Source: Plantactinospora sp. BC1 | GTDB lineage: Bacteria; Actinomycetota; Actinomycetes; Mycobacteriales; Micromonosporaceae | Assembly (NCBI RefSeq): GCF_003030345.1 | Contig: NZ_CP028158.1 | Span: 5,766,001-5,830,000 of the forward strand | Direction of reading: 5' to 3' | Length of the DNA: 64,000 nt | Shown: positions 1-64,000 of the stretch, one piece after another | How the letters are laid out: every line of letters begins with the position of its first letter | Position numbering within the stretch: the first letter of the stretch is position 1 | Program-made: the position numbers and the translations under genes | Notes under the pieces: model-generated | Told to the model about the DNA's origin: nothing | Database searches by the model: none | The model's input: the letters and a program-made list of their open reading frames with translations, nothing else

Positions 1-1
1 C

Positions 2-157
<156 letters not shown>

Positions 158-249
158 GGCCCGGCCCGACCGGCGGGGAACGACACCGCCGCCGGTGCCG
201 CCGCCCGAGGCCGACGCACCGTCCGGCCGACCGGTGTACGGTGCTGGGC

Positions 250-447
250 ATGCAGGGCACGGTGGCCGACTACGACCCGCAGACCCGCACCGGCACGCTG
301 CTGCTCGACGACGGCACCCGGGTCAGCTTTCCGGCGACCGCGTTCGACGCCTCCGGCCTGCGGCTGCTCCGCCTCGGCCAACGGGTCCGGCTGGAGCACG
401 ACGAGACCGGCACGCTGGTCCGGATCACGCTGCCGACCTTCCCCTGA
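250..447 (+). CDS. Small cold-shock-like (OB-fold) protein
   Basis: A 65-residue protein beginning MQGTVADYDPQTRTG and continuing through LLLDDGTRVSFPATAF. The alternation of short strands, with G-T-V near the start and a VSFP segment, resembles a degenerate cold-shock/OB fold, but the RNP motifs of true CspA proteins are not intact. ATG at 250 is preferred over the in-frame GTG at 241 because the fold begins there; no strong Shine-Dalgarno is visible for either. It sits alone between cofC and ppk. Role unknown; nucleic-acid binding is only a guess. Confidence 0.6.
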   Translation: MQGTVADYDPQTRTGTLLLDDGTRVSFPATAFDASGLRLLRLGQRVRLEHDETGTLVRITLPTFP

Positions 448-461
448 TCCGCTCGGGCAAA

Positions 462-483
462 GTTCATTTTCGGTTAACCACCA
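462..483 (+). promoter_or_regulatory. Candidate PHO box (PhoP operator) upstream of ppk
   Basis: Two consecutive 11-bp units, GTTCATTTTCG and GTTAACCACCA, resemble the actinobacterial PHO-box direct repeat (GTTCACC-like half sites). The second unit is more diverged (C to A at position 4). The site lies about 16 bp before the ppk start in an unusually AT-rich patch. In Streptomyces ppk is a known PhoP target, so low-phosphate control is plausible. Confidence 0.5.
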
Positions 484-498
484 CCGGGGAATGATGGG

Positions 499-2928
499 GT
501 GGTGAGCACCCCACCGTCCCGACGCCCCCGCCCCGAGCGCAAGGCACGGCCCGCCGGGCACACCGACCGCGACCCGGCGGGCGAGCCGGACGGCACCGTC
601 GAACCGGACACCGTCGCCGAACCGGACCGGTCGGCGGCGCTGGACCAGGCGGCCGACTCGGCCCGCGCCGCAGCCGGTGGCCCGGACCGCAGCCCGGCGA
701 CCGGCCTGGCCGGCAACCCGGAACAGGGCCGGCGCGGCGTGCCGGCCACCGGGCCGGGCAGCGCCATCCCGGAGAGCGGCCTGGCCGCCCGCCCCGAGAG
801 CACCGAACCGGCCGCCGAACCCGCCGCAGCACCGGCCGGGCCGCTGCCACCGGACCGCTTCCTCAACCGGGAACTCTCCTGGCTGGATTTCAACGCCCGG
901 GTGCTGGCCCTGGCCGAGGACCCGGACACCCCGCTGCTGGAGCGGGCCAAGTTCCTCGCCATCTTCGCCAACAACCTGGACGAGTTCTACATGGTCCGGG
1001 TCGCCGGGCTGAAGCGACGGTTGCAGGCCGGGCTGCCGGTGAGGGGCGGCGACCGGATGCCGCTGAGCACCCAGCTCGAACGGGTCTCCCAGCGCGCCGC
1101 CGAACTGGTCGCCCGGCACGCCGCGTGCTTCGTCGACGAGGTACGCCCGAAGCTCGCCACCGAGGACGTCGCGGTACTGCACTGGGGCGAGCTGCCGGTG
1201 GCGGAGCGGCAGCGGCTGCGGACGTACTTCCGGGAGCAGATCTTCCCGGTGCTCACCCCGCTCGCCGTCGACCCGGCGCACCCGTTCCCGTACATCTCCA
1301 GCCGGTCGCTGAACCTGGCGGTGGTGGTACGCGACTCCGACGGCGGCTCGGAACTCTTCGCCCGGGTGAAGGTGCCGAACAACGTACCCCGGTTCGTCCG
1401 GGTCGAGCGGGACGTGCCCGGCTACCGGTTCCTGCCGGTGGAGGACCTGATCGCGGCCCACCTCGACCAGCTCTTCTCCGGCATGCAGGTGGTGGAGTGC
1501 CACCTGTTCCGGGTCACCCGCAACGCCGAGGTGGAGGTCGACGAGGACCGGGACGAGGATCTGCTCCAGGCCCTGGAACGGGAACTCGCCCGGCGCCGCT
1601 TCGGCCCGCCGGTACGCCTGGAGGTCGCCGCCTCCGTCTCCGACCACGTCCTCGACCTGCTCGTCCGGGAACTCGACATGGACAGCCAGGACGTGCTGCG
1701 GGTGCCGGGGCTGCTCGACCTGACCGCGCTCTGGCAGGTCTACAACGAGTCCAACCGGCCCGAGCTGAAGGACCCGCCGTTCGTGCCGGCCACCCATCCC
1801 CGGCTCGCCGAGGGTGAGGTGCCGCGCAGCGTCTTCGCCACCCTGCGCGACGGCGACATCCTGGTGCACCACCCCTACCACTCCTTCTCGACCAGCGTGC
1901 AGCGCTTCATCGAGCAGGCCGCCGCCGACCCGAACGTGCTGGCCATCAAGCAGACCCTCTACCGCACCAGCGGGGACTCCCCGATCGTCGACGCGCTGAT
2001 CGACGCCGCCGCCGCCGGCAAGCAGGTGGTGGTGCTGGTGGAGATCAAGGCGCGCTTCGACGAGGTGGCGAACATCGGCTGGGCCCGGGTGCTGGAGCGG
2101 GCCGGCTGCCACGTGGTCTACGGCCTGGTCGGGCTGAAGACGCACTGCAAGACCGCGCTGGTGGTCCGGCAGGAGGGCAACCAGATCCGCCGGTACTGCC
2201 ACATCGGCACCGGCAACTACCACCCGAAGACCGCCCGGCTCTACGAGGACTTCGGCATGCTCACCGCCGACCCGGAGATCGGGGCGGACCTGACCGACCT
2301 GTTCAACGTGCTGACCGGGTACAGCCGGCAGACGTCGTACCGGCGGCTGCTGGTGGCGCCGCAGGGCATCCGGCGCGGCCTGATCGAGCGGATCGAGGGT
2401 GAGATCGACCGGGCCCGGGAGGGCCGGCGGGCCCTGGTCCAGTTCAAGGTCAACGCGTTGGTCGACGAGGCGATCGTGGACGCGCTCTACCGGGCCTCCC
2501 GGGCCGGGGTCCGGGTCGACCTGCTGATCCGGGGGATGTGCACGCTGCGGCCGGGCGTACCGGGGCTGTCGGAGAACGTCCGGGTCCGCTCGATCCTCGG
2601 CCGCTTCCTCGAACACTCCCGGGTGTTCCGGTTCGGCAGCGGGGACGCCGGGGCCGGCGGGTCGGACGGCGCCGTCGAGTTCTGGATCGGCTCCGCCGAC
2701 CTGATGCACCGCAACCTCGACCGGCGGGTGGAGGCGCTGGTGCAGGTGACCGATCCGGCCGCCCGGGCCGCGCTGGACGAGTTGCTGACCGCCGCGATGA
2801 GCCCGGAGGTCGAGGCGTTCGACCTGGCCGGGGATGGCTGCTGGACCCGGCGCAAGGGCAGCCCCGAGGCACCGCTGGTGAACCTCCAGGAGGCGCTGCT
2901 GGGCCGGGTCGCCGGAGAGGCCAAATGA
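499..2928 (+). CDS. ppk: Polyphosphate kinase
   Basis: PPK1 (809 aa) reversibly transfers the gamma phosphate of ATP to inorganic polyphosphate. The conserved enzyme begins near residue 120 ([12 protein letters not shown]). Both active-site histidine regions are present: GLKTHCK (His about 549, equivalent to the E. coli phospho-His 435) and [14 protein letters not shown] (His about 568). The first 115 residues are a low-complexity Ala/Pro/Glu/Arg extension not needed for catalysis. The start is GTG 499 or the adjacent GTG 502, with a weak GGGGA eight bases upstream. A PHO-box-like repeat precedes it, and a polyP-related CYTH-CHAD gene and mutT1 follow on the same strand. Confidence 0.95.
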
Positions 2929-2996
2929 GCGGCGGGGCGGTGCGGTGGCGGCGGTGGACGGTCGGCCGGGCCGACATCCCGGACTAGGCTTGGCCG

Positions 2997-4526
2997 ATGG
3001 TGGAGGAGGAGCGGAAGTACGACGTCGATCCGGAGTTCACCCTGCCCGACCTCGCCGGAGTCGTGCCGGACGGCGTACGGGTGGTGGAGCTGCCCCCGGT
3101 GACGCTGACCGCGACCTACCTCGACACCACCGACCTGCGGCTGGCCCGGGCCGGGGTGTCGCTGCGGCACCGCCGGGGTGACGAGCTGCCCTGGACGGTG
3201 AAACTTCCCGCCGACAGCCCCGGGGTACGCCACGAGATCTCCCGTACGGGCCGGCCGAAGAAGGCGCCGGCCGAGCTGCTGGCACTGGTCACCGCGTACT
3301 CCCGGGGCGCGGAACTGCGGCCGGCCGCCGTGGTCCGCACCGTGCGCCGCGCCTACGAACTGCGCGACGACACCGACCGGCTACTGGTCGAGATCGCCGA
3401 CGACTCGGTACGGGTGTTGGACGGCAAGCAGGTCCGGTCGACGTTCCGCGAGGTCGAGGTGGAACGCAAGGACGGCGACCGGGAACTGCTCGACGTGCTG
3501 GAGCCGGCGCTGACCGGTGCCGGTGCCCGGCGCGGTGACTTCACCCCGAAGCACGTCCGGGCGCTCGGTCCGGCGGCCGAGGCCGCGCCCGACCTGGTGC
3601 CGCCGGGCGAGCTGCCCGAGCGACCCAGCGCCGGTGACGTGGTCACCGCGGCGATCCGCCGTGGCGTCGGCCGGGTGCTCGCACACGACCCCCTGGTCCG
3701 GTTGCGGGCACCGGTCGGTGACGACGACACCGCCGTACACCAGATGCGGGTCGGCTGCCGCCGGCTCCGCAGCGACCTGCGGACGTTCGGGCCGCTGGTC
3801 CGCGACGCGTGGGCCAGGTCGCTGCGGGACGAACTGAAGTGGCTGGCGGGGGTGCTGGGGCAGGCCAGGGACGCCGAGGTACTGCGCGCCCGGCTCTCCG
3901 GTACGGCCGCCGCCGACCCGCTCAGCCCGCTCGACCCGGCGGCGGTGGCCCGGATCGACCGGGTACTCGCCGAGCGGCACGCCGAGGCGCTGGCCGCCGT
4001 CGACGAGGCGCTCGGCTCGACGCGCTACCACGCCCTGGTCGAGGCGCTGGTCGACGCCACCCGGGCCCCGCAACTGACCGCCAGGGCCGACGGGCCGGCC
4101 GCCAGGGTGCTGCCCCGACTGGTCGCCCGGCCCTGGCACCGGCTGACCGACGGCGACGACGGGGTCGACGGCGCCGCCGACCTCGACCCGGACGCCCCGG
4201 ACGAGCGCTGGCACGCGGTACGCATCAACGGCAAGCGGGCCCGGTACGCCGTCGACGCCGTCGCCGGGGTGCTCGGCGGTGACGCGGCGAAGCTGGCCAA
4301 GGCGCTGGCGAGGGTGCAGAACCTGCTCGGCGAGCACCAGGACGCGGCGGTCGCCGCGCAGACCTGGCTGTCGATCGCCGAGCGGGACCCGGGCGACCAT
4401 GCCGTGGCCGTCACCGCCGGCCGGTTGGCGGAACGGGAGCGGGCCGCCGTCCGTGCCGCCCGGGCGGCCTTCCCGGACGCGTGGCGACGGGCGAGCCGGA
4501 AACGGCGGACGGCATGGCTGGGGTGA
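2997..4526 (+). CDS. CYTH and CHAD domain protein (polyphosphate-associated)
   Basis: A 509-residue two-domain protein. The N-terminal CYTH domain (about 1-195) starts with the ExExK signature EEERK, whose family binds triphosphates with metal ions; TYLDTTDLRLARAG follows. The C-terminal CHAD domain (about 210-500) has VHQMRVGCRRLRSDLRTFGPL and a matching second helical repeat with RINGKRARYAVDAV, the conserved basic/His surface that binds polyphosphate in other CHAD proteins. Adjacency to ppk supports a role in polyP metabolism or granule association. Its 3' end overlaps the following mutT1 start by 13 bases, suggesting translational coupling. Confidence 0.9.
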   Translation: MVEEERKYDVDPEFTLPDLAGVVPDGVRVVELPPVTLTATYLDTTDLRLARAGVSLRHRRGDELPWTVKLPADSPGVRHEISRTGRPKKAPAELLALVTAYSRGAELRPAAVVRTVRRAYELRDDTDRLLVEIADDSVRVLDGKQVRSTFREVEVERKDGDRELLDVLEPALTGAGARRGDFTPKHVRALGPAAEAAPDLVPPGELPERPSAGDVVTAAIRRGVGRVLAHDPLVRLRAPVGDDDTAVHQMRVGCRRLRSDLRTFGPLVRDAWARSLRDELKWLAGVLGQARDAEVLRARLSGTAAADPLSPLDPAAVARIDRVLAERHAEALAAVDEALGSTRYHALVEALVDATRAPQLTARADGPAARVLPRLVARPWHRLTDGDDGVDGAADLDPDAPDERWHAVRINGKRARYAVDAVAGVLGGDAAKLAKALARVQNLLGEHQDAAVAAQTWLSIAERDPGDHAVAVTAGRLAERERAAVRAARAAFPDAWRRASRKRRTAWLG

Positions 4527-5482
4527 CCCCGGTCCGGGCGGCGGGTGGCGTGGTCTGGCGGCACTGCGACGACGGCGTACGGGTCTGCGTGGTGCACCGC
4601 CCCCGCTACGACGACTGGTCGCTGCCGAAGGGCAAGCTGGACCCGGGGGAGCATCCGCTGACCGCCGCGGTACGCGAGGTGGCCGAGGAGGCCGACGTGC
4701 ACGGGGTACCGGAGGTGCGGCTGCCCCCGGTGCACTACCGGATGCGCGACGGTGCGCCGAAGACGGTCGAGTTCTGGTCGATGCGGGCCGTCGGCAGCGG
4801 CGGTTTCCAGCCAGAGACCGAGGTCGACACCGTACGCTGGCTGCCGCTGGCCGAGGCCCTCCGGCTGGTCAGCTATCCGCACGACGTCCGGGTGCTGGAG
4901 GACTTCGCTGCCCTGCCGCCGGTGAGCGCGGTGCTGGGGCTGGTCCGGCACGCCCCGGCGGGCAGCCGGGGCACCTGGTCCGGGCCGGACACCGCCCGGC
5001 CGCTGGACGCCGCCGGGCTGGCCCAGGCCCGGGATGTGGCCGGACTGCTCGCGCTGATCCGCCCGGTACGCCTGCGTTCGGCGGCGCCCCGGCGCTGTGT
5101 GCAGACGCTGCAACCCCTGGCCGAACTGCTCGACCGGCCGATCGAGGTGGATTCCGCGTACGACGAGCCGAAGCCGGGGCAGGACGCCGAGGAGAACGCT
5201 CTGGCCGCCGCCGGAGCCCTGCTCGAACTGGCCCGGGCCGGCGAACCGGCGGTGGTCTGTAGCCAGGGGAAGGTGATTCCGGAGGCGTTGGCGTGGCTGG
5301 CCGCCGCATCGGCCGCCTCGACCGGACCGGCCGCCTCGACCGGTGCCGTCCCGCTTCCCGGCTCGGCGGAGGACTTCCGGACCAGGAAGGGCACCGGCTG
5401 GCTGCTCGCCTTCAGCGGTGACCGGCTGGTCGCCGCCAGCCGGCTGGACGGCGCGGAGCGCCTCGCCGCCATCGCACCCTGA
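4514..5482 (+). CDS. mutT1: NUDIX hydrolase with C-terminal histidine-phosphatase domain (MutT1 type)
   Basis: A 322-residue fusion. The N-terminal NUDIX domain has the box GKLDPGE...REVAEEAD (the usual final Gly is Asp). The C-terminal half carries the phosphoglycerate-mutase-like motif LVRHAPAG. This architecture is that of mycobacterial MutT1 (Rv2985), which hydrolyses 8-oxo-GTP/dGTP and diadenosine polyphosphates. I chose ATG 4514 (MAGVTPVRAAGGVV) over the upstream GTG 4481 because homology starts there; GGCGGA lies just upstream. The gene order ppk - mutT1 - hupB is as in mycobacteria. Confidence 0.88.
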   Translation: MAGVTPVRAAGGVVWRHCDDGVRVCVVHRPRYDDWSLPKGKLDPGEHPLTAAVREVAEEADVHGVPEVRLPPVHYRMRDGAPKTVEFWSMRAVGSGGFQPETEVDTVRWLPLAEALRLVSYPHDVRVLEDFAALPPVSAVLGLVRHAPAGSRGTWSGPDTARPLDAAGLAQARDVAGLLALIRPVRLRSAAPRRCVQTLQPLAELLDRPIEVDSAYDEPKPGQDAEENALAAAGALLELARAGEPAVVCSQGKVIPEALAWLAAASAASTGPAASTGAVPLPGSAEDFRTRKGTGWLLAFSGDRLVAASRLDGAERLAAIAP

Positions 5483-5660
5483 CCCGGGCCGTCGCCCGGC
5501 CGGGCAGCGCGGGCTCTGCGGGAACGGCCGCCGCACTGGTACCCCGAGGGTCGGTCTCGGGGTTTCCGGCCGTCCACGGGCCGCTGAGCGGCGCCAACGC
5601 CCTGTCGACGGCGGAGGACCGCCGCCGTCGACCCCGGATTTCGGTGCCGGACAACGTGAA

Positions 5661-5689
5661 GGGCGCCTCCGGACGAGCCGGAGGCGCCC
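5661..5689. terminator. Bidirectional hairpin terminator between mutT1 and hupB
   Basis: A perfect 12-bp stem (GGGCGCCTCCGG with its complement) around a 5-nt loop, located between two convergent genes. No pronounced T tract follows in either direction, as is common for actinobacterial hairpin terminators. Confidence 0.75.
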
Positions 5690-5705
5690 TGGCGGTACCC
5701 GATTC

Positions 5706-6281
5706 TCAGCGCTTGGCGGCTTTCTTGGCCGGAGCCTTCTTGGCCGTGCTGGCCTTCTTGCTCGCCGTGGCGCGGGTGGACGTGCTCTTGGCCGCCGTCG
5801 ACTTCTTCGCCGCCGTCGTCTTCTTGGCCGTGGTGGCCTTCGTGCCGCCGGTGGCCTTCTTCGCCGGAGCCGTCTTCTTCGCCGCCGCCTTCGTGGCGGT
5901 CGTCTTGGCGGGCGCCGCCTTCTTGGTCGTCGTCTTCCTGGCAACGGTCGACTTGGCCGTCGACGCCGTGGCGGACTTCTTCGCCGCCACGGTGTTCTTC
6001 GGGGCCTTGCCGCTGGCCACCATCTCCTTGAAACCGGCGCCCGGCCGGAAGGCCGGAACCGATGTCTTCTTCACCTTCACCGATTCGCCGGTGCGGGGGT
6101 TGCGGGCTGTTCGAGCACCGCGCACGCGCTTTTCGAACACCCCGAACCCGGTGATGGCGACCCGGTCCCCCTTGGTGACCGCCGCCTGGACCTCCGCGAG
6201 GACCGCGTCGAGCGCCGACGTCGCCGTCTTCCGGTCCCCCAGACGAGCGGCGAGAGCCTCGATGAGCTCGGCCTTGTTCAC
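5706..6281 (-). CDS. hupB: HU-family nucleoid protein with Lys/Ala-rich tail
   Basis: A DNA-bending nucleoid protein of 191 aa. Residues 1-90 form the HU domain ([23 protein letters not shown], and the DNA-binding arm [10 protein letters not shown]). Residues 100-191 are a histone-H1-like tail of repeated KKAAPAK/KKTT-type segments, typical of actinobacterial HupB. The start is the GTG giving (M)NKAELIE because GGGAGG lies six bases upstream; the further-upstream ATG would add seven atypical residues. It is convergent with mutT1. Confidence 0.93.
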
Positions 6282-6398
6282 GACTTCCCTCCCAATGTGC
6301 AACTGGACTCAACGCGAGCCATTCTGCGCGCACGGTATGCCCTGTGCCACCGGGACACAAACATCTGCTCGAAAAAACCCATTGTGTCGCAACGGATT

Positions 6399-6427
6399 CG
6401 CCCCCGCCGGACGAACCGGCGGGGGCG
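6399..6427. terminator. Hairpin terminator downstream of leuD
   Basis: A perfect 12-bp stem (CGCCCCCGCCGG and its complement) with a 5-nt loop, 28 bp past the leuD stop and upstream of hupB. It separates leuCD transcription from hupB, which is on the same strand. Confidence 0.75.
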
Positions 6428-6455
6428 AAAACGACTGTGCGGTCGGCGGTTCGGC

Positions 6456-7043
6456 CTATGCCACCACAGGCCGGAAGGTGGATCGCCGGCCCTCGTACGC
6501 GGTGATGTCGGCCTCGTGCCGGAGGGTCAGTCCAATGTCGTCCAAGCCCTCCATCAGCCGCCAGCGGCTGAAGTCGTCCATCGGGAAGGACCAGGTGTCC
6601 TCCCCTGCCCGGACCTCCCGGGCGGTCAGGTCGACCGTGATCCGGGCCGTCGGGTCGGACTCGACCAACTCCCACAAAGCCTCGACGGCCTTCAATTCAA
6701 GCTCGACCGGCAGGAGCCCTTCCTTGAGCGCGTTCCCCCGGAAGATGTCCCCGAAGCGGGGAGCGATGACCGACCGGAACCCCCAGTCGCGCAGCGCCCA
6801 CACGGCGTGCTCCCGGGAGGAGCCGGTGCCGAACTCGGGGCCGGCCACGAGAATCGACGCCCCGGAATATGAAGAATCGTTGAGTACGAATGTCGGGTCC
6901 TCCCGCCACGCGCTGAAGAGGCCGTCGGCGAAGCCCGTCCGGGTCACCCGCTTGAGGTACACGGCGGGGATGATCTGATCGGTATCCACGTTGGACCGGC
7001 GCAGCGGAACCGCCGTACCGGTGTGCACGGTGAACTTGTCCAT
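6456..7043 (-). CDS. leuD: 3-isopropylmalate dehydratase small subunit
   Basis: With LeuC it isomerises 2- to 3-isopropylmalate in leucine biosynthesis. The protein is 195 aa, the normal length for the family, with the hallmark N-terminal segment [16 protein letters not shown], then [17 protein letters not shown] and [17 protein letters not shown]. It starts at ATG 7043, fifteen bases after leuC on the same strand, so the two are an operon. Confidence 0.95.
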
Positions 7044-7058
7044 CTCAGGTCAGCCCCT

Positions 7059-8513
7059 TCACAGGTCGGCCGGCGCGGCCAGCCGGCCCACCACGGCGGT
7101 GGCGGCGGCGACCGGTGGCGAGACCAGGTGGGTACGCCCGCCCCGGCCCTGCCGGCCCTCGAAGTTACGGTTGGAGGTCGAGGCCGAGCGCTGGCCCGGC
7201 TTGAGGGTGTCCGGGTTCATGCCCAGGCACATGGAGCAGCCGGCGAACCGCCACTCGGCGCCCGCCTCGGCGAAGACCCGGTCCAGCCCCTCCTGCTCGG
7301 CCGCCTCGCGGACCGCCGCCGAACCGGGTACGACCAGCATCCGCACGTTGTCGGCGACCCGGTGCCCGCGCAGCACGTCGGCGGCGGCCCGGAGGTCCTC
7401 CAACCGGCCGTTGGTGCAGGAGCCGACGAAGACGACGTCCACGGGTACGTCCCGGAGCCGGGTCCCGGGCTTGAGGTCCATGTATTCCAGGGCCCGCCGG
7501 GCGGCGGCCTGCTCCGCGTCGGTGACGAAGTCCTCCGGGTCGGGCACGGCGGCGTTCAGCGCGGTGCCCTGGCCCGGGTTGGTGCCCCAGGTGACGAACG
7601 GGCTGATCCGGCCGGCGTCGAGCACCACCTCGCTGTCGAAGGTCGCGCCCTCGTCCGTCGGCAGGGTGCGCCAGTATTCCAGCGCCGCGTCCCAGTCCGC
7701 GCCCTGCGGAGCGTTCGGCCGCCCCTTCAGGTACGCGAAGGTGGTCTCGTCCGGGGCGATCATCCCGGCCTTGGCACCCCACTCGATGGACATGTTGGCG
7801 ATGGTCATCCGGCCCTCCATGGAGAGCCCGCTGATCGCCTCGCCCCGGTATTCGACGATGTGGCCGCGACCGCCGCCGGTGCCGACCTGGGCGATCAGCG
7901 CCAGCACCAGGTCCTTGGCGGTGACCCCGGGAGCCAGCTCGCCGACCACGGTCACCGCCATGGTCTTGGGACGGATCTGCGGCAGGGTCTGGGTGGCGAG
8001 GACGTGTTCGACCTCACTGGTCCCGATCCCGAAGGCCAGCGCGCCGAACGCGCCGTGGGTGGCCGTGTGTGAGTCGCCGCACACGATGGTCAGGCCCGGC
8101 TGGGTCAGGCCGAGCTGCGGCCCGATCACGTGCACGATGCCCTGGTTGTCGTCGCCGAGCGGGTGCAGCTTGACGCCGAACTCGGCGCAGTTGCGGCGCA
8201 GCGTCTCGATCTGGGTCCGCGAGGTCGGGTCGGCGATGGTGAGCAGGTCACCGCGCCGGGACCGGAACGACGGATCGTCGTAACCGGTCGGGGTGTTGTG
8301 GTCCTCGGTCGCGAGCGTGAGATCGGGGCGGCGGACCTTGCGGTTCGCCATCCGCAGCCCGTCGAAGGCCTGCGGGCTGGTCACCTCGTGCAGCAGGTGC
8401 AGGTCGATATAGAGCAGATCCGGCTCACCGTCAGCGGATCGCACCACGTGAGCATCCCAGACCTTCTCGGCCAAGGTCCTGGGCGAGGACGGCTCTGGAG
8501 TGACTCCCACCAT
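7059..8513 (-). CDS. leuC: 3-isopropylmalate dehydratase large subunit
   Basis: An aconitase-superfamily [4Fe-4S] enzyme of 484 aa. The cluster cysteines are visible in FVGSCTNGR and in CSMCLGMN, and substrate-binding segments such as [13 protein letters not shown] and EDHNTPT are intact. It starts at ATG 8513 with AGGA upstream. It is transcribed divergently from an IclR regulator with only 37 bp between them, the arrangement of leuCD and ltbR/ndgR in other actinobacteria, where that regulator represses or modulates leucine genes. Confidence 0.95.
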
Positions 8514-8516
8514 CTG

Positions 8517-8536
8517 GACATCCTAAATTCTGGGAG
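8517..8536 (+). promoter_or_regulatory. Candidate IclR (LtbR/NdgR-type) operator in the leuC/regulator intergenic region
   Basis: The sequence GACATCCTAAATTCTGGGAG fills the short divergent intergenic region. Fifteen of its 20 positions recur upstream of leuB (minus strand 30398-30379). Part of the match (GGGAG) may simply be a ribosome-binding site for the regulator, so the operator call is tentative. Confidence 0.4.
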
Positions 8537-8550
8537 GTAGGTTTCGGCTT

Positions 8551-9249
8551 GTGGGACACAGTATGAGCGGTGTCGGCGTTCTCGACAAGGCGGTGGTCAT
8601 CCTGGCCGCCTGCGTCGACGGCGCCAGCCTGGCCGAACTCGTCGATCGCACCAAGCTGCCCCGGGCCACGGCCCACCGCCTGGCCCAGGCCCTGGAGATC
8701 CACCGGATGCTGGTCCGGGACACCCAGGGACGCTGGCGCCCCGGGCCGCGCCTGGGCGAGCTGGCGAACGCCGCACCCGACGTACTGCTGACCGCGGCCG
8801 AGCCGCTGCTGTCGGCGCTGCGGGACGCGACGGGCGAAAGCGCCCAGCTCTATCTACGCCGGGCCGACGAGCGGATCTGCGTCGCCGCCGCCGAGCGGGC
8901 CAGCGGGCTGCGCGACACCGTGCCGGTCGGCTCGGTACTGCCGATGACGGCCGGTTCCGCCGCGCAGATCCTGCTCGCCTGGGAACCGCCGGAGGCGGTC
9001 ATGCCACTCCTCCCCCGGTGCAAGTTCACCGGCCGCACCCTGGCCGAGGTACGCCGCCGGGGCTGGGCGCAGAGCGTCGCCGAACGGGAGGCCGGAGTGG
9101 CGAGCGTCTCCTCGCCGATTCGGGACCGCACCGGACGAGTGATCGCCGCGATCAGCATCTCCGGGCCGATCGAGCGGCTCGGCCGACGTCCCGGCGACCG
9201 GCACGCGATGGCCGTGGTACGCGCCGGCCAACGCCTGAGCGGCCTGTAA
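8551..9249 (+). CDS. IclR-family transcriptional regulator of leucine genes (LtbR/NdgR type)
   Basis: 232 aa. The N-terminal winged helix (GVGVLDKAVVILAA ... LPRATAHRLAQALE) is followed by the IclR effector domain with TAGSAAQILLAWE and SPIRDRTGRVIAAISISGP. The GVGVLDKA opening and the position divergent from leuCD identify the LtbR/NdgR group, whose members control leuCD, leuB and amino-acid-dependent development. The GTG at 8551 is supported by AGG nine bases upstream; ATG 8563 is a possible alternative. Confidence 0.87.
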   Translation: MGHSMSGVGVLDKAVVILAACVDGASLAELVDRTKLPRATAHRLAQALEIHRMLVRDTQGRWRPGPRLGELANAAPDVLLTAAEPLLSALRDATGESAQLYLRRADERICVAAAERASGLRDTVPVGSVLPMTAGSAAQILLAWEPPEAVMPLLPRCKFTGRTLAEVRRRGWAQSVAEREAGVASVSSPIRDRTGRVIAAISISGPIERLGRRPGDRHAMAVVRAGQRLSGL

Positions 9250-9911
9250 CCCGAATCGCTGCCGGCGGCTGCCGCCGCGCCGGTCGACGCCGCGCGGTGG
9301 CCCCGGGCGACCGGCACCCACCCGACGAGTCGACGCCCAGCCGGCGGCCGCCGACCTCTGCCGCCGGAGAGACTCTGCCGAGCAGACTGTCGAGCTGCCC
9401 CGTCCACGCACCCAACCCGCCCCAGACCCAGCCGACAGGTGGCCAGCAGACGTCGCGGTGACCAGCGTGCGTGTCCGGGCAGCCGTGCGTGGCCTACCCC
9501 ACCCGACCGTTGCGGGGACCCGCCGACGAATCGGCCAGGGCGCCCCGTCTGTGCACCCAGCTCGACAGTCTGCGCAGCGGGGGTCATGTTCGGAGTAGGT
9601 CGCCGAGATCTCCCCGCCGCGCTCCCGGTAGTCGAAGACGGTCGCGGCCCCGACCTCGCCGCGGCGGCTTACGGACGTTGCGCCGCCGGCCGGAGGGGCG
9701 GATCGGCATGCGCGAACGCGGGCCACCGCAGAGCATCCGGAAGACCAGCTCGTTTGCGGTACGAGGTCAGGGGCGGTGTGCGATGCTCGACATCGGGAGC
9801 CGGCCCGACGGCCCGATCGGCCGAGGAGCCCCGACGCGGACGCCGAGGCCAGGGCAGGGCAGGTCGACGGCGCGCGCAAGGGCGCGGCCCCGGGTGGCGT
9901 ACGAACGAGAA
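9250..9911. other. Gene-free stretch between the IclR regulator and the tRNA genes
   Basis: About 660 bp. Several open frames cross it, but all are Arg/Pro/Gly-rich with no recognisable motif and no consistent ribosome-binding site. I see no gene, no clear repeat and no promoter that I could defend. Confidence 0.5.
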
Positions 9912-9943
9912 ACGGCCCGCGCCACCTGAGTGACGCGGGCCGT
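9912..9943 (-). terminator. Terminator of the tRNA-Gln/tRNA-Glu unit
   Basis: A 10-bp stem ACGGCCCGCG with its complement and a 12-nt loop. On the minus strand it is followed by TTTCTCGTT. It lies seven bases beyond the 3' end of tRNA-Glu. Confidence 0.7.
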
Positions 9944-9949
9944 CGGTCG

Positions 9950-10022
9950 TAGCCCCGACCGGATTCGAACCGGCGCTACCGCCTTGAGAGGGCGGCGTCC
10001 TAGGCCGCTAGACGACGGGGCC
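9950..10022 (-). tRNA. tRNA-Glu (anticodon CTC)
   Basis: A 73-nt cloverleaf on the minus strand. The acceptor stem is GGCCCCG/CGGGGCT (one G-U pair), the D arm starts GTCTAG, the anticodon stem is CCGCC/GGCGG with loop CTCTCAA (anticodon CTC), and the T arm is GCCGG-TTCGAAT-CCGGT. CCA is not encoded. It decodes GAG. Confidence 0.95.
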
Positions 10023-10108
10023 AGGACTTTCCTCTTTGTTGACCTTGCGATCAACGCTGCTGAACTCTATCAGAGACCAGCTACCGTTGCCCTTTCGGGT
10101 TTCGGTGG

Positions 10109-10180
10109 CTGGGGTACCAGGACTCGAACCTAGACTAACTGAACCAGAATCAGTCGGGCTGCCAATTACCCCATACCCCA
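10109..10180 (-). tRNA. tRNA-Gln (anticodon CTG)
   Basis: A 72-nt cloverleaf beginning TGGGGTA and ending TACCCCAG. The anticodon stem ACTGA/TCAGT carries loop TTCTGGT (anticodon CTG). The three bases after the discriminator (10108-10106) read CCA on the minus strand, so the 3' end is encoded. It lies 86 bp upstream of tRNA-Glu on the same strand, probably one transcript. Confidence 0.95.
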
Positions 10181-10283
10181 TCGGTGCTCGTCGCACCGAA
10201 AGCGAACTTTACCGGACCCGGTGGTGGAGACCAAATCGGGTCGGTACCGGGCGACGGCGTGCCGCCGTCGCCCGCACCGGACC

Positions 10284-11087
10284 TCAGTCGAGGGTCACCA
10301 CCGGGTTCGACAGTTCGCCGATACCGCCGATGCGGACCGTGACGGTATCCCCGTCCACGATCGGACTAACCCCCGCCGGAGTGCCGGTCAGCACCACGTC
10401 GCCCGGGAGCAGCGTCATCACGTGGGAGACGTAGGAGACCAGGGTCGCGACGTCGAAGACCATGTCCCTGGTCCGGCCGAGCTGGCGTACCTCCATCTCG
10501 TCGGCACCCCGACCCACCTCGCAGCGGACCTCGACGTCGCTGACGTCGATCCCGGTCGAGATCCACGGGCCGAGCGGGCAGAACGAGTCGAAGCCCTTGG
10601 CCCGGGTCCACTGGCCGTCCGCGCGTTGCAGGTCCCGCGCGGTGACGTCGTTGGCGCAGGTGTAGCCGAAGATGGCCTGGGCGGCGGCGGCCCGGTCGGC
10701 CCGGCGCGCCCCCGGCGGCCCGATCACCACGGCCAGCTCGGCCTCGTGCTCGACCTGCTTGGACTGGGCCGGCAACCGGATCGCGTCCCGGGGCCCGATC
10801 ACCGAGGTCGACGGCTTGAGGAAGAGCAGCGGCTCGGCCGGTACGTCGTTGCCCAGCTCGGCGGCGTGCTCGGAGTAGTTGCGTCCGACACACACCACCT
10901 TGCTCGGCAGGATGGGCGAGAGCAGCCGGACGTCCGCCAGCGCCCAGCGGGCGGTGGTGAACCGGATCTCGCCGAACGGGTGGCCCTCGATCTCGGCCAC
11001 CGTCAGGCCCTCGGGGCCGCCCTCCGGGTCACCCTCGACCACGCCGAACGACATTCCCTTTGCATGAGCGAAACGAGCGATACGCAC
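10284..11087 (-). CDS. Fumarylacetoacetate hydrolase family protein
   Basis: 267 aa. The FAH fold is shown by CVGRNYSEHAAELGN, LFLKPSTSVIGP, VEHEAELAVVIG (metal-binding acidic residues), GYTCANDVTARDLQ and GDVVLTGTPAGVSP. Family members act as acylpyruvate hydrolases, oxaloacetate decarboxylases or related C-C hydrolases; the substrate cannot be read from the sequence. The start is GTG 11087. The gene commonly sits near gltX and leuCD in actinobacteria, but no functional link is established. Confidence 0.88.
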   Translation of the reverse strand: MRIARFAHAKGMSFGVVEGDPEGGPEGLTVAEIEGHPFGEIRFTTARWALADVRLLSPILPSKVVCVGRNYSEHAAELGNDVPAEPLLFLKPSTSVIGPRDAIRLPAQSKQVEHEAELAVVIGPPGARRADRAAAAQAIFGYTCANDVTARDLQRADGQWTRAKGFDSFCPLGPWISTGIDVSDVEVRCEVGRGADEMEVRQLGRTRDMVFDVATLVSYVSHVMTLLPGDVVLTGTPAGVSPIVDGDTVTVRIGGIGELSNPVVTLD

Positions 11088-11255
11088 GCCGCCAATCTAT
11101 CCCCACCAGGAGCCGTCCCCACCGGGAGCCGGCGCCGATGGCGCGCGGCGGGGCGGCACCATACCGCAGCGGGCCGGCCGACGACGGGGGTTCGATCCTT
11201 CCCCGCCGGCCGGCCACCCGTCCGGCTTAGCGTCTGGGCGGGAGGAGACTTCGTG

Positions 11256-13004
11256 ATGCCTGCATCGATCCGACTACGTGCGGTGGGGGCGGTGATCGCG
11301 GGTTACCTGCTGGTCGCCACCGCGCCCGGCGCCCCCGCCCAGGCGGCCGGCGCCCCCGCGCCGACCAGTCCGCTGATCACCGTCGCGATGGCCACGTCCG
11401 GCGATCCGGCGCCCCGCTACGAGATCCGGGTACGCAACGGTACCGACGGCATGGTCAAGACGACGGTCCGGCAGGAACTGCCGCCGGGCGCCACCCCGTC
11501 CCTGATCAGCCAGGGCGGCACGGCCAGCGCCCCCGGCACCCTGCCGGGGCAGCTCGGTACCGAGGTGATCTGGCAGGTCCAGCTCGGCGGCCGCAGCACC
11601 GCGCTGCTCAGCACCACCCTGGTACCGCCGGCGCGCGGGGCCGACGTCACCGCCCCGGCCTGCGCCTTCGTCGCGGGCGGCAACATGCCGTACGACTGCG
11701 CGACCGCGACCTGGAACCGGACACGGGCGGCCGCCGCCGGCCCCGGCCCGGACGACGCGGCACAGGCTCAGGGGGACGCCGCCCCACCGTGGTGGCGCCG
11801 GGGCACCCTGCTGGGTACCGCCCTCGCGGCGCTGGCGCTGCTCGCCTCGGCCGGCGGCGCGCTCTGGTGGCGGCGACTGCGTCGACGGCGCGCCGCCGGC
11901 CAGGTCAACAGCACGCCGGTGGCCGGAGCGGACCGGCGGGCCGCCAAACGGGCCGCAAAGCGCGAGGCGGCGGAGCGGCAGGCCGCCGCTGCGGACCGGC
12001 GGATTCGTCGTTCCGGCAACCCGATCGCCCGGGCCCGGGCACGGGTACGCGGAGACCACAAGATCCCGGTGCCGGAGAGCGTACGGCTGGCCACCGGCCA
12101 CCCCCGGATCGGCGGCGCGGCGGAGCGGGCGGCGGCCGGGGAGCTCGGTGCGCCGAGTGGGGATCTCGGTGCGGTCGCCCACCGGACCGGAGACGAGGGC
12201 GCGGGCGTGACCACCGGCGGCGGGCTGCTCCGGGACGGCGGGCTGGCCGGGCCGGCCGGAGCGGAGGCTGACGAACCCGGTGGTCTGGTCGGGATCGCCG
12301 GCGGCGCCCGTTACGTCGGCCGGGCACCGGTAGCGCCCCGCACGCCCGCGCCGATCGACGCCGAGGAGCCGGTCGAGGAGCCCGTACCGGAGCCGCCGGA
12401 GCCGACCGCCGAGGAGCTCGCCCCGGTGGTCGGACGGGCCCGCCCCGCACCGCACCCGGCCGCCACCTACCGGCCGCCGCGACGGCGGGCCAGGCCGCCC
12501 GCGTGGGTGGCCGTCGGCTCGGCCGCCCTGCTCGCGGTGGCCCTGGCCGCGCTCACCGCGTGGACCGGATCGAGTCGGGTGAGCGCGATCAACGCCAACC
12601 GCCAGCCGTCCAGCGGGGCGTGGGTGGGCAGGACCGTGGCCGGGCCGGTCGGTACGAGCCTGCGGGAGAGCGCCTTCGAGTTCACCGTCTACCGGCTGGT
12701 CTGCCCGCCGGCACCCGGCGGCTGCCAGGCGATCCTCGGGGTACGCAACCTGACCGACAAGAGCCAGCAGTGGCACGGCACGCTGCAACGGGCGTACCTG
12801 CCCAGCGGGGACTGGGTCGGCGCCGACGTACCCGCGACCCAGGTCGCCAACGCCGGGAAGGATCCCTTCGCCGAACCGGTACCCGCCGGTCGACGCATGA
12901 TCATGCCGCTGGTCTTCGCCTCGACCGGTGCGGTCGAACCGACCCGGATCGAGCTGCGCAGCGCCGTCTTCTCCGCCGGGGTCAGCGTCGACGTGCCGCA
13001 CTGA
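11256..13004 (+). CDS. Membrane-anchored hypothetical protein with exported N-terminal domain
   Basis: I do not recognise a named family. The 582-residue product has a signal-like N terminus ending APAQAAG, an extracytoplasmic beta-rich domain (about 30-150, including YEIRVRNGTDGMVKTTVRQELPPGA, like DUF11-type conserved-repeat domains), and a transmembrane helix near residue 190 (LLGTALAALALLASAGGALWW). An Arg/Ala-rich charged linker and acidic Pro/Glu stretch follow, then a second helix near 430 (WVAVGSAALLAVALAAL) and a C-terminal beta domain containing a short Cys pair (VCPPAPGGC). ATG 11256 has GGAGGAG eight bases upstream. It is probably a cell-envelope protein. Confidence 0.7.
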   Translation: MPASIRLRAVGAVIAGYLLVATAPGAPAQAAGAPAPTSPLITVAMATSGDPAPRYEIRVRNGTDGMVKTTVRQELPPGATPSLISQGGTASAPGTLPGQLGTEVIWQVQLGGRSTALLSTTLVPPARGADVTAPACAFVAGGNMPYDCATATWNRTRAAAAGPGPDDAAQAQGDAAPPWWRRGTLLGTALAALALLASAGGALWWRRLRRRRAAGQVNSTPVAGADRRAAKRAAKREAAERQAAAADRRIRRSGNPIARARARVRGDHKIPVPESVRLATGHPRIGGAAERAAAGELGAPSGDLGAVAHRTGDEGAGVTTGGGLLRDGGLAGPAGAEADEPGGLVGIAGGARYVGRAPVAPRTPAPIDAEEPVEEPVPEPPEPTAEELAPVVGRARPAPHPAATYRPPRRRARPPAWVAVGSAALLAVALAALTAWTGSSRVSAINANRQPSSGAWVGRTVAGPVGTSLRESAFEFTVYRLVCPPAPGGCQAILGVRNLTDKSQQWHGTLQRAYLPSGDWVGADVPATQVANAGKDPFAEPVPAGRRMIMPLVFASTGAVEPTRIELRSAVFSAGVSVDVPH

Positions 13005-13038
13005 CCAGCGGCATCCCGCCCCGCCGTACCCTGGAGCG

Positions 13039-13920
13039 GTGACCGCCGCTCTCGCCCGTACCGTCGTGCTCGACGCGGCGGACTGGCGTGCCCGGCGGGC
13101 GGCCCACGAGCGGCGGGTGGACGAGTGGCTGGCGCCGCACCTGGCCCGGCGCGGCAGCGGCACCCGTCATCCGGTGGAGGACTTCCTCTTCACCTACTAC
13201 TCGCACCGGCCGGCGCAGCTGCGCCGCTGGCATCCCGGCGCCGGTGTGCTGCTCCGGGACGCCGACCCGGCCGAGTTCGGTCGGGACTACCGGGTCGAGG
13301 ACGACGGCCTCACCCTGGACACCGAGGCGGTACGCGGGCGCCGGGGCGACTCCGTCGACTGGATCCGCACCCTGCTGACCCGGACCGCCGGCCGGCCCGG
13401 CCAGTTCGGCTGCTTCGGGATGCACGAGTGGGCCATGGTCTACCGGCAGACCCAGGCGGAGGTGCGGCACAACGCCTGGCCGCTGCGGCTCTCGCCCGAG
13501 CAGACCGCCCGGGTGGTGGAGGCCAACCGGATCCGGTGCAGCCACTTCGACGCGTACCGGTTCTTCACCGCGCCGGCCCGGCCGCTGAACCTGCTCGCCC
13601 CGAGCCGCGAGACGCAGGCCGACAACGAGCAGCCGGGCTGCCTGCACGCCAACATGGATCTCTACAAGTGGGCGTACAAGCTCTCCCCGCTGGTGCCGGG
13701 CGAACTGGTCGCCGACGCGTTCGCGCTGGCCCGGGAGATCCGCGCCCTGGACATGCGGGCCAGCCCGTACGACCTGGCCGCGCTCGGCTATCCGCCGGTC
13801 CGGGTGGAGACGCCCGAGGGCCGGGCCGAGTACGCCGCCGCCCAGCGCGGTTTCGCCGAGCGGGCCGCCGCGCTCCGGGCCCGGCTGCTCGCCGCGCTGA
13901 CGCCGGCCGGGATCGACTGA
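13039..13920 (+). CDS. Conserved actinobacterial protein (often labelled 3-methyladenine DNA glycosylase)
   Basis: 293 aa starting at GTG 13039. Conserved-looking segments are HPVEDFLFTYYSHRPAQLRRWHPG, FGCFGMHEWAMVYRQ, and RCSHFDAYRFFT followed by QPGCLHANMDLYKWAYKLSP. Homologues are commonly annotated as 3-methyladenine DNA glycosylases, but I see no helix-hairpin-helix motif or other glycosylase signature, so the enzymatic label is doubtful. The repeated Cys/His residues could bind a metal. It stands alone, 34 bp after the preceding gene. Confidence 0.72.
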   Translation: MTAALARTVVLDAADWRARRAAHERRVDEWLAPHLARRGSGTRHPVEDFLFTYYSHRPAQLRRWHPGAGVLLRDADPAEFGRDYRVEDDGLTLDTEAVRGRRGDSVDWIRTLLTRTAGRPGQFGCFGMHEWAMVYRQTQAEVRHNAWPLRLSPEQTARVVEANRIRCSHFDAYRFFTAPARPLNLLAPSRETQADNEQPGCLHANMDLYKWAYKLSPLVPGELVADAFALAREIRALDMRASPYDLAALGYPPVRVETPEGRAEYAAAQRGFAERAAALRARLLAALTPAGID

Positions 13921-13947
13921 GGGCGGCCCGGATCGTGCCGCCCGGGG

Positions 13948-14706
13948 TCAGATGATCCCGCCGTTGGCCCGCAGCACCTGGCCGTTGACCCAGTGCCCGG
14001 CCGGGCTGACCAGGAAGGCCACCACCTCGGCGATGTCGTCCGGGGTACCGAGCCGCTCCAGCGGTGGCTGGGCCGCCAGCTGGGCGATCCGCTCCGGGCT
14101 GTTGGCCCCCAGGAAGAGGTCGGTGGCGGTCGGCCCGGGTGCGACGACGTTGACGGTGACGTCCCGGCCGCGCATCTCCCGGGCCAGCACCAGGGTCATC
14201 GCCTCGACCGCGCCCTTGCTGGCGGCGTAGGCGCTGTAGTTCGGGAAGGCGAGGCCGACGACCGAGGAGGAGAAGTTGACCAGCGCGCCGCCGGGGCGGA
14301 GCCGGCGTACCGCCTGCTGGTCGACGACGAAGGTGCCCCGGATGTTGGTCCGGTGCAGACTGTCCAGGTCGGCCAGGTCGAGTTCGGCGAGCGGGGCGAG
14401 CGGCATCCGGGCGGCCACGTGCACGACCACGTCGATGCCGCCGAAGGTCCGCTCGGCGGTGTCGAAGAGTTCGGCGACGGCGTGCTCGTCGGCCACGTCG
14501 GCCCGTACGGCGATCGCCCGGCCGCCGACCGTCTCGACCTCCTTGACCGCGGCCTCGGCCTCGACCTGGTTGCCGGCGTAGCCGACCACGACGGCGAAGC
14601 CGTCGGCGGCGAGCCGGGTGACGACCCGGCGGCCGATGCCGCGTGAGCCGCCGGTGACGACGGCGGTACGAACGTTCGGGGTGGCGGGGGCGGACGGGGT
14701 GGACAC
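13948..14706 (-). CDS. SDR-family oxidoreductase
   Basis: 252 aa, a classical short-chain dehydrogenase/reductase. It has the nucleotide-binding TGGSRGIG near residue 18, a catalytic Ser in NFSSSVVGL, and the Tyr-Lys pair in YSAYAASKGAVEA. Its closest styles are 3-ketoacyl-ACP-reductase-like SDRs; the substrate is unknown. GTG 14706 has AAGGAG seven bases upstream. It lies 108 bp downstream of a TetR gene on the same strand, which probably regulates it. Confidence 0.88.
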   Translation of the reverse strand: MSTPSAPATPNVRTAVVTGGSRGIGRRVVTRLAADGFAVVVGYAGNQVEAEAAVKEVETVGGRAIAVRADVADEHAVAELFDTAERTFGGIDVVVHVAARMPLAPLAELDLADLDSLHRTNIRGTFVVDQQAVRRLRPGGALVNFSSSVVGLAFPNYSAYAASKGAVEAMTLVLAREMRGRDVTVNVVAPGPTATDLFLGANSPERIAQLAAQPPLERLGTPDDIAEVVAFLVSPAGHWVNGQVLRANGGII

Positions 14707-14814
14707 AGGAGTTCTCCTTGCTGTTCCGTAGCTGTTCGTGCGGTTTCGGGGTGCGGGGTGGCGCCGGTCGCGGCGCCCGGGTGCTGCCCGCGCTGTCGCT
14801 GCCCGCCGGTCGGG

Positions 14815-15531
14815 TCAGCCGGTGACGGGCCGGTCGGCGAGTCGGGTCAGCCACTCCAGCAGCAGGCCGGTCTCGGCCGCCGAGAGCGGACTGTCCGGCA
14901 GCGTCGGCAGCAGCGCGCCGAGGTTCGCGGCGGCCACCGCCACCTCGCCGCCCGGTTCGGCGGTGCGCTCCCGACCGGCGGAGGGATCCGGGGTGACGAT
15001 GGCCGTGACGACCGCCTCGCGTACCCGGGCCGACACCTGGGCGGCGTCGGTGTAGATGGTCGGGCGGGTGATCAGCAGCAGTGCGACCCCCACGGTCGCC
15101 GGCATCACCATCTGGGCGGCGAGCTGCGGACTGATCCGGAGCCGGCCGGCCGCGGCGCAGCGTTCGAGGACGCCGAGCAGGAGTTGGTGCGCCTCGGTCG
15201 CGGCGGCCGGCGGGGTGGAGAGTCCGGGTGAGTACATCAGGCGGTAGAAGTTCGGGTTCTCCAGCGCGAACGAGACGTGGTTGTCCCAGCCGTTGCGCAG
15301 GTCCCGGACCGGGTCGTCCGACGGGACGGCGGCCCGCTTGTCGGAGAGGTACTGCTCGTAGCCGTAGTCGACCACGGCGGCGAGCAGCCCCTCCTTGTCA
15401 CCGAACTGGCGGTAGAGCACCGGCGCGCCCACCCCGGCGGCCTCGCAGACCGCCCGGGTCAGCAGGTCCGCCTCCGGGGAGCGGGCCAGCAGGTCGGCCG
15501 CAGCCCGCAGAATCCGCGTTCTCGTATCCAC
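14815..15531 (-). CDS. TetR-family transcriptional regulator
   Basis: 238 aa. The N-terminal helix-turn-helix reads TRTRILRAAADLLARS ... AVCEAAGVGAPVLYRQFGDKEGLLAAVVDYG, diagnostic of TetR. The C-terminal ligand domain is unassigned. It starts at GTG 15531. Two GTAA-N-TTAC-like palindromes lie immediately upstream (15532-15591), consistent with autorepression and control of the downstream SDR gene and possibly the divergent aminotransferase. Confidence 0.88.
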   Translation of the reverse strand: MDTRTRILRAAADLLARSPEADLLTRAVCEAAGVGAPVLYRQFGDKEGLLAAVVDYGYEQYLSDKRAAVPSDDPVRDLRNGWDNHVSFALENPNFYRLMYSPGLSTPPAAATEAHQLLLGVLERCAAAGRLRISPQLAAQMVMPATVGVALLLITRPTIYTDAAQVSARVREAVVTAIVTPDPSAGRERTAEPGGEVAVAAANLGALLPTLPDSPLSAAETGLLLEWLTRLADRPVTG

Positions 15532-15591
15532 GTAAGCGACGATAACACCGGAGGGGTACCACCGCTACCTCCGAGATGTAATCGTCGTTAC
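15532..15591. promoter_or_regulatory. Pair of candidate TetR operators
   Basis: The palindrome GTAATCGTCGTTAC (15578-15591) and a related copy GTAAGCGACGATAAC (15532-15546) lie 31 bp apart between the TetR start and the divergent aminotransferase. They are near-inverted repeats of each other. The region is AT-richer than its surroundings and would hold both divergent promoters. Confidence 0.45.
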
Positions 15592-15624
15592 GGGCGCCCG
15601 GTCCGGCCGTACTACGCTGGTCGA

Positions 15625-16662
15625 GTGGATCTAGCCGAGGCGCGACAGTTGTGGAAACCGGAGCCGGGCTGGCTGAACACCGCCAGCTACGGGCTACCGC
15701 CGGAGCCGGCCTGGGAGGCGCTCCAGGCCGCCCTCGCCGACTGGCGCACCGGGCGTACCTCCTGGGAGGGGTGGGACGAGTCCACCGCCCGGTCCCGGGC
15801 CGCCTTCGCCCAGCTGGTCGGCGTACCGGTCTCGGACGTGACCGTCGGGGCGACCGTCTCCCAACTGCTCGCCCCGGTCGGTGCCGCGCTGCCCGCCGGA
15901 GCCACCGTGCTGGTGCCCGAGGTGGAGTTCACCTCCAACCTCTTCCCCTGGCTGGTCCAGGCCGAGCGCGGGGTACGGGTCCGCACCGTGCCGGTCGACC
16001 GGCTCGCCGAGGCGGTCGACGCCGACACCGACCTCGTCGCGTTCAGCCTGGTCCAGTCGGCGGACGGCACCGTCGCCCGGTACGACGAGATCCTGGCCGC
16101 CGCCGAGGCGCACGACGCGCTGGTGGTGGTCGACGCCACCCAGGGCTGCGGCTGGCTGCCCTTCGACGCCGGCCGGGCGGACGTGGTCGCCGTCGGCGCG
16201 TACAAGTGGCTGATGGCGCCGCGCGGGGCGGCGTTCGGCTATCTGGCGCCCCGGATCCGGGACCGGATCACCCCGCTCGCCGCCAACTGGTACGCCGGCT
16301 CCGACCCGCACGCCTCCTACTACGGGCCGCCGCTGCGGCTGGCCGACGACGCCCGCCGGTTCGACCTCTCCCCCGCCTGGTTCTGCTTCGTCGGCGCGGC
16401 CCCGGCCCTGGAACTCCTCGTCGAGGTGGGACCGCCGGCGATCCGGGAGCACAACGTCGGGTTGGCCAACCGGTTCCTGGCCGGGCTCGGCCAGCCGCCC
16501 CGGGACAGCGCGATCGTCACCGTGGACGTGCCCGGTGCGGCGGAGAAGCTGGCGGCGGCGGGTGTCCGGGCGGCGGTCCGGGCCGGCCGGGTACGCGCCT
16601 CGTTCCACCTCTACTCCAGCGACCACGACGTCGACCTGGCCCTGGCCGCCCTGACCTCCTGA
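15625..16662 (+). CDS. Class V aminotransferase (PLP-dependent)
   Basis: 345 aa of the cysteine-desulfurase/isopenicillin-N-epimerase-like fold. The PLP lysine is in AVGAYKWLMAPRG, preceded by VVVDATQGCGWLPFDA (Asp/Gln that contact PLP). The N-terminal WLNTASYGLPPEPAWEAL is typical of the group. GTG 15625 is chosen because homology begins at DLAEARQLWKPEPGWLN. Amino donor and acceptor cannot be inferred. It is divergent from the TetR gene across shared operator-like palindromes. Confidence 0.85.
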   Translation: MDLAEARQLWKPEPGWLNTASYGLPPEPAWEALQAALADWRTGRTSWEGWDESTARSRAAFAQLVGVPVSDVTVGATVSQLLAPVGAALPAGATVLVPEVEFTSNLFPWLVQAERGVRVRTVPVDRLAEAVDADTDLVAFSLVQSADGTVARYDEILAAAEAHDALVVVDATQGCGWLPFDAGRADVVAVGAYKWLMAPRGAAFGYLAPRIRDRITPLAANWYAGSDPHASYYGPPLRLADDARRFDLSPAWFCFVGAAPALELLVEVGPPAIREHNVGLANRFLAGLGQPPRDSAIVTVDVPGAAEKLAAAGVRAAVRAGRVRASFHLYSSDHDVDLALAALTS

Positions 16663-16676
16663 CCGCCCCCGCGACG

Positions 16677-17099
16677 TCAGTCCACGTCGCGGCGGCGCGT
16701 CTGCTTGAGCTGGCTGCGGCGCTTCTTCTCGGCGAGCCGGCGCTCCTTGGCGCCGCGACTCGGTTTGGTGGGCCGCCTCGGCGGCGGTGGCGGCGCGACC
16801 GCGTCCGCCAGCAGCGCGGCGAGCCGGGCCAGCGCGGCCTCCCGGTTGCGGAGCTGGGCCCGGTGCTCCGACGCCGAGATCGTCAGTACCCCGTCGACGA
16901 GCCGCCCGCCCAGCCGGTCCAGCGCCCGGGCCCTGAGCCGCTCCGGCAGCGCCGTCGAGTTCGCCACGTCGAAGGAGAGTTCCGCCCGGGAGTCGGTGGT
17001 GTTCACGCCCTGTCCGCCCGGGCCGCTGGACCGGGAGAACCGCCAGTTCAGTTCCGCCTCCGGGATGACGAGACCCGGTCGGATGGTCAGGGGTGCCAT
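16677..17099 (-). CDS. arfB: Peptidyl-tRNA hydrolase ArfB (ribosome rescue)
   Basis: 140 aa. The catalytic release-factor loop SGPGGQGVNTTDSRAEL contains the GGQ tripeptide that hydrolyses peptidyl-tRNA on stalled ribosomes. It lacks the codon-recognition domains of RF1/RF2 and ends in a basic tail (KERRLAEKKRRSQLKQTRRR) that in ArfB inserts into the empty mRNA channel. It starts at ATG 17099, 17 bp after the S1C protease gene on the same strand, so it may be the last gene of the moxR operon. Confidence 0.93.
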   Translation of the reverse strand: MAPLTIRPGLVIPEAELNWRFSRSSGPGGQGVNTTDSRAELSFDVANSTALPERLRARALDRLGGRLVDGVLTISASEHRAQLRNREAALARLAALLADAVAPPPPPRRPTKPSRGAKERRLAEKKRRSQLKQTRRRDVD

Positions 17100-17116
17100 G
17101 GCGTCAACCGTACGGC

Positions 17117-17989
17117 TCAGCCGCCCTTGCCGATGATGGTGTCCGCCGTCTGCTGCACCTGCTCGATCGGGATGGCGAAACCGATCCCGATCGACCCGCT
17201 GCCGTCGATGGTGGCGATCGCGGTGTTCACCCCCACGACCTCGCCCCGGGCGTTGACCAGCGGACCACCCGAGTTGCCCGGATTGATGGAGGCGTCGGTC
17301 TGCACCGCGCTGTGCCGGTTGTCGCCGAGCTTCACCTGACGGTCCAGCGCGCTGACGATGCCGGCGGTCACCGTGCCGGCGAGCCCCAGCGGCGAGCCGA
17401 CCGCGAGGACCGGCTCGCCGACCCGGGTGGCGCCGGGCTTGGCCAGCGGCAGCGCCGTCAGTCCGGCCGACGGCGGCACCCGGAGCACGGCGATGTCGCT
17501 GCTGGAGTCCCGGCCGACGAGCCGGGCCGGGAACTGCCGGCCGTCCGAGGTCTCCACCATCACCGCGCCGTCGGGCTCCCCGCCGCCGCCCCGGGCCACG
17601 ATGTGGTCGTTGGTGACGATGTGCTGTAGGTCGTCGATGGCGAACCCGGAGCCGCTGGCCGACTTGCCACCCCCGGCCACCATCACCGAGACGACGCCGG
17701 GCACCACCTGCGCGGCCGCGGCCACCAGGTCGGCCGGCAGCGCCGCCTGCGCCGCCTTGCCCGGCTGCCCCGGGGGCTCCTGGCTGGCCACCCAGCCGCC
17801 GGCCAGGCCGCCGGAGCCGATGGAGAGCGCGACCACCGCCAGCGCGGCGAGCAGCGCCCGCCGCCGCCGGGCCGCCCGCTCCGGCAGCCCCGCACCGGGT
17901 ACGCCCGGAACTGCTCGCCCGTCCGGTTCCAGTTCGGGTGAGATGAACCATGGACCGCGGGGTTCGCCGAGTCCGGTCTGCGTTGCCAT
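17117..17989 (-). CDS. Membrane-anchored S1C (HtrA-like) serine protease without a PDZ domain
   Basis: 290 aa. A cytoplasmic N terminus, one transmembrane helix (ALLAALAVVALSIGSGGLAGG) and a trypsin-like domain with the catalytic triad visible: His in IVTNDHIV, Asp in SSSDIAVLRV, Ser in NPGNSGGPL. It ends directly after the protease domain, so the PDZ domain of canonical HtrA is absent. AGGAG lies upstream of ATG 17989. It follows the moxR-DUF58-VWA genes after 86 bp on the same strand and may act on envelope proteins handled by that system. Confidence 0.9.
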   Translation of the reverse strand: MATQTGLGEPRGPWFISPELEPDGRAVPGVPGAGLPERAARRRRALLAALAVVALSIGSGGLAGGWVASQEPPGQPGKAAQAALPADLVAAAAQVVPGVVSVMVAGGGKSASGSGFAIDDLQHIVTNDHIVARGGGGEPDGAVMVETSDGRQFPARLVGRDSSSDIAVLRVPPSAGLTALPLAKPGATRVGEPVLAVGSPLGLAGTVTAGIVSALDRQVKLGDNRHSAVQTDASINPGNSGGPLVNARGEVVGVNTAIATIDGSGSIGIGFAIPIEQVQQTADTIIGKGG

Positions 17990-18075
17990 AGCTCACTCCT
18001 CGTCAGTCCGTCGTCGGATCGGGCCAGCAGGTGTGCCGGTCTCCGCCTCGGCCGGGCCGAGCGGGCCGGCGCGGT

Positions 18076-19035
18076 CTACGGCAGTCGGGAGAACCACGCC
18101 ATCGAGCCGCCCGCCGCCGCCAGGGCCAGCAGCAGCCCGATGCCGATGAACCGGGCGGAGATGTCCTGCTTCTCCGTGCGGTAGCCGACCGATGTCCCGA
18201 TGTCCTCGTACACGGCCCGCAACTCGGCACTGCTGCCCGCCTCGTGGTAGCCGCCCTTGGTCTGCTCGGCGACCGCCCGCAGGGTCTGGCCGTCCACCGG
18301 TACCCGGATCGGCCGGCCGCCCCGGGCGACATAGCCGGCGGCGGTGCCGAACGAGATGGTGTGCACCGGTACCCCCACCTGCACCGCCTCGTCGGCCGCG
18401 TCCATCGGGTCGCGTCCGGAGGTGTTCGCCCCGTCGGAGAGCAGCACGATCCGGGCCGGCGGCGGGTTCTTCGCGGCCTGGGTGTCGAAGGTCTTGATCG
18501 CCTCCAGCGAGGTGCCGATCGCCTCGCCGATCGCGGTGCCCTGCACCCCGGTGCTCCCCTCGGCGAGCCGCCTGATCCCGGAGTGCAGCACCGAACGGTC
18601 GGTGCCCGGCGGCACGAGTACCGCCGCACTGCCGGCGAAGGCGACCAGCCCGACGTTGAACTCGTCCGGCAGCGTCTCGGCGAACCGGTGCGCCGCCGAC
18701 TTCGCCGCCGCCAGCCGGTCCGGTTCGACGTCGGTGGCGAGCATCGAGGTCGAGACGTCCACCGCGACCATCACGGTGGCCCGCTCCCGGGGCACCCTGA
18801 CCTCCGCCTCCGGCCGGGCGAAGCCGACCACCAGCAGTGCCATCATGGCCAGGAACAACCCGGCCGGCAGGTGTCGGCGCCAGGACGGCCGGTCCGGCGC
18901 GACCCGGTCCAGCAGCCGCAGGTTGGTGAAGCGGACGGCGTACCGGCTGCGGCGCCGTTGCAGCACGACGTACCAGATGCCGAGCCCGAGCACGCCGAGC
19001 AGCAGCAGGAGCCGCTCCGGAGACTGCCACGTCAT
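18076..19035 (-). CDS. VWA-domain membrane protein (BatA-like)
   Basis: 319 aa with transmembrane helices at the N terminus (LLLLLGVLGLGIWYVVL and LFLAMMALLVVGFA) and at the C terminus (FIGIGLLLALAAAGG). The von Willebrand factor A domain between them has the metal-ion-dependent adhesion site DVSTSM, plus Thr and Asp further on (GTAIGEAIG, LLSDGANTSG). Its ATG overlaps the stop of the DUF58 gene (ATGA), so it is translationally coupled. Such proteins act as scaffolds with MoxR AAA+ ATPases. Confidence 0.9.
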   Translation of the reverse strand: MTWQSPERLLLLLGVLGLGIWYVVLQRRRSRYAVRFTNLRLLDRVAPDRPSWRRHLPAGLFLAMMALLVVGFARPEAEVRVPRERATVMVAVDVSTSMLATDVEPDRLAAAKSAAHRFAETLPDEFNVGLVAFAGSAAVLVPPGTDRSVLHSGIRRLAEGSTGVQGTAIGEAIGTSLEAIKTFDTQAAKNPPPARIVLLSDGANTSGRDPMDAADEAVQVGVPVHTISFGTAAGYVARGGRPIRVPVDGQTLRAVAEQTKGGYHEAGSSAELRAVYEDIGTSVGYRTEKQDISARFIGIGLLLALAAAGGSMAWFSRLP

Positions 19036-20108
19036 GCCGTGCCTCCCCGTACCGCTGCCGTGGGCGGGCGGGCCGTGCCGGCCAGCCGCCGCTGGGTGTG
19101 TACGTGCCGGACGATGTCCGCGACCCAGTCCCGGTCGGTACGCAGCGACAGGTGCGCGGCGCCCGAGCGGCGCAGCGCCTGCCGGACCAGTTCGCGCTGG
19201 CCGGCCGCTGCGGCGGCGTACCGCTCGCGGAGCCGACGGTCCGCCGTGGACACCTCACGCCGCCGGCCCGTCTCCGGGTCGACCAGCGTGACCAGTCCGA
19301 CGTCCGGCAGCTCCAGTTCACGCGGGTCGACGATCTCGACCGCCAGCACCTGGTGGCGTACCCCGAGCCGCCGCACGGCCCGCTCCCAGGCCGGCGTGCC
19401 GCCCTCGGTCTCGGGCAGCCCGTCGAGGAAGTCGGAGACCAGCACCACCAGGCCCCGGCCGGTGGTGGCCCGGTGCAGTGTGGTCACCGCGTCGGCGAAC
19501 GACGGGGCCGTCCCGGACGTGTCGCGCCGGTGCGCCGCGAGCAGCATGTTGAGCAGGCCCAGCAGGTGGTTCCGGCCGGTCCGGGCCGGGAAGCGGCGGA
19601 TCCCGGTGCCGTCGAGCAGGTGGGCGCCGAGCCGGTTGCCCACCCCGGCGGTGAGGAAGCCGACCGCCGCCGTCGCGGCCACCGCGAGTTCCCGCTTGTC
19701 CAGCTCGGCGGTGCCGAAGTCCATGCTGGGGGTGGAGTCGACGAGCAGCCAGGTGGTCAGTTCCCGGTCCGCGTCCACCTCCCGGACGTGCGGCAGGGTG
19801 GTCCGGGCGGTCACCGCCCAGTCCATCCGGCGTACCTCGTCCTCGCCGGGCCGGTATTCCCGGGCGCCGGTGAACTCGCTGCCGGGGCCGGGGAGCAGGC
19901 CGAGGTGCTGGCCGTGCAGCAGCCCGTCGAGCCGCCGGGTGACCAGCAGTTCCAGCCGGCGCAGCCGGTGCTCGGGGGCGAGCTGTGCCAGCGTGGGGTC
20001 GCCGCTGTGCGCGGGCACGCCGTCCCGACCCGCCCGGCCGTCCTCGCCCGGCGGGCTCTCCCGACCGATCCGGCCGACCCGGCGACCGATCCGGCTGACC
20101 CGGCTCAC
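19032..20108 (-). CDS. DUF58 domain protein
   Basis: 358 aa. The DUF58 core is recognisable from GSEFTGAREYRPGEDEVRRMDW and the VWA-like stretch LLVDSTPSMDFG that follows. GTG 20108 overlaps the MoxR stop codon by four bases (GTGA), and its own stop overlaps the start of the VWA gene. The tight chain moxR-DUF58-VWA is a standard actinobacterial chaperone/assembly cassette of unproven client. Confidence 0.9.
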   Translation of the reverse strand: MSRVSRIGRRVGRIGRESPPGEDGRAGRDGVPAHSGDPTLAQLAPEHRLRRLELLVTRRLDGLLHGQHLGLLPGPGSEFTGAREYRPGEDEVRRMDWAVTARTTLPHVREVDADRELTTWLLVDSTPSMDFGTAELDKRELAVAATAAVGFLTAGVGNRLGAHLLDGTGIRRFPARTGRNHLLGLLNMLLAAHRRDTSGTAPSFADAVTTLHRATTGRGLVVLVSDFLDGLPETEGGTPAWERAVRRLGVRHQVLAVEIVDPRELELPDVGLVTLVDPETGRRREVSTADRRLRERYAAAAAGQRELVRQALRRSGAAHLSLRTDRDWVADIVRHVHTQRRLAGTARPPTAAVRGGTA

Positions 20109-21154
20109 GCGACCGCCAGGCCGCGCCGCTGTTCCTCGCGGCTCGGCGCGATCCGGGGCGGCGGGACCGCCTCGACCAGCCGGCGTACCACCGACTCGGC
20201 CGGAACCCCGTCGGCGATCGCGTCGAAGGAGAGCACCAGCCGGTGCGCGATCACGTCGGTGGCGAGTTCGCGTACGTCGTCGGGGAGCACGTAGTCCCGG
20301 CCGCGCAGCAGCGCCTGTGCCCGGGCGGCGGCGACCAGGCCGAGGGTGGCCCGGGGACTCGCCCCGTACGCGAGCAGCGGCGCCACCTCCGGCACCCCGA
20401 ACCGGGCCGGATCGCGGGTGGCCAGGATCAGCCGTACGACGTATTCGGCGAGTGCGTGGTGCACGAAGACCCGGGAGGCCCGGTCCTGGAGGGCGCGCAA
20501 CCGCTCCGGGTCGAGTACGGCCCGCGCGGTCGGCCGCTCCGCGCTCATCCGGTAGAGGATGGCGAGTTCGTCGGCGTCGGTGGGGTAGTCGACGAGTACC
20601 TTGAGCAGGAACCGGTCGCGTTGGGCCTCGGGTAGCTGGTAGACGCCCTCGGACTCGATCGGGTTCTGGGTGGCCAGGACCAGGAACGGTTCCGGTACCG
20701 GATAGCTGCGTCCGCCGATGGAGACCTGCCGTTCGGCCATCGCCTCCAGCAGCGCCGACTGCACCTTGGCCGGTGCCCGGTTGATCTCGTCGGCGAGGAC
20801 CAGGTTCGCCATCACCGGGCCGAGTTCGACGTCGAAGCTCTCCGAGGAGGCGCGGTAGATCCGGGTGCCGACGATGTCCGACGGGACCAGGTCCGGGGTG
20901 AACTGGATCCGGGAGAAGGTCCCGCCGACGGCGACGGCGAGGGTCTGCGCGGCGAGGGTCTTCGCCACCCCGGGTACGCCCTCCAGCAGGCAGTGCCCGT
21001 CGGCCAGCAGCGCGGTGAAGAGCCGTTCCACCAGCCTGTCCTGCCCGACGATCACCCGCTTGACCTCGAAGAGGGCCTGTTCCAACTCGGGGCCGGCGGA
21101 AGCCGTCTCGACCGGCCTGGGGCGGGTGGCCACGGTGTCTGACATGTCCGTCAC
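20105..21154 (-). CDS. MoxR-family AAA+ ATPase
   Basis: 349 aa. Walker A is GVPGVAKT at residues 59-66, Walker B is LVLADEIN around 118-125, sensor-like ATQNP follows, and the C-terminal lid contains SPRATLGLVAAARA. MoxR ATPases remodel or activate partner proteins, usually with DUF58 and VWA proteins encoded directly downstream as here. The start may be ATG 21154 or 21145. It is the first gene of the operon, divergent from a secreted protein gene. Confidence 0.93.
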   Translation of the reverse strand: MTDMSDTVATRPRPVETASAGPELEQALFEVKRVIVGQDRLVERLFTALLADGHCLLEGVPGVAKTLAAQTLAVAVGGTFSRIQFTPDLVPSDIVGTRIYRASSESFDVELGPVMANLVLADEINRAPAKVQSALLEAMAERQVSIGGRSYPVPEPFLVLATQNPIESEGVYQLPEAQRDRFLLKVLVDYPTDADELAILYRMSAERPTARAVLDPERLRALQDRASRVFVHHALAEYVVRLILATRDPARFGVPEVAPLLAYGASPRATLGLVAAARAQALLRGRDYVLPDDVRELATDVIAHRLVLSFDAIADGVPAESVVRRLVEAVPPPRIAPSREEQRRGLAVA

Positions 21155-21324
21155 GGTGCGGGCTTCCCGACCTCACCCGCGGCAAACCCGTGGCCACCGC
21201 AGCGTCACGACAAGTTCCGTCACAGGCACATCTCCGGGCGCACAAATCCTCCGGTGTACCAATAGGATCGGCGACACACAAACCCGTCAGCGGAGCCGGG
21301 ACGGGACGAAACGCGGGAGGCACT

Positions 21325-22461
21325 GTGTTGCTGCGACGGTGCACGGCGACGCTGCTGGCGGTGGCTTCGGTGCTGCTCTTCGCGGCACCGGCGACGGCGG
21401 CCCCCGACCCGCTCCCGCCACCGAGCTACGCGGGCTTCCGGCTGGTGAAGGCGATCCCCGGCGAGCCCGGCACGCCGCGGATCACCCTGCCGGTCGGCTA
21501 CGAACTCGTCACCGGCGCCTCGACCCAGGTGGCCAGCCGGGCCGAGTACTACTCCTTCGTCCGGGGCCCGCGCAGCGAGGCGGTCACCGTCACCGTCGAC
21601 TGGCCGGGCACCTGGGTCGGCTCGGTGGTCGCCACCGACACCCGGCTGGCGATCCGCCGGCACGCCGGTGCGCCGTACCGGATCAGCTTCACCCTGCCGG
21701 TGACCTGGTCGTCGGTGAACGCCAACCAGGCGACCGTGCAGGTCTGGAGCATGCTCAGCCCGGAGACGTCGAGCGGGCTGCACTGGCGGATCGAGCACAA
21801 CGACCCGGACCGGGTGGCCGGGCCGTGGACCACCGTCGCCTGGCCGGCGACGCAGGCCGCCTCGGTGATCAACTATCTGGTCGCGACCGAGGCGGTGCTC
21901 CAGGACTCCGGCCTGGTCGCCGAGGCCCGCCGCAAGGGGCACTTCTTCTCGCTGATGGGCTTCGAGACCAACAACGTGCTGCACCCGGACAACCCGCCGC
22001 ACTGGCACCTCGCGTACTACCCCGGGCTGACCTACAGCGCGCCCCGGGCGCACGTGCCGCACTTCTGGGTCGACGCGCAGGGCAGGACCTACTACAACGG
22101 GATGGACATCCAGGGCCAGGGCCGCAGCCGCTTCTACGCCGGGGACCCGGCGCAGATCCACGACCCCGAGAACAACCTCGTCGTCACCCTCACCATCCGG
22201 GCCGACGGTGGGCTGGACATCGACCCGCCGGCCGGGCCTCGCTACTCGGTCACCGCACCGGACGGGGACTTCTCGCACCAGGTCGACGTCTCCCGGGACG
22301 GCGTGCCGTGGCGCTCGGTGGTCAGCCGGGACCACGTGAAGATCGGCGTACTGGTCACCCAGGTGAAGGAGCACCAGTCGACCCGGCCGCACCGGACCAC
22401 CGTCTACCAGTACGACGCGCTGACCGGGGTGCTGACCAACACCTGGCCCGGCCCGCACTAG
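21325..22461 (+). CDS. Secreted hypothetical protein
   Basis: 378 aa with a Sec signal peptide (RRCTATLLAVASVLLFAAPATAA, cleavage near residue 27). The mature part is rich in Trp, Tyr and His, with segments such as RYSVTAPDGDFSHQVDVSRDG, and I do not recognise a family. GGGAGG lies four bases before GTG 21325, which I prefer over upstream starts that would bury the signal peptide. It is divergent from moxR with about 170 bp between. It could be an extracellular binding or structural protein; no catalytic motif is evident. Confidence 0.7.
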   Translation: MLLRRCTATLLAVASVLLFAAPATAAPDPLPPPSYAGFRLVKAIPGEPGTPRITLPVGYELVTGASTQVASRAEYYSFVRGPRSEAVTVTVDWPGTWVGSVVATDTRLAIRRHAGAPYRISFTLPVTWSSVNANQATVQVWSMLSPETSSGLHWRIEHNDPDRVAGPWTTVAWPATQAASVINYLVATEAVLQDSGLVAEARRKGHFFSLMGFETNNVLHPDNPPHWHLAYYPGLTYSAPRAHVPHFWVDAQGRTYYNGMDIQGQGRSRFYAGDPAQIHDPENNLVVTLTIRADGGLDIDPPAGPRYSVTAPDGDFSHQVDVSRDGVPWRSVVSRDHVKIGVLVTQVKEHQSTRPHRTTVYQYDALTGVLTNTWPGPH

Positions 22462-22520
22462 CTCCGCACCCCGCACACGATCTTCACCGGCTCTCCACAA
22501 CCGACGGTTAGCGTGCCGGT

Positions 22521-23525
22521 GTGGATGTCGATCTCGCCTCGGAGCGGCCGCCCCCGGCCGTACCGGACCGGACCCGTCGACGGCCGCTGACCGGGCTCTG
22601 CTGGCTGCTGGTGCTGCCCGCGCTCGGTCTCGCGGCGGTACGGCTCAGCGGGCTGGAACGGGGTCCGCTGGTGCAACTGATCGCGTTCACGCCGTACCTG
22701 GCGGCCTGGGCGCCGGTGCCGCTCGGGCTGGCCCTGGCCCTACGGCGCCGGTGGGCGGCGGGCGTCGCGGCCGTCGCCGCGCTCGTCCTGGTCGCGCTGG
22801 TCGCGCCCCGCGCGCTGCCGGACCGGCAGCCGGCCGCCGGTGGGCCTCCGCTGCGGGTGCTCACCGCCAACCTGCTCGCCGGGGCGGCCGATCCGGAGAC
22901 GCTGGTCGCACTGGTCCGGAGCGAGCGGGTCGACGTGCTCGCCGCCCAGGAGTTCACCCCGGCGGCCGAGGCGGCACTGGACCGGCTCGGCCTGGCCGGA
23001 CTGCTGCCGCACCGGCAGGTCAACCCGGAGATCGGCACGACCGGGTCGGCGCTGTACTCCCGCCATCCGCTCCGGGAGACCGGCATCCGGCGCAACGGGG
23101 GCGGCTTCTCCCAGGCGTACGCGACGGTCCAGCCGCCGGGCGGGCCGGCGGTGCTGGTGGAGTCGGCGCATCCGATGGCGCCCGCCACGCTGGCCCGGCT
23201 GCCGGACTGGCGGGCGGATCTACGGGCCCAGCCACCGGCCACCCCGGACGGGCCGCTGCGGATCCTGGCCGGGGACTTCAACGCCACCCTGGACCACGCC
23301 CCGCTGCGCGACCTGCTCGACACCGGGTACGTCGACGCCGCCGATTCGGTCGGGGCCGGCCTCACCGGCACCTGGGGTCCGTACGACGGCGATCCGATCC
23401 CGCCGGTGACCATCGACCACGTCCTGGTGGACCGGCGGATCGCGGTCGGCCGGGTGGCGGTGTTCCGGCTGCCCGGCTCCGACCACCGTCCGGTACTGGC
23501 CGAGCTGACCCTGCCGGCCCGCTGA
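22521..23525 (+). CDS. Membrane endonuclease/exonuclease/phosphatase-family protein
   Basis: 334 aa. Three hydrophobic helices in the first 105 residues are followed by an EEP domain with LRVLTANLLAG, AAQEFTP, ILAGDFNATLDH, VTIDHVLVD and LPGSDHRPVLAEL, so the metal-binding and catalytic His/Asp residues are complete. The domain probably faces outward. Family members cleave nucleic acids or phosphodiesters; the substrate is unknown. It starts at GTG 22521, 59 bp after the secreted protein gene. Confidence 0.87.
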   Translation: MDVDLASERPPPAVPDRTRRRPLTGLCWLLVLPALGLAAVRLSGLERGPLVQLIAFTPYLAAWAPVPLGLALALRRRWAAGVAAVAALVLVALVAPRALPDRQPAAGGPPLRVLTANLLAGAADPETLVALVRSERVDVLAAQEFTPAAEAALDRLGLAGLLPHRQVNPEIGTTGSALYSRHPLRETGIRRNGGGFSQAYATVQPPGGPAVLVESAHPMAPATLARLPDWRADLRAQPPATPDGPLRILAGDFNATLDHAPLRDLLDTGYVDAADSVGAGLTGTWGPYDGDPIPPVTIDHVLVDRRIAVGRVAVFRLPGSDHRPVLAELTLPAR

Positions 23526-23585
23526 CCCGGCGCGCTGACCCGCTGGTCTGGACGGCGACGTGGCGGCGCACCCCCACCAGACGCC

Positions 23586-23625
23586 GCCGGCCTCCGTGTC
23601 CGTTCGGGGGGACACGGAGGCCGGC
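23586..23625. terminator. Strong bidirectional terminator
   Basis: A perfect 16-bp stem (GCCGGCCTCCGTGTCC and its complement) closed by an 8-nt loop, placed between two convergent genes. Confidence 0.8.
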
Positions 23626-23637
23626 GGGCACCGGGGG

Positions 23638-24153
23638 TCAGGGCAGGAACACCGCCAGGTGGAAGCTGCGGTTCGCCGGCTGGTTGGCCGCGTTCCAGGT
23701 CTGCACGAAGACGCCCTGGGACAGGTTGGTCCGGCCGACCACCGAGATGAGACCGGACGGTGAGGTGCCGACGCTGCCGGTCAACCCGATCGTGGCGACG
23801 AACGCCCCGCTGGCCACCGGCACGTTGAAGACCACCTGGTAGAGGCCGAGTCCCAGCGAGGTCGCCGAGACGGCCTGGCTGCCGCGGATCAGACCGCCGT
23901 TGGCGCTGACCACGGCGAAGAGCTGTGCGCTCGACGCCTGGATGGCCGCGTCGCCCTTGAGCAGCGCCGCCTTGGCCAGGTCGATGTCGGCCTGGGTGAC
24001 CGCTGGCTGCTGGACCACCTTGCCGTTCACCCGCACCGCGTCGGGGTCGGCGCGGTGGCTCGGGCCGGCGACGGCGATGCCGCCACCGGCGAGGGTCAGC
24101 GCGAGCGCTCCGACGGCTAGCAGGATCGTCTTACGTCCAAAGATTCTGGCCAT
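23638..24153 (-). CDS. Secreted hypothetical protein
   Basis: 171 aa with a Sec signal peptide (KTILLAVGALALTLAGGGIAVAG). The mature protein has a short helical segment (ITQADIDLAKAALLKGDAAIQASSAQLFAVVS-like region, residues 50-85) and then beta-rich, low-charge sequence ending NRSFHLAVFLP. I recognise no family. It is convergent with the EEP gene. The upstream 480 bp are AT-rich relative to the rest and probably contain its promoter. Confidence 0.7.
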   Translation of the reverse strand: MARIFGRKTILLAVGALALTLAGGGIAVAGPSHRADPDAVRVNGKVVQQPAVTQADIDLAKAALLKGDAAIQASSAQLFAVVSANGGLIRGSQAVSATSLGLGLYQVVFNVPVASGAFVATIGLTGSVGTSPSGLISVVGRTNLSQGVFVQTWNAANQPANRSFHLAVFLP

Positions 24154-24631
24154 GACGTCATCTCTTTCTTTCTACCCAGGATGGTGATGGTCTCTCCGAC
24201 GGTGGAGATGGGTCCGAACTGCCGACCTGCTGTTCCGGGTACGCCCCTTGCCCGTCCAGACTCGCGACCGAAATAGCCAGCCCGACAATTGCCGTGGGCG
24301 CTTTCAACGACGAGCCACCGGACAATGAGGGCTGCGTCAGTCCTTGACGCACGATTGTTTCGCGTGCCGAACGCCCGACCGACACCGATCGTCGCCCCGC
24401 GCCCAGCAGCAGATACTACTTAGAGTGGCCACTCAACAACCATGAGCGAACATAGCATTCGGCAAAGCAGCAGGTCAATAGCGGTTTCACCTGCCCGGGT
24501 CCGTCCACATGGGCGGCCGACAACGGGCCGTCAACCGGAGCGCGATTTTCGAGAATGCGTGCCGCTCTCGGATCTCACATTCATTTTTCGCCTTTTACGG
24601 GAAACGGCTCCGGGCATGCCGGAGAAACGGA
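24154..24631. other. AT-richer intergenic stretch
   Basis: About 480 bp without a convincing gene. It holds a perfect 12-bp palindrome GAGTGGCCACTC at 24423-24434, possibly an operator or start-site element for the minus-strand secreted protein. Otherwise I see nothing assignable. Base composition is clearly less GC-rich than in the flanks. Confidence 0.4.
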
Positions 24632-24668
24632 ACGGCCCCGCCCGCGGTCGTCACCGCGGCGGGGCCGT
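24632..24668 (-). terminator. Terminator downstream of cimA
   Basis: An 11-bp outer stem (ACGGCCCCGCC with its complement) continues into an inner 5-bp stem, GCGGT/ACCGC. It lies 16 bp past the cimA stop. Confidence 0.75.
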
Positions 24669-24684
24669 CTCTCGGTCCGTCGGC

Positions 24685-26274
24685 TCAGACCTCGGCCGGG
24701 GTACGCGCCACCCCGTACGTCAGCGCGTCGACCAGTGCGTGCCAGCTCGCCTCCACCACGTTCGGGTGTACGCCCACCGTGGTCCAGTCCCGGCCGCCGC
24801 TGTCGGCGGTCTCCACCAGTACCCGGGTGATCGCGCCGGTGCCGTGGCTCCCCTCCAGGATCCGTACCTTGTAGTCGGCCAGCTCGAACCCGCGCAGCTC
24901 CGGGTAGTGCCGCAGCAGCGCCACCCGCAGCGCCTCGTCGAGGGCGTTGATCGGCCCGTTCCCCTCGGCGGTGGCGATCACCCGCTCACCGCGTACCCGG
25001 AGTTTCACCGTCGCCTCCGAGACCACCGCGCCGTCCTCGCGGTGCTCGACCAGCACCCGGTACGACTCCAGCGCGAACGGCCGCGGCGCGGTCATTCCGG
25101 GCAGCTCGGCCCGGACCAGCAGCTCGAACGAGGCGTCGGCGGCCTCGAAGGACCAGCCGCCGGCCTCCAGCTCCTTGACCCGCTTGGTGACCCGGGCAGC
25201 GGCGTCGGGATGGTCGGCCAGGTCCAGACCCAGCTCGCGGCTCTTCAGCTCGATGCTGGCCCGGCCGGCCATCTCCGTCACCAGGATCCGCATGTCGTTT
25301 CCCAGCACGGCGGGGTCCACATGGTTGTAGAGCAGCGGATCCACCTTGATCGCACTCGCGTGCAGCCCCGCCTTGTGGGCGAAGGCGGCGGCCCCGACGT
25401 AGGCCTGGTGGGTGTCGGGGGCGATGTTGGCGATCTCGGCGATGGCGTGCGAGACGCGCACCATCTGCTCCAGGCACCCGTCCGGTAGGACCGGTAGCCC
25501 GAGCTTGAGTTGCAGGTTGGCGACCACCGCGAAGAGGTCGGCGTTGCCGGGCCGCTCGCCGTAGCCGTTGGCCGTGCCCTGGAAGTGGCGTACCCCGGCC
25601 TCGACGGCGGCGATGGTGTTCGCCACCGCGCAGCCGGTGTCGTTCTGGGTGTGGATGCCGAGCCGGGCCGGCGAGATCCCGAGCCGCTCGGTCAGCTCGC
25701 CGATCGCGGCGGTCACCTGGGAGGGCAGCATCCCGCCGTTGGTGTCACACATCACCACGACCTCGGCGCCGGCTTCGAGGGCGGTCTCCACCACCGATGC
25801 GGTGTACGCCGGGTCGTGCCGGAAGCCGTCGAAGAAGTGCTCGCAGTCCAGGAAGGCCCGCCGCCCCTGCGCGACGAGGTGGGCCACGCTGTCCCGGACC
25901 ATCGCCAGGTTCTCCGCCGGGGTGGTCCGCAGCGCCCGCTCCACGTGCCGGACGTCGGACTTGGCGACCAGGCAGACCGCCGGGGTCTCCGCGTCCAGCA
26001 GCGCGCGCAACTGCGGGTCGGCGTCGACCGCCATCCCGGCCTTGCGGGTGGCGCCGAAGGCGACGAGGACGGCGTGCTTGAGGTCGAGTTCCGCCCGGGC
26101 CCGCCGGAAGAACTCGGTGTCCTTCGGCATCGCCCCCGGCCAGCCCCCCTCGATGAATCCGACGCCGAACTCGTCGAGCAGCCGGGCCACGGCCAGCTTG
26201 TCGACGACCGAGTAGCTGATCCCCTCGCGCTGCGCACCGTCGCGCAACGTCGTGTCGAACACCTGGTACGTCAT
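24685..26274 (-). CDS. cimA: Citramalate synthase
   Basis: Condenses pyruvate and acetyl-CoA to citramalate, giving 2-oxobutyrate for isoleucine independently of threonine; LeuCD and LeuB can carry the following steps. The 529-aa product has the DRE-TIM motif FDTTLRDGAQREG, metal-binding HTQNDTGCAVANT and FQGTANGYGERPGNADL, and a C-terminal LeuA-type allosteric domain (from about 400, with GNGPINALDEALR). ATG 26274 has AAGGAG upstream. A leader peptide and terminator hairpin precede it (26331-26424), suggesting Ile/Leu attenuation. It may instead be annotated as a 2-isopropylmalate synthase paralogue, but motif order and length favour CimA. Confidence 0.92.
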   Translation of the reverse strand: MTYQVFDTTLRDGAQREGISYSVVDKLAVARLLDEFGVGFIEGGWPGAMPKDTEFFRRARAELDLKHAVLVAFGATRKAGMAVDADPQLRALLDAETPAVCLVAKSDVRHVERALRTTPAENLAMVRDSVAHLVAQGRRAFLDCEHFFDGFRHDPAYTASVVETALEAGAEVVVMCDTNGGMLPSQVTAAIGELTERLGISPARLGIHTQNDTGCAVANTIAAVEAGVRHFQGTANGYGERPGNADLFAVVANLQLKLGLPVLPDGCLEQMVRVSHAIAEIANIAPDTHQAYVGAAAFAHKAGLHASAIKVDPLLYNHVDPAVLGNDMRILVTEMAGRASIELKSRELGLDLADHPDAAARVTKRVKELEAGGWSFEAADASFELLVRAELPGMTAPRPFALESYRVLVEHREDGAVVSEATVKLRVRGERVIATAEGNGPINALDEALRVALLRHYPELRGFELADYKVRILEGSHGTGAITRVLVETADSGGRDWTTVGVHPNVVEASWHALVDALTYGVARTPAEV

Positions 26275-26330
26275 GTGATCTCCTTCGAGAAGGGCGCGCA
26301 CCCCGCTCCGATGCCGTCCCGGCCTGACAA

Positions 26331-26361
26331 ACAAAATGACCCCCCGCGGATGCGGGAGGTC
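26331..26361 (-). terminator. Rho-independent attenuator hairpin upstream of cimA
   Basis: On the minus strand, GACCTCCCGC-ATCC-GCGGGGGGTC forms a 10-bp stem (one G-U pair) followed directly by ATTTTGT. It lies 56 nt before the cimA start, within the leader. A competing 10-bp stem with one bulge (between 26363 and 26393) lies just after the leader peptide. Confidence 0.75.
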
Positions 26362-26391
26362 TGCGCGCTCGGCGGGAAGGATGCCGGCGCG

Positions 26392-26424
26392 CTAGCTGCC
26401 AATAATGAGTGCGGAGCGGGTCAC
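26392..26424 (-). CDS. Candidate leader peptide for cimA attenuation (MTRSALIIGS)
   Basis: Ten codons from a GTG: GTG ACC CGC TCC GCA CTC ATT ATT GGC AGC TAG. Consecutive ATT ATT (Ile) codons, rare in this genome's GC-biased usage, follow a Leu codon. The stop codon touches the first arm of a hairpin (its G is the first paired base), and a U-tract terminator lies 30 nt further. A ribosome stalled at Ile codons would cover that first arm. No strong Shine-Dalgarno is visible; a CAGAGT box seven bases before the GTG mirrors the leaderless arrangement at ilvB. Confidence 0.6.
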   Translation of the reverse strand: MTRSALIIGS

Positions 26425-26596
26425 GGACCGTACTCTGCCACGCCGTCACGGATCTGGGAGGAAAAATCCACATCGCGGGACTGGTCACCGGATCTCGGCT
26501 CGCCGAATTCCCCTGGTGTAGGGATCGACCACCCTGGGTAGGTGTCTTCGGGACAGCGGAGAACGTCGAGACAGTCGAGAAGAGGAGTGATAGCCA

Positions 26597-27070
26597 GTGG
26601 ACAGGCTCGATCCTCAGACGACCCCGCAGCAGACGCCGGATCCTCTGATCCATGGCGGCGGTGGTGCCTTCGCGGGCGGAGCGCCCGCGGGCGAGTTCGA
26701 CCCGTGGCGCTACCGGGACGACGCCGGGGTGACCGGCGCCGACCTGGTGGGCTACAAGGTGGAGGCGACCGACGGCGGCATTGGCAAGATCGACAGTGCC
26801 AGTCACGAGGTCAACGCCAGCTACCTGGTGGTGGACACCGGCCCGTGGATCTTCGGCAAGAAGGTCATGTTGCCGGCCGGCGTGGTGAACCACGTCGACC
26901 ACGACGACCAGAAGGTGTACGTCGACCGGAGCAAGGACCAGATCAAGGCCGCTCCGGAGTTCGACGGCGCCACGCACGAGGATCCGGCCTACCGGGACAA
27001 GCTCGGTGGCTACTACGGCGGCACGTACGGCGCCTCGGGCTGGACGGTTCCGCCGGGCCGCGCCATGTGA
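26597..27070 (+). CDS. PRC-barrel domain protein
   Basis: 157 aa. A flexible N terminus (about 1-40) precedes a PRC-barrel-like domain (about 42-115: GADLVGYKVEATDGGIGKIDSAS, then YLVVDTGPWIFGKKVMLPAGVV). The C terminus is rich in Gly and Tyr (GGYYGGTYGASGW). PRC barrels often bind RNA or photosynthetic/ribosomal partners; actinobacterial versions are commonly stress-associated, but the role here is unknown. GTG 26597 has AGAGGAG nine bases upstream. It is divergent from the cimA leader. Confidence 0.85.
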   Translation: MDRLDPQTTPQQTPDPLIHGGGGAFAGGAPAGEFDPWRYRDDAGVTGADLVGYKVEATDGGIGKIDSASHEVNASYLVVDTGPWIFGKKVMLPAGVVNHVDHDDQKVYVDRSKDQIKAAPEFDGATHEDPAYRDKLGGYYGGTYGASGWTVPPGRAM

Positions 27071-27191
27071 CACGCGACCCGCAGTCGACTGGCCGGTGGG
27101 GCTCCGCCCCGCCGGCCAGCGGCGTCCTACCCGCCGGAAGGCGCGATCGCCGGCCCGGACCGGCGCTCCCCGCAGGCACTACGGTGGTCGG

Positions 27192-27929
27192 GTGGATGGA
27201 ACTTCGACGCGTACGACGACCTTCCAGAACCTCTTCAACTTCCGGGACGTCGGCGGCGTCGCCGGGCTCGACGGCCGGCTGGTCCGCCGGCAGCGGTTGT
27301 ACCGGTCGGACTCACCGCACCGGATCGACGGCATCGACCGGGAGGCGTTCGAGGCGCTCGGCATCCGCACCGTGATCGACCTGCGCCGGCCCGCCGAGGT
27401 ACGCCAGCACGGCCGGGTACCCGCCTACGACGGCCTGGTCTACCAGCACATCCACCCGGAGCACGCGCTCTGGCAGGAGTCCGCGTACGCCGAGGAGATC
27501 GGGCTGGCCCGCTGGCTGGCCGACCGCTACCACGACCTGGCCAGCACCGGCTCGGCGGGCCTGGTGGCGGCGCTGGAGGTGATCGCCGACGCCGAGGCCG
27601 CCCCGGTACTGGTGCACTGCGTGGCCGGGAAGGACCGCACCGGCGTGGTCTGCGCGCTGGCCCTGTCGGTCCTCGGCGTCGCCGACGCCGACATCGCCGA
27701 GGACTACGCCCGGAGCACCGCCGCCTCGGCCCGGTTCAGCGAGTGGCTGGCCAGCACCATGCCGGACGAGCCGCCGCTGCCGGCCCCGTTCCTCGCCTCG
27801 CCGGCCGAGGCGATGACCCTGTTCCTGGCCGAGCTGCGCGACCGGCACGGTTCGGTGCCGGACTACCTGGTCGGCGCCGGCCTGGCCCCGTCCCGGATCG
27901 ACGCCCTCCGCACCCACCTCCTGAGCTGA
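27192..27929 (+). CDS. Tyrosine-protein phosphatase (PtpB-like)
   Basis: 245 aa. FNFRDVGGV near residue 14, RLYRSDSPHRI, and the P-loop HCVAGKDRTGV (Cys-X5-Arg) with the extra Lys-Asp characteristic of PtpB/triple-specificity phosphatases. It may act on phosphotyrosine, phosphoserine or phosphoinositide substrates. GTG 27192 is chosen because it yields MDGTSTRTTTFQNLFNFRD; earlier in-frame starts run into the PRC gene. It is convergent with ilvE across a terminator. Confidence 0.88.
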   Translation: MDGTSTRTTTFQNLFNFRDVGGVAGLDGRLVRRQRLYRSDSPHRIDGIDREAFEALGIRTVIDLRRPAEVRQHGRVPAYDGLVYQHIHPEHALWQESAYAEEIGLARWLADRYHDLASTGSAGLVAALEVIADAEAAPVLVHCVAGKDRTGVVCALALSVLGVADADIAEDYARSTAASARFSEWLASTMPDEPPLPAPFLASPAEAMTLFLAELRDRHGSVPDYLVGAGLAPSRIDALRTHLLS

Positions 27930-27935
27930 CCCGCG

Positions 27936-27984
27936 CCGCCCGCCGCACCCACCGCGCGCCGTCGGGCGGGGGTGCGGCGGGCGG
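27936..27984. terminator. Bidirectional terminator between ptpB-like gene and ilvE
   Basis: A perfect 15-bp stem (CCGCCCGCCGCACCC and its complement) with a 19-nt loop between two convergent genes. Confidence 0.75.
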
Positions 27985-27988
27985 ACGC

Positions 27989-29086
27989 TCAGCCGATCCG
28001 GTGGATCCAGCCGTTGCGGTCCTCGGCCCGGCCCCGCTGGATGTCGACGAGCTGCTGCCGCAGTCGCATGGTGACCTCGCCGGGACTGCCGTCGGCGATC
28101 GGGAACTCCCCGTCCGGGTAGCGCACCTGGCCGATCGGGGTGATCACGGCGGCGGTACCACAGGCGAAGACCTCGCGCAGCCGGCCGCTGGCCGCGTCGG
28201 CCCGCCACTCGTCGAACGCCACCGGCCGCTCCAGCACCGTACCGCCGGACTGCCCGATCAACGTGATCAACGATTCCCGGGTGATGCCGCGCAGGATCGT
28301 ACCGCCGAGCGGCGGGGTGACGATGCTCCCGTCGTCGTAGACGAAGAAGATGTTCATGCCACCGAGTTCGTCGACGTACCGCCGCTGCACGGCGTCGAGG
28401 AAGACCACCTGGTCGCAGCCGTGCTCCATCGCCTCGGCCTGGGCCGCCAGCGAGGCGGCGTAGTTGCCGCCGAACTTCGCCTCGCCGGTGCCGCCGGGCG
28501 CGGCCCGGGTGTAGGTGGGCGAGACCCAGACGTCGACCGGCTGCACGCCCCGGGCGAAGTACGAGCCGACCGGCGAGGCGATCACCACGAAGAGGTACTC
28601 GTTGGCCGGGCGCACCCCGAGGAAGACCTCGTTGGCGAACATGAACGGCCGCAGGTAGAGGCTGGCCTCGTCGGTGGTGGGCAGCCAGGCCCGGTCGATC
28701 TCGATCAGGTGCCGTAGCGAGTCCAGGAACACCGCCTCCGGCAGCTCGGGCATGGCCATCCGCCGGGCCGAGTCGTTGAACCGGGCGGCGTTCGCGTCCG
28801 GCCGGAACATCGTCACCGAGCCGTCCGCCGCCGAGTACGCCTTCAGCCCCTCGAAGATCTCCTGGGCGTAGTGCAGCACCGCGCTCGCCGGGTCCATCGG
28901 GATCGGCGCCCGGGCCTCCACCCGGGCGTCGTACCAGCCCTTGCCCTCGGCGTACCGGATCGTGACCATGTGGTCGGTGAAGACCCGACCGAATCCCGGG
29001 TTGGCCATCAGCGCCGCGCGCTCGGCGGCGGCTACCGGCTGAGGATTCGGACGGATCTCGAAGTCGAGCTTGTCACCACCGCTCAT
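27989..29086 (-). CDS. ilvE: Branched-chain amino acid aminotransferase
   Basis: Last step of Ile, Val and Leu synthesis, moving amino groups between glutamate and the branched 2-oxo acids. 365 aa, class IV aminotransferase: the PLP lysine lies in GEAKFGGNYAASL, with AQEIFEGLKAY and VFLDAVQRRYVDELGGMN conserved. ATG 29086 has GGAGG eight bases upstream. It is 186 bp downstream of leuB on the same strand, so co-transcription is possible. Confidence 0.95.
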   Translation of the reverse strand: MSGGDKLDFEIRPNPQPVAAAERAALMANPGFGRVFTDHMVTIRYAEGKGWYDARVEARAPIPMDPASAVLHYAQEIFEGLKAYSAADGSVTMFRPDANAARFNDSARRMAMPELPEAVFLDSLRHLIEIDRAWLPTTDEASLYLRPFMFANEVFLGVRPANEYLFVVIASPVGSYFARGVQPVDVWVSPTYTRAAPGGTGEAKFGGNYAASLAAQAEAMEHGCDQVVFLDAVQRRYVDELGGMNIFFVYDDGSIVTPPLGGTILRGITRESLITLIGQSGGTVLERPVAFDEWRADAASGRLREVFACGTAAVITPIGQVRYPDGEFPIADGSPGEVTMRLRQQLVDIQRGRAEDRNGWIHRIG

Positions 29087-29272
29087 CGTGCTGACCTCCA
29101 GAGAGTGGACCGGCGCCCGGGGACGGGCGGCCGGAACGTGGGAGTTGTGCCTGAAACTTACCCGAACGGTCGTTCAACCTCGACCCTCCGGGCGACCGGC
29201 GGGCCGCACCACCCGCGCCTTCGCGCAGATCCGGCGGCCTGCCAGGCTCTGCGGGCGGAACGGGCGGGCGGC

Positions 29273-30310
29273 TCAGGAGGCCGCGTGGGCGGCGAGCCGG
29301 TCTCCGATGTCGGCGGTGCGCCGTGCCGAGCCGGGGCCCCGGGAGGCGAGCTCGGCGGCGACCGCCTCGGTTACTCGGCGGGCCGCGTCGGGGTGGCCCA
29401 GGTGGTCGAGGAGCAGCGCGGTGGAGAGCACCGCGGCGGCCGGGTCGGCGACGCCCTGGCCGGCGATGTCCGGCGCCGAGCCGTGCACCGGCTCGAACAT
29501 CGACGGGTACGCCCGCTCGGGGTTGATGCTGCCGCTGGCGGCGAGCCCGATCCCGCCGGTGACGGCGGCCGCGATGTCGGTGAGAATGTCCCCGAAGAGG
29601 TTGTCGGTGACCACCACGTCGTAGCGCTGCGGCTGGGTGACCAGGAACATCGCGGCGGCGTCGACGTGCTGGTATTCGGTCTCGATGTCCGGGTGCTCGG
29701 CGGCGACCGAGGCGAAGGCCCGGGCCCAGAGCGAGCCGGCGTGGGTCAGCACGTTGGTCTTGTGCACCAGGGTGACCTTGCGGCGCTCCCGGCGCCCCGC
29801 CCGGGCGAACGCGTCCCGGATCACCCGCTCGACGCCGTGCCGGGTGTTCAGGCTCTCCTCGGTGGCGATCTCGGCCGGGGTGTCCCGGTGCAGCGTGCCG
29901 CCGGCCCCGGCGTAGAGGCCCTCGGTGCCCTCCCGGACGACCACCAGGTCGATCTCGTTCGGCTTGACGCTGGCGAGCGGGCCGGCGGTGCCCGGCCAGA
30001 GCCGGGACGGCCGGAGGTTGACGTACTGGTCGAACTCGAAGCGGAGCTTGAGCAGCAGGCCGCGCTCCAGCACCCCGGGCGGCACGGTGGGGTCGCCGAC
30101 CGCGCCGAGCAGGATCGCGTCGTGCCCGGCCAGCTCGGTGAGCACGGAGTCGGGCAGCACCTCGCCGGTCCGGTGGTAGCGGGCGGCCCCGAGGTCGTAC
30201 TCGGTGGCCTCGACCCCCGGCAGTACGGCGTCGAGCACCTTGCGGGCCTGCGCGACCACCTCCGGCCCGATGCCGTCGCCAGCCACCACCGCGATCCGCG
30301 CCACCGCCAC
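29273..30310 (-). CDS. leuB: 3-isopropylmalate dehydrogenase
   Basis: Oxidative decarboxylation of 3-isopropylmalate in leucine synthesis, and of the citramalate-derived intermediate when CimA is used. 345 aa with [12 protein letters not shown], the catalytic Tyr/Lys region, and [16 protein letters not shown]. The start is GTG 30310 with GGGAG upstream. About 70-90 bp before it lies a 20-bp motif shared with the leuC/IclR region and overlapping a TTGACA box, suggesting IclR control. Confidence 0.95.
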
Positions 30311-30378
30311 GTCCCAGCTCCCTTGCCTCCGTCGTGTCTAGGGAACGTTAAGGGACCGTCCCGGCTCCCGGTACGCCA

Positions 30379-30400
30379 CTCCCAACATCTGGAATGTCAA
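30379..30400 (-). promoter_or_regulatory. leuB promoter element with candidate IclR operator
   Basis: Minus strand GACATTCCAGATGTTGGGAG (30398-30379) matches the leuC/regulator site in 15 of 20 positions. Its first bases are part of TTGACA (30400-30395), a consensus -35 box. It also contains the small inverted repeat ACAT-N5-ATGT. A clear -10 box is not evident. Confidence 0.45.
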
Positions 30401-30514
30401 CTGCACAGGAGCTTCTCAGCCAGTACTCATGCTCTGGCCATCTTCGCTTCCTATGGTGAGCGCGGAGAACGGCTCGCGGGCTGGCGACGGCGACCGGGCC
30501 GGAGGGGCGAGACG

Positions 30515-30556
30515 CGGATCCAGGGGGCGAACGTGCGGATCCAGGGGGCGAACATG
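30515..30556 (+). repeat. 21-bp tandem repeat at the 5' end of the ApbE gene
   Basis: CGGATCCAGGGGGCGAACGTG is repeated with one mismatch (second copy ends ACATG) and a third degenerate copy follows. In the ApbE frame it reads RIQGANV/RIQGANM/RIPGG. The repeat supplies two alternative start codons (GTG 30533 and ATG 30554). Confidence 0.75.
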
Positions 30557-31411
30557 CGAATCCCGGGCGGCCGAAGTCGGGGACAGCGTAGCCGGAGCCT
30601 GCCGCCGGCGCCCGCCGTAGGCCGGGGACGGCCGGACCTGCGGTTGGGCGCCGGCTGGCGCAACGTCCGGCCCGGCGCGACCCTGACCGACCGGGTGGTC
30701 GCCCGGCACACCGTGCAGACCTCGATCGCCGAATACACCCTGGTGCTCAACGGCATGGGTGCGGTCGGCTGGCGCGGCGTCGGCGACGCGCTGCGGGACG
30801 CCGTCGCCGAACTGCGGGCCATCGACCTCACCTACAGTCCGGCCCGGCCGGAAAGCCTGGTCTCCCGGCTGCGCCGGGGCGAGATCTCCGCGGACGCGTA
30901 CCCGCCGCTGGCCGACATCGTCGCCCGGTGCGCCGCGATGCGGGCCGCCACCGACGGCTGGTTCGACGCCTGGGCGGTGCCCGGCGGCTTCGACCCGGGC
31001 GGCCTGCTGGTCGGCTGGGCGGTGGAGCGGGCCGCCGCCCGGCTGCGCGCCGCCGGCATCGAGGACTACGCCGTGATCAGCGGCGCGGATCTGGTGGTAC
31101 GCGGCCACGCGCCGCACGGCGGCCCGTGGCGGGTCGCGGTGCACCACCCGACGCAGGGCGACCGGCAGCCGATGATGCTGGAGATGACCTCCGGGGCGAT
31201 CGGCACCTCCGGCGTCGCCGGCCGGCGCGACCACGTGGTCGACCCGCACACCGGGCAGCCGGCCGACAAGCTGCTCGCGGCCACGGTCACCGGCCCGGAC
31301 CTGGCGGTCGCCGACGGGTACGCGACCGCGCTCTTCGCCGCCGGGCGCCCCGGCCTGGACTGGTTCCCCACCCGGGACGGTTACCGGGCCCTCTTCGCCA
31401 CCGCCCGCTGA
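30554..31411 (+). CDS. FAD:protein FMN transferase (ApbE family)
   Basis: 285 aa. ApbE enzymes attach FMN covalently to Thr/Ser of flavoproteins, usually outside the membrane. Recognisable parts are DAWAVPGGFDPGGLLVGWAVERAA and SGAIGTSGVAGRRDHVVDPHTGQP, the metal/FAD-binding core. No signal peptide or lipobox is visible, and no obvious target flavoprotein is nearby. The start is uncertain because a 21-bp tandem repeat creates in-frame GTG 30533 and ATG 30554; the N-terminal 40 residues are basic and low in complexity. Confidence 0.82.
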   Translation: MRIPGGRSRGQRSRSLPPAPAVGRGRPDLRLGAGWRNVRPGATLTDRVVARHTVQTSIAEYTLVLNGMGAVGWRGVGDALRDAVAELRAIDLTYSPARPESLVSRLRRGEISADAYPPLADIVARCAAMRAATDGWFDAWAVPGGFDPGGLLVGWAVERAAARLRAAGIEDYAVISGADLVVRGHAPHGGPWRVAVHHPTQGDRQPMMLEMTSGAIGTSGVAGRRDHVVDPHTGQPADKLLAATVTGPDLAVADGYATALFAAGRPGLDWFPTRDGYRALFATAR

Positions 31412-31870
31412 CCCTGCCCGGCGCGGCCCTGCCCCTGCCCGACGGCCCTGCCCCTGCCCGACGGCCCTGAGTCGGCCCGGCAGCTCATTGCCGACTCCCG
31501 TCACCGCACGCAGTGCACGGCCACCCAGGTGATCAGACCGTGGAGCGACGGGTCCGGCGGCGCAAGCGCGATCGGCCCCCGCGATCTCGGCAACGATCGC
31601 GGGGGCCGATCAGCGACGAGTGCGCGTGGCTCGCGCACACGGGGGTGCTGGCTACCCGGCCGGCGCGACGCCTCATCACCCGAAGACGAGCCCACGCCTA
31701 GGAACTCACCGGGTATCCGCGTCAATACGCTATAGACCCGACGCGAGTCCCCGCAAGAGTCGCCCTTCCGCGTGTCGGCGGGGTATCCGAGAAAAGGTCG
31801 CCGACTCAGTGGCACCCTGTACCCCCGTGAGTTCTGATCTGTCAACACTCTTGGGACACGGGAGCCCGGT
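31412..31870. other. Intergenic stretch with short repeats and a long palindrome
   Basis: About 460 bp. It contains a 19-bp tandem duplication (GGCCCTGCCCCTGCCCGAC at 31425-31443 and 31444-31462), then a 17-bp inverted repeat (31570-31611). A minus-strand open frame of 115 codons spans the palindrome but has no coding character, so I do not call it. Confidence 0.5.
31570..31611. repeat. 17-bp perfect inverted repeat
   Basis: GATCGGCCCCCGCGATC and its exact complement around the 8-nt loop TCGGCAAC. It may act as a terminator for apbE, although it is 160 bp past the stop with no T tract; a dispersed intergenic repeat is an alternative. Confidence 0.6.
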
Positions 31871-32224
31871 GTGAGCTTCGATCTGATCGTATGGGCGCTC
31901 GGGGCCGGCGCCGCCGACGAGGACGTACGCGCGGCCCACGGCCGGTGCCGGCAGGGTGTCCATGCCGAGGGGAGTCCGGACCGGCGGATCTCGGCGTTCT
32001 ACCGGGCGATCACCGCGGGCTATCCGGACCGGCCGGGGCCGGGTACGCCGTGGGCGGTGACCCCGCTGCACGTCGCCGCCGACCACGTCGAGATGAAGCT
32101 CGACGAGTCCTGTGCCGACCAGGTGCTGCTCGACATCGAACGGTTGGCCGCGCAGCACGGCCTGATGCTGCTCGACCCGCAGGACGGCTCGGTCTATCCG
32201 CCGCCGACCCCGGTGAACGGCTGA
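31871..32224 (+). CDS. Conserved hypothetical protein
   Basis: 117 aa starting at GTG 31871 with GGGAG upstream. It opens SFDLIVWALGAGAADEDVRAAH and has WAVTPLHVAADHVEMKLDESCAD and LLDPQDGSVYPPP. I recognise the style of a small actinobacterial family but cannot name a function; no membrane segment or catalytic motif is seen. It is convergent with serA and its stop is followed directly by a terminator stem. Confidence 0.7.
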   Translation: MSFDLIVWALGAGAADEDVRAAHGRCRQGVHAEGSPDRRISAFYRAITAGYPDRPGPGTPWAVTPLHVAADHVEMKLDESCADQVLLDIERLAAQHGLMLLDPQDGSVYPPPTPVNG

Positions 32225-32263
32225 CCCGGGCGGGGCGACCGTACCCCGATCGCCCCGCCCGGG
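32225..32263. terminator. Bidirectional terminator between the hypothetical gene and serA
   Basis: A perfect 14-bp stem (CCCGGGCGGGGCGA and its complement) with an 11-nt loop. It starts immediately after the TGA of the upstream gene. Confidence 0.75.
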
Positions 32264-32283
32264 CCGCAGGTGTCAGGCGCCGC

Positions 32284-33885
32284 TCACACCTCGTCGCGCA
32301 GGTCGGCGGCGCTCGCCGCGACCGCGCCGATCGAGTCGGCGGCCGAGCTGAGCAGCTCGGCCGCGGTCGCCGAGTCCACGGTCAGGGTCATCAGCGCCTC
32401 GCCGCCGGCCTCCCGGCGGGCCACCTGCATCGCCGCGATGTTGACGCCCGCCTCGCCGAGGATCGAGCCGATGCTGCCGACCACGCCGGGCTTGTCGACG
32501 TAGCGGAAGAAGAGCAGGATGCCGTCCGCGCCGAGTTCCAGGTCGAAGCCGTCCACTTCGGTCAGCTTGAGCACGTCGCGGTTGCCGGTGTGCACGGCGG
32601 TGCCGGAGACGGAGACGGTCCGGCCGTCCGGCAGCGCACCGTGCACGGTGACCAGGTTCGGGTGGTCGATGGTCTCCGCGTGCGTGGTCAGGGCCACCGT
32701 GACGCCCCGGTCGGCGGCGAGCAGCGGCGCGTTGACGTAGCTCACCTGCTCCTCGACGATCGAGGTGAAGATGCCCTTCGTGGCGGCCAGCTTCAGCACC
32801 GAGACGTCGTTGGCGACGATCTCGCCGCGCACCTCGACGGTGACGCTGGCGGCGACCCCGCCGGCCACCGCCGTGAAGACCTTGCCGAGCTTCTCGGCCA
32901 GCGGCAGCAGCGGCCGGACGTCCTCGGCGACCACGCCGCCGGCCTGCACGTTCACCGCGTCCGGCACGAACTCGCCCTGGAGGGCGAGCTTGACGCTGCG
33001 GGCCACCGCAAGGCCCGCCTTGTCCTGCGCCTCGGCGGTGGAGGCGCCCAGGTGCGGGGTGGCCACCACGTTGTCGAAGGCGAAGAGCGGCGAGGCGGTG
33101 CAGGGCTCCTTGGAGTACACGTCGATGCCGGCGCCGCCGACCCGCCCCTCGGCGATCGCGTCGGCCAGCGCCTGCTCGTCGATCAGGCCGCCCCGGGCCG
33201 CGTTGACGATCCGGACCCCCGGCTTGACGAGGGCGAGTTCCTTCTCACCGATCAGACCGACCGTCTCCGGGGTCTTCGGCAGGTGGATCGAGATGAAGTC
33301 GCTCTCCCGGAGCAGCTCCTCCAGCCCGACCAGGCGTACGCCGAGCTGCGCCGCCCGGGCCGGTTGCACGTACGGGTCGTACGCGATCAGCCGGGTGCCG
33401 AAGGCCGCGATCCGCTGCGCGAAGAGCACCCCGATCCGGCCGAGCCCGACCACGCCCACGGTCTTGCCCTGGATCTCCACCCCGGTGTACTTGGACCGCT
33501 TCCACTCCCCCGCCTTCAGCGCGGCGCTGGCGCTCGCCGTGTTCCGGGCGACGGCCAGCAGCAGCGCGAGCGCCTGCTCGGCGGCGGAGACGATGTTGGA
33601 GGTCGGCGCGTTGACCACCATCACGCCCCGGGCGGTCGCGGCCGGCACCTCGACGTTGTCCAGCCCGACGCCGGCCCGGGCGACCACCTTGAGTCGGGGG
33701 GCGGCGGCGATCGCCTCGGCGTCGACCTGGGTGGCGCTGCGTACGATGACCGCGTCCGCCTCGGCGAGCGCGCTGAGCAGGGCAGGGCGGTCGGTACCGT
33801 CGACGTGGCGTACGTCGAAGTCGTGCGCGAGCACGTCGATTGCGGCGGGAGCGAGCTCTTCAGCGATCAGTACGACGGGAGTCAT
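32284..33885 (-). CDS. serA: D-3-phosphoglycerate dehydrogenase
   Basis: First step of serine synthesis, NAD-dependent oxidation of 3-phosphoglycerate. 533 aa, the long actinobacterial form: substrate/NAD core (VVGLGRIGVLFAQRIAAFG, NAARGGLIDEQAL, catalytic His in TPHLGAST), an intervening ASB domain (about 320-450), and a C-terminal ACT domain (FFRYVDKPGVVGSIGSILGEAGVNIAAMQVAR) that binds serine for feedback inhibition. ATG 33885 has GAGGA upstream. It lies downstream of the mannosyl-3-phosphoglycerate synthase gene, another 3-phosphoglycerate user. Confidence 0.95.
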   Translation of the reverse strand: MTPVVLIAEELAPAAIDVLAHDFDVRHVDGTDRPALLSALAEADAVIVRSATQVDAEAIAAAPRLKVVARAGVGLDNVEVPAATARGVMVVNAPTSNIVSAAEQALALLLAVARNTASASAALKAGEWKRSKYTGVEIQGKTVGVVGLGRIGVLFAQRIAAFGTRLIAYDPYVQPARAAQLGVRLVGLEELLRESDFISIHLPKTPETVGLIGEKELALVKPGVRIVNAARGGLIDEQALADAIAEGRVGGAGIDVYSKEPCTASPLFAFDNVVATPHLGASTAEAQDKAGLAVARSVKLALQGEFVPDAVNVQAGGVVAEDVRPLLPLAEKLGKVFTAVAGGVAASVTVEVRGEIVANDVSVLKLAATKGIFTSIVEEQVSYVNAPLLAADRGVTVALTTHAETIDHPNLVTVHGALPDGRTVSVSGTAVHTGNRDVLKLTEVDGFDLELGADGILLFFRYVDKPGVVGSIGSILGEAGVNIAAMQVARREAGGEALMTLTVDSATAAELLSSAADSIGAVAASAADLRDEV

Positions 33886-34087
33886 TGGTCCTCGTATATG
33901 TCGTCCGGGCGAGGTCTGCGGCCACGTGGGCGCCGCACTGCGTCCCGCGCTTCCGGCCATTCGGGTGCTTCCCTGCGGTGCGGACGCACCTGTCTGCCGA
34001 TCGTAGGCGTCCTGCTGCGCACGGTGCGGCGCAGAACCGCGTGAGTGCCCTCACAAGGCGCACCGACCGGCGTGTTCCGCCGACGGC

Positions 34088-35323
34088 TCAGGCGGAGGTG
34101 AAGACCTCGGATCCGGGCAGTGCGGAGCGGGGCCGCAGCAGCGACCGGGTGCCGAGCTGGCGGAACGTCCCCGCCTCGCTCTCCAGTACGTCGCGGAGCA
34201 GGTCCAGGTCGAGCGAGCCGACCGGCGGGTAGATCCGCTCCCGGGGCGGCTCCTCGCCCGGCGCGATCGCCTGCTGGGCGAGCATGAAGTCGAGGATCGC
34301 CTCGCGGACCGGCGGCAGCGCGACCGGCGAGTGGTAGAGCACGTTCAGCGCCTGCATCCGCATGCCCTGGACGTGGTCCTCGCCCTTGTTGTCGTGGAAG
34401 TGCGGGTTGCGGGTCTCGATCTGGAGTACCGGGACGGAACTCGCCATCACCTCGGGATGGGTGGTGTCGAGCACCCCGCCGAACTGTTCGAAGAGTTCCA
34501 CGAACTCGAAGGGCTCCACCGCGAAGCCGCCGGCCAGCCGCATCCGCAGCCCGAGGTCGAGACTGAGCGCGTGTTCGCCGGCATTGCCGGTGGCGATCAC
34601 CTCGGTACCGAAGCCGGAATACTCGGCCACCAGCCGGTTCAGGAACTCGTTGGTGATCTCGGAACTCCGGCCGCGCCGGCTGAAGAAGAGGCGCCCGTCC
34701 CGCAGTTTCGGCTTCGAGTGCCAGGAGATCCGGACCATCGCGTACGGATTGGCCGCGAGGTGCAGGCCGGCGGCGTACACCTTGACGTACTCGTGCACGG
34801 CGCCCGGTACGTAGTTGTCGGCGTCGATGTAGCCGAGGTACTTCCGGCCGGTCAGCGCGGCGACCGCCATGCCGATCAGCATCGCCTCGCCCTTGCCGGC
34901 CCGGACCAGCCCCTCGTCGTCGATCAGCTCGGGCATGCCGGCGGCCTTGACGGCGGCGGCCAGTCCCGGGTCCCGCTGGTGCACCATGATCGCCGGCCGC
35001 TCGGTCGCCCGGCAGTACTGCTCCAGGGTCTGGGCTTCCATGTCGTAGCGATCGACCGGGTGCCGGGCGCTGTTCGAGACGAGCACGATCAGACAGTCGT
35101 GTGGAATCCCCGAGAGCACACCTTCGATTACTCTGCGTGTCTCGTTCATGCAGGGAATGACGATGACCATCTGCCGCTCGATCGCGCGCATCGCCGCGTG
35201 CGAGACGATCCCCTCGGCGGTGGTCCCCGTGGCGTCTCCCGAGTCCAGCTGTATGACACGCTGGAGTTCGTGGATACGGACGGCGCCGAAACGCTCGGTA
35301 CGGTGCGATTGCTCCAGACGCAT
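34088..35323 (-). CDS. mpgS: Mannosyl-3-phosphoglycerate synthase (GT55 type)
   Basis: 411 aa. Transfers mannose from GDP-mannose to 3-phosphoglycerate, the first step to the compatible solute mannosylglycerate. The N terminus MRLEQSHRTERFGAVR closely follows the Thermus-type enzyme. Also present are VIVIPCMNETRRVIEGVLSG, the metal-binding DXD region GYIDADNYVPGAVHEY, MVRISWHSKPK and TGNAGEHALSLDL. I start at ATG 35323 because homology begins there; in-frame ATGs at 35350 and 35374 would add residues including a TTA codon. No phosphatase partner (mpgP) is visible in the window. Confidence 0.87.
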   Translation of the reverse strand: MRLEQSHRTERFGAVRIHELQRVIQLDSGDATGTTAEGIVSHAAMRAIERQMVIVIPCMNETRRVIEGVLSGIPHDCLIVLVSNSARHPVDRYDMEAQTLEQYCRATERPAIMVHQRDPGLAAAVKAAGMPELIDDEGLVRAGKGEAMLIGMAVAALTGRKYLGYIDADNYVPGAVHEYVKVYAAGLHLAANPYAMVRISWHSKPKLRDGRLFFSRRGRSSEITNEFLNRLVAEYSGFGTEVIATGNAGEHALSLDLGLRMRLAGGFAVEPFEFVELFEQFGGVLDTTHPEVMASSVPVLQIETRNPHFHDNKGEDHVQGMRMQALNVLYHSPVALPPVREAILDFMLAQQAIAPGEEPPRERIYPPVGSLDLDLLRDVLESEAGTFRQLGTRSLLRPRSALPGSEVFTSA

Positions 35324-35527
35324 GCGGCGACAGTACCCGAGCGGACGCATTAACCGCCCGTAACCGCCGACCATTTCCTGACGCCACCGCCGTGGATGGC
35401 GATTGGACGTCTATTGGCAATGATCTGGAAACTCGGCGGAGGAAGATCGGGTACCGGAAGAATGTTCCCGCCGGATGCGGCCGCCGCCCCGGACCGGTAT
35501 CCTCACCGGCCCGGGGCCGCCGCTGTG

Positions 35528-36610
<1,083 letters not shown>

Positions 36611-37126
36611 TCAGGCGGCCCGCAGCGCCGAACCGGTGGTGATCGAACGGGAGCCCCGCCCGATCGCCACCAGGCCCGACTGCACCATTTCCTTGATTCC
36701 GAACGGTTCGAGATCGCGCAGCAGCGCGTCCAGCTTGTCAGCGGTGCCGGTCGCCTCGATCGTGAGGGTGTCCGGCGCGACGTCGACCACCCTGGCCCGG
36801 AACAGGTTCACCGTCTCCAGCACCTGGGCCCGCTGCGAGCGGTCGGCCCGGACCTTGACCAGCACCAGCTCCCGGGCCACCGAGACGCCCGGATCCAGCT
36901 CGACGATCTTGAGTACGTTGACCAGCTTGTTGAGCTGCTTGGTGACCTGCTCCAGCGGTGAGGTCTCGGCGTTGACCACGATGGTGATCCGGGAGACGTC
37001 CGGGTTCTCCGTCTCACCGACCGCCAGCGAGTCGATGTTGAAGCCCCGGCGGGAGAAGAGCCCGCTCACCCGGGCCAGGACACCCGGCTTGTTCTCCACC
37101 AGCACGGACAGCGTGTGCTTGCTCAT
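36611..37126 (-). CDS. ilvN: Acetolactate synthase small (regulatory) subunit
   Basis: 171 aa. The N-terminal ACT domain (LSVLVENKPGVLARVSGLFSRRGFNIDSLAVG) binds valine for feedback inhibition of the IlvB catalytic subunit; a second ACT-like C-terminal domain follows. ATG 37126 (MSKHTLSVL) lies ten bases after the ilvB stop, so the two subunits are tightly coupled. Confidence 0.96.
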   Translation of the reverse strand: MSKHTLSVLVENKPGVLARVSGLFSRRGFNIDSLAVGETENPDVSRITIVVNAETSPLEQVTKQLNKLVNVLKIVELDPGVSVARELVLVKVRADRSQRAQVLETVNLFRARVVDVAPDTLTIEATGTADKLDALLRDLEPFGIKEMVQSGLVAIGRGSRSITTGSALRAA

Positions 37127-37136
37127 CTTCCCGGCC

Positions 37137-39074
37137 TCACAGCTCGTCGTCGTCGAAGGCGGGGCGGACCCCACGGGCGAACATGATCTCGTCGTTGCTG
37201 GTGCCGGCGGCCACCATCGGCCAGACCATGGCGTCCTTGCCGACCACGAAGTCGATCACCACCGGCGCGTCGTTGATCTCCATCGCGGCCTTGATGGTCT
37301 TGTCCACGTCGGCCTTGCTCTCGCAGCGCAGCCCGACGCAGCCGAGCGCCTCGGCCAGCTTGACGAAATCAGGAATCCGGTGCTTGTGGGTGCCCAGCTC
37401 GGTGTTGGAGTAGCGCTCGCCGTAGAAGAGCGTCTGCCACTGCCGGACCATCCCCAGGTTGCCGTTGTTGATCACGGCGATCTTGACCGGGATCCCCTCC
37501 AGGGCACAGGTCGCCAGCTCCTGGTTGGTCATCTGGAAGCAGCCGTCGCCGTCGATCCCCCAGACCACGGTCTCCGGCTTGCCGACCTTGGCGCCCATCG
37601 CCGCCGGCACCGCGTAACCCATGGTGCCCAGGCCTCCGGAGTTGAGCCAGGTGTACGGCTTCTCGTACGAGACGAACTGTGCCGCCCACATCTGGTGCTG
37701 CCCCACCCCGGCCACGTAGATCGCCTCCGGGCCGGCGATCGCGCCCAGCCGCTCGATCACGTACTGCGGGGCGAGGGTGCCGTCGGTCGGCTCGTCGTAG
37801 CCGAGCGGGTAGCGGTCGCGCAGGTCGTCGAGCTGCGCCCACCACTCGGTCCGGTCGATCGCCGCGGTCTGCCCGGCGGTGGCGGCCCGGACCGCCTCGA
37901 TCAGCTCGTCGATCACGTATTTCGCGTCACCGACGATCGGCACGTCGGCGGCGCGGTTCTTGCCGATCTCCGCCGGGTCGATGTCGGCGTGCACGATCGC
38001 CGCCCCCGGGGCGAACGAGTCCAGCTTGCCGGTCACCCGGTCGTCGAACCGGGCCCCCAGCGCCACGATCAGGTCCGACTTCTGCAGGGCGTAGACCGCG
38101 GCGACCGTGCCGTGCATGCCGGGCATGCCGAGGTGCTGCGGGTGCGAGTCCGGGAAGGCGCCCCGGGCCATCAGCGTGGTCAGCACCGGGATGCCGGTCA
38201 GCTCGGCCAGCTTGCGCAGCCCCTCGGTGGCGCCGGCCTTGAGCACGCCGCCGCCGACGTAGAGCACCGGGCGGCGGGCGGTGGTCATCAGCCGGGCCGC
38301 CTCGCGGATCTGCTTGCCGTGCGGGTGCAGGGTCGGCCGGTAGCCCGGCAGGTCCAGGGCGGGCGGCCAACTGAAGGTGGTCTGCGCCTGGAGGACGTCC
38401 TTGGGGATGTCGACCAGCACCGGGCCGGGCCGGCCGGTGGCGGCCAGGTGGAACGCCTCGGCCAGGATCCGCGGGATCTCCTCGGCGGTCTGCACCAGGA
38501 AGTTGTGCTTGGTGATCGGCAGGGTGATGCCCTGGATGTCCGCCTCCTGGAAGGCGTCCGTGCCGATCGCCGGCCGGGCCACCTGACCGGTGATCGCCAC
38601 CATCGGCACCGAGTCCATGTACGCGTCCGCGATCGGCGTGACCAGGTTCGTCGCCCCCGGACCCGAGGTGGCGATGCAGACGCCGACCCGGCCGGTGGCC
38701 TGCGCGTACCCGGTGGCGGCGTGCCCGGCGCCCTGCTCGTGCCGGACCAGGATGTGCCGCACCGACGAGTCGTAGAGCGGGTCGTACGCCGGCAGGATCG
38801 CCCCACCCGGGATGCCGAACGCGACCTCGACGCCGAGCGCCTCCAGCGACTTGACCAGCGAACCGGCCCCGGAGACCTGGACCGGTGCCACCACCTGCCC
38901 GCCCGCGGCACCCCGGCTCGGCTCGGCGAGCGGACCGGACTGGTCGCCGGCCGGCTGGGCACCCGGGCGGAGTCGGCGGGGGAACTGGTCGGCGGGGTCG
39001 TTGCTCCCCTCGGCGGGGGCGGACCGGTGACGCCGCGCGCTGTTGGCCAGGGTCTCGGGTGTGGGTCTCGTCAT
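37137..39074 (-). CDS. ilvB: Acetolactate synthase large (catalytic) subunit
   Basis: TPP-dependent condensation of pyruvate with pyruvate or 2-oxobutyrate. 645 aa: catalytic Glu in [19 protein letters not shown] region [17 protein letters not shown], and TPP/Mg motif [15 protein letters not shown]. The first 60 residues are a Pro/Arg/Ala-rich extension before [20 protein letters not shown]. Starts at ATG 39074. Its leader (39234-39358) carries a leader peptide and terminator, indicating transcription attenuation by Val/Leu/Ile supply. Confidence 0.96.
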
Positions 39075-39223
39075 GGCTATTCAGGCCTTCGGCTCGGAGC
39101 AGTGATCTTTTCGAGGTGTACGGCGTTGCGGGCGGGCCGCCTCGGCCGGCGGTCGATCTACCCAAACCGGCAGGAGTGGTACGCCAACCGGGGCGAGCAC
39201 ACTGCCGACGCGAGATACGTGGC

Positions 39224-39258
39224 CAATAAAAACGGCCCTCGTGCTGATGCACGGGGCC
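39224..39258 (-). terminator. Attenuator terminator upstream of ilvB
   Basis: Minus strand GGCCCCGTGC-ATCA-GCACGAGGGCC, a 10-bp stem with one bulged A, followed directly by GTTTTTATTG. It lies about 160 nt before ilvB, one base from the preceding pause-type hairpin at 39260-39286. Confidence 0.82.
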
Positions 39259-39259
39259 T

Positions 39260-39286
39260 GCGCACTCTCGGGAGTCGAGAGTGCGC
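39260..39286 (-). promoter_or_regulatory. Leader hairpin of the ilvB attenuator
   Basis: A perfect 11-bp stem (GCGCACTCTCG and its complement) with a 5-nt loop that starts at the base after the TGA of the leader peptide. A ribosome stalled on the last sense codons would cover its first arm. Confidence 0.75.
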
Positions 39287-39322
39287 TCAGATAAGTACTC
39301 GGAAGGACCTGGTCGCAGACAT
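39287..39322 (-). CDS. ilvB leader peptide (MSATRSFRVLI)
   Basis: Eleven codons ending GTA CTT ATC TGA, that is Val-Leu-Ile-stop, so all three branched-chain amino acids are sensed. GTA and CTT are unusual codons in this GC-rich genome. The ATG lies seven bases after a CAGGCT -10-like box with a TTGACT -35 box 17 bp upstream (39330-39358), so the transcript probably begins at the ATG itself (leaderless). The promoter overlaps the last codons of the upstream GGDEF-EAL gene, whose stop is at 39327. Confidence 0.75.
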   Translation of the reverse strand: MSATRSFRVLI

Positions 39323-39326
39323 GCGG

Positions 39327-41765
39327 CTAAGCCTGACGCATCTCACGCGATGAGTCAACTGATCCCGCATTCTGGGCAGTGTCGGTTTTCGGGTCCGCCG
39401 GCCCGTCGCTGGGCCTGCGCTGCCGGGGCGCGCTCCGGCTGTTGCCGGCCGTCCGGGAGGCGGGCTTGCCGGCGTCGCCCTTCGGGCGGGACTCCGAGCC
39501 GCTCCCCTCCGGCGGGCTGGCCGCCTCCAGCATCGCCTCCAGGTGCTCGGCCGGCACCCCCCAGCCGAAGAGCTGGCCCTGCCCGAACCGGCAGCCGGCC
39601 TCGACCACGGCGGCGAGTTCCGTCGGGTTGGTCACCCCCTCGGCGATCACCTCCAGCCCGAGCTGGTGGCCGAGCCGCATCACCACGTCCACCATCGGGG
39701 CGAAGGCGCGGCCCTTCGGTCGCCGGATCGGCTCCGGACCGGCGACCAGACTGTGGTCGATCTTGAGGATGTCGATCGGCAGCCGGCGGAGCTGGCCGAG
39801 CGAGGAGTATCCGGCGCCGAAATCGTCCAGCGCGATGCGTACCCCGGTCAGCCGCAGCGCCCGGAGCCGGCGGATCAACTCGTCCAGGTCGGTCGCCACG
39901 GCGTGCTCGGTCACCTCCAGCACCAGCCGTTGCGGCGGCACCCGGTGCGCCCGCAGCGCCTCGGTGACCTGGACGACGTACTCCGGGGCGTGCAGCTCGC
40001 GGGGCGAGACGTTCACCGACACCCAGACGTCGTGCCCGGCGGCGAGCCAGAGGGAGAGCTGGTGGCAGGCCCGGTGCAGCACCCAGGCGCCGAGCTTGGC
40101 GATCATCCCGCACTCCTCGGCGAGCGGGATGAACTCGTCCGGACCGACGTTGCCCAGCTCGGGGTGGTGCCAGCGCAGCAGTGCCTCCGCGCCGACCGGC
40201 CGGACCGACGGGACCGCCACCACCGGCTGGAACGCCAGGTGCAGCTCGTCGCGCTCGATGGCGCCGCGCATCTCGTGCTCCAGCGTGGTGCGCCGGCGCA
40301 GCAGGTTGTCGTAGGTCGCGTCGTACCGCTCGACGCGGTTCTTGCCGCGCTGCTTGGCGTACCGCAGGGCCAGGTCGGCGTTGCGCAGCAGGGTCTCCAC
40401 GTCGGCGGCGTCGGCGCTGTCCGCCACCCCGATGCTGACCGACAGGAAGACCGACCCGGCCTCGTGCCGGTACGCCGAGCCGACCACCCCGAGCAGCCGC
40501 TCCGCGATCCGCTGCGCCTCGGCCGGACGGGCCCGCATCAGTACGGCGAACTCGTCGCCGCCGAGCCGCGCGGCCAGGTCGCCGGGGCGCAGGTTGCTCT
40601 TCAGCCGCCGGCCCACCTCGACCAGCACCGCGTCGCCGACGTCGTGCCCGCGCATGTCGTTGACGTTCTTGAAGCCGTCCAGGTCGAGTCCGAGCAGCAC
40701 CCAGGGCGTCTCCGGGTCGGCCTGCTGCACCGCCCGGAGCAGCCCCCGGCGGTTCGCCAGCCCGGTCAGCGGATCGGTGTGCGCCAGTTCCCGGAAGTGT
40801 GCCTCCCGCTCGGCGAGCCGACCCGCATAGGCGCGTACGTCGGCCAGGGCCAGGTATTGCCGGGCGACCAGGCCGAACCCCTCGACGATGCCGGCCACCA
40901 CCGCGAAGATCGTGAAGTCGCCGCCGACCAGCAGGTGGTAGACGGCGGAGACGGCCATCGCCACCATCGGCAGCACGGCGTAGGTGCCGCGCCGGATGAC
41001 GTCGCCGTCCGGCCCGCCGGCCAGCTCCGGTGCCCGGCCGGCCAGGGCGACCATCAGCAGGCCGAACGGCAGCAGCACCGCCCCGACCAGCGCGACCGTC
41101 GGGCCGGCCTGGCAGATCCCGGCGGAGATGGCCAGTCCGGAGCCGGTCACCAGGTTGACCCCGGTCCCGGCCAGCAGCAGCCCGCGCCGGGGCGCCCGGG
41201 CCCGGGCGCCGACGATGAAGGTCAGCCCGACCGCCACCGCCGCCGTGACGGTCGCCACCAGGATGGCCAGGCAGCCGCTCGGGGTGAGGTCGCCGAGCAC
41301 CCGGGTCGGTTCGGCGAGCAGCACCCAGCCGACGAACCAGAGCGCCGCCCCGATCACCAGCCCGTCCAGCACCAGCCGGAGCGCCGCGCCGGGGGTCTCG
41401 GCGACGCCGGGCAACCGGAGCAGGCCGGCGCAGAGCAGCGCCCCGCTGCCGGCCATCCCGGCCGCGATCAGGGTGGCCAGGCCGGTCCGCTGGGCCTGCT
41501 CGTGCTGCCAGTGCTCGGCCATTGTGACCAGCGCGAACAGCCCCAGTGCGGCGCTGGCCGCCGCCAGTGCGCCGCCGACGGCGAGCAGCCAGTGCCCGAT
41601 CCGGCGCGCACCGGTGTGCCGGTGTGCCGACAGCGCCAGCATGACCGGCCCGCAGCAGGAGGCGAGGCCGGTCGCCACGGCGAGGGCCGGCGCACCGGAG
41701 GCGAGTTGCACGGGTTCACTCTGCCGGATCGATCGCACTCCATGGGGGAGCCCGCGCCGGTTCAT
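39327..41765 (-). CDS. Membrane GGDEF-EAL protein (cyclic-di-GMP turnover)
   Basis: 812 aa. About nine hydrophobic helices fill residues 20-310. The GGDEF domain has LGGDEF at 401-406, with an inhibitory-site RxxD (RPGD 393-396) five residues before the signature. The EAL domain has AEALLRW (EAL 527-529), [13 protein letters not shown] and KIDHSLV. Both signatures are intact, so both diguanylate cyclase and phosphodiesterase activity are possible. The tail (about 765-812) is Ser/Pro/Arg-rich. The 3' end contains the promoter of the ilvB leader. Confidence 0.93.
39330..39358 (-). promoter_or_regulatory. Promoter of the ilvB leader
   Basis: TTGACT (39358-39353), 17-bp spacer, CAGGCT (39335-39330), then seven bases to the leader ATG. 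Close to the housekeeping actinobacterial consensus, and spaced for a leaderless transcript. Confidence 0.6.
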
Positions 41766-41935
41766 CGATCAGAGGCACAGACCGCCCATTCGGGCATCGG
41801 CGGGATCATCGGGCCGGGGCGGGACGGCCCGGCGGGGTGCCGGCGGGCCGGCCCCGACCCGGCCGGCGTCCCGCTGGCTGGACCGGGTGGACCGCGCAGG
41901 CGGCGTTCGGCCGCCGGGAGTGCCACACTTGTCGA

Positions 41936-43783
41936 ATGCCTGACCTGCGGTCGAAGACCTCCACACACGGCCGGACGATGGCCGGCGCCCGCGCGCTGTG
42001 GCGGGCCACCGGGATGACCGACGACGACTTCGGCAAGCCGATCGTGGCCATCGCGAACAGCTTCACCCAGTTCGTACCCGGGCACGTGCACCTCAAGGAC
42101 CTCGGCGGCCTGGTCGCGGACTCGGTGGCCTCGGCCGGCGGCGTCGGTCGGGAGTTCAACACCATCGCCGTCGACGACGGCATCGCGATGGGGCACGGCG
42201 GCATGCTCTACTCGCTGCCGAGCCGGGAGCTGATCGCCGACGCGGTCGAATACATGGTCAACGCGCACTGCGCGGACGCCCTGGTCTGCATCTCCAACTG
42301 CGACAAGATCACCCCGGGCATGCTGCTCGCCGCGCTCCGGCTGAACATCCCGACCGTCTTCGTCAGCGGCGGCCCGATGGAGGCCGGCAAGACGGTGGCG
42401 ATCGAGGGGATCGTGCACGACAAGATCGACCTGATCGACGCGATGATCGCCTCGTCCAACGACGCGGTCACCGACGACCAGCTCGGCGCGATCGAGCGCT
42501 CCGCCTGCCCCACCTGCGGCTCCTGCTCCGGCATGTTCACCGCCAACTCGATGAACTGCCTCACCGAGGCGATCGGACTGGCCCTGCCCGGCAACGGGTC
42601 GGTGCTGGCCACCCACGCCGCCCGCAAGGCTCTCTTCGAGGAGGCCGGCCGGGTCGTCGTGGAGATCGCCAACCGGTGGTACGCCGACGACGACGCCTCG
42701 GTACTGCCCCGGTCGATCGCCTCCCGGGCCGCGTTCGAGAACGCGGTCGCGCTGGACGTGGCGATGGGCGGCTCCACCAACACGGTGCTGCACCTGCTGG
42801 CCGCCGCCCGCGAGGCGGAACTCGACTTCGGCGTCGCCGACATCGACGAGATCTCCCGCCGGGTGCCCTGCCTGGCCAAGGTCGCCCCCAACTCGCCGAA
42901 ATACCACATGGAGGACGTGCACCGGGCCGGTGGCATCCCGGCGATCCTCGGCGAACTGGACCGGGCCGGACTGCTCCGCCGGGACGTGCACGCGGTGCAC
43001 TCGGCCGACCTGGACGGCTGGCTGGCCGACTGGGACATCCGGGGCGGCAAGGCCAGCCGGGAGGCGATCGAGCTCTTCCACGCCGCCCCCGGCGGGGTAC
43101 GCACCACCGAGCCGTTCTCCACCACCAACCGCTGGTCCACACTCGACACCGACGCGGCCGAGGGCTGCATCCGGGACCGGGAGCACGCGTACACCGCCGA
43201 CGGCGGGCTGGCGATCCTGCACGGCAACCTCGCCCCGGACGGCGCGGTGGTGAAGACCGCCGGGGTGCCGGCCGAGTGCCTCACCTTCCGGGGCCCGGCC
43301 AAGGTCTACGAGTCGCAGGAGGCCGCCGTCGAGGCGATCCTCGGCAAGCAGGTCGTCGCCGGTGACGTCGTGGTGATCCGCTACGAGGGCCCGAAGGGCG
43401 GGCCGGGGATGCAGGAGATGCTCTACCCCACCTCGTTCCTCAAGGGACGCGGTCTCGGCCGGGAGTGCGCGCTGATCACCGACGGCCGGTTCTCCGGCGG
43501 CACCTCCGGGCTCTCCATCGGACACGTCTCCCCGGAGGCAGCCGGCGGCGGGCTGATCGCGCTGGTCGAGCCCGGCGACGAGATCGTCATCGACATCCCG
43601 AACCGGAGCATGGAACTGGCGGTGGCGCCCGAGGTGCTGGAGGCGCGCCGGATCGCGCAGGAGAAGCGGGACCGGCCGTACACGCCGGTGGACCGGGAGC
43701 GGCCGGTCTCCGCCGCGCTGCGCGCGTACGCCTCGATGGCGACCTCGGCCAGCGACGGCGCCTACCGGCGCGTCCCGGAGTGA
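41936..43783 (+). CDS. ilvD: Dihydroxy-acid dehydratase
   Basis: Dehydrates dihydroxy acids to 2-oxo acids in Ile/Val synthesis. 615 aa with Fe-S ligands in [12 protein letters not shown] and [34 protein letters not shown], and [24 protein letters not shown] 41936 gives [22 protein letters not shown], the normal start. No Shine-Dalgarno at usual spacing; CACACT ends six bases before the ATG, so a leaderless transcript is possible. It is on the opposite strand to ilvBNC, with no attenuator visible. Confidence 0.96.
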
Positions 43784-43790
43784 GCGCGAC

Positions 43791-43831
43791 GCCGGGCGTG
43801 GGGTCTTCTGACGGATGACCCCACGCCCGGC
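43791..43831. terminator. Bidirectional terminator between ilvD and the DUF1648 gene
   Basis: A perfect 15-bp stem (GCCGGGCGTGGGGTC and its complement) with an 11-nt loop, between convergent genes. Confidence 0.8.
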
Positions 43832-43839
43832 GGCCCGGG

Positions 43840-44868
43840 TCAGCCGAGCCGGGCCCGCAGGGTGTTCACCATCGCCACCGCGGTCGGCACGTCCCGGCAG
43901 GTGACCAGCCGGCGGCTGCCGTCGGTCAGCCGGAGCGCCAGCGCCGGGCCGGGCAGCAGCGGCACGTCGGCGGCGGTGGCGCCGCGCAGGAACGAGCGGA
44001 GCAGCCAGTCCTGCACCGCCAGGTGGTCCGGCTCGGCGGCGGCGATCGCCGAGATCGGCACCCGGCGGCGCAGCGGGCCGACCGCCACCCGGACCGCCTC
44101 GCCGTCGATGACCAGCCGGTAGCGGGTGAACGGCAGCATCGCCAGCGCCGACACCATCGGCGCGGCACCCGCCCAGCCGACGACGCCGACCAGCGGCACC
44201 AGTACGGCGACCATCAGCACCCCGGTCAGAGCCAGCGCCCCGGTCGTCCAGAGCACCGGGCGCAGCGCCCGCAACTCCCACCAGATCAGCCGCTCGTCGG
44301 CACCGGCCGCCAGCAGCGGCCCGACCGCCGGCTCCGGGACGTCGGGCCCGGCCGCCGCCCGGGTCGGTGCCGGGGGGCCGGCGCCGGGTGCCGCCGGGGG
44401 TGCCGCGCCGGCCAGCAGGTACGCCAGCAGCCCGGCGACCGCCGCCGCCACCATCGGCAGCCCCATCAGCGCGGCGAAGTAGCCCCAGGAGAGGCGTACG
44501 TCGGCGGCGGTCGGCGCGTCCAGTGCGGCGGCCAGCGTCATCAACAGCACGGTGCCGGCCGCCGCGGCGGTGCCGTTCACCGCGACCTGGGCGCCGAGCC
44601 GTAGCCAGTGCCGCCCGGTGCCGGGGAGCCCACGGGCCAGCGCGAAGACCAGCAGCCCGGCCAGCCAGACGGTGAGCGCGGCGCCGAGCAGCACCCCGGC
44701 CAGGGTGTCGACGCCGATGGTGCTCACCATCGGCCGGTCACCGACACCGCCGGAGTTGGGCAGGCTCTCCGGGAGGCGGCTCCGCCAGGCGAGGGTCACC
44801 GCCACCGCACCGCCGATCAGGGCCGCCGGCAGCAGGCCGCTGCCGATCGTCCACCGGGCACTCCTCAT
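43840..44868 (-). CDS. DUF1648-like integral membrane protein
   Basis: 342 aa, six or seven predicted helices. After the first helix comes RLPESLPNSGGVGDRP, resembling the DUF1648 loop. A Pro/Ala linker (about 165-190) separates the N-terminal helices from a C-terminal helix pair and a cytoplasmic PH-like domain (from about 255, RYRLVIDGEAVRVAVGPLRRRVPISAIAAAE). Its ATG overlaps the stop of the GntR gene (ATGA), so it is co-translated with and presumably controlled by it. Confidence 0.82.
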   Translation of the reverse strand: MRSARWTIGSGLLPAALIGGAVAVTLAWRSRLPESLPNSGGVGDRPMVSTIGVDTLAGVLLGAALTVWLAGLLVFALARGLPGTGRHWLRLGAQVAVNGTAAAAGTVLLMTLAAALDAPTAADVRLSWGYFAALMGLPMVAAAVAGLLAYLLAGAAPPAAPGAGPPAPTRAAAGPDVPEPAVGPLLAAGADERLIWWELRALRPVLWTTGALALTGVLMVAVLVPLVGVVGWAGAAPMVSALAMLPFTRYRLVIDGEAVRVAVGPLRRRVPISAIAAAEPDHLAVQDWLLRSFLRGATAADVPLLPGPALALRLTDGSRRLVTCRDVPTAVAMVNTLRARLG

Positions 44869-45233
44869 GCGCTCACCTCTCTCGAGTACTGCTGCCGCAG
44901 CAACGCGACGGCCTCGTCGAGGCCGACGCCGGCCCGGCGGGCAACCGTCACCAACTCCCGTACCGACTCGATCACCCGGGCCCGCTCGTGCGGGACCTCC
45001 CCGGTCACCACCGCGCCCCGTCCCCGGCGAAGCTCGATGAGCCCCTCCTCGCGCAGTGCCGCGTACGCCCGGAGCACGGTGTGCATGTTCACGTCTAGCG
45101 TGCCGGCGAGTTCCCGTGCGGCGGGCAGCCGGTCGCCCCGGCCGATCGCTCCGTCCGCCAGTGCCCGGCGCACGCTGCCGGCGATCTGCTCGGCCAGCGG
45201 TACGCCGCTGCCCGGTGACACCCGAAACAACAT
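44865..45233 (-). CDS. GntR-family regulator, YtrA subfamily
   Basis: 122 aa. A winged helix-turn-helix (PLAEQIAGSVRRALADGAIGRGDRLPAARELAGTLDVNMHTVLRAYAALREEGLIELRRGRGAVV) followed by only a short dimerisation tail, the defining feature of YtrA regulators. These usually repress the operon they sit in, typically membrane or ABC-transport genes. An 11-bp palindrome just upstream (45241-45251) is a good operator candidate. Confidence 0.92.
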   Translation of the reverse strand: MLFRVSPGSGVPLAEQIAGSVRRALADGAIGRGDRLPAARELAGTLDVNMHTVLRAYAALREEGLIELRRGRGAVVTGEVPHERARVIESVRELVTVARRAGVGLDEAVALLRQQYSREVSA

Positions 45234-45240
45234 GTTCGTA

Positions 45241-45251
45241 TTCTACTAGAA
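45241..45251. promoter_or_regulatory. Candidate GntR/YtrA operator
   Basis: A perfect palindrome TTCTACTAGAA eight bases upstream of the GntR start, in a short AT-rich patch. On the minus strand it overlaps TAGAAT, a -10-like box, so binding would block the promoter. Confidence 0.45.
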
Positions 45252-45306
45252 CAACGAGTACTATCCACAAGCCCGTCGACCGGATCGGGGCACCAGCGCG
45301 GGACCC

Positions 45307-46230
45307 CTAGCGGGAGAGGAACCCCGTGACCAGGTCGGCCAGTTGGCCCGGGCGTTCGGCCACCATGGCGTGGCTGGCGCCGTCCAGCGGTACGACCTCC
45401 AGCCACGGGTTGTCCCGGACGGCCGCCAGCCGCTCCAGCACCCGACGCCGGTGTGCGGCGTAGAGGTCGTGGAAGGGACGCTGTTCGGGCATGTCCACGG
45501 TGGCCAGTACCAGCAGCAGCGGGCAGCGGACCGCACGGTAGACGGGTACCAGGTCCAGCGACTCCATGGCCAGCCGCAGTTCCTCGGTCAGTTCCGGATC
45601 GGGGCGCAGCCGGCTCGTCCCGTCCTCCGCCGGCACCAGGTTGCGCCGGAACGCCTCCACCCAGATCTCCTCGGCGGAGCCGTACCGCCGGGCCGTGGCC
45701 CGCTGTCCGGCGAGCGCCGCCGCGACCTGCTCGGCGTCGAGCGGTCGGGCCAGCGCGGCGGACATCCCGGCGAAGACCTCGCGGAGCCGGGCGAGTTCGG
45801 CCACCGCCCGGTCCGGGTCGAGGCCGGCGAGGTCCTCCGGCCGGCTCGGGACGGGATTGCCGTCCAGGCTGACCGCGCCGGGGCAGTCCGGGTGGCGGGC
45901 CGCCCAGAGGCTGGCGAGCATGCCGCCGAGCGACATGCCGACCACCGCCGGGCGGGCCAACTCCAGCTCGTCGGCGACGGCGTCGAGGTCGTCGAGGACC
46001 TCGTCCCACTTCCACGGGCCGTCGCCGGAGCGGCCGTGGCCGCGCAGGTCGACCGCGACCACCCGGTGCGCCGGCCGCAGCGCCTCGGCCAGCGCGGTCA
46101 TGGTGACCAGGTTGCCGCCCCCGCCGTGCAGCAGCAGCATCGGGGCGCCGGAGCCGCCGAAGTCCCGGGCGACGATCGGCACCGGGCCGGAGTCGATGGA
46201 AATCTCACGGTCGTGGGGTACGTCAGACAC
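45307..46230 (-). CDS. Alpha/beta hydrolase
   Basis: 307 aa. MLLLHGGGGN (oxyanion region), VAVDLRGHGRSG, nucleophile elbow VVGMSLGGMLAS, and catalytic His in LDGASHAMVAE are present. The substrate is unknown. GTG 46230 (MSDVPHDREISI) overlaps the upstream HTH gene by eight bases, so the two are translationally coupled and the HTH protein probably controls its expression. Confidence 0.87.
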   Translation of the reverse strand: MSDVPHDREISIDSGPVPIVARDFGGSGAPMLLLHGGGGNLVTMTALAEALRPAHRVVAVDLRGHGRSGDGPWKWDEVLDDLDAVADELELARPAVVGMSLGGMLASLWAARHPDCPGAVSLDGNPVPSRPEDLAGLDPDRAVAELARLREVFAGMSAALARPLDAEQVAAALAGQRATARRYGSAEEIWVEAFRRNLVPAEDGTSRLRPDPELTEELRLAMESLDLVPVYRAVRCPLLLVLATVDMPEQRPFHDLYAAHRRRVLERLAAVRDNPWLEVVPLDGASHAMVAERPGQLADLVTGFLSR

Positions 46231-46693
46231 GGCGGGGCCGCCCTTCCTCCAGTAGCCGGTCGCGGACGGAGGAGGGCAGCACACCACCTTCCGGATGACG
46301 GACCAGCTTGCCCCGGTTGACCAGGTCGTGGACGCCCTGCCGGGTGATCCCGAGCATCGCCCCGGCCACCGCGTACGTCACCGAGTCGGCGGTGGGGTGC
46401 CCGACCCGCCGCGCGACGACCTGGCCCAGCGGGCTGCGCCACCAGTCGAGCGGGGGCTCGAACGGGCCGTCGCCGGGATAGAGCGTCGAGACGATCCGCA
46501 TCGCGGTGCCGACCGCCTCCCGGTCGTCGCCGTCGACCAGCCGGTGCGCCCAGGTCTCGGCGCGGACCCGCACCACCGTACGCAGCGCGTCGACCGCGTC
46601 GTCCCCGTCGAGCAGGATCTCCAGCGGATCGAGCAGCCGGACGTCCATCGTCCGGAGAAGCTGCTCGACGAGTTCGTCACGGGTCGGCGGCAC
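46223..46693 (-). CDS. Small HTH DNA-binding protein
   Basis: 156 aa. The C-terminal part reads SVTYAVAGAMLGITRQGVHDLVNRGKLVRHPEGGVLPSSV, an excisionase/MerR-like helix-turn-helix with a wing. The N-terminal 100 residues are helical with no known domain. GTG 46693 follows GAGGAGG. Two tandem perfect palindromes over its promoter suggest autorepression. Coupled to the hydrolase gene downstream. Confidence 0.78.
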   Translation of the reverse strand: MPPTRDELVEQLLRTMDVRLLDPLEILLDGDDAVDALRTVVRVRAETWAHRLVDGDDREAVGTAMRIVSTLYPGDGPFEPPLDWWRSPLGQVVARRVGHPTADSVTYAVAGAMLGITRQGVHDLVNRGKLVRHPEGGVLPSSVRDRLLEEGRPRRV

Positions 46694-46704
46694 GCCACCC
46701 TCCT

Positions 46705-46746
46705 CACTTGACGTCCAGTGTCAAGCACTTGACGAGCACTGTCAAG
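46705..46746 (-). promoter_or_regulatory. Two tandem 21-bp operators over the HTH gene promoter
   Basis: Each 21-bp copy (46705-46725 and 46726-46746) holds the inverted repeat CTTGAC-N7-GTCAAG; the two copies are head-to-tail, 21 bp apart, exactly two helical turns. On the minus strand the same bases supply TTGACA and, 17 bp on, GACACT, a promoter leading to the HTH start at 46693. Confidence 0.72.
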
Positions 46747-46829
46747 TAGATGCCGACGGCCGGGCTGGGCGGGCAACGCTCGTCCAGCCCGGGCCGGTGG
46801 AGCCGGTCAGCTCGGGCGGGCGGAGTCGG

Positions 46830-47621
46830 TCAGTAGCCGGGGAAGACCCGGCGCAGGTCGTCCAGGCCGAGCGGGCCGGTCACGGTCAGCGTGTCCGGGG
46901 TGTGCTCGGGCGCCAGCCGGCCGGCGGCCAGCCGCAGGAACGCCTCGGCCGGCCCGGTGATCTCGCCTGCCGGCTGCTCCGGCCGCTCCACCAGCTCGAC
47001 CCGGTCGGTCAGCCGCAGCCCCAGGACCCGGTCCGGATCGGTCAACCGCAGCGCCAGCTCCACCGGCCGGTCGCCGACCGCGTCCGGCCGGGCGATCCAG
47101 CCGAGCAGGCCGCCGAGCCGGTCGAGCACCAGCGGCACCGCCTCCGGCGCCACCGTCGCGTACCGGTTGAAGGCGACCTCCACGTCCCACTCGTGCAGCG
47201 CGAACTCGCTGAGCCGCATCCCGGCCGCCGTAGCCAGGTCCACCGGCTCGGGCAGGAAACCGAGGTCGATCCGCAGGCTGGACCGGGCCTCCGCGTCCAG
47301 CGACTCGTACCGCTCGACGAGCCGGCGGTTGGCCTCCAGAAAGCCCTCGGCGTGCTCGATCGGGGTCATCGCGTCCCAGCGGGCCCAGACCTGCTTGTTG
47401 AAGTCCGCCTCCAGGGCGGGGCGACCGCCCAGCGCCACATCGAGAGTGGCCTCGTTGATCTCGGCGCCGCTGCCGAGGTGGCTGAGCACCTGCGACACCT
47501 GCCACTCGCTGGCCCCGGACGGCCGGGTCAGGTCGGTCGGGCCGAGGTCGCGGACCAGCGCCGCGAGTTCGTCGTGGCCCGAGCGGAGGGCGGCGATCGT
47601 CGTGTCGGCGGTAGTGGCCAT
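46830..47621 (-). CDS. Maleylpyruvate isomerase family mycothiol-dependent enzyme
   Basis: 263 aa with the DinB-like four-helix bundle: IAALRSGHDELAALVRDLGPTDLTRPSGASEWQVSQVLSHLGSG, then RLSEFALHEWDVEVAF, giving the three His residues (about 15, 48 and near 145) that bind metal in this family. The C-terminal SCP2-like part (about 180-263) is typical of actinobacterial members. Mycothiol dependence is inferred from the family. ATG 47621 has AGGAAG upstream. Confidence 0.87.
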   Translation of the reverse strand: MATTADTTIAALRSGHDELAALVRDLGPTDLTRPSGASEWQVSQVLSHLGSGAEINEATLDVALGGRPALEADFNKQVWARWDAMTPIEHAEGFLEANRRLVERYESLDAEARSSLRIDLGFLPEPVDLATAAGMRLSEFALHEWDVEVAFNRYATVAPEAVPLVLDRLGGLLGWIARPDAVGDRPVELALRLTDPDRVLGLRLTDRVELVERPEQPAGEITGPAEAFLRLAAGRLAPEHTPDTLTVTGPLGLDDLRRVFPGY

Positions 47622-47783
47622 GTCTTCCTGTCTCCCGGGTCGTACGTCGCCGGCTCCGGATCGGCCGGCACGACACCCGCCCATCATGCCCGCTGCCCCC
47701 GACCGACCGCCGACCCTCCGGCCACCGCGTGGCGGTGGCGGGCGGCCCGGAAGCCGGCGAACGTCCACCGTCACCCCCCGCAC

Positions 47784-47857
47784 CGCCGCCACCGTCAACT
47801 CCCCGTGGCGCCACCCCCGTCAACTCCGCGTGGCGCCGCCACCGTCGACTCCCGGGC
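47784..47857. repeat. Three degenerate 25-bp tandem repeats
   Basis: Units beginning CGCC(GC)ACC.CCGTCAACTCC and ending GTGG recur at 47784, 47809 and 47834 (last copy diverged) in the gap between the lipoprotein gene and the mycothiol-dependent enzyme gene. No internal hairpin of note. Confidence 0.65.
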
Positions 47858-47878
47858 CGCCGCCATCGGCACCGGGGG

Positions 47879-48355
47879 TCAGCCGATGCACTCCTTGTCG
47901 ATCCTCGTGCCCACCTGCACGAACTCGCCCTGGAGGAACTTCACCGGGTCACCGGACTTCGCGCCGGACTCGATGTCGGCGACGATCCCCTCGACCAGCG
48001 CCTTGACCTTCGGGTCGGTCGCCTTGGCGGCCTCGGCCTCCAACTGGCCGGCGAGCCCGGTCAGCGTGGTCTGGAGCTGCTTCTCCTGCTGCGCCACACT
48101 CAGCTGCTTCTCGATTGCCTTCACCGAGTCGTCGGCGATCTTGACGCTGCCGTCCAGGAAGATGTCGGTGACCGCCTCGCACACCTCCTTGGTGTTCGGC
48201 GCGGCGGTCGGGCTCGGTGCGGCGGTGGTCGGAGCCGCGGTCGGCGTACCGGCCGCGTCGGTGGTCGACTCGTCCGGCTGGCAGCCGGCACCGAGTACGG
48301 CGACGGTCGCCAGGGAGAGGGCGACGAGGCCGGTACGAACAGAACGAACAGTCAT
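47879..48355 (-). CDS. Lipoprotein, hypothetical
   Basis: 158 aa. A lipoprotein signal peptide ends in the lipobox LGAGC (Cys 25), followed by a Thr/Pro/Ala linker (about 28-53). The mature helical domain has one Cys near its start (KEVCEAVTDIF) and one near its end (DKECIG), which could form a disulfide. I recognise no family. It faces the M14 peptidase gene divergently. Confidence 0.8.
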   Translation of the reverse strand: MTVRSVRTGLVALSLATVAVLGAGCQPDESTTDAAGTPTAAPTTAAPSPTAAPNTKEVCEAVTDIFLDGSVKIADDSVKAIEKQLSVAQQEKQLQTTLTGLAGQLEAEAAKATDPKVKALVEGIVADIESGAKSGDPVKFLQGEFVQVGTRIDKECIG

Positions 48356-48623
48356 CAGGAACCCCCGTTATCGCGAGCAACGGCGGGGAGCGTAGCAAGG
48401 GTGATCAACCACGGCTGAAGATTTATCGGCGCCCCGTCACGGGCGGCGGCGGGCCGCCGGGACCGTTCACCCCCGCCACCAGCACCGGATATTTACACCG
48501 GCACACGCCTCGATTAGCATGATCACAAGTGAGTACACGTTGGGTGGCGCCCCCGACACGGAAAGTGGCCATCATCCTGCCGACCCGGCAGACGGTCACC
48601 GAAGTGACGACAGGAGATCTACC

Positions 48624-50618
48624 GTGGGCTCCGAGATCACCCGCTCCGCACCCGACCGACCCGATCCCGGCCAGCCGGCCCCGCCGGTACCCCGACCCGC
48701 CCGGCGGCCGACCCCGAAGCTGGTGACCCTGCTGGTGGGCGCCGCCGTCGTGCTGGCCAGTACGCCCCTGTGGGGTACCGGCGACCCGGTCGCACTCGAC
48801 GACGCCGAACTCTCCGCCGCGCCGACGTACACGATCGGGTTGCAGCCGGCGGCGGACCCCGGCCCGTTCCCCGGCAGCGTCACCCCGACCACCCCGACCA
48901 TCACCATCGCCGGGGAACGCGACGGGGAGAGCACCTTCGACGTCGTACGGTATCCGCAGGTCCAGCCGAAGCAGCCGGGCCAGATGGACTTCGACCACTT
49001 CCACACCGGGATCGAGATCCAGTGGTGGCTGAAGAAGTGGGCGCACCAGCGGCCGGACATCGTCGACCTCCACATCGTCGGCGAGAGCTTCGGCGGCGAG
49101 CCGATCTACCAGCTCACCATCACCGACAAGTCCACCGGCAAGGACACCGACAAGCCGGCGGCGTTCTTCGAGGGCAACCGGCACTCCGGCGAGGTCTCCT
49201 CGGCCGAGAGCTCGCTCTGGCTGGCGCACCACCTGATCAGCCGGGCCGGCAAGGACCGGCAGGTGGACCGGATCCTCGACACCAAGACCGTCTACATCCG
49301 GCCGGTGAACAACCCGGACGGACACAACCTCTACCTCTACACCGCGCAGACCAACCGGTCGTCGGTCCGGCCGACCGACAACGACGCCGACGGCAGGCTC
49401 GACGAGGACCCCGGCGAGGACCTCAACGGCGACGGCTACCTCGGGCAGCTGCGCCAGCACGTCGGCGCCGGCAAGGGCACCCACGTCGTCGACGACCGCG
49501 ACCCGGCCGGAGTCGTGATGCGCAACGTCGGTGCCGGCAACGGCGACTACCTGATGTTCTCCGAGGGCGTCGACAACGACGGCGACGGCCGGGACAACGA
49601 GGACGGCGTCGGCGGCCTCGACCTGCACCGGAACTACCCGTACAACTGGCACGTCATGCCCGGGTACGACGAGACCGGCCGGAACCTCACCCAGGTGGGC
49701 GCCGGCGAGTACCCGCTGTCGGAGCCGGAGACCCGGCACGTCTACACCTGGCTGATGTCGCACACCAACATCGGCGCGGTGAACAGCATGGACACCCGGG
49801 TACCGATGCACCTGCGCGGCCCCTCGACCTGCGACCCGGTCCAGTGCATGTACACCGGCGACCGCAAGCTCTACGAGCACTTCGACCGGGCCGGCGTCGG
49901 CTTCACCGGCTACCGCTACTCCGGCAGCGTCTACATCGACTACGCCACTCGCAACGGCGGCGACCCGGAGGCGCTCTTCGGGCACGGCCCCGACTTCGGC
50001 TACTTCCAGTACGGCGCCGTCTGGTACGGCGACGAGATCTGGAACGGCGGCGACTTCTTCGACTACGACAAAGACGAGCGGTTCGCCGACTGGGAACGGT
50101 CGCGGTGGTGCGTGGAGAACCGGCGTACCAACTGCTTCCTGCCCTGGACCAAGATCCAGCACCCGAAGCTCGGTGCCGTCGAGGTCGGCGGGATCAACCC
50201 GAAGTTCTGGGCGCAGAACCCCTCGCCCGACCTGATCGGGCAGTGGGCGGCGAACCAGGCCCGGTTCAACATCTACCTGACCGAGTCGCTGCCGCAGGTG
50301 GCGCTCTCGCAGGTCGGCGTGCGCAAGCTCCGGGCCGGGCAGAGCGACGGGGCGACCCACGAGATCACCGCCACAGTCACCAACACCGGCCGGATCCCGA
50401 CCGCGCTGGAGCAGGCGAAGGAAGTCAAGATCGTGGCTCCGGACACCGTGCAGGTGCAGGGCGCCCGGCTGGTCGGCGAGGCTCCGCAGTTCTTCCTCGA
50501 CGGTGGGAAGAAGCAGCGGGTGACGCTGCGGGTCAGCAAGACCGAGACCGAGTCGGTGACGGTACGGGCGGTCAGCGTCCGGGGCGGGCTCGACTCCGCA
50601 CCGGCACGGCTGCGCTGA
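48624..50618 (+). CDS. Exported M14 family zinc carboxypeptidase with Ca-loop insertions
   Basis: 664 aa. An N-terminal uncleaved-anchor-like or signal segment (KLVTLLVGAAVVLASTPLWG) precedes the peptidase domain. Zinc ligands His/Glu are in GNRHSGEVSS (about residue 187); RPVNNPDGHN and DLHRNYPYNW are M14 substrate-binding segments. Between them lie Ca-binding-like loops, DNDADGRLDED, DLNGDG (about 252-275) and DNDGDGRDNED (about 316). The last 90 residues form a beta-sandwich-like domain. GTG 48624 has AGGAG seven bases upstream. Confidence 0.87.
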   Translation: MGSEITRSAPDRPDPGQPAPPVPRPARRPTPKLVTLLVGAAVVLASTPLWGTGDPVALDDAELSAAPTYTIGLQPAADPGPFPGSVTPTTPTITIAGERDGESTFDVVRYPQVQPKQPGQMDFDHFHTGIEIQWWLKKWAHQRPDIVDLHIVGESFGGEPIYQLTITDKSTGKDTDKPAAFFEGNRHSGEVSSAESSLWLAHHLISRAGKDRQVDRILDTKTVYIRPVNNPDGHNLYLYTAQTNRSSVRPTDNDADGRLDEDPGEDLNGDGYLGQLRQHVGAGKGTHVVDDRDPAGVVMRNVGAGNGDYLMFSEGVDNDGDGRDNEDGVGGLDLHRNYPYNWHVMPGYDETGRNLTQVGAGEYPLSEPETRHVYTWLMSHTNIGAVNSMDTRVPMHLRGPSTCDPVQCMYTGDRKLYEHFDRAGVGFTGYRYSGSVYIDYATRNGGDPEALFGHGPDFGYFQYGAVWYGDEIWNGGDFFDYDKDERFADWERSRWCVENRRTNCFLPWTKIQHPKLGAVEVGGINPKFWAQNPSPDLIGQWAANQARFNIYLTESLPQVALSQVGVRKLRAGQSDGATHEITATVTNTGRIPTALEQAKEVKIVAPDTVQVQGARLVGEAPQFFLDGGKKQRVTLRVSKTETESVTVRAVSVRGGLDSAPARLR

Positions 50619-50687
50619 CTCTCGTCGTTCCCGCCCCGCGCGATCGTCGTCTCGGGCGATGCTCTCGCGGGGCGGGGACGTCCGTCT

Positions 50688-50801
50688 CCGGGGCAGCGGA
50701 CGGTCCGGAGCCGGGCGTTACGCGGGGTCCGGGGCAGCGGACCGGGGCCCGGGGCAGCGGACCGGGGTCCGGGGCAGCGGACGGTTCGGAGCCGGGCGTT
50801 A
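50688..50801. repeat. Array of 20-bp direct repeats between the M14 and NudC genes
   Basis: CCGGGGCAGCGGAC occurs at 50688, 50729, 50749 and 50769; the last three are spaced exactly 20 bp. The first and last lie inside a longer 33-bp duplicated block, so a segmental duplication is evident. The last copy runs into the NudC stop codon at 50799-50801. Confidence 0.75.
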
Positions 50802-51791
50802 GGGGGCGGCGTCGAGCCAGGTCTCCAGCAGCAGCCGGTCGATCGAGTCCGGGTTGCCGAGCCGGCCGCGCGCCGCCCGCCGGTCCCGCAGCTCCGCCCG
50901 GCTGAACCAGCGGGTCTCCAGCAGCTCCTCGCCGTCCACGGTGGTCACCTCGTCCCGAGCCGTGGCGAAGAAACCCACCATCAGACCGGACGGGAACGGC
51001 CACGGCTGCGAGCCGAAGTACCGTACCGAGTCGACGGCGAGCCCGGCCTCCTCGGCCACCTCCCGGCGTACCGCGTCCTCCAGGCTCTCCCCGACCTCCA
51101 GGAAGCCGGCGAGCAGCGCGAAGGAGTCCTCCCCCGCCCCCGCGTGCCGGGCCAGCAGGCAGCGGGCCGGCGGGCCGGGCAGCTCCACCAGCATGATCAC
51201 CGCTGGGCTGATCCGGGGGAAGAGAACCTGGTCGCAGCCCGTGCACTGCCGGGCCGCACCGCCCTGCACCGACCGGGCCGGGCTGCCACAGGTGCCGCAG
51301 AACCGCTGGTTGCGGTGCCAGTGGCAGAGCCCCCGGGCATACCCGAGCACGGCAGCCTCGGCCGGGTCGAGCCGGTGCACCAGCCGGCGTACGTCCATCG
51401 TCCGGTCGGCGCCGACCGCGGCGAGCGCCTCCTCCTCGGACAGGTCGCTGAGGTCGACGGCGAACACCGGTCGACCGTCGTCGAGACGTCGACCGTCGAC
51501 ACGTCGACCGTCGTGACGTCGACCGTCGTGACGTCGACCGTCGTGACGTCGACCGTCGTCGAGACCGAGGAAGACCGGTTCGCCGAGCCCGTCCGGCAAC
51601 CCGCGCCTGCCGTCGCCGACCAACCGCAGCACCGCGTCCCGCGCCACCAGGCAGCGGTCCCGCCAGAGCGGCACCACCTCGGCCCGTTCACTGCCGAAGA
51701 GCCGGCGCAGTCCGTCGGCGTCCCGCCGCAGCCCACCCGCGCGATCCAGCGCTCCGCCCGCGTACGCCGTGACGACGCCCGTGCTCAGCAT
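50799..51791 (-). CDS. nudC: NAD(+) diphosphatase / NAD-decapping NUDIX hydrolase
   Basis: 330 aa. The zinc ribbon has FCGTCGSP and QCTGCD cysteine pairs. The NUDIX box GFLEVGESLEDAVRREVAEEAGL is intact, and the NudC signature SQPWPFP follows (the usual Ser two residues on is Gly here). NudC cleaves NADH and removes NAD caps from RNA. Odd feature: residues 78-106 are a pentapeptide array (GRRHD/GRRVD/GRRLD) encoded by five tandem 15-bp units at 51486-51560. Starts at ATG 51791. Confidence 0.9.
   Translation of the reverse strand: MLSTGVVTAYAGGALDRAGGLRRDADGLRRLFGSERAEVVPLWRDRCLVARDAVLRLVGDGRRGLPDGLGEPVFLGLDDGRRHDGRRHDGRRHDGRRVDGRRLDDGRPVFAVDLSDLSEEEALAAVGADRTMDVRRLVHRLDPAEAAVLGYARGLCHWHRNQRFCGTCGSPARSVQGGAARQCTGCDQVLFPRISPAVIMLVELPGPPARCLLARHAGAGEDSFALLAGFLEVGESLEDAVRREVAEEAGLAVDSVRYFGSQPWPFPSGLMVGFFATARDEVTTVDGEELLETRWFSRAELRDRRAARGRLGNPDSIDRLLLETWLDAAP
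51486..51560 (-). repeat. Five in-frame 15-bp tandem repeats inside nudC
   Basis: Plus-strand unit ACGTCGACCGTCGTG, copies at 51486, 51501, 51516, 51531 and 51546; the middle three are identical. The repeat keeps reading frame and encodes an Arg/Asp/Gly pentapeptide linker before the zinc ribbon. Confidence 0.85.
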
Positions 51792-52007
51792 CCGGCACCG
51801 CCGGGGCGGCCGACGGATGGAGCGGATCCGACCTGCGGGAAGTGGGATCTGATCGACGACACCACCGCATGGTATGCCCGGGTGCTGGCGCTGCCGTGAA
51901 CCCGGGCGGACCTCGTCCGGCAGCCGACGCGGCGCGGGCACCTCTGGCGGGTCGCCGCGAACTCCGGGCTCGGTAAATGGATTGGACAGCACGAGGATCA
52001 TGAATTC

Positions 52008-55000
52008 GTGACACTGCGGCTGTCGGGTGGGGTGGTGCCGGGGCCGGACACGCGGGTCTGGGCCGCCGGACCGCGTGGCCGGGCCGTCGCGCCCTCCCCG
52101 GAACTCGCCCCGGGCAGCCCGGTCGTGTTGGGGCCCCGTTCGGCCACCCCGGAGGCTGCCGAGCGGGCGGTCGCGGAACTCGGCCGGCTGGTCACGGTCG
52201 GCGGTGTGCTGGCCGCCGGTGCCGGCGTCGACCTCGGTGACGGGTTCCGGTCGGCCCGTACGGAGGGCGCCGCCGGAGACCGCCGGGACGCCGTACTGTC
52301 CGCCCTGCTGGTGCCGGCGCTGGGCGGGCGGCTCGGCGACCGGCGGGCCGTACTCGTCGCACTGTTCGGCCCGGACGCGACGAAGCCGCTCGGCGCCGCC
52401 GCGCAGGCCGTACTCGACGAGGGCCGGTGGCCGGTGCTGCGGTTCGCGGTCGCGGCGAGCGACGTACTCGGACCGGAACAGCTCGTCCGGATACTCGAAC
52501 TGCGGGCGCCGGACGGGGTCGATCCGTTCCCGGGCGGGCTCCCCTCGGTGGTGGGCGGGCACCTGACCCGGGTGCTCCGGGAGGTGCCCCGGCCACGCCG
52601 CCTCGCCCTGCTGACCGACCTCTGGCAGCGGGTCTGCGCGCACGGTGTCCAGCAGGTGCGGCGAGAGCGGCTGCGCGCGTCGCAGGGCCGGCAGGACCGC
52701 AGCGCCGATCTCACCGTCCGCTACCACCGGTACGAGGAGGACGAACTGACCGAGCGGTTGCGTACCGAGCTGTGGGGCGAGCCGACGATCCTCCGGGCCG
52801 CACTGTGGCAGCCGTCGCCCGGTTACTGGCTGACCCGCGCGAAGCGGGTGCTCCAGGACGCCATGGCAGCGACGGTGCTGGCCCGGGTCGCGGTGAGCGC
52901 GGTCGACCGTGGTCTGGACGCGGCCCTGACCGCACACCGGCACGAGATCGAGGCGGCCGTCGCCGAACTGTCCCCGCCCGAGGCATCGAGGTCGGCGCGG
53001 CGGATATCGGGGCTGACCGGGCTGCCGGCCCGACCCGGATCGTACCTGCGGGACATCCTCGCCCGGACCGCGCCCGGCGAACGGCCCGATCCGCGCTGGA
53101 CGCCCTACCTGGACCAACGGCTGGCCCGGGCCCGGGACTACGGCCGGATCATGCTGGACGTCGTGGCGCAGTTCGTCACCTCGACCGCCGGGCTGGACTC
53201 CGCCTCGGCGCACGCACACCTCTCCGCCTGGGCCGGCAGCCCGCTGGACGTCTGGCGGCACCGGGTCGGCTACCTCTCGCCGGACCGGCCCGCCCGCTGG
53301 GACCAGCAGCCGATCCTTTCGTCGGATCCGACCCCGCCGCTGGCCGAGCGGCTGCGCGCCGCACCGGACCGCACGACGGCCGAGGTCGAGACGATCGGCG
53401 ACCTGCTCTGGTACGCCGAACTCGCCGACGCGCTCGCCGGGCTGAACGGTCATCCGGCGGCCGTGATCACCCCGCGACCGCACGCCCCGGTCCCCGACAC
53501 CGACCCGACGGCCCCGGACGAACCGCTGGTACCCCGACCGCAGTCGATCCCGCTCGCCGTCGCCGGTGCCGCGCAACTGGTGGACCTCGGCGGGCAGCTT
53601 CCGCCCCGCTGCCGGAGCTGGTCGGAACTCGTCGCCGGGCTGAGCGACCAGGCCACCATCGCCGCCGCGCTGACCGGTGCCTTCACCGTCCCGGCGCCGG
53701 TCGAGCGCTTCGACGGTACGGTGCTGCCCGGCACCGACGCGCGGATCGAGCTGGCCCGGACCGCCCGGCAGTTGGCGGACTGGTCCGACTACATGGGCAA
53801 CTGCATCGCCGGCCCGCACTACGTCGAGGACGCGACCAGGGGCCGGAGCGTGCTGGTCGCGCTCCGCGCACCGGACGGCCGCATCCTGCTCAACGCCGAG
53901 CTTCGGCCCAGCGCCCGGGGTTGGCGACTCGAAGAGATCCGCGCCCGGTTCAACCAGGACCCCGATCCGACACTGCGGCACCGGACCACCGCCTGGCTGG
54001 CCGACCTCGCCCTTCCCGAGCGCACCGTCCCGCAGCCGCGCCGCGCCGCCCGGCACGACGGGACCGGTGCGGCGGCGCCCCGGACCGGCCGGCGGCCCGC
54101 CTCCGCCGTACGGGTGCTGCGCGACCTCGGCCGCCGCCTCGACGAGGCGGCGGCCGACACGGTCGGCCAACCGGACATCCTTCGGGCCGCCGAGGTGCTG
54201 GCGCTGCTCGCGACCCGACTGGCCGGCGCACCGGCGACGCCGCCGGCCGACCCACATGACGCACTCACCGCACTGCGCCGGGCCACGCCCGGGGCGGTGC
54301 TCCAGGCCTGCCGGCTCACCCTGGCCGACCCGGCCGGGCCCGGCCCGGTCGCGCTGTGGCGGGCGAGCGGAGACCGGCCGCTGGCCCGTGCGGTGCAGAC
54401 CCTGGCGCCGTCCACCGTCGCGGTCGTCTCGGCCGGGTCGACCGGAGGGAGGACCGTCACCGTCGGTTCCCCGTCACCGGGGTTGCCGCGTCGAGCGACT
54501 CCGCCGTCGCCACCCGCACCGGACCGGCTGGCTCCGCTGCTGCGGGACGCGCCGCTGCCCGGCTCGCTCCGGCCGGTGGCCCGGGTCGGGCACGTCGCGG
54601 TCGCCCGCACCGCCGACCTGGTCGCGTTGCGCGTGCGCGTCGCCCTGGGCACCCTGCTCCGGCAGGACTGTCCCGAGTTGGCCGACGGGGTACGGTCCCG
54701 GCCGCACGCCGGGCTGCTCCGGGCTGCCGCGCTCGCGGTGACCTCCTGGAGCGGTCTGCGCACCGGAGGGCCCGATCCCGGGTCCGCCCCGGTCCGGTTC
54801 TCCGCCGAGCGCGTCACCGTCGTGGTGCCGCGCCGCCGGGTACGGGTGCCCGGCTTCCCGCAGTCGTCGCTTCGGGACGAGAGCTGGCAGTCGAGCTGGC
54901 CCGACGCCGTCGAACTCGGTGCCGTACCCGACGGGTTCTGGGAACGGATCGCGGGGCACGGGCTGCTGCTGCCCTCGTCGTGGCTAGCCGGCGGCGGCTG

Positions 55001-55055
55001 GGCCGCGCTCTGGTCCCGGGCCAACGGCCCGTGGCAGCAGGCGACGGAACGGTAA
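52008..55055 (+). CDS. Large uncharacterised protein with PcfJ-like domain
   Basis: 1,015 aa, function unknown. Residues about 583-665 (ARQLADWSDYMGNCIAG ... ILLNAELRPSARGWRLEEIRARFNQDPDP) match the PcfJ-like pattern: a helical M-x-N-C segment, a strand pair with E-L-R, then a conserved N in FNQDP and a terminal W. The N-terminal 560 residues are helical, Ala/Leu/Arg-rich and have no recognised domain. The C-terminal 300 residues are also unassigned. No signal peptide or membrane helix. GTG 52008 has GAGGA eleven bases upstream. It stands alone, divergent from nudC, with no conjugation or phage genes around. Confidence 0.78.
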   Translation: MTLRLSGGVVPGPDTRVWAAGPRGRAVAPSPELAPGSPVVLGPRSATPEAAERAVAELGRLVTVGGVLAAGAGVDLGDGFRSARTEGAAGDRRDAVLSALLVPALGGRLGDRRAVLVALFGPDATKPLGAAAQAVLDEGRWPVLRFAVAASDVLGPEQLVRILELRAPDGVDPFPGGLPSVVGGHLTRVLREVPRPRRLALLTDLWQRVCAHGVQQVRRERLRASQGRQDRSADLTVRYHRYEEDELTERLRTELWGEPTILRAALWQPSPGYWLTRAKRVLQDAMAATVLARVAVSAVDRGLDAALTAHRHEIEAAVAELSPPEASRSARRISGLTGLPARPGSYLRDILARTAPGERPDPRWTPYLDQRLARARDYGRIMLDVVAQFVTSTAGLDSASAHAHLSAWAGSPLDVWRHRVGYLSPDRPARWDQQPILSSDPTPPLAERLRAAPDRTTAEVETIGDLLWYAELADALAGLNGHPAAVITPRPHAPVPDTDPTAPDEPLVPRPQSIPLAVAGAAQLVDLGGQLPPRCRSWSELVAGLSDQATIAAALTGAFTVPAPVERFDGTVLPGTDARIELARTARQLADWSDYMGNCIAGPHYVEDATRGRSVLVALRAPDGRILLNAELRPSARGWRLEEIRARFNQDPDPTLRHRTTAWLADLALPERTVPQPRRAARHDGTGAAAPRTGRRPASAVRVLRDLGRRLDEAAADTVGQPDILRAAEVLALLATRLAGAPATPPADPHDALTALRRATPGAVLQACRLTLADPAGPGPVALWRASGDRPLARAVQTLAPSTVAVVSAGSTGGRTVTVGSPSPGLPRRATPPSPPAPDRLAPLLRDAPLPGSLRPVARVGHVAVARTADLVALRVRVALGTLLRQDCPELADGVRSRPHAGLLRAAALAVTSWSGLRTGGPDPGSAPVRFSAERVTVVVPRRRVRVPGFPQSSLRDESWQSSWPDAVELGAVPDGFWERIAGHGLLLPSSWLAGGGWAALWSRANGPWQQATER

Positions 55056-55266
55056 CGCCGCCACCGGTCTCACGAATTGCCGGCGACGCGTTCGGATGCA
55101 CCCGTGCCGCCGCCACCAGAGCCGGGCGGCCCGGATACGCCCGTGCCGCGCACCACAGCCGGGCGGCGCCGAAACGGGTCCTGCGGTGCGGGTTGCCGCC
55201 GGGTCCGATTCGCCGGTGCCCGGTCGGCTCACCGTCGTCATCGAGCCGGCCGGGCGTTCCGCGTCC

Positions 55267-56007
55267 TCAGTCGAGCAGCGTGACCCGACCGCTGTCCAGG
55301 TCGTACCGGGCACCGACGATCGCCAGCTCACCCGCGTGCACCCGCTCGCCGATGATCTCGCTCGCCTCGGCCAGGTGTCGCGCCTGGGCGAGTACGTTGG
55401 CCCGGACCGCCGCCTCCACCACGTCTCCCGACCCGCCGAGCAGTGGCTCGACGACCGGCCGCAGCGCCTCGACGATCGCCTGGATCGCGCCCGGGGCGGT
55501 ACCCCCGCTCTCGATCGTCTGCACGGCGGCGGAGACCGCACCACACCGCTCGTGGCCGAGCACCACCAACACCGGCGGGGCGAAGTGCTCGACGGCGTAC
55601 TCGATGCTGCCGAGCATGACGGTGTCGACGATGTTGCCGGCGACCCGGTTGTCGAAGAGGTCACCGAGGCCCTGGTCGAAGAGGACCTCCGGGGGGACCC
55701 GAGAGTCGGCGCAACCGACGAGGATCGCGAACGGGTCCTGCCCGGCGGCGAGATCGTGGATGTGCCGGGGCGACTGGTGCGGGTGCCGACCCCGGCCCTG
55801 GACGAAGCGCCGGTTGCCGTCCAGCAGCCGGGCGATCGCCGCCCGGGGGTTGTCGACGGCCGCGTCGGCGGGGGTGGCGGCGGCTGCCTCGGCGGAGGGT
55901 CGGGCGGCGGCCGGTCCGGCGAGGGCGGCGGTGCCGACGGCGGCCAGGCCACCGGCGGCCAGCAGCGAGCGTCGGGATAGGTACGACCGTTCTGGAAGAT
56001 TCTTCAC
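55267..56007 (-). CDS. Tat-exported beta-carbonic anhydrase
   Basis: 246 aa. The N terminus YLSRRSLLAAGGLAAVGTAALAG is a twin-arginine signal, so the enzyme is probably exported folded. Zn ligands and the Asp-Arg dyad are intact: CADSR (Cys, Asp, Arg) and GHERCGAV (His, Cys). It should hydrate CO2. I start at GTG 56007, which gives a compact Tat n-region; GTG 56070 is a longer alternative. It lies downstream of a SulP-carbonic anhydrase fusion on the same strand. Confidence 0.88.
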   Translation of the reverse strand: MKNLPERSYLSRRSLLAAGGLAAVGTAALAGPAAARPSAEAAAATPADAAVDNPRAAIARLLDGNRRFVQGRGRHPHQSPRHIHDLAAGQDPFAILVGCADSRVPPEVLFDQGLGDLFDNRVAGNIVDTVMLGSIEYAVEHFAPPVLVVLGHERCGAVSAAVQTIESGGTAPGAIQAIVEALRPVVEPLLGGSGDVVEAAVRANVLAQARHLAEASEIIGERVHAGELAIVGARYDLDSGRVTLLD

Positions 56008-56165
56008 AAACCGTGAACGTACGCCGACCGACGACGGAGCTGAATGCCCGCTGAGAGTTGCCTGCGCCACTCTCCGGCACCCTCCACAAAGGCTGGCGAG
56101 AAGGCGGGCGACGCCCCCTTGTCACCGCACCGTCCTAGCAGTACAGTCCCGGCTCGCTCTCCTGG

Positions 56166-58508
56166 CTAGGGCCGGACGAAACTGGCGCCGTTGATCTCCA
56201 ACTCCTGCTCCGGCGGCGAGGTGAACCGCTGCCGTTGCTCGTCGAGGACCAGCAGCATTCCGGTCGGAATGTCGAAGAAGAGCCCCTGCACCGACACCCT
56301 CCCCTCCTCGACGCCACGGGCGGCGAGGAACTCCCGGAGCACCGCGACCTGGCGGGCGACGTTCACCATCGCCAACTGGTCGACCTCGGCGCGGCCGTCT
56401 CCGGCTGCGGCCGACCCGACCGGATGGCCGGCCCGCCACGCCGCCAGGCTCGGCCGCCCCCACCGCAGCCACCGCCCGACGTGACTCTCCTCCTCGTCGC
56501 GCCCGCCGAGCAGCCCCTGCATCGCCCCGCAACCGGAGTGCCCGCAGACCAGCAGCGCCGGCACGGCGAGCACCTCGACGGCGTACGAGACGGCGGCGGT
56601 AACCGAGCACTCCGCCGGATGGTCGGCGGGGACGAGGTTGCCGAGATTGCGCACCGTGAAGAGGTCACCCGGCCCGCTGCTGGTGATCACGTTCGGCACT
56701 ATCAGGGCGTCGGCGCAGGTCAGAAAGGCACTGTACGGCCTGTGCCGGCCGTCCAGTTCGGTGAGGAACGGCCGCAGCCGGGCGGCCGAGCGGCGATGGT
56801 ATTCGCGTACCCCGACGTGCAGCGGCCGGAGCGCCGCGTGCGCCGATCCGGCCGCCTGCTCGGTGTGGTTCGGCTCACCCGCCCCGTCCGGATGCCGGGC
56901 CTGCCAACTCGACCACGGTGAGAACCAGCGCGGTGGCACCAGGGCGTGGATCCGCCGGGACGGCCGGGGCTGGTCGCCGCGCAGGGCCGCCGGACCGACC
57001 TCGTCGAGGCGTACCCGGCCGCCGGTGGTCTCGTGCTGGCGTACCCACGAGTCGAGGTGGTCGAAGGCCGCATGGTCCAGGAAGTCGGTGACCAGTTCCA
57101 GGTCGACGGTGCTGCCCGGCGGCACCCGCCCGAGGACGACGGAGAGCCGTGGGATGGCGAGGAAGCTGAGCGTCCCCTCGACGTGCACGGACCAGTGTTC
57201 GCGGCCCGCCGGACCGCCGCGTACCCGCTCGGCGTGCACCCTGGCCCAGACCACCCGGCGCAGGATCAGCACGACCGCCAGGACGAGTCCGACCAGTACC
57301 CCCTCCAGCAGGTTGAGGACCACCACGCCGAGTGCGGTGACGACGTAGACGGCCAGTTCACGGTGCCGGCGTACCCGCCGGATGTCGGAGATCTTCACCA
57401 GTTGCAGGCCCACCACGACGAGGAGGCCGGCGAGCGCGGCCAGCGGGATCCGCTCGACGAGTACGACGAGCAGGACCGCGAAGAGCAGCACCCACACCCC
57501 GTGCAGTACGGCGGAGGCCCGGGTCCGGGCGCCCGCGTTGACGTTGGTGGAACTGCGCACGATGACACCGGTGACCGGGAGCCCACCGAGCAGCCCGGAG
57601 ACGCCGTTCGCCAGGCCCTGGCCGATCATCTCCCGATCGAGATTCGTCGGGGTGGTCCGGCGTTCGCCCCGGGCGGCCCGGTCGGCGGCCAGCCGGTCGA
57701 CGGCGGTGGCGGAGAGCAGGCTCTCCACGCTGGCGATCACGGCGACGGTCAGTACCGCGGCGGCGACCGCCGGCCAGTCCCCGGCCGGCAGCGCCGGCAG
57801 ATGTACGGCGGCCAGCAGCGACCCGGGCATCTCCACCCGGGCCAGGTCGACGTCGTTCCAGACGAGCGCGGCGAGGGTGGCCAGGGTGACGGCGACGAGC
57901 GGGCCGGGTATCCGGCGTACCGGTGCCGGCAGCCGGGGCCAGAGCACCAGCAGTCCGATCACCGTGAGTCCGATCACGGCCGCGTGGTCGTGCCGGGTCG
58001 CCAGTTGGGCGGGCAGGTCGATCAGGTTCCGCACCGGCGTGGTGCCGGGTTCGCCACCGAGCAGTACGTGCAGTTGCCCGAGCACGATCGTGAGGCCGAT
58101 CCCGGCGAGCATGCCGTGCACGATCGCGGGCGAGAGGGCGAGCGCGGTCCGGGCGATCCGGCACAGCCCGAACCCGACCTGCAACAGCCCGGCGGCGGCG
58201 GTGATCGCGCAGGTGGCCGTCCAGCCGAACCGGCTGACCAGCTCGGCGACGACAACGGTCAGCCCGGCCGCCGGGCCGGTGACCTGGAGCGCCGACCCGC
58301 CGAACAGGCCGGCGACCACCCCGCCGACCACGGCGGCGATCAGGCCGGCGGCCACCGGGGCGTTGGAGGCGGCCGCGATGCCCAACGACAGCGGCACCGC
58401 GACCAGGAAGACGACGAGCGAGGACGGCAGGTCGTACCGCGCGTCGTGGCGGAACCAGCGGTGCAGTCGGTGGGATGCGTCGGCCAGGCCGATCGAGGTG
58501 GGCGACAT
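56166..58508 (-). CDS. SulP-family anion transporter fused to a beta-carbonic anhydrase-like domain
   Basis: 780 aa. Residues 25-420 are the SulP transporter core with about a dozen helices (VTGPAAGLTVVVAELVSRFG, LLGGLPVTGVIVRSSTNVNAGART). A STAS-like segment follows (about 440-510), then a beta-carbonic anhydrase-like domain (about 555-780). In that domain CADAL (598-602) replaces the canonical C-x-D-S-R, so the catalytic Arg is Leu; Zn ligands in CGHSGCGAM remain. SulP-CA fusions are thought to move bicarbonate. ATG 58508 has GGAGGAGG upstream. Confidence 0.92.
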   Translation of the reverse strand: MSPTSIGLADASHRLHRWFRHDARYDLPSSLVVFLVAVPLSLGIAAASNAPVAAGLIAAVVGGVVAGLFGGSALQVTGPAAGLTVVVAELVSRFGWTATCAITAAAGLLQVGFGLCRIARTALALSPAIVHGMLAGIGLTIVLGQLHVLLGGEPGTTPVRNLIDLPAQLATRHDHAAVIGLTVIGLLVLWPRLPAPVRRIPGPLVAVTLATLAALVWNDVDLARVEMPGSLLAAVHLPALPAGDWPAVAAAVLTVAVIASVESLLSATAVDRLAADRAARGERRTTPTNLDREMIGQGLANGVSGLLGGLPVTGVIVRSSTNVNAGARTRASAVLHGVWVLLFAVLLVVLVERIPLAALAGLLVVVGLQLVKISDIRRVRRHRELAVYVVTALGVVVLNLLEGVLVGLVLAVVLILRRVVWARVHAERVRGGPAGREHWSVHVEGTLSFLAIPRLSVVLGRVPPGSTVDLELVTDFLDHAAFDHLDSWVRQHETTGGRVRLDEVGPAALRGDQPRPSRRIHALVPPRWFSPWSSWQARHPDGAGEPNHTEQAAGSAHAALRPLHVGVREYHRRSAARLRPFLTELDGRHRPYSAFLTCADALIVPNVITSSGPGDLFTVRNLGNLVPADHPAECSVTAAVSYAVEVLAVPALLVCGHSGCGAMQGLLGGRDEEESHVGRWLRWGRPSLAAWRAGHPVGSAAAGDGRAEVDQLAMVNVARQVAVLREFLAARGVEEGRVSVQGLFFDIPTGMLLVLDEQRQRFTSPPEQELEINGASFVRP

Positions 58509-58628
58509 GCTGCCTCCTCCGGCTCCGCCGGCCGCGATGACGGCAGAGGGATGGTTGCCGGGCCGGCTCGCGTCCGATTCCGGGTGCGCTGGTCGGGCGG
58601 TGGAGGGGGAACGTCGCTGTCCAACAGA

Positions 58629-58659
58629 ATTGTAGCCTTACGTCATAGGAAATCCCTAT
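58629..58659 (-). promoter_or_regulatory. SulP-CA promoter with a palindromic operator candidate
   Basis: Minus strand TACAAT (58634-58629) is a good -10 box. The inverted repeat ATAGG-N5-CCTAT (58645-58659) occupies the -35 position, where no TTGACA-like box is seen, suggesting a regulated promoter. The 5' leader to the start at 58508 is about 115 nt. Confidence 0.45.
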
Positions 58660-58770
58660 AGTGACGATTTATCATTTTGACCGGTACCTACCTGCTGTCT
58701 TCATCGCGCTGCCCCACCGTCGAGTGCGGCGATCTCCTCCGGATCGGGCAGGGGCTTCCGGCACGGGCGG

Positions 58771-59337
58771 TCAGCCGACCGGCGCGCGCTCGGCGGCAAG
58801 TCGGGCCAATATGTCGACGGCTTCCCGCGCCGAGTGGTTCGAGAGCCAGGTACTCACCCCGAACGTCGCCCGGTCAGCCCGTTGCTGATCCGGCGCTCGT
58901 AGCGTGGCCGGCAGATCCTTCACCCGGACCACCAGCGTCCAGGGTCCGCCGGAGATCCCCGTGCGACTGGTCTGGATCGCGAAGATCGACTCGATGTGGT
59001 CCCACGGCACCCAGATCGCGAAGGCGTCCGTACCGGTACGACTCCGCGCCCGCACCCAGACTCCGCCCGGGTCGGCGGCGAGCCAGATCCCGGTCACCTT
59101 GGACATGACGCGCAGGATGGCGAAGAGCATCACGACCAGGAAGGGCAGAACCAGCACCAGCAGCGTCCACGGCACCCCGGAGGGGTTGACGACCGGGATG
59201 CAGAGCGGCGACAGGATGCCCAGCCACACGACGGGTTGCAGGGCCAGTACCCATACGAGCGTCCTCCGACGCAGGACGAACGGCTGCCCCTCGTCCGGGA
59301 TGCTCGGTGCACTCCGGAAGACCCGGTCGTCAGCCAC
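58771..59337 (-). CDS. Two-helix membrane protein with PH-like domain
   Basis: 188 aa. A short cytoplasmic N terminus, a pair of transmembrane helices (WVLALQPVVWLGILSPL, WTLLVLVLPFLVVMLFAIL), then a soluble beta domain (GIWLAADPGGVWVRAR ... VPWDHIESIFAI) resembling bacterial PH domains. GTG 59337 overlaps the YbaB-like gene by eight bases, so it is the last gene of the EspC/WXG/YbaB operon. Confidence 0.78.
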   Translation of the reverse strand: MADDRVFRSAPSIPDEGQPFVLRRRTLVWVLALQPVVWLGILSPLCIPVVNPSGVPWTLLVLVLPFLVVMLFAILRVMSKVTGIWLAADPGGVWVRARSRTGTDAFAIWVPWDHIESIFAIQTSRTGISGGPWTLVVRVKDLPATLRAPDQQRADRATFGVSTWLSNHSAREAVDILARLAAERAPVG

Positions 59338-59713
59338 CGAACAACTCGCGGGAGAGCCGGCCGAGCACGGCCGGGCCGTCCCGGCCGTCCAGGGCAGCGG
59401 GGTCGATGCTGAGACCGGTGATCCGTTGGTATTCCGCCTGGGCGGTCCGACTGAATTCGGCCTGCGCCTCGGCGATCAAGGACAGGACCGTCTGGGCGAT
59501 GGCCCGACCGTCACCCCGGCGCAGGGCCGAGTCGGCGATGTGCAGGTCCACCACCTCCCGGTTCGGGCCGATGGTGACCTCGACCAACCGGTCGTCGCTC
59601 TGTCGCGTCACCCGAAGCCGCGAGACGGCATCGCCGGCTTCCAGGATCCCGGCCCGGGTCGCCTCGAAGTTGTGCACCATCTCGTCGAGCCGGGCGGCAA
59701 GGTCCTCACGCAC
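59330..59713 (-). CDS. YbaB/EbfC-family protein
   Basis: 127 aa. A helical N terminus (VREDLAARLDEMVHNFEATRAG), a central strand pair (VEVTIGPNREVVDLHIADSALR), and a helix (AIAQTVLSLIAEAQAEF) follow the YbaB/EbfC layout. Family founders bind DNA, but actinobacterial versions next to WXG100 genes may act otherwise. GTG 59713 has AGGAG five bases upstream and lies eight bases after the WXG-like gene. Confidence 0.8.
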   Translation of the reverse strand: MREDLAARLDEMVHNFEATRAGILEAGDAVSRLRVTRQSDDRLVEVTIGPNREVVDLHIADSALRRGDGRAIAQTVLSLIAEAQAEFSRTAQAEYQRITGLSIDPAALDGRDGPAVLGRLSRELFGG

Positions 59714-59721
59714 AACTGCTC

Positions 59722-60381
59722 CTAGCTGTTCGGGTCTGCGGTCCTCGGGGTCCAGCCCGCCGGACGGCCGTCGATGCTCGGCAGGGCGTCTACCGGCGAG
59801 GTGGAGTGCCGCCCCTTCCCGTCGAGCGTGGACTCGTGTTTCGCGAGCAGGGAGACGCGCGGTGTCGACATGGACAGGTAGGTGATGACTCCGGACGCGA
59901 GCCCGCCGATCAGCCCGAGCAACGACAGGATGATGTTGCCGGCTCCGGCCAGGCTCGCCACGCTCAGGATCAGGCCGACGGCGGTCAGCACCGCACCGAC
60001 CATCTCCAACCAGGTGAGTTCGATCCCGTCCGCCACCGTCACAAGAGCGCCGCCGACGATCGGGATGCTGTCGGCCTCCTGGTGCAGCGCCGCCCTGACC
60101 TCGCCGAGGTAGCGCTCGTACGCCTCGCTGGCGGTGCCCTGCCAACGGTCGTCGACGGTACGCAGGAACTCGTCCACCAGCCGCTCGGCGTGGCCGTCCA
60201 GCGCCGCCGAGGTCGGCGAGGAGGTGGGGCTGGTCCCCCAGACCTCGGTAGCCGCACGCCGGAGCTCGTCGGTGTCGACGAACTGCTGGAACTCCTTGAG
60301 CATCTTGATCGGGTCATCGACGCCGACGAGTCGGGCGACCCCGCTGAGGACGTGGGCCGCCTCTGGCAGTGCGAGCGTCAT
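59722..60381 (-). CDS. WXG100-like protein with a transmembrane segment
   Basis: 219 aa. The N-terminal helical hairpin has a W-x-G-like turn (VDDRWQGTASEAYERYL, about residue 78), typical of type VII secretion-associated proteins. It continues into two hydrophobic helices (about 125-170: EMVGAVLTAVGLILSVASLAGAGN and IILSLLGLIGGLASG) and a polar tail. This hairpin-plus-TM layout resembles the N-terminal parts of larger WXG toxins, but no toxin domain follows. ATG 60381 overlaps the preceding stop (ATGA). Confidence 0.78.
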   Translation of the reverse strand: MTLALPEAAHVLSGVARLVGVDDPIKMLKEFQQFVDTDELRRAATEVWGTSPTSSPTSAALDGHAERLVDEFLRTVDDRWQGTASEAYERYLGEVRAALHQEADSIPIVGGALVTVADGIELTWLEMVGAVLTAVGLILSVASLAGAGNIILSLLGLIGGLASGVITYLSMSTPRVSLLAKHESTLDGKGRHSTSPVDALPSIDGRPAGWTPRTADPNS

Positions 60382-60731
60382 CGGCCGGCCGCCCCGGTCC
60401 GGCCGGCAGATCCCCGGTCGCTGCGGTCGTACTCGTCAGCCGCCTCGCGGAGCAGCCGGCCAGCCTCCCTGACGGCGTCCCGGATCCGGCGCAGTCGCCA
60501 CTCCGTCCCGGACTGCGCGTCCACATAGGCGTCCCGGAAGGCGCGAAGCTCCTCGGCCATCAGATGGAGCCATCCGGTACGGCTGCTGAACGCGTCGATC
60601 GGGATCGTGGCCGGACCGCCGATGGCAAACCTCTCCTGCAACGGCTTCAGATCATCCGCAACCTGATCGAGATGGTTCGCGTAGTTGCGTAGGACGTCCG
60701 TGTCGGTACCGAATCCATCCGGATTCAACAT
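60378..60731 (-). CDS. EspC/WXG100-like helical protein
   Basis: 117 aa, almost all helical. It opens NPDGFGTDTDVLRNYANHLDQVADDL and continues with FSSRTGWLHLMAEELRAFRDAYVDAQ, the pattern of ESX secretion-associated EspC-like or type VII substrates. No signal peptide, as expected for type VII cargo. ATG 60731 follows GGGGAGGGG. First gene of a four-gene operon. Confidence 0.78.
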   Translation of the reverse strand: MLNPDGFGTDTDVLRNYANHLDQVADDLKPLQERFAIGGPATIPIDAFSSRTGWLHLMAEELRAFRDAYVDAQSGTEWRLRRIRDAVREAGRLLREAADEYDRSDRGSAGRTGAAGR

Positions 60732-60745
60732 CCCGACCCCTCCCC

Positions 60746-60774
60746 GCTATCCCGCATCCGACGATAGCAGTCAA
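60746..60774 (-). promoter_or_regulatory. Promoter of the EspC/WXG operon
   Basis: TTGACT (60774-60769), 17-bp spacer, GATAGC (60751-60746) on the minus strand, 15 bp before the first start codon. The -10 box is imperfect. Confidence 0.4.
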
Positions 60775-60788
60775 TCTACTGATCAAGC

Positions 60789-61160
60789 ATGGTCGCAGTC
60801 TTCGGCCTGCTCGGCACTCGCAAGTCTGACAGGTATTTGGTCATGCAGATGGCGAGCATCGGACACTTCTCGGATGTCGAAGTCGATCTTTTTCGTGCGG
60901 TACTCTGGCGCCTCCCGCACGTGGCGATCACCACCGCACCGCCGTCCCGGTATATCGATTTCACCGACGAACATCTGTGCACGCCCCGCCAGATTCTCGG
61001 CACCGGCCTGATCCTGCCGACATATCCCGTTCTGTTGTTTCTCAACGCATTCAGGGCCGTGGCCCAGTTCGCCACGCGAGCGCGGCGGTTCCTCGTGCGG
61101 GCACTCGACCTCCAATTCCCGCACCCGTCTGGGGTGCCGCGCCGGAAACCCGGCTCATAA
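60789..61160 (+). CDS. Hypothetical protein, possibly a remnant
   Basis: 123 aa from ATG 60789, with a fair bias to G/C in third codon positions but more AT than flanking genes. It contains RYLVMQMASIGHFSDVEVDLFRAVL and a hydrophobic stretch LGTGLILPTYPVLLFLNAFRAV. No Shine-Dalgarno is visible and I recognise no family. It could be a decayed gene end; an antisense frame (60783-61124) has no better case. Confidence 0.35.
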   Translation: MVAVFGLLGTRKSDRYLVMQMASIGHFSDVEVDLFRAVLWRLPHVAITTAPPSRYIDFTDEHLCTPRQILGTGLILPTYPVLLFLNAFRAVAQFATRARRFLVRALDLQFPHPSGVPRRKPGS

Positions 61161-61206
61161 ACACTGGTATGCGGTCGCTCTCAGCCACCCGGCGCGATGC
61201 CAGCCC

Positions 61207-62646
61207 CTACCGCTGGACGAGCCCGGCGGCGAGGCGGCGGATCCCCTCGTCGATGTCGGTCAGCGCGATGCCGCCGTACCCGATGACCAGGCCGGGCTGC
61301 GCGGGGCGCTCGGCGCAGTAGCCGGCCAGGCTCTCCACCGCGACCCCGCACTCGCGGGCCCGCGCCGCCACCGCGGCCAGCTCCCCGGCCGGGTCCGGGC
61401 CGGGCCGGACGGCGAGGTGGAGTCCGGCGGCCGAGGGCACCGGGTGCAGCCGCCCGGCGAGGTGCGCGGCCAGGGCGGCCAGGATCCGTTCACGGCGGGC
61501 CCCGTACTCTCGGCTGGTCCGGCGGATGTGCCGGGCCAGCAGACCCTCGTCGATGAACTCGGCCAGCGCGCCCTGGGTGGTCAGGTCGCCGTGCCAGTCG
61601 GTGAGCTGCCGCGCCGTGCGCAGCGCGGGCCGTAGCGAGGCCGGCGCGACCAGGAAGCCGACCCGCAGCATCGGCAGCAGGGTCTTGGAGAACGACCCGA
61701 CGTAGACCACCCGACCGTGCCGGTCCAGGCTCTGCAACGGTTCCAGCGGGCGGTCGGCGAACCGGTACTCGCTGTCGTAGTCGTCCTCGACGACCACCGC
61801 GCCGTGCCGCTCCGCCCAGTCCAGCAGGGCGGTACGCCGGGCCAGCGACATCGGTACGCCGAGCGGAAACTGGTGCGACGGGGTGACGTAGACGAGTCGG
61901 CTGTCGGCCGGCAGCGCGGCGACGACGAGTCCCTCCGAGTCGACCGGCACCCCGGTCACCCGGGCGCCGAGGGTTCGGAACAGGCGGCGTGCCGGCGGAT
62001 AGCCCGGTTCCTCCACCGCCACCCGGTCGCCCGGCTCGATCAGGACCCGACCGATCAGGTCGAGCGCCTGCTGGGCACCCTGGGTGACCAGGACGTCGTC
62101 GGCGCCGGCCCGCACCGATCGGGATACGCCGACGTGCCGGGCGAGAGCCGCGCGCAGCCCGGGATGCCCGGCCGGTTCGGTGTAGGCCGGGTACCGGACG
62201 GTCGCCGCCCGCAGTTGCCGGGCGACGAGCCGCCGCCAGGTCTGGAGAGGAAACAGCGCCGGGTCGGGGAAGCCGACCCGGAAGTCGTACCTCGGAGCGG
62301 GGTGCCGGGGCGTCTCCGGGACGGACTCCCAGACCGGACGGGGCCGGACGTCTCGGCCGACCGGGGCGGTCCGGGGCCGCGCCTCGCCGATCAGCCGGCG
62401 ATCACCGACGTACGTCCCGGAGCCGACCCGGCCGACCAGGAAGCCCTCTGCGGTGAGCCGGTCGTACGCCGCCGCCACGGTGTTGCGGGCGACGCCGAGC
62501 CGCTCCGCCAGCTCGCGGGTGGGCGGCAGCCGCTCCCCCGGCCGCAGTCGCGCGTCGAGCACGGACTCCCGTAACTGTCGGTAAATCTGAGTGGTCAGGT
62601 CGTCAGGGCCGTCCAGCCGTACGTGAACCTCCACGTTGCCCTCCAT
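61207..62646 (-). CDS. MocR-family regulator (GntR wHTH fused to aminotransferase)
   Basis: 479 aa. The N-terminal winged helix (LTTQIYRQLRESVLDARLRPGERLPPTRELAERLGVARNTVAAAYDRL) is joined to a fold-type I aminotransferase domain with PLP lysine in VYVGSFSKTLLPMLRVGFL. MocR regulators sense PLP or amino-acid adducts. I start at ATG 62646; TTG 62658 is an alternative. ATTGG/CCAAT half-sites span the start and the divergent intergenic region, probably its operator; the divergent DsbA-fold and EamA genes are likely targets. Confidence 0.9.
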   Translation of the reverse strand: MEGNVEVHVRLDGPDDLTTQIYRQLRESVLDARLRPGERLPPTRELAERLGVARNTVAAAYDRLTAEGFLVGRVGSGTYVGDRRLIGEARPRTAPVGRDVRPRPVWESVPETPRHPAPRYDFRVGFPDPALFPLQTWRRLVARQLRAATVRYPAYTEPAGHPGLRAALARHVGVSRSVRAGADDVLVTQGAQQALDLIGRVLIEPGDRVAVEEPGYPPARRLFRTLGARVTGVPVDSEGLVVAALPADSRLVYVTPSHQFPLGVPMSLARRTALLDWAERHGAVVVEDDYDSEYRFADRPLEPLQSLDRHGRVVYVGSFSKTLLPMLRVGFLVAPASLRPALRTARQLTDWHGDLTTQGALAEFIDEGLLARHIRRTSREYGARRERILAALAAHLAGRLHPVPSAAGLHLAVRPGPDPAGELAAVAARARECGVAVESLAGYCAERPAQPGLVIGYGGIALTDIDEGIRRLAAGLVQR

Positions 62647-62691
62647 TGGCCCAATCAACTTGTCGGGAATTGGAGCTTCTACACGGCCAAT
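62645..62691. promoter_or_regulatory. MocR operator candidate, four ATTGG half-sites
   Basis: ATTGGCCCAAT (62645-62655) is a perfect palindrome. A second inverted pair, ATTGG (62669-62673) and CCAAT (62687-62691), lies 13 bp apart. Regular half-sites in a divergent regulator intergenic region suggest a dimer or tetramer site. Confidence 0.5.
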
Positions 62692-62742
62692 ATGCCACCT
62701 AACGTCACGGGCAGCACAGCGCTCCTCTCCGAAGGGATCTCG

Positions 62743-63366
62743 ATGATGCCGACCTCCGTCGACATGTGGTTCGATCCGATCTGCCCGTGGGCCTGGATCA
62801 CCTCACGCTGGCTGCTGGAGGTCCAGCAGGTGCGGGAGATCGAGCTGCGGTTCCACGTGATGAGCCTGTCGGTCCTCAACGAGGGCCGGACGGACCTGCC
62901 GCAGCGGTACCGGGACCTCTTCGAGGTCGGCTGGGGGCCGGTCCGGGTGGCCGTCGCCGCCGAGCGGAAGTACGGACCGGAGGTGCTCGGTCCGCTCTAC
63001 ACCGCCCTCGGCACCCGACACCACCACGACCGGGCGCCGATCGGCCGGGACCTGTACGTCGGCGCGCTCACCGAGCTGGGGCTCGGGGTCGAGCTTGCCG
63101 ACGCCGCCGACTCGACCGAGTACGACGAGGAACTCCGGCGCAGCCACCTGGCCGGGATGGAGCCGGTCGGGGAGGAGGTCGGTACGCCGGTGATCCACGT
63201 ACCCGGGCCGGACGGCCGGCGGATCGCGTTCTTCGGCCCGGTGGTGACGCCGATCCCGCGCGGTGCCGCGGCCGGCCGGCTCTGGGACGGTGTGCTGCTG
63301 GTGGCCGGAACCGACGGCTTCTTCGAACTGAAGCGGACCCGCACCCGGGACCCGGAATTCCACTGA
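62743..63366 (+). CDS. DsbA-fold protein, mycothiol-dependent nitroreductase (Rv2466c) family
   Basis: 207 aa. WFDPICPWAWITSRWLLEV, then FHVMSLSVLNE, WGPVRVAVAAERKYG, GTPVIHV and FFELKRTRTRDP align closely with mycobacterial Rv2466c, a mycothiol-dependent reductase with a thioredoxin fold. The CPWC motif is CPWA here (Cys14, Ala17), so it would be monothiol. ATG 62743 has AAGGGA five bases upstream. Divergent from a MocR gene; EamA follows after ten bases. Confidence 0.87.
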   Translation: MMPTSVDMWFDPICPWAWITSRWLLEVQQVREIELRFHVMSLSVLNEGRTDLPQRYRDLFEVGWGPVRVAVAAERKYGPEVLGPLYTALGTRHHHDRAPIGRDLYVGALTELGLGVELADAADSTEYDEELRRSHLAGMEPVGEEVGTPVIHVPGPDGRRIAFFGPVVTPIPRGAAAGRLWDGVLLVAGTDGFFELKRTRTRDPEFH

Positions 63367-63376
63367 GGAGGGTGCG

Positions 63377-64000
63377 GTGACCAGGCGGGGTTGGTTGCTC
63401 TTCGCCCTGATGAGCGTGATCTGGGGCATTCCGTATCTGTTGATCAAGGTAGCCGTGGAGGGCGGCGTACCGGTGCCGGTGCTGGTCTTCGTCCGGACGG
63501 CGGTCGGCGCCGCCGTACTGCTGCCGCTGGCCGTGCGCGGTGCCCGGGGTCTCCGGGGACTGCACCGGCACCGGCGCCCACTGGCCGCCTTCGCGGCGCT
63601 TGAGATCATCGTCCCGTGGTGGCTGCTCACCGACGCCGAACGGCAGATCAGCAGCTCGATGACCGGGCTGCTGATCGCCGCGTCGCCGATCATCGCCGTG
63701 CTGGCCGGGCGGCTGGCCGGTGACGTCGAGCGGCTCGGCGGGCGGCGCTGGGCGGGTCTGGGGGTCGGACTCGCCGGGGTGGCGGTGCTGGCCGCGCCCG
63801 GCCTGCGCGGCGGAGACGTGCGCTCGATCGTCGAGGTGCTGCTCGCCGCCCTCTGCTACGGGATCGCACCGCTGATCCTGGCGCGGCGGCTGGCCGACGT
63901 ACCGGTGCTGCCGTTGACCGCCGTCTGCCTCGGCGGAGCCGCCCTGGTGTACGCCACACCGGCAGTGTTGACCTGGCCGGCGACGCTGCCCACCGGCCGG
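63377..64000 (+). CDS. EamA-family transporter (partial, runs off the window)
   Basis: 208 codons to the edge. Hydrophobic helices at regular spacing start with WLLFALMSVIWGIPYLLIKVAVEGG, characteristic of DMT/EamA exporters, then VLVFVRTAVGAAVLLPLAV and GLLIAASPIIAVLAGRL. GTG 63377 follows GAGGAGG. Ten bases after the DsbA-fold gene on the same strand, likely co-transcribed. Substrate unknown. Confidence 0.87.
   Translation, partial: MTRRGWLLFALMSVIWGIPYLLIKVAVEGGVPVPVLVFVRTAVGAAVLLPLAVRGARGLRGLHRHRRPLAAFAALEIIVPWWLLTDAERQISSSMTGLLIAASPIIAVLAGRLAGDVERLGGRRWAGLGVGLAGVAVLAAPGLRGGDVRSIVEVLLAALCYGIAPLILARRLADVPVLPLTAVCLGGAALVYATPAVLTWPATLPTGR

Follow-up and report, generated by a model that had tools for sequence, protein, structure and literature searches.

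In the trp and his attenuators of enterobacteria, a stalled ribosome masks one strand of the leader RNA, and the antiterminator overlaps the terminator. The closest described systems to the locus studied here are the actinobacterial ilvB leaders, in which a short peptide with branched-chain amino acid codons is followed by a hairpin beside a terminator, as in IlvL of Streptomyces lividans (PMC8079986) and ilvB1 of Mycobacterium tuberculosis (PMC13236596), and the ilvL leader or ilvB-II motif of Corynebacterium glutamicum is another close relative (PMC11857589; PMC10272879). In the published model for M. tuberculosis ilvB1, ribosomes at the stop codon mask the antiterminator and stalled ribosomes allow it to form, and induction is lost in a mutant with LVVI changed to AAAA (PMC13236596). 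Transcripts are reported to begin with the start codon or directly beside it both in S. lividans IlvL (PMC8079986) and in C. glutamicum ilvL (PMC11857589). The LEU element of leuA resembles the cimA leader described below in that a leader peptide precedes a gene for an enzyme of one superfamily with citramalate synthase, but it is described as a pseudoknot in which a run of Leu codons pairs with the Shine-Dalgarno sequence, whereas the cimA leader carries Ile codons and an intrinsic terminator; that paper covers trp, ilvB, leuA, leuS, cys and ileS (PMC1262725).

The window, by which we mean the whole analysed stretch of 64,000 nt from Plantactinospora sp. BC1, carries on its minus strand a cimA gene whose product exceeds the cutoff of the citramalate synthase model and scores below the cutoffs of the LeuA models. 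Citramalate synthase starts the threonine-independent isoleucine route. Read 5' to 3' on the minus strand, the region consists of a candidate -10 element, 7 bases, a GTG frame, a hairpin (P1), 1 base, a terminator (T), its tail and cimA:

26432–26437, minus strand: candidate -10 hexamer CAGAGT, 7 nt before the GTG, from the sequence
26392–26424, minus strand: leader peptide frame MTRSALIIGS, ten codons, with GTG at 26424–26422 and TAG at 26394–26392
26406–26404 and 26403–26401, minus strand: Ile codons ATT ATT, 14 and 11 nt before P1
26363–26392, minus strand: hairpin P1, 10 bp with one bulged A, beginning at the stop codon, from folding and covariation
26338–26361, minus strand: intrinsic terminator T, 10 bp with a 4-nt loop, from folding, terminator scan and covariation
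26328–26337, minus strand: U-rich tail ATTTTGTTTG, the expected termination zone, from the terminator scan
24685–26274, minus strand: cimA, citramalate synthase, the presumed controlled gene (TIGR00977, 596.5 bits, cutoff 450; ATG at 26274)
26597–27070, plus strand: 157-aa frame, divergent from the cimA leader, with no NCBIfam match

An earlier note on this DNA had described the ten-codon frame with its two ATT codons, the bulged 10-bp hairpin starting at the stop codon and the 10-bp terminator with a U tract before cimA, and each is confirmed at the position listed. The leader folds more stably than expected from its dinucleotide composition (1 of 200 shuffles at least as stable; z -3.1), and the terminator scan returns one site in it, against 0.3 (sd 0.6) in shuffles.

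The distribution of the element was followed with a covariance model, R1, built from an alignment (A1) of 64 of 121 cimA loci, which comprised the window's own locus, the 30 best-scoring from its family, the 30 best-scoring from its class and 60 spread loci (40 class, 20 family) chosen to cover genera and families. TIGR00977 scored above its cutoff in 245 of 250 family genomes and 113 of 148 class genomes. In a search of the whole genome, R1 finds the window's cimA leader at 87.3 bits (E 2.5e-19), a score that is not independent, this leader being one of the 64 training sequences. At a threshold of E <= 0.01, matches upstream of cimA were obtained at 107 of the 121 loci (86/100 and 21/21), including 51/51 from the window's family and 56/70 elsewhere in the class; outside the training set, 43 of 57 loci match, some of them closely resembling training loci. 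Of the 32 families sampled, 27 have a match before cimA, those lacking one being f7, f18, f23, f26 and f36, and 13 of the 14 misses come from these families or are single loci in f27 and f35. The loci with cimA and no R1 leader include L047, L049, L053, L057, L071 and L072 in f18 and L087, L088 and L089 in f26. Among named cimA loci, taken as the best 80 among the matches listed, R1 matches 63, one of which is identical to a training leader, and among the genera with a match are Micromonospora, Asanoa, Streptomyces, Kitasatospora, Amycolatopsis, Lentzea, Pseudonocardia, Nonomuraea, Sphaerisporangium, Actinomadura, Cellulomonas, Kribbella and Modestobacter. Pseudofrankia and Nakamurella leprariae are among the 17 named loci without an R1 match, as are 14 records assembled from metagenomes. 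We count the 14/121 and 17/80 cimA loci without a match against the attenuator explanation. A diverged leader was sought over 330 nt in these 14 and 17 loci (L230 having no cimA start), and in the remaining 30 the top terminator score was 28.2 (L085) and the others were 23.9 or less, compared with 26–46 for leaders among the matches listed. From these low scores, the element is absent from most of the unmatched loci and not just diverged there, with L085 as a possible exception.

For scoring, 90 leaders (alignment A3, the 107 matches minus 17 near-duplicates) were combined with the 63 named ones to give 153, among which L066 and L178 are identical; only ATG and GTG were scored as start codons. 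A leader frame with Ile is present in 152 of the 153, and in 148 an Ile codon lies 10–12 nt before P1, in the position that we call the control slot, occupied by ATT in 123 of them and by ATC in 25; in the window it is the second ATT (26403–26401) that takes this slot. The position of the stop codon relative to the base of P1 varies from -5 to +23 nt (67 leaders at -2, 31 at +10 and 21 at +16), and the Ile codon nevertheless stays in a fixed register with P1. A NANNNT hexamer stands 5–9 nt before the chosen start in 88/90 and 57/63 leaders, a count that is not independent, since the start was chosen partly by the hexamer; the position of this -10-like hexamer suggests that the leader peptides may be leaderless. 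ATT accounts for 220 of 335 Ile codons in the leader tails as against 69 of 1785 in the parts of the cimA coding sequences that were read. Both ATT and ATC are decoded by one tRNA in most bacteria, and the preference for ATT in the leaders may therefore instead keep the RNA open. According to one model of attenuation, sensitivity requires that specific synonymous codons be used at the regulatory positions, and an appeal to "rare codons" by itself is an oversimplification (PMC1183508).

The fixed register and the agreement of the codons with the gene's pathway speak against reading the structure as a plain terminator or as some other RNA element (a riboswitch, a T-box or a protein site) beside which the short frame would be incidental. 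A terminator ahead of a gene can insulate that gene, but the upstream frame at 26597–27070 on the plus strand points away from the leader, and no Rfam family reaches its gathering score at the leader, the best weak match having E 1.1, at chance level. No T-box model reached gathering anywhere in the window, and none appeared among the matches up to E 10 at the leader. An explanation of this kind is most improbable.

Both P1 and T covary. Across the 90 leaders of A3, 96.4% of cells are paired, and double changes occur in 11 of the 16 pairs, with 125 cells against 26.9 (sd 9.8) in shuffles, counts that lean towards the structure because the alignment is model-fitted and the sequences are related; structures slid along the same alignment reach 34.5–61.7% paired and at most 23 double-change cells. 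Alignment of homologous leaders, the check proposed in the earlier note, yields conserved Ile codons and double changes in both stems, and the main proposal of that note, that cimA would be controlled by Ile-dependent leader attenuation, is strongly backed by this conservation. The spacing of the two hairpins is nearly invariant, P1 and T being separated by no unpaired base in 136 of the 153 leaders, by 1 in 11 (as in the window) and by 3 in 6. P1 and T of the cimA leaders hence abut without overlap, whereas the antiterminator and terminator described for C. glutamicum share three bases. In a scan of A3 column pairs for a third helix, 12 pairs passed, of which five are model pairs of P1 or T, one (121–169) extends T and the remaining six are isolated, so that no third covarying helix was found in this alignment.

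The earlier note had assigned the antiterminator to a pairing between the P1 loop and the 3' arm of the terminator. Such a pairing is present in the window, at -14.2 kcal/mol compared with -21.5 for the terminator arms, and some Micromonosporaceae leaders show it on inspection by eye, but its mean strength is no better than chance provides. Over 41 Micromonosporaceae leaders it averages -13.0 kcal/mol where shuffled loops give -12.2 (sd 3.6), over 112 other leaders both the true and the shuffled loops give -10.2 kcal/mol, and in neither group does it exceed the pairing of swapped loops. An antiterminator of this kind is very improbable, and of the view that cimA is attenuated by Ile as ilvB is by its own leader, the peptide, the Ile codons and the terminator stand as conserved parts and the antiterminator is not supported. 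Pairings of the leader tail with the 5' arm of T, of the P1 arms with the T arms, and of the leader tail with the 3' arm of P1 were tried as well and rejected, being at most 0.03 kcal/mol better than shuffles.

The reading that we prefer, to which as a whole we assign a probability of roughly 0.6, is a ribosome-mediated attenuator that senses charged tRNA-Ile and in which P1 would act as the antiterminator by abutting T; that cimA is under Ile-responsive attenuation of some form, taken by itself, is very probable. It draws on the elements, their conservation and covariation, the codon register and the match of codons to pathway, from which translation of the frame, a response to Ile and antitermination by P1 are predicted. 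Transcription would begin at or beside the GTG, and the ribosome would therefore load without a Shine-Dalgarno sequence. When Ile is ample, the ribosome would run on to the stop codon, where its leading edge would mask the 5' arm of P1, so that P1 would be blocked, T would fold and transcription would stop near 26330. When Ile is scarce, the ribosome would halt with an Ile codon in its A site, 11–14 nt before P1, where its edge would only touch P1 and leave it closed; P1, flush with T, would then prevent T from closing at the polymerase, so that cimA would be transcribed. The front edge of a ribosome lies about 12–13 nt beyond the start of the A-site codon. With an edge of this size, 7–35 nt of P1 would be covered by a ribosome that has come to the stop codon, and equilibrium folding then gives P1 a mean pair probability of 0.01, compared with means of 0.91 and 0.60 for a ribosome at -14 and -11, respectively. 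T has a pair probability of 0.94–0.96 in every ribosome state, and the two hairpins can thus coexist at equilibrium, which counts against P1 as antiterminator, as does the drop of P1 to 0.60 with the ribosome at -11. That flush P1 would block the completion of T is proposed because T is predicted throughout and none of the base-pairing antiterminators tried beats the shuffles. As in the enterobacterial trp and his attenuators, stalling at control codons is proposed to decide the fate of the terminator, but unlike in those systems no overlapping antiterminator was found in the cimA leader; the masking of P1 from the stop codon would follow the same logic as in M. tuberculosis ilvB1 (PMC13236596).

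An alternative keeps the Ile-sensing attenuation and gives P1 the role of a pause or anti-antiterminator hairpin, the antiterminator being a transient or unrecognised pairing. It agrees with the formation of both P1 and T at equilibrium, and the three-hairpin model for C. glutamicum ilvBNC includes a pausing antiantiterminator (PMC11857589). In the same organism, expression falls by 80% when the start codon of ilvL is lost (PMC11857589), which, if transferable, is the opposite of what an antiterminator role of P1 predicts and fits the pausing role better. Against this alternative, a ribosome at the conserved Ile codon stands before P1 and not on its 5' strand, and neither a third covarying helix nor an alternative pairing better than shuffled sequence appeared, which leaves it rather unlikely. 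Codon substitution ahead of S. coelicolor ilvB is reported to have been without effect (PMC1262725), a result that counts against codon control in the actinobacterial group. If the attenuator with P1 as abutting antiterminator does operate, the threonine-independent Ile route would have its own Ile feedback at the level of the transcript in 27 of 32 actinomycete families sampled.

For SCO5529, which we take to be the cimA gene of S. coelicolor, the literature matches listed consist of one paper, on the Lon protease. In the largely open-access literature on the regulation of citramalate synthase or cimA, no cimA attenuator and no account of Ile feedback on the cimA transcript were found among the matches listed, in agreement with the earlier note, and the words "citramalate" and "cimA" are absent from the main text of PMC8079986, PMC11109978 and PMC2965389.

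The relationship to ilvB is visible within the window itself, where R1 has a second site upstream of ilvB, at 39224–39311 of the minus strand (33.9 bits, E 9.2e-5); a third match in this genome (17.9 bits, E 2) was taken as chance. The genes cimA, ilvE, leuB, serA and ilvB lie on the minus strand within one stretch of 15 kb (24685–39074), and the features beyond the cimA leader are as follows:

27989–29086, minus strand: ilvE
29273–30310, minus strand: leuB
32284–33960, minus strand: serA
37137–39074, minus strand: ilvB
39224–39322, minus strand: ilvB leader, ATG at 39322, peptide MSATRSFRVLI, TGA at 39289–39287
39286–39260, minus strand: P1 of the ilvB leader, same build as in the cimA leader
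39258–39234, minus strand: terminator of the ilvB leader with U tract, same build as in the cimA leader

Of 30 ilvB loci of the class, 28 have an R1 match at E <= 1, 23 of them also at E <= 0.01, and these leaders share with those of cimA the order and spacing of frame, P1 and terminator. The slot at -11 holds the rare Val codon GTA, which makes up 32 of 1714 Val codons in ilvB frames, in all 21 ilvB leaders scored; left out of this count were L240, L242, L251, L254 and L259 as weak matches, L249 and L261, whose leader was overwritten by an antisense match, and L244 and L258, which have no match, and by eye GTA stands in leader context in 8 of these 9 loci, L258 being the one without it. Two loci of the ilvB set encode MRTRILVLGKRVG, the published S. 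lividans IlvL (PMC8079986). The cimA leaders differ from the ilvB leaders in the gene that follows and in the slot, which holds Ile (148/153) and not GTA (21/21), and given this exchange cimA seems to carry an actinobacterial ilvB-type attenuator retuned to isoleucine. Since ATT in cimA and GTA in ilvB share one slot, sensing by the attenuator could be examined through a one-codon change.

In a sample of the phylum, 75 of 296 genomes have R1 matches at E <= 0.01, and 63 of the 75 lie outside the class. Eighteen loci from these genomes (L138–L155) were read by eye, and 11 are ilvB-like, one is leuA-like, one leuB-like and one cimA, the downstream frame being ambiguous or cut in four. Outside the class, the leader before the leuA-like gene (L138, genome G443) ends in NLLLT with CTT in the slot, and the one before a leuB-like and ilvE-like pair located 2 kb ahead of cimA (L142, genome G519) ends in AVIIIE; the one before cimA (L149) ends in VAIIIIR. 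Judging from ilvB, cimA, L138 and L142, the control codons tend to correspond to what the gene behind the leader serves to make. A more general and tentative view, somewhat doubtful as it stands, is that actinobacteria share one modular "flush-hairpin" attenuator, in which a single slot about 11 nt before P1 would set the specificity, with GTA for ilvB, ATT for cimA and CTT for the one leuA-like case, and a non-overlapping P1 would sterically stop T; flush hairpins of this kind would call into question the need for an overlap between antiterminator and terminator. Among the 63 matching genomes outside the class, 49 have a cimA over the cutoff, and the R1 site lies within 80 nt of cimA in three (G626, G479 and G448) and about 2 kb upstream of it in seven.
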